Shown: piece after piece, positions 1-11,636 of the stretch
How positions within the stretch are numbered: position 1 is the stretch's first letter
How the letters are laid out: the number at the start of each line of letters is the position of its first letter
Assembly: GCA_903901395.1 (NCBI GenBank)
Contig: CAIUQW010000387.1
Location: 1-11,636 of the forward strand
Direction: 5' to 3'
From: an uncultured Chlorobiales bacterium
GTDB lineage: Bacteria; Bacteroidota; Chlorobiia; Chlorobiales; Chlorobiaceae
Length of the DNA stretch: 11,636 bases
Translations under genes and position numbers: made by a program
The notes under the pieces: generated by a model
Databases searched by the model: none
Seen by the model: only the letters and a program-made list of their open reading frames with translations
Told to the model about the DNA's origin: nothing

Positions 1-1
1 C

Positions 2-652
2 TTTCTCGACGAGGTGGGCGAACTGAGCCTGCCGATCCAGGCCAAGCTGCTGCGAATCATCCAGGAGAAGGAGTTCGAGCGACTCGGCGGCTCGAAAACC
101 GTCAAAACGGACGTGCGCATCATCGCCGCCACCAACCGGAATCTCGAAGAGCAGATTCGCGAGGGGAGCTTCCGCGAAGACCTGTTTTACCGGCTCAACA
201 TCTTCCCGATCACCGTGCCGCCACTCCGCGAGCGCAAGACCGACATTCTGTTACTGGCGGACTACTTCGTCGAGAAGTTCAACAAGGCGAACCACAAGGG
301 GGTGCGCCGGATTTCGACCACCTCGATCGACATGCTGATGCGCTACCACTGGCCCGGCAACGTGCGCGAATTGCAGAACTGCATCGAGCGAGCGGTGATT
401 CTGAGCGAGGATAACGTCATACACGGCTACCATTTGCCCCCTTCGCTCCAGACGGCGGAGTCCAGCGGCACGCCCTACACCGGCGACTTGCAGCAAAAGC
501 TCGATGCCATCGAAAAGGAGATGATCATCGAAGCGCTGAAGCGCACCAAAGGCAACATGACCAAAGCCGCCAACGAACTCGGCCTGTCGGACAGGATCAT
601 GGGATTACGGATGAAGAAATTCAACATCGACTACCGCAAGTTCCGGGCGTGA
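2..652 (+). CDS. Sigma-54-dependent transcriptional activator, NifA/NtrC type (5' end outside window)
   Basis: This is the C-terminal part of an enhancer-binding protein that drives sigma-54 RNA polymerase by ATP hydrolysis. The frame is open from base 2, so the gene starts upstream of the window; the GTG at 14 is internal. The first visible residues are the Walker B motif (FLDEVGEL). Next come the sensor I region (AATNRNLEE), the conserved FREDLFYRLNIFPI stretch, PLRERKTDI and the sensor II region WPGNVRELQNCIERAV. The protein ends with a Fis-type helix-turn-helix at about 550-630 (GNMTKAANELGL, then MGLRMKKFNI). The Walker A and GAFTGA loops and any N-terminal sensing domain (GAF or receiver) are missing, so the signal cannot be named. 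The closing MGLRMKKFNID...F pattern resembles NifA-like proteins more than NtrC, but that is recall, not a comparison. No clear terminator follows the stop. Confidence 0.93.
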   Translation, partial: FLDEVGELSLPIQAKLLRIIQEKEFERLGGSKTVKTDVRIIAATNRNLEEQIREGSFREDLFYRLNIFPITVPPLRERKTDILLLADYFVEKFNKANHKGVRRISTTSIDMLMRYHWPGNVRELQNCIERAVILSEDNVIHGYHLPPSLQTAESSGTPYTGDLQQKLDAIEKEMIIEALKRTKGNMTKAANELGLSDRIMGLRMKKFNIDYRKFRA

Positions 653-787
653 GGGGATGAGGAATCAGGGGGATAGGAACAACGAGAGGGTGAAGGGGCT
701 TATAAAAAGAGCAGTCTGTGATTCGCCGCGTTTTGTGTGTGTGTGGGATTGGAGTGAAATGATTTGCTGTAACGATACAATTTGAAC

Positions 788-1143
788 GGTCTGTTCACCA
801 AACTGTGTAAACGGCCAGGTTCAAACGGGAAGCCATCCTTCGAATTCAATGGAAAGCTGATTGATCACCGGGTGCACGATGCAGCGTTGAACCTCGGTTT
901 TCGGAAAAACGGCGGCGATGGCTTCGGCAAAGCCGACCAGCCCGTCAACGGCGGCAATCAGAATGTCCCGGTCATGATGCCGAGCCAGAATTTTGCCCCT
1001 TCGTTCGGCGAAATCCACATTACCAGCAGCTTTTTCCGCCCTTCCATCGTGATGGCTAACGCTCAATAAACGGGTTTGTTACAGGCCCGGCCCTCCTGAC
1101 GCCCCTTGTGACGACAATGAAGTCGAAGCAGACGATGGCGGAA
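788..1143 (-). mobile_element. Remnant of an IS256-family insertion sequence
   Basis: A decayed insertion sequence lies between the sigma-54 activator and the metallophosphoesterase gene. Its right end seems preserved: 788-812 begins GGTCTGTTCACC and runs into GTGTAAAC, which resembles IS256-family terminal repeats (GGxCTGTCC...GTGTAAAC) as I remember them. It lies 9 bases beyond the stop of the transposase remnant. The left end and the 5' part of the transposase are gone, and the remnant runs directly up to the stop codon of the neighbouring gene at 1148. No matching left inverted repeat or target duplication was found. The element cannot move by itself. Confidence 0.75.
821..1143 (-). pseudogene. 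Decayed, internally deleted IS256-family transposase
   Basis: Fragments of an IS256-type DDE transposase are readable on the minus strand in three different frames. The first (about 1143-1100) reads SAIVCFDFIVV and holds the first catalytic Asp. The second (about 1100-980) reads ACNKPVY, a TGA stop, then ALAITMEGRKKLL and WISPNEGAKFWLGIMT. The third (about 980-821) reads RDILIAAVDGLVGFAEAI, AVFPKTEVQRCIVH, then NQLSIEFEGWLPV and a stop. The third frame holds the second catalytic Asp (AVDG). The jump from CIVH straight to the C-terminal NQLSIEFEG motif shows an internal deletion that removed the catalytic Glu region. Two frameshifts, an in-frame stop and the missing 5' end make it a clear pseudogene. 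IS256 motifs are from family knowledge; the breaks are visible in the sequence. Confidence 0.85.
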
Positions 1144-1147
1144 ACGC

Positions 1148-1966
1148 TCACCCCTGCGGTGCTTTCTCGAACTCGGGATAGAAAATCCGCTCGATGCCAA
1201 CCGCCTTGCCGGTCTCGACGTCGAGCGTGAGCAGCACGGCGGAAAGATGCACGTCGTCCGTGGCGCATTCATATTTGTGCGGGGTCTGGTAGAGCATCCG
1301 GTCAACTGCTGACTTGACCTGCATGCCGATCACCGAATGGTGCGGACCGGTCATGCCTACATCGGTCAGGTAGGCCGTGCCTTTCGGGAAGATGCGCTCG
1401 TCGGCGGTCTGCACGTGGGTGTGGGTGCCGATCACCGCCGACACGCGGCCATCGAGGTACCAGGCCAGCGAGAGCTTTTCGGCAGTCGCTTCGGCGTGAA
1501 AATCGACCACGACCAGCGATGACTGCTCCTTTGTCTGCTTGATTACCCAGTCCGCCGTGCGGAACGGGCAGTCGATGGGGTACATGAAGGTGCGCCCCTG
1601 AAGGTTCAGCACCGTGATGTTGCCGAGGCCGCGCGGAAGTTTGTACACGCCGAAACCCTTGCCGTACGTACCTTTTGGGTAGTTCTGGGGCCGCAGCACC
1701 TTTTCGTGCGACTTGAGCGTCTCGAAAAAGTTGAAGTTGTTCCAGGTGTGGTTGCCGCCGGTCACCACGTCCACGCCCGCTTCGAGCATCAGGTTCAGGG
1801 CTTCGAGGCTCATCCCCTTGCCGTTATGGGCATTCTCGCCGTTGCAGATAACGAAATCGACCTCGTATTTCGAGATGAATCCCTTGAGCATCCGGCTGAC
1901 CATCTGAAGTCCGGGATTTCCGACGACGTCACCGATAAAAAGAATGTTGGCGGTTTTTGCTGACAT
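1148..1966 (-). CDS. YmdB/TIGR00282-family metallophosphoesterase
   Basis: This 272-residue cytoplasmic protein belongs to the calcineurin-like metallophosphoesterases of the YmdB group, whose Bacillus member hydrolyses 2',3'-cyclic nucleotides. The substrate here is not known. The metal-binding motifs are all present: GDVVG (Asp13), NGENAHNGKG (Glu44, Asn45), GGNHTWN (Asn72, His73), DFHAEATAEK (His157) and GTHTHVQTAD (His182, His184). Length fits the family, about 260 residues. The frame stays open upstream to 2110, but those 48 extra residues resemble nothing, and the family begins just before ILFIGD, so I chose the ATG at 1966. No strong ribosome-binding site precedes it. The stop lies against the insertion-sequence remnant, so any original downstream neighbour or terminator may have been lost. 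Confidence 0.92.
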   Translation of the reverse strand: MSAKTANILFIGDVVGNPGLQMVSRMLKGFISKYEVDFVICNGENAHNGKGMSLEALNLMLEAGVDVVTGGNHTWNNFNFFETLKSHEKVLRPQNYPKGTYGKGFGVYKLPRGLGNITVLNLQGRTFMYPIDCPFRTADWVIKQTKEQSSLVVVDFHAEATAEKLSLAWYLDGRVSAVIGTHTHVQTADERIFPKGTAYLTDVGMTGPHHSVIGMQVKSAVDRMLYQTPHKYECATDDVHLSAVLLTLDVETGKAVGIERIFYPEFEKAPQG

Positions 1967-2560
1967 GACAAAGGCTGAGAATAAGTTACAGGCAGGTACG
2001 ATTTGACTCTGCAAAGGTACGCAAAGAGCGGCGTATTCCGAAAAAGGATTCTTCAAAGCAGCGGAATAGCGCTTGATCGTTGAAACCTCGCCACCAGATC
2101 GCCATATCATCGATGCCCGCTCTCTGTCGCCATCGATATTCCTCTGTTTCTGACAGTTACAGCCACAAGCCGGCTGCTCGATTCAGGTCACCTCCGTGTG
2201 CGTCGGACGTATTCATCCAGAAACAAAAAGCTTTGTCTGCCGATCATTCTTCGCTGTATAATACGGCAGATCCGTTCCTCCTGACGCAAGGCCAGCAAAT
2301 CCACCGCTTGGTGAAGCGCCTCGATATTCCCGCACCGCTCTTCGCCTGACGACAATATGCAGTGATTTCTTGACAGGATAAGCTTGTCATGCAGATCGAA
2401 TAAAAATATGGAACCGCCCCTCCTTTTTCGCGTCAAATCAGCCACCTTACGTTATCCTTCAGATAATGCTTGCGTTATAGGTTGAGGAACTGGCTGCATG
2501 ATTCGTAGCATTCGATTGCGTATTACGAGGTTATGTAACTGACGCTGCTCAGTTGCCTTT
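1967..2560. other. Gene-poor spacer, about 600 bases
   Basis: Between the metallophosphoesterase and the nitrilase gene I see no confident gene, RNA or repeat array. The only candidate is the small minus-strand ORF at 2188-2445, listed separately. The plus-strand open frame across 2080-2349 has no recognisable motif and no ribosome-binding site. GC is lower than in the flanking core genes. The spacer may mark the left edge of the accessory cassette. Confidence 0.5.
2188..2445 (-). CDS. Doubtful small hypothetical protein (85 aa)
   Basis: A short minus-strand frame starts at GTG (2445-2443), preceded by GAAGGA at 2460-2455 with a 9-base spacer, which is a reasonable ribosome-binding site. The product is basic at both ends (starting MADLTRKRRGG, ending YVRRTRR) and has two cysteines in the middle. 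The part DKLILSRNH...CGNIEALHQAV faintly recalls one repeat of the YegP/DUF1508 fold (a beta hairpin followed by a helix with an N/G-I pair), but two residues would have to be inserted and I do not trust the match. It could be a small gene, a decayed gene or chance. Confidence 0.28.
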   Translation of the reverse strand: MADLTRKRRGGSIFLFDLHDKLILSRNHCILSSGEERCGNIEALHQAVDLLALRQEERICRIIQRRMIGRQSFLFLDEYVRRTRR

Positions 2561-2589
2561 TTGATTATTGCGCCGAAAACACGTATTAT
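2561..2589 (+). promoter_or_regulatory. Candidate sigma-70 promoter of the nitrilase cassette
   Basis: TTGATT (2561-2566) and TATTAT (2584-2589) are separated by 17 bases. They match the -35 and -10 consensus at 4/6 and 5/6 positions. Transcription would begin near 2596, giving a leader of about 47 bases before the ATG at 2643. It also argues against the TTG codon at 2568, which lies inside the promoter. No operator-like palindrome was found around it. Confidence 0.45.
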
Positions 2590-2642
2590 ACAGCAAGCAG
2601 TACCCCAACAGACAGACTTCCACAACCGGCATCTTCCCGCTT

Positions 2643-3902
2643 ATGGACAAAGTCGCCGAGTTCATCAACACCCGCTGCTTCCGGCAGGCGCTGGCACGCT
2701 TGTGTCGGCTGGCGCAGGAGCCGCTGCCTGACGGAAGACGCAATCTCGATGACTGGGAACTGATGTACTCGTATTCACAAGTTAGCTTCCTTCTTGAGAC
2801 ACTCGACCATGAACAGACTGAAACAGTCACGCAGTCCGATATCGAGAGCGATCCGCTACTTTGGCTGCAAACCATCGATGAACTCTGCCACCGCGTCTTT
2901 GGCCCGGATAGCACCGCTCCGCATGATTCCATCAACGACGGATTCGGAAAATCCAAAGTACTTCAGCTCCACCCCGGTTTCGGAGGCGGCAAACTGACCG
3001 GGCAATTCGGCAATCTCTCCTACTGGCTGAAACATCACCGTGTTATTCCACTCGACAACATTCACGGTATTCCGGTTGATCTCAGCGACATTCCATCAGG
3101 TCACAAGGAATGGATTGCCTCCCGCTTCGAGACTGAACTATTCAGAATCGGCATCGTCCACTTCACTGATAACCTCAAGCTCGACATATGCTATACAGAT
3201 AACAGGTTCTTCATCTGCAATGGTATCAACGATGCAGAGCAACGGCTTGCCGCCGCGCTTGAGCATATCAGAAAAGCTCATGAGACGGGCGTTCATCTTC
3301 TCATCATGCCGGAGATGACCATCACTGCGGACATGCGTACAGCAATCAGTGAGCGGATGATGGATCTTTCACTCATGGACGGTGAAGATCATGATCTCTC
3401 GGTTCCGCTTATCGTTCCTGGCAGCTTTCACGAACAATGCGACAGCAGATGGCGGAACCACGCCGAGGCGCTTTGCGGGCTCGATGGCGTCACCATTTTC
3501 GGTTCAGACAAACGGGAAAGAGTCACTTTCAATGATTGCGGTGAAATGATCGAATCCTCGCCAACACCGATTACTTGCCTTGCCTCACCCATCGGAGTGA
3601 TTGGCATGACCATCTGTCGCGACCTGTTCATGGGAAGTTCTTCTTCGGTTCTGCAATCATTGCCCCTCGACTGGTTACTGGTGCCAAGCATGAGCGACAA
3701 ACTCGGGCCTCACAAAGCAGCTGCGAAAACGCTGCACGATACGAGAGGAACGGTTATCGCCGTAGCCAATCAGCAAATGCCTGACTCGATGAAATTTGAC
3801 CAGGGATTCGTCTATCACCATGAAGTTGAAGACGGTGAACCCGGATTGAGCATAATCACCGTTGAAAAACGAACAAATTCTCATTTGAGAGTGGTGAGAT
3901 AA
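2643..3902 (+). CDS. Nitrilase-superfamily (carbon-nitrogen hydrolase) protein with unknown N-terminal region
   Basis: This 419-residue protein ends in a carbon-nitrogen hydrolase fold, the family that breaks amide or nitrile C-N bonds through a Glu-Lys-Cys triad. All three residues are visible: Glu224 in LLIMPEMTI, Lys290 in FGSDKRERV and Cys325 in GMTICRDLF. A later NQQMP element is typical of the last strand. The roughly 190 residues before it, rich in Trp, Leu and His, match nothing I recognise. No signal peptide or membrane segment is seen. The ATG at 2643 was chosen because a promoter lies just upstream; an in-frame TTG at 2568 would add 25 residues. Neither start has a clear ribosome-binding site. 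The gene is first in line with the winged-helix and NACHT genes, 74 bases ahead. Nitrilase domains occur in defence proteins such as UG1/DRT type 1 reverse transcriptases, so a role in conflict is plausible. The substrate is unknown, and a plain metabolic amidase cannot be excluded. Confidence 0.85.
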   Translation: MDKVAEFINTRCFRQALARLCRLAQEPLPDGRRNLDDWELMYSYSQVSFLLETLDHEQTETVTQSDIESDPLLWLQTIDELCHRVFGPDSTAPHDSINDGFGKSKVLQLHPGFGGGKLTGQFGNLSYWLKHHRVIPLDNIHGIPVDLSDIPSGHKEWIASRFETELFRIGIVHFTDNLKLDICYTDNRFFICNGINDAEQRLAAALEHIRKAHETGVHLLIMPEMTITADMRTAISERMMDLSLMDGEDHDLSVPLIVPGSFHEQCDSRWRNHAEALCGLDGVTIFGSDKRERVTFNDCGEMIESSPTPITCLASPIGVIGMTICRDLFMGSSSSVLQSLPLDWLLVPSMSDKLGPHKAAAKTLHDTRGTVIAVANQQMPDSMKFDQGFVYHHEVEDGEPGLSIITVEKRTNSHLRVVR

Positions 3903-3976
3903 AAGCCGCGAAGCTTTTTTCGGCTAAATAATGTTAAATTGTTCTTAAAGAAAAAACCTTAGAATAGTTTAGCATC

Positions 3977-4594
3977 ATGAGCACGCTGAATCTCAATGTC
4001 AGTGACCCGGCAATGCTGGTCGATAGAGTGACACCGGCTGAATTGCTGGTCGCGATCCGTGAACTCGAAAAGTGGGGTGATAACGAGCTGAACGCCGTCA
4101 ACCGGATGATTGCCGTCTGGTCGGCAAGAGCGATAGCCCATCCGGGAGACCGTGAAGGCATTTCGGAACTGCAACGTCTGATTCATTATGCGCTGAACAG
4201 AGCCAAAGCTTCGTCAACTCTTTCTGCGGAATATCGATACCGTTGGCAGGCAACCAGCGACATGCTCGAAGCGCGACGCCTCAACCTCGCCAACGCTGAT
4301 CCGAAAGCCCAGATCGCCCGTCGTCATGTGCCCGAAATTCTTCAATACCTTCTCAGCTCGGGAGCTGGGGAACAACTTCAGTCCGGTCTCGTGGAGCATC
4401 TCGGCGTCACCACAGGGCGTGTTACCCAGCTCATCAGCACGCTCGAAGCCAATGGACTCGTCACAAAACGAAAGCATGGGCGGGACAATCTCCTGAAACT
4501 GACTGAAACCGGATTGCTTCACGCCAAAAGCCTCGAACAGAAAAACAGGAGCGAAGTCACTCGCGGCGCGAGTTTTCTGAGGAGTGCATCATGA
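3977..4594 (+). CDS. Winged-helix (MarR-like) protein of the NACHT cassette
   Basis: This 205-residue cytoplasmic protein has a helical N-terminal half (about residues 18-110) of no known family and a winged helix-turn-helix at about 115-185. The HTH reads SGLVEHLGVTTGRVTQLISTLEANG (137-160), in two parts around the turn at Gly143, followed by a wing (LVTKRKHGRDNLLKLTETG). This is the MarR/ArsR-like layout for binding duplex DNA. Its stop overlaps the start of the large NACHT gene as ATGA (4591-4594), so the two are probably translated together. That tight link suggests either a repressor of the cassette or a DNA-binding partner of the large protein. The 74-base gap upstream is A/T-rich and has a weak 4-5-bp hairpin at 3904-3924, which is too weak to call a terminator. 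No Shine-Dalgarno is seen before the ATG at 3977. Confidence 0.82.
   Translation: MSTLNLNVSDPAMLVDRVTPAELLVAIRELEKWGDNELNAVNRMIAVWSARAIAHPGDREGISELQRLIHYALNRAKASSTLSAEYRYRWQATSDMLEARRLNLANADPKAQIARRHVPEILQYLLSSGAGEQLQSGLVEHLGVTTGRVTQLISTLEANGLVTKRKHGRDNLLKLTETGLLHAKSLEQKNRSEVTRGASFLRSAS
4578..4594 (+). promoter_or_regulatory. Ribosome-binding site and ATGA overlap of the NACHT gene
   Basis: GGAG at 4581-4584 lies 6 bases before the ATG at 4591, inside the end of the winged-helix gene. The start ATG and the upstream TGA share the four bases ATGA. This fixes the start of the large gene and is the usual signature of translational coupling. Confidence 0.75.
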
Positions 4595-7500
4595 CACCCT
4601 TCACGGTCACATTCTACAGCTACAAAGGCGGCGTCGGGCGGAGCCTCTTGGCCGCCAATATTGGCGTGCTGTGCGCCCGGCGTGGCAAGACGCTGCTCTG
4701 GGACCTCGACATCGAAGCGCCGGGGATGCACAATATTCCCGGTCTCGATCCAACGCGAACGATCAGGGAGGGTTTTTTCGAGTGGCTCGTCGCCTGGCAG
4801 GAGTCGAAGAAAAGCGCGAAGGAGGCTGATTACACCAAGCTCGTCGGGCTTGCCTGCCAGACGCCGATTTCCACGCAACTTTACATTCTGCCTGCTTTCG
4901 GAGAAAAGAAGGACTTCGCCGGGCTGTATCAGGAGGTTCAGTGGGATGATTTTCTCGTGCGTGACCTCGACAGCGGCCTCACCCTTTTTCGCCGTGCGCT
5001 CGATGCGTTCGGCGAGGCTGGATTCGAGACGGTGATTCTCGACTCGCGCACCGGCATCACCGACATCGGCGGTCTGCTCGCCGCGCTGCTGCCGCACGCT
5101 ACAGTGCTGGTGGGCAACTATGGACGCCAGAACACCAAAGGACTTGCCCATGTCTGGAAAGCGCTGGAACTGGCCAGCGAAGGCAAGCTCAAGCCGCGCG
5201 CGCCACTATCCGACCTGACGCGAATTCTCGTTGCTTCGCCGATTGCCGACAATACTCAACTGCGGGCTGCCGGTGAGTCGATCTGGAAAGAGGCTTTCAA
5301 AATCGAATTGTCTGAGCTGATCACCATTCCCTTTGAAGGAAATCTTCTTTTTACCGAGGAGCTGTACGCCGCGACGTTACCGGACAGCCTCGTCGCGGAA
5401 GCCTATGGTCGGCTCGCATCGAGAATCGAAGCCGTCCGCCAGCAGGTGATCGCCGAAACGGAGTCGGCGCGGCGAAGCGCACAGGCGCGGCCTGACCTTG
5501 TTTCCCGGCCCGGCAGAAGCACGGTGGAGCAGGGCAAGAGCTTCGAGGAGCGGGTAGCGCACCTGTTGCGTCTGCTTGGTTACAGCGTCGAGCGGGAGCA
5601 GTTGATCGACAGCAACCGCATCGACCTTGTCGCCCGCAAACGCGCCGATTTCGGGCGGGAGGAGGTCTATTTCGTGGAGTGCAAGGATCATCAGGCGGTC
5701 ATTCCCAAAGAGACCGTGCAGATTTTCAGGACGTGGCTCGACGGCCCGGCGGCGCGGCAGATGCAGGCTCGCGGCATGGTGGTGGCGGCAAAAGATTTCA
5801 GCCCAGCGGCCCGCAGCTTCGCGCGTGAACAGGGGTTGCAGGCGCTTACCTATGACGAGCTGGAGCGAAGTCTCTTCGACTTTTCTCCTTATCTCGCCCG
5901 CATCCGCCAGCGCTACGAGGCCAGCCCCATCGCGGCGGCTTACGTCGATCAGCTCCTCAAACTCGAAAAAAAGCCAGACGACCAACCGGCGCCGATGCTG
6001 CCTCACGCGCTCGACTGGATCGGCGGCGCTGGCAGCCGGTTGTGGCTGGTGCTCGGCGATTACGGCACCGGCAAAAGCACGCTGGTGGAGCGGCTCGCCT
6101 ACGAGCTGGCTCGCAGGTGCGAAGTCGATCCCGAAAGCCCCGCGCCAATCGCCATCAACCTTCGCAGCTTCCCGAACGCCATTTCCCTTGAAAGCCTGAT
6201 CCGCGAGCATCTCGAAGCTGAACTTCGCGCCGTGCTCAATCCCGAAATCGTCTTGCACCTGCTCGAAGCGGGGCGCGTGGTGCTGCTGCTCGACAGCTTC
6301 GACGAAATGGGGGTCGCGCAGGCCGGGCGCAGCGTCGAGGAGCAGTTCCGCCAGCTCGCCCGCCCCACGGCAAGCGCCGGACGCACCGCTCGCGGCAACC
6401 GGATTCTCATCACTTCGCGCAGCCACTTCTTCCGCGACACCAAAAGCGCCCGCCGCGCCGCCGAGGGCAACGACGAGCTGTTCGAGCCTGATTCGCCGCT
6501 CGGCAAGGCCGCCCGCGCCTTCGACGCCACCATCGACACCTTGCCGGTTTTCACCAAAGAGCAGATCACCGAGTACCTGCGCAAGCGCCTCGGCACCATC
6601 GAGGGCGACAAGGCGGAGCGATTCATCGAAGAGACTTATGGCCTCCCCGAAATCGCTTCGACGCCGCAATTGCTCGACATGATCGTCGCCTCCCTGCCCG
6701 ACCTCATGAAGCAGGGCGACAAGGTGACCACCGCCTCCCTCTACCTCACCTACACCAACCGCTGGCTGAACACCGTGCGGCTGAGCCAGGGCGAGGTCAA
6801 CCCGGAGCACATGCGCGAGCTGCTCGAACGCATGGCCTGCGAACTCTGGAGCCGCCCGAAGAACGAGATTCACTACGCCGACCTCGCCGCGCTGTTGCGC
6901 AAGGAGCAGATGCTGAACCGAAACATCGACAGCGAGCGCGTCGATCTCGAAATGCGCACCGCCGCCTTCCTCATCCGAAGCGCCGACGGCTACTACCGCT
7001 TCTCCCACAAAAGCTTCCTCGAATTCTTCTTCGCCCGCGCACTGTTCCGCGCATTGAAAGAAGATCGCTTCGCCGAAGCGCTTGTGTTTGGAAGGATTAA
7101 TCAGGAGGCCACCGATTTCTTTCTCGAACTGGTTGAATCGGAGAAAGAAACACCTGACAAGCTGACTCTTGCGATTCGGTCGATTCTTGAGAATCCATAT
7201 CGGACAACAGTTTCTGAGAATGCTTTGCTTATAGGATACGATACGGCATTGTTCCGCGTTCACCCCCCGAGCAAAAATGAGTTTGCAAACTATTACAGAA
7301 GTAGTGATAAACGGTTCGTTCCTTTTCTTCAAGAACTCATTCCCCCAAAAGCTCAGTTACAGGGAGCGAACCTGTCTGGCGTCATTCTCAGGAACTTAGC
7401 CGCTGATGATATCAACTTTTCAAATGCGAACCTTATCCTATGCGATCTTGACTCAGCTCAACTCAGAAAAGCATCGTTTGAGAGTTGTTTTCTCGATGAA

Positions 7501-8922
7501 GCATCACTTAATATGGCACACCTTAGTGATGCCAACCTGAACAACATTTCTGCCAGATGCATCAAAGCCTTGAAAATCGACTTGTCAGGATCCAGTTGCC
7601 AGGATGCTAACTTTGAAGGTGCTGACATTCACCATGCCAAAGCACTCAAAACAAACCTCTCTGGAGCAAATCTGAAACATACCAGACTTGCAGGTGCAGA
7701 CTTCACCAATGCGAATCTTTCATCGGTCAATCTTACAGGAGCAACGTGGCCGAAAGCGAAGGGATTGCCGTACAATAGCGGATATCATGCAACAAATCCT
7801 GTCATCGAGAATCTCATTATAGGTAAGCATTTCAGTATAACTCAAGATTGCGCCTTCTCTCCTGACGGAACGCTGATCCTCATCGCCGGTAGTGACTACA
7901 GTGCCCATCTATGGGAGACTTATTCCGGTAAACATATTCAGAAATTTTTTGGACACTTTTACGGAATCAACGGATGCCGATTTTCGCCCGATGGAACAAA
8001 CATCCTCACGGCTGGTAATGACAGATTAGCTGTACTTTGGGACGTCCAGTCAGGTCAAAAAATTCTTTCTTTTGAAGGACATTCCGCCGAGATTTTGGCC
8101 TGCGCTTTTTCTCCCAACGGATACGCTGTACTCACTGCTGACCAAAACGGGATTGCACTGCTTTGGGATCGCCATTCAGGCAAACTGCTCAAGCGTTTTG
8201 AAGGCCATTCTGGCGCTATCTACTCTTGCGCCTTTTCACCCGATGGCAACATGATCGTTACCTCTGGCGAAGAGAGCACCGCACGGCTCTGGGATACTCG
8301 TTCCGGAGAAATAATTCGATCATTGGAACATTATTCTGGCTCGATTCGCGCCTGTGGATTCGCGCCAGACGGAAAAACTATCATCACGGCTAACGATGCT
8401 GGAATTGCCCACCTTTGGAACACTGCATCAGGCAAAGAAATCCGACAGTTTGACGGCCACGGCGACTCAATGCTCGCTTGCGCTTTCTCACCCGACGGTA
8501 ACGTACTTCTTACCGGCGGCACTGACGGCACTACCCAACTTTGGGACATCGACTCAGGTGAAGAAATCTGGCGAATTGCAGGAGATTCAAAGCACCAGAT
8601 ACTCACTTGTGCATTTTCCCCTGATGGAAACTTCATCCTCATCGGAGGTACTGACGGCACGGCACGGCTCTGGAACATCGTCTTAAAGCAAGAGATAATG
8701 TGCCTGTCGATCGAATACACCTCTTGGCTCTCATACTCGCGCATCGACAACCGCTGGGATGGCGAGGGGGAGTTGACCGAGCAGTTGCGCTATGTCGATG
8801 AGGCGGAAGAGCCGACGGATGATCCTGGCTGGGTGCCGCGTAACTGGGTCGCGGCTGACCTGCCCGAGCTGAAGGGGCTGACCCCGTTGCCGGAGCTGAT
8901 GAAACTTGCAGAAAAGCAGTAG
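4591..8922 (+). CDS. Multidomain STAND protein: KGGVGR ParA-like NTPase, Mrr nuclease, NACHT, pentapeptide repeats, WD40
   Basis: This 1443-residue protein is probably a sensor-switch-effector of a conflict system. (1) Residues 1-290 are a ParA/MinD-like NTPase: variant P-loop KGGVGRS (12-18), Walker A' DLDIEAPG (38-45) and DSRTGITD (151-158). (2) Residues about 305-430 are an Mrr-type restriction endonuclease: FEERVAHLL helix with Glu320, Asp345 in RIDLVA and Glu363-Cys-Lys365 (ExK). (3) Residues about 480-815 are a NACHT NTPase: Walker A GDYGTGKST (489-497), Walker B LLLDSFDEMG (565-574), TSR (608-610) and the C-terminal motif FSHKSFLEFF (804-813). (4) Residues 921-1052 are degenerate pentapeptide repeats. 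(5) Residues about 1078-1372 are seven WD40 repeats, each with CxFxPxG and ending LW. (6) A GC-rich tail of about 70 residues follows. No signal peptide or membrane segment is seen. NACHT proteins with nuclease effectors and repeat sensors are known anti-phage proteins; the specific trigger and target here are unknown. Base composition drops near codon 830 and rises again near codon 1385, which points to sensor exchange. Confidence 0.93.
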   Translation: MTPFTVTFYSYKGGVGRSLLAANIGVLCARRGKTLLWDLDIEAPGMHNIPGLDPTRTIREGFFEWLVAWQESKKSAKEADYTKLVGLACQTPISTQLYILPAFGEKKDFAGLYQEVQWDDFLVRDLDSGLTLFRRALDAFGEAGFETVILDSRTGITDIGGLLAALLPHATVLVGNYGRQNTKGLAHVWKALELASEGKLKPRAPLSDLTRILVASPIADNTQLRAAGESIWKEAFKIELSELITIPFEGNLLFTEELYAATLPDSLVAEAYGRLASRIEAVRQQVIAETESARRSAQARPDLVSRPGRSTVEQGKSFEERVAHLLRLLGYSVEREQLIDSNRIDLVARKRADFGREEVYFVECKDHQAVIPKETVQIFRTWLDGPAARQMQARGMVVAAKDFSPAARSFAREQGLQALTYDELERSLFDFSPYLARIRQRYEASPIAAAYVDQLLKLEKKPDDQPAPMLPHALDWIGGAGSRLWLVLGDYGTGKSTLVERLAYELARRCEVDPESPAPIAINLRSFPNAISLESLIREHLEAELRAVLNPEIVLHLLEAGRVVLLLDSFDEMGVAQAGRSVEEQFRQLARPTASAGRTARGNRILITSRSHFFRDTKSARRAAEGNDELFEPDSPLGKAARAFDATIDTLPVFTKEQITEYLRKRLGTIEGDKAERFIEETYGLPEIASTPQLLDMIVASLPDLMKQGDKVTTASLYLTYTNRWLNTVRLSQGEVNPEHMRELLERMACELWSRPKNEIHYADLAALLRKEQMLNRNIDSERVDLEMRTAAFLIRSADGYYRFSHKSFLEFFFARALFRALKEDRFAEALVFGRINQEATDFFLELVESEKETPDKLTLAIRSILENPYRTTVSENALLIGYDTALFRVHPPSKNEFANYYRSSDKRFVPFLQELIPPKAQLQGANLSGVILRNLAADDINFSNANLILCDLDSAQLRKASFESCFLDEASLNMAHLSDANLNNISARCIKALKIDLSGSSCQDANFEGADIHHAKALKTNLSGANLKHTRLAGADFTNANLSSVNLTGATWPKAKGLPYNSGYHATNPVIENLIIGKHFSITQDCAFSPDGTLILIAGSDYSAHLWETYSGKHIQKFFGHFYGINGCRFSPDGTNILTAGNDRLAVLWDVQSGQKILSFEGHSAEILACAFSPNGYAVLTADQNGIALLWDRHSGKLLKRFEGHSGAIYSCAFSPDGNMIVTSGEESTARLWDTRSGEIIRSLEHYSGSIRACGFAPDGKTIITANDAGIAHLWNTASGKEIRQFDGHGDSMLACAFSPDGNVLLTGGTDGTTQLWDIDSGEEIWRIAGDSKHQILTCAFSPDGNFILIGGTDGTARLWNIVLKQEIMCLSIEYTSWLSYSRIDNRWDGEGELTEQLRYVDEAEEPTDDPGWVPRNWVAADLPELKGLTPLPELMKLAEKQ

Positions 8923-8987
8923 GAAATAGTGGTCGTTCAGGAAGATGTTGCTTCCAAAGCGCTCTTCATCCTGTGAGGCCGTCTCTT

Positions 8988-9048
8988 AAGCCGAGAGCGC
9001 CGAGCGCCTGCTCGGCAATGGAGCCAAAGGCTCCAGATAATTCGGCTT
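8988..9048. other. Three-way-junction fold (possible structured RNA or element end)
   Basis: Three perfect 7-bp stems nest into a three-way junction in 61 bases. The closing stem is AAGCCGA (8988-8994) with TCGGCTT (9042-9048). Hairpin 1 is GCCGAGC-GCCT-GCTCGGC (8999-9016). Hairpin 2 is TGGAGCC-AAA-GGCTCCA (9019-9035). It lies 65 bases after the NACHT gene and is followed by no T-run, so it is not a standard intrinsic terminator. Possible roles are a terminator-like or RNA-stabilising element at the end of the cassette, a REP-like repeat, or a transposon end. The pairing is seen directly; the role is not known. Confidence 0.55.
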
Positions 9049-9140
9049 GCCAAACTGTTTTAATGTCACAAAACCAAGATAATCTAAAGTAAATAAGAGA
9101 GTTAATCGCCAAAAAGGTGCGGAGCAGGCGCTCGGCGCTC
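8995..9140. repeat. 19-bp perfect inverted repeat enclosing an AT-rich core (MITE-like)
   Basis: GAGCGCCGAGCGCCTGCTC (8995-9013) is exactly reverse-complementary to 9122-9140. The arms enclose 108 bases; the core from about 9050 to 9110 is AT-rich. The left arm also forms part of hairpin 1 of the three-way junction, so the two folds exclude each other. Further out, TGAGGCCGTCTC (8974-8985) and TGAGGCTGTCTC (9178-9189) form an 11/12 direct repeat. The layout recalls a miniature inverted-repeat element, but no clean target duplication borders the arms, and a bidirectional terminator for the convergent genes is an alternative. Confidence 0.6.
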
Positions 9141-9205
9141 CCAGGAAAAAAAAGAGAACAGACAGCATGTTTGCTTATGAGGCTGTCTCATCCCCCACTC
9201 GCCCC

Positions 9206-10801
9206 CTAAAACGACCGCAATACCGTATCCGCGAGGTAGTGCTTGTCGTCCTTCTCCGGGAAATCGGTGGTGTAGTGCAGGCCGCGCGATTCGCGGCGTT
9301 TGATGGCGCTCTGAATGACGAGGCTCGCGACCTTGATGATGTTACGCAGTTCGATGATTTGCGGCGTTATCCTCGTTTTTTTGTAGTACGCCTCGGTCTC
9401 CTCCTTCAGGAAGTCGATGCGGCGGCGGGCGCGGTCGAGGCGCAGGTCGCTTCGCACGATGCCGACGTAGTCGTTCATGATCGCCTGCGTTTCCTTTTTG
9501 TTGTGCGCCACCAGAATCCACTCCTCGGGGTTCGAGGTGCCGGAGTCGTCCCAGTCGGGGAAGTCGCGCTCGTGGTGGATCGCGTTCAGCTCCTTCCGAA
9601 TTTCCTCGCTGGAGCGCCAGGCAAAGACCAGCGCTTCGAGCAGGGAGTTGCTCGCCAGGCGGTTCGCGCCGTGCACGCCGGTGCAGCTCGTTTCGCCGCA
9701 GGCGTAGAGGCGCTCGATGGTGGTGCGCCCGAGACTGTCCGTGCGTATGCCGCCGCATGAGTAGTGCGCCGCCGGAACCACCGGAATCATCTCCTTCGTC
9801 ATGTCGATGCCGAAGCTGAGGCAGGTCTCGTGGATGTGCGGGAAGTGCTCCTTCACCTTTTCCGCGTTGATGTGCGTGACATCGAGAAAGACGCATTCGT
9901 CGCCGCTTTTCTTCATCTCCGAGTCGATAGCCCGGGCCACGATGTCGCGCGGGGCGAGGTTTTCGCGGCGGTCGTAACGCTGCATGAACGCCTCGCCCTC
10001 CTTGTTGCGCAGGATGCCGCCGAAGCCGCGCACCGCCTCTGAGATGAGAAAGGACTTGGCTTTCGGGTGGAAAAGGGAGGTCGGGTGGAACTGGATGAAC
10101 TCCATGTTGGCGATCTCCGCACCGGCGCGATAGGCCATCGCGACGCCGTCGCCTGTGGCGATATCCGGGTTCGTTGTATGCAGATAGACGTGGCCGAGGC
10201 CGCCCGAGGCGACCATCGTCACCTTCGAGAGAATCTTTTTCGGCTTGTGGTTGAGCGTGTCGAGCACGTACGCGCCGTAGCAGGCGATGTCGTTGGTCTT
10301 GATGCCGAGATGGTGCTCGGTGATGAGTTCGAGCGCGTAGTGGTGCTCCAGCAGCGTGATGTTGGGGTGCGCGTTCACGCGGGCGAGCAGCGCCGTTTCG
10401 ACCTCGCGACCCGTCAAGTCCTTCGCGTGCACGATGCGGTTGCGCGAGTGGCCGCCCTCCTTGCCGAGGTCGAGCGAGTGATCGGGGGCGGTCGTGAACT
10501 CCACGCCAAGTTCGATGAGGCGGCGGATGTGCGCCGGGCCTTCGTGCACGAGGATGCTCACCATTGCTTCGTCGCACAGCCCCGCGCCCGCGTCGAGCGT
10601 GTCGGCGATGTGCAGCTCCGGAGTGTCGTCGCGGGCGATGGTCGCGGCGATGCCACCCTGAGCCCAGTTGGTATTGGAGGTGGAACTCTCTTTTTTTGTG
10701 ATGATCGTGACCGTGGCGTGGTCAGCCATGTTGATGGCGAAATAAAGCCCTCCGATGCCGCTGCCGATAACCAGCACATCGGTTTTCACTTCCTGTGTCA
10801 T
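9206..10801 (-). CDS. nadB: L-aspartate oxidase
   Basis: NadB oxidises L-aspartate to iminoaspartate with FAD, the first step of de novo NAD synthesis; NadA then makes quinolinate. The 531-residue length fits. Visible family motifs are the FAD dinucleotide-binding loop GSGIGG (13-18), the signature NWAQGGIAA (from 45), [38 protein letters not shown], and the C-terminal FAD-binding segment [20 protein letters not shown] (about 365-384). NWAQGG and the soluble C-terminus favour NadB over the flavoprotein subunits of succinate dehydrogenase or fumarate reductase. The frame is open to 10879, but the ATG at 10801 sits just before the conserved VLVIGSG strand, so the longer form was rejected. The gene is read towards the NACHT gene. 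Upstream a possible -10 (TATATT, 10885-10890 minus strand) is seen without a good -35. The pdaD terminator separates it from the next gene, so it probably has its own promoter. Confidence 0.96.
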
Positions 10802-10953
10802 GTCTCTGTATGGCGTATTTGACGATTGCCCAGCGTTGCCTCGCCATCGTGGCGTACTTTTCGGACGACGCGGCAACAACCGGTAATATAGTCAGTTCGA
10901 ACTCAACTTCAGGGTCATGCGACCCGGCAAACGAACGAATGCCCTGCTACGGC

Positions 10954-10998
10954 ACAAAACGGAAACCGGGAATCAGTCGCGCGACGGATTCCCGGTTT
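10954..10998 (-). terminator. Intrinsic terminator after pdaD
   Basis: A 12-bp perfect stem, AAACCGGGAATC (10963-10974) with GATTCCCGGTTT (10987-10998), encloses 12 bases that can add a further 3-bp pairing (GTC/GAC). On the minus strand the stem runs into GGTTTCCGTTTTG, giving a broken T-tract. It begins 27 bases after the pdaD stop, the expected place. The plus strand also ends in TTTT, but no plus-strand gene precedes it here. Confidence 0.8.
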
Positions 10999-11025
10999 TG
11001 CTCGGAACTATTGCGGGACGGCTGT

Positions 11026-11571
11026 TTACGGCAGCAGCACCGCGCAGGAGATCACGGTCGTCCACATGCCGGTTTCGCCCTCGGCGGACTGGGTGATGTT
11101 GAAGGAGTTGACGATCTTGCCGCTCATCTTGTAGATGCCCTCGCGCTCGTCCCAATCCTTGTTCGGGTCGAACTCGATGCCGAGCGTGGTGGCAAGCATC
11201 GTGGCGGCCAGATCCTCGGCGTATTCGCCCGACTGCTCGGCGGTTTCGCCGTAGGGATGGTGCTCGGAGAGGTAGCCGTACTGGCTGTCGTCAGCCGGAA
11301 GGGCCACGCCGACCGATGCGGAGACGAGGCGGTTGTTCTCGTTGGTGGAGTTACGGGCGAGAACCGCGAAGGTGATTTGTCCCGGAGAAAGGTAGGTCAC
11401 CCCCTCTTCGACGCTCACGCGCTCGCACTTGGGAGGGAAGATGCTGGAAACCGTCACCAGGTTGCATTTTTCGATCTTGGCGTCACGCAGGGCAAGCTCG
11501 AAAGAAGAGAGGTACTCTTTGTGCCTTCCGACACCCTTGGTGAAGAATACTTTTGTCGGGACGAATGACAA
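11026..11571 (-). CDS. pdaD: Pyruvoyl-dependent arginine decarboxylase
   Basis: The enzyme decarboxylates L-arginine to agmatine, the entry to polyamine synthesis by the agmatine route, and needs no pyridoxal phosphate. Its cofactor is a pyruvoyl group made by self-cleavage of a Ser-Ser bond. The site is visible as TVSSIFPP, so cleavage is expected between Ser42 and Ser43, giving chains of about 42 and 139 residues. Other expected family segments are [14 protein letters not shown] near the N-terminus and the Gly-rich central strands. The 181-residue length is normal. The start is TTG (11571-11569): an in-frame TAA lies upstream, no ATG or GTG is available before the conserved [11 protein letters not shown], and GGAG sits 8 bases ahead. 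A hairpin terminator follows, so it is probably a single-gene transcript. Confidence 0.95.
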
Positions 11572-11579
11572 TGTGGTAA

Positions 11580-11583
11580 CTCC
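11580..11583 (-). promoter_or_regulatory. Ribosome-binding site deciding the TTG start of pdaD
   Basis: GGAG on the minus strand lies 8 bases before the TTG at 11571. With the in-frame stop a little further upstream, it settles TTG as the start codon. Confidence 0.65.
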
Positions 11584-11617
11584 GGATAGAGGTTAGATGA
11601 AGTCGTCAGTTTGTGCA

Positions 11618-11623
11618 ATTATA
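11618..11623 (-). promoter_or_regulatory. Candidate -10 box of pdaD
   Basis: A perfect TATAAT occurs on the minus strand 46 bases before the pdaD start codon. The -35 box would lie at or beyond the window edge (about 11641 onward), so the promoter cannot be confirmed here. Confidence 0.4.
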
Positions 11624-11636
11624 GGAAAAACGGAAC

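Follow-up and report, generated by a model that had tools for sequence, protein, structure and literature searches.

A conserved accessory cassette of green sulfur bacteria that joins a nitrilase-like and a winged-helix protein to a predicted nuclease-NACHT receptor

Bacterial NLR-like receptors have mostly been studied as single-gene alarms and, to our knowledge, little is known about how their dose is set or which partners they require. The locus presented here comes closest in layout to the Avs and bNACHT proteins, which in the available part of PMC10907252 combine an N-terminal nuclease effector, a central NACHT and a C-terminal repeat sensor, and it shares their patchy distribution. The same source describes NACHT sensors with C-type-lectin ends that are diversified by diversity-generating retroelements (DGRs). 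Nitrilases are not common in antiphage systems according to the available sections of PMC13275509; the likeness found there is with DRT1 and the class 3 UG reverse transcriptases, in which a nitrilase-superfamily domain with its catalytic residues kept, and in DRT1 with a substrate described as unknown, forms part of a likely immune system. A reverse transcriptase-nitrilase system also figures in PMC9122126. Finally, Kaur et al. 2020 (PMC7159879, in part) report a predicted-inactive MinD/ParA-like domain joined to a STAND-type NTPase (the AP-ATPases), a combination that resembles the front half of the protein discussed below.

The window, by which we mean the whole stretch of DNA analysed (11,636 nucleotides), is contig C387 of the source genome G000 (2.53 Mb, 457 contigs, 77.8% complete). 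Re-reading of its open reading frames and their domains confirmed the three plus-strand genes that a preliminary description, made from the sequence alone, had placed there:

1148 to 2110, minus strand: flanking metallophosphoesterase gene (TIGR00282, ymdB-like)
2561 to 2589, plus strand: TTGATT-17-TATTAT, a sigma-70-type promoter candidate for the nitrilase gene, by consensus match
2643 to 3902, plus strand: nitrilase-superfamily (carbon-nitrogen hydrolase) protein, 419 aa, with the nitrilase fold in residues 160-415
3924 to 3972, plus strand: 49-bp inverted-repeat element, CTAAATAATGTTAAATT..TTAGAATAGTTTAG, a candidate operator/promoter serving both the winged-helix and the receptor gene
3977 to 4594, plus strand: winged-helix protein, 205 aa, with a helical N-terminal part (about residues 1-110) and a MarR-type winged helix
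4591 to 8922, plus strand: STAND/NACHT receptor-like giant, 1443 aa
4600 to 5166, plus strand: KGGVGR variant MinD/ParA-type ATPase domain of the giant, residues 4-192 (NF047398)
5530 to 5868, plus strand: Mrr-type nuclease domain, residues 314-426, with D345 and E363-C-K365 (Pfam E 3.8e-16)
6040 to 6438, plus strand: NACHT NTPase domain, Walker A GDYGTGKST (K495) and Walker B LLLDSFDE (48.2 bits, cut-off 26.7)
7282 to 7746, plus strand: pentapeptide repeats, residues ~898-1052
7828 to 8730, plus strand: WD40 repeats, the presumed sensor, residues ~1080-1380 (7 WD40 matches)
9206 to 10879, minus strand: flanking nadB, L-aspartate oxidase (TIGR00551, 595 bits, cut-off 453)

The two flanking genes, nadB and the phosphoesterase, are not known defence genes. 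Between the nitrilase and winged-helix genes there is a gap of 74 bases, and the winged-helix gene runs into that of the giant by an ATGA overlap, which measures 4 bases in the six loci for which it was computed. The candidate promoter agrees with the consensus at 9 of 12 positions, a score not far above chance; the related locus G008a has TTGACT-17-TATCAT at the equivalent position, and the similarity between it and the window starts at 2561.

To see how widely this arrangement is found, we used a class survey of 98 genomes (green sulfur bacteria and their nearest relatives) and, for the spread across the phylum, 394 genomes; the two genera that matter most, g1 and g2, are taken to be Chlorobaculum and Chlorobium, both names being presumptive. 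The nitrilase profile matches 21 of the 98 genomes and the winged-helix protein the identical 21 (Fisher p 8e-22). The KGGVGR-Mrr core of the receptor also occurs in 21, 20 of them shared with the pair (p 1.3e-18 for nitrilase with core; both tests over 98 genomes, with relatedness ignored), the additional one being G062, whose receptor gene is interrupted by a contig edge. These genomes hold 22 nitrilase loci, two of them in G008 (G008a and G008b; the records L009 and G008:C39 were treated as one), and in 20 of the 22 all three genes lie in the same order on one contig, broken or cut genes included. The exceptions are G078, where the trio is divided between two contigs, and G011, which has the nitrilase/winged-helix pair and no receptor within the 16 kb examined. 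The preliminary description had named in advance a lack of KGGVGR/NACHT neighbours in other genomes as the observation that would count against it, and the 20 loci show the opposite. Beyond the class, the 394 genomes add a single distant nitrilase match (G271) and two weak core matches, G189 (E 2.8e-16) and G289 (E 9.1e-18). The candidate second pair in G271 was rejected and left out of the pair count because hhalign gave no support for a winged-helix homologue in the adjoining gene (probability 0.6%). The co-travel of nitrilase and winged helix could be explained by their adjacency alone.

The inverted-repeat element in the 74-base gap, which does not figure in the preliminary description, consists of two 15-bp half-sites with about 20 bases between them. 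It is present in all 20 gaps that precede a winged-helix and a receptor gene (21 gaps aligned) and absent from the gap of G011, where the pair stands without receptor. A relaxed pattern fits 20 of the 20 receptor-preceding gaps, as against 1 of 4200 shuffled gaps. The strict pattern fits 16 of the 20 (all except G008b, G013, G037 and G068) and has one occurrence per genome in 16 of the 98 genomes, always in the trio gap; the reversed control pattern has zero occurrences in the 98. Over the 20 loci the half-sites are 92% and 81% identical and the remaining gap 50%. For 14 loci the averages are 93% and 82%, with 56% for the stretch between, and the fourfold-site identities of the same 14 are 40% (nitrilase), 45% (winged helix) and 53% (core). 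Reading the repeat as an RNA hairpin was rejected: not one of its 15 pairs has changed on both sides (14 of the 20 elements compared, near-duplicates omitted), and it is for this lack of compensatory pairs that we read the element as a DNA site. A comparison of the window with Rfam at gathering scores yielded no known RNA family. The protein encoded just downstream scores as a MarR-type winged helix in Pfam (MarR_2, 29.7 bits, cut-off 27; DUF7343, 37.9, cut-off 27.6); its model (pLDDT 85.8, pTM 0.56) resembles MarR/ArsR regulators weakly in Foldseek (E ~3e-3, none below 1e-3), and its helical N-terminal part is conserved. To judge from this conservation and placement, the element is probably the operator of the winged-helix protein, together with a promoter for the winged-helix and receptor genes. 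The earlier proposal that the three genes form a single transcription unit is accordingly left unsupported or at best open, with a conserved element sitting inside the gap.

The giant is built, from its N-terminus, of the KGGVGR variant ATPase, the Mrr-type nuclease, the NACHT, the pentapeptide repeats and the WD40 repeats; the architecture of this alarm protein resembles that of the animal NLR immune receptors. The first domain scores above the cut-off of NF047398 and its KGGVGR motif is invariant in 17 of 17 aligned rows (two of which are one protein). As the usual P-loop motif is KGGVGK and its lysine is here an arginine, the domain is probably not a normal ATPase. The nuclease lysine K365 is kept in 16 of the 17 rows (valine in G083), and the NACHT residues K495 and D568/D571/E572 in all 17. 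The protein thus has what is expected of an NLR-like receptor: an intact NACHT Walker A and B, an Mrr effector (placed after the KGGVGR domain) and a C-terminal sensor. Five PADLOC 2.0.0 families match it at E up to 1, none of them named Avs, and the matches (candidate PDC-M28B, PDC-S02, ZorD, mad8) are partial only; the library presumably includes Avs and DRT models. Other KGGVGR proteins, in G005, G027, G073, G083 (C35) and G085 (C15), were considered and set aside as members of other families, 27-33% identical to the trio domain.

It is in the C-terminal half that the receptors differ. The pentapeptide/WD40 form is found in the window, both G008 copies, G042, G065, G075, G079 and G080; a second, DUF4062-NACHT-FGE form in G034 (by Pfam) and in G051, G064 and G084 (by similarity); and a third, short kind (666-940 aa) in G053, G066, G068, G078, G083 and G085. 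DUF4062 has been reported as a TIR-like NADase (PMC13174449, a preprint available in part). A separate DUF4062-NACHT-FGE-like gene lies 0.3-3.5 kb downstream of the receptor in G064, G068, G079, G083 and G085 (in G079 by Pfam), so that the second form probably arose by fusion with such a neighbour. Judged from these domain comparisons, the sensor is exchangeable between lineages. Moreover, the lectin ends of the G034 and G084 receptors are, on the pattern of their mismatches, targets of a diversity-generating retroelement. The FGE end of G034 differs from its template at 17 of 120 bases, all 17 at template adenines (27 of the 120 are A; p 4e-14), and the template adjoins a reverse-transcriptase gene (Pfam RVT_1) about 75 kb off on the same contig. 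For G084 the count is 13 of 13 mismatches (25 of the 87 bases are A; p 5e-9; the stretch was anchored by eye), with the template located in L143 and an RVT_1 match nearby on that contig. For G051, comparison with four stretches yielded no template. An ungapped comparison for G064, whose variable region has, by eye, one extra codon, gave 35 mismatches, 16 of them at template adenines, and is not counted as support. The window receptor gave no sign of being a DGR target: the G034 variable region matches contigs C446 and C8 of G000, not C387. Sensor exchange and retroelement targeting would fit a fast-evolving recognition part; neither was visible in the single sequence behind the preliminary description.

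The three genes have not always kept the same company. The cores of G013 and the window are 89% identical, their nitrilases 42% and their winged-helix proteins 54%. Among the 14 loci with all three genes, the nitrilase and winged-helix trees contain the same five groups and the core tree groups otherwise, partly by sensor type; the position of G011, which has no core, differs between the nitrilase and winged-helix trees. In AU tests of groups named after the FastTree trees were seen, the nitrilase data rejected the core grouping G013+G000+G008a (p 1e-74) and the core data rejected the nitrilase grouping G013+G008b (p 3e-5). In the same way G034+G065+G080 was rejected by the core data (p 7e-51) and G034+G064+G084 by the nitrilase data (p 2e-11). 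A Mantel comparison of distances did not separate the pair from the core (nitrilase-core 0.66, nitrilase-winged helix 0.69). From the AU tests and the tree groups we conclude that the nitrilase/winged-helix pair recombines against the receptor yet remains beside it.

What the nitrilase does in this company is the point on which the possible readings diverge. It has the superfamily fold and the Glu-Lys-(Glu)-Cys residues, as E224-K290-E301-C325 in the register of an alignment to 5kha, K290 being the presumed catalytic lysine. Its PF00795 score of 18.4 bits is below the gathering value of 23.2, and we therefore call it a divergent branch. CN_hydrolase is the only Pfam domain in the 419-aa frame, which has no reverse-transcriptase fusion, and residues 1-160 form a conserved extra part. 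One could imagine the protein to be a second toxic effector that, once the receptor has fired, destroys an essential amide-bearing molecule or makes a toxin. The DRT1 nitrilase domain is described as an abortive-infection effector in the available text of PMC13275509, and in our alignment the EKEC tetrad is intact in 40 of the 42 full rows, even among sequences about 30% identical (47 rows in all; the 5 gapped at the tetrad were dropped). However, the nitrilase is a separate gene, upstream of what is likely the receptor's own promoter element; its tree groups are those of the winged helix and differ from those of the receptor; and it matches no PADLOC 2.0.0 model at E up to 1. We consider this reading doubtful. 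The gene is broken or split in 7 of the 22 loci (G036, G037, G042, G066, G068, G078, G085), which makes it dispensable or decaying in some lineages. Its breakage weakly tracks truncation or absence of the receptor (Fisher p 0.0498 in a hand-made table of 17 loci, which drops the five with a contig-cut receptor, G008b, G013, G036, G065 and G075, and scores the missing receptor of G011 as broken).

The chromosomal sites bear on another possibility, namely that the cassette is a regulated stress, cell-death or metabolic module whose position in a menaquinone cluster is functional. In genus g2 menH is directly upstream of the nitrilase in 15 of the 16 loci with a visible upstream side (the contig of G085 stops 316 bases upstream of the trio), and menD lies past the receptor in 8 of the 11 stretches that extend at least 5 kb beyond it, the others being G042, G064 and G085 (NCBIfam was applied to the men proteins of L045 alone, and elsewhere the names rest on similarity to these). 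Against this, G042, of the same genus, has the trio with neither menH nor menD beside it, and in G050 menD and menH are about 110 bases apart without the trio, an empty version of the site that reads menH-trio-menD elsewhere. In nine further genomes with full flank and no trio found at this place, neither menH nor the trio is within 1.5 kb of menD, and the menD junction is thus itself variable. Genus g1 has its trios elsewhere: nadB was found in 21 of its 21 genomes and adjoins the trio in G000 and G008, the other 19 nadB stretches (3.7 kb in one case, about 6 kb in the rest) gave no match in the trio search, and G011 and G013 carry their genes in other places. Patchy presence, decay, sensor exchange and retroelement targeting also resemble conflict, and a module of this metabolic kind seems improbable to us. 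The alternative that the trio might be core metabolism conserved in all relatives, raised at the outset as a possible objection, does not agree with its distribution: about one-fifth of the genomes in the class have it, and 2 of 21 genomes of the genus have it at the nadB site. On these genome comparisons the trio is a conserved accessory cassette; of the candidate three-gene conflict system first put forward, the adjacency and the accessory status stand, the single transcription unit is not supported, and the nitrilase as a second output is one candidate role among several.

As to carriage by mobile DNA, no nitrilase match was found on plasmids or in viral contigs, nor any receptor match in plasmids (searched with the core part) or viral contigs (searched with the window protein and one homologue). 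Residues 1-480 of the receptor match 315 proteins at E up to 1e-10; among the 120 of these listed, the proteobacterial-labelled ones are 42-61% identical over those residues, and the labels include Zoogloeaceae, Accumulibacter, Azonexus, Dechloromonas, Ramlibacter and others. Those nitrilase matches that bear a taxon name (most bear none) are all Chlorobi except one Magnetococcales.

Least probable of the alternatives is a nitrilase-fold protein that is mainly structural, its oligomer serving as scaffold or tether for receptor or winged helix and its catalysis being of lesser importance: nitrilases are typically oligomeric, those of DRT1 are the core of a filament in the available part of PMC13275509 and residues 1-160 are a conserved extra part, but a pure scaffold would have no need of a full EKEC tetrad retained to such low identity. 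The reading we prefer, with a probability of roughly 45%, is of an accessory cassette in which the nuclease-NACHT receptor would detect phage and cut DNA, and the nitrilase and winged-helix protein would control the receptor. At rest, the winged-helix protein would bind 3924-3972 and repress transcription of its own gene and that of the receptor. The nitrilase gene would have a promoter of its own, and the enzyme would cleave or produce a small amide metabolite, perhaps read by the helical N-terminal part of the winged-helix protein, so that expression would follow the metabolic state; of all steps in the scheme, this link between amide and winged helix is the weakest. An infecting phage would supply a component that binds the WD40/pentapeptide part (elsewhere the lectin part), whereupon the NACHT of the ligand-bound receptor would oligomerise and the Mrr domain cut DNA, halting the phage and possibly the host. 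The KGGVGR domain, its P-loop lysine lost, may serve as adaptor. That the three genes together defend against phages is, we predict, probable. A bolder and rather unlikely extension is a metabolically gated, quasi-adaptive NLR, in which an amide signal from the nitrilase and a winged helix with a private operator set the receptor dose, and the antigen end is swapped between lineages and, in some of them, subject to hypermutation in trans from a retroelement tens of kilobases distant.

If the preferred reading holds, a receptor with two fixed partners, a candidate operator, intact motifs and natural sensor variants would make control, sensing and killing separable. The cassette would also add another type of defence system with a nitrilase to the reverse transcriptase-nitrilase ones, and it would connect retroelement-driven diversification with a nuclease-NACHT receptor found in green sulfur bacteria.

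In comparison with the known systems, the claim that no described system couples a STAND layout with a nitrilase and a winged helix held up: none was found in the open-licence literature, among the matches listed. DRT1 is absent among the 50 Foldseek and 50 VIA matches listed for the nitrilase, from which we draw no inference; by description, the trio nitrilase is set apart from it as a stand-alone protein that has its own N-terminal part, and the trio contains no reverse transcriptase. With respect to PMC7159879, the word nitrilase is absent from that paper's text. Close to the giant itself are the KGGVGR-Mrr-NACHT-pentapeptide-WD40 proteins labelled Zoogloeaceae, Accumulibacter, Azonexus and others, which, compared as proteins and among the matches listed, have the same Pfam domains. 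The G034 and G084 receptors resemble the DGR-diversified NACHT sensors in ending in an FGE/lectin whose variable region differs from the template only at template adenines. In contrast to those described in the available part of PMC10907252, the window receptor carries WD40 repeats instead of a lectin, and the diversified trio receptors are KGGVGR-Mrr-NACHT-DUF4062-NACHT proteins with nitrilase and winged-helix partners, the template of G034 being some 75 kb away. Relative to Avs and bNACHT, the trio receptor, which matches no PADLOC model named Avs, has a pentapeptide and WD40 sensor and adds an N-terminal KGGVGR domain, two dedicated partner genes and a private element. The trio would thus appear to be a known receptor plan extended by two fixed partners that are new to it, an operator-like element private to the cassette and a sensor that evolves.

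The trio, which comprises the nitrilase, winged-helix and KGGVGR-Mrr-NACHT receptor genes, lies within a segment with 87% homology to a Chlorobaculum relative; this homology starts at position 2561 of the window and continues across the trio and nadB. In the same comparison no match was found for the flank to the left of 2561. Because the homology starts there and the left flank is unmatched, 2561 is, on this alignment, a predicted recombination or insertion boundary. In the genus taken as Chlorobium, the junction between the menaquinone genes menD and menH (L149-L178) is an insertion site of variable content, occupied by the trio or by other sequence, or empty, as in the genome G050, where it measures about 110 bases.

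Related genes were also found in other arrangements:

L046:71-2012 (G011:C25), nitrilase and winged-helix genes, without the receptor and without the gap element (the inverted repeat between these genes in the window)
L062:2684-6806 (G073:C173), a KGGVGR ATPase different from that of the trio, then two asparaginase-family genes
L057:8567-10988 (G271:C11), a remote nitrilase homologue (hhalign probability 97%), then a 311-aa protein

The G011 pair adjoins a RecD2-like gene (named by eye), and the G073 locus is a second case of amide hydrolases adjoining a KGGVGR protein. The 311-aa protein of G271 has neither a Pfam match nor detectable homology to the winged helix of the trio; a patatin gene lies close by.

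With respect to the window's own genome (2.5 Mb, incomplete), there are eight NACHT matches above the Pfam cut-off, including the window's own. Three NACHT-matching ORFs, on contigs C446, C8 and C386 (L076, L077 and L078), end in an FGE/lectin-like GGSW..GFRVVRPS region. Contig C375 (L145) has a reverse-transcriptase match.

Diversity-generating retroelements, each with a template, a reverse transcriptase and NACHT-FGE targets, are present in two genomes:

G034:C4:535589-540487 (L074), diversity-generating retroelement
G084:C8 (L143), diversity-generating retroelement

In G034, one template differs from three variable regions by 17, 15 and 13 changes, all confined to template adenines, and one of these regions, ~75 kb from the template, is in the receptor of that genome's own trio.
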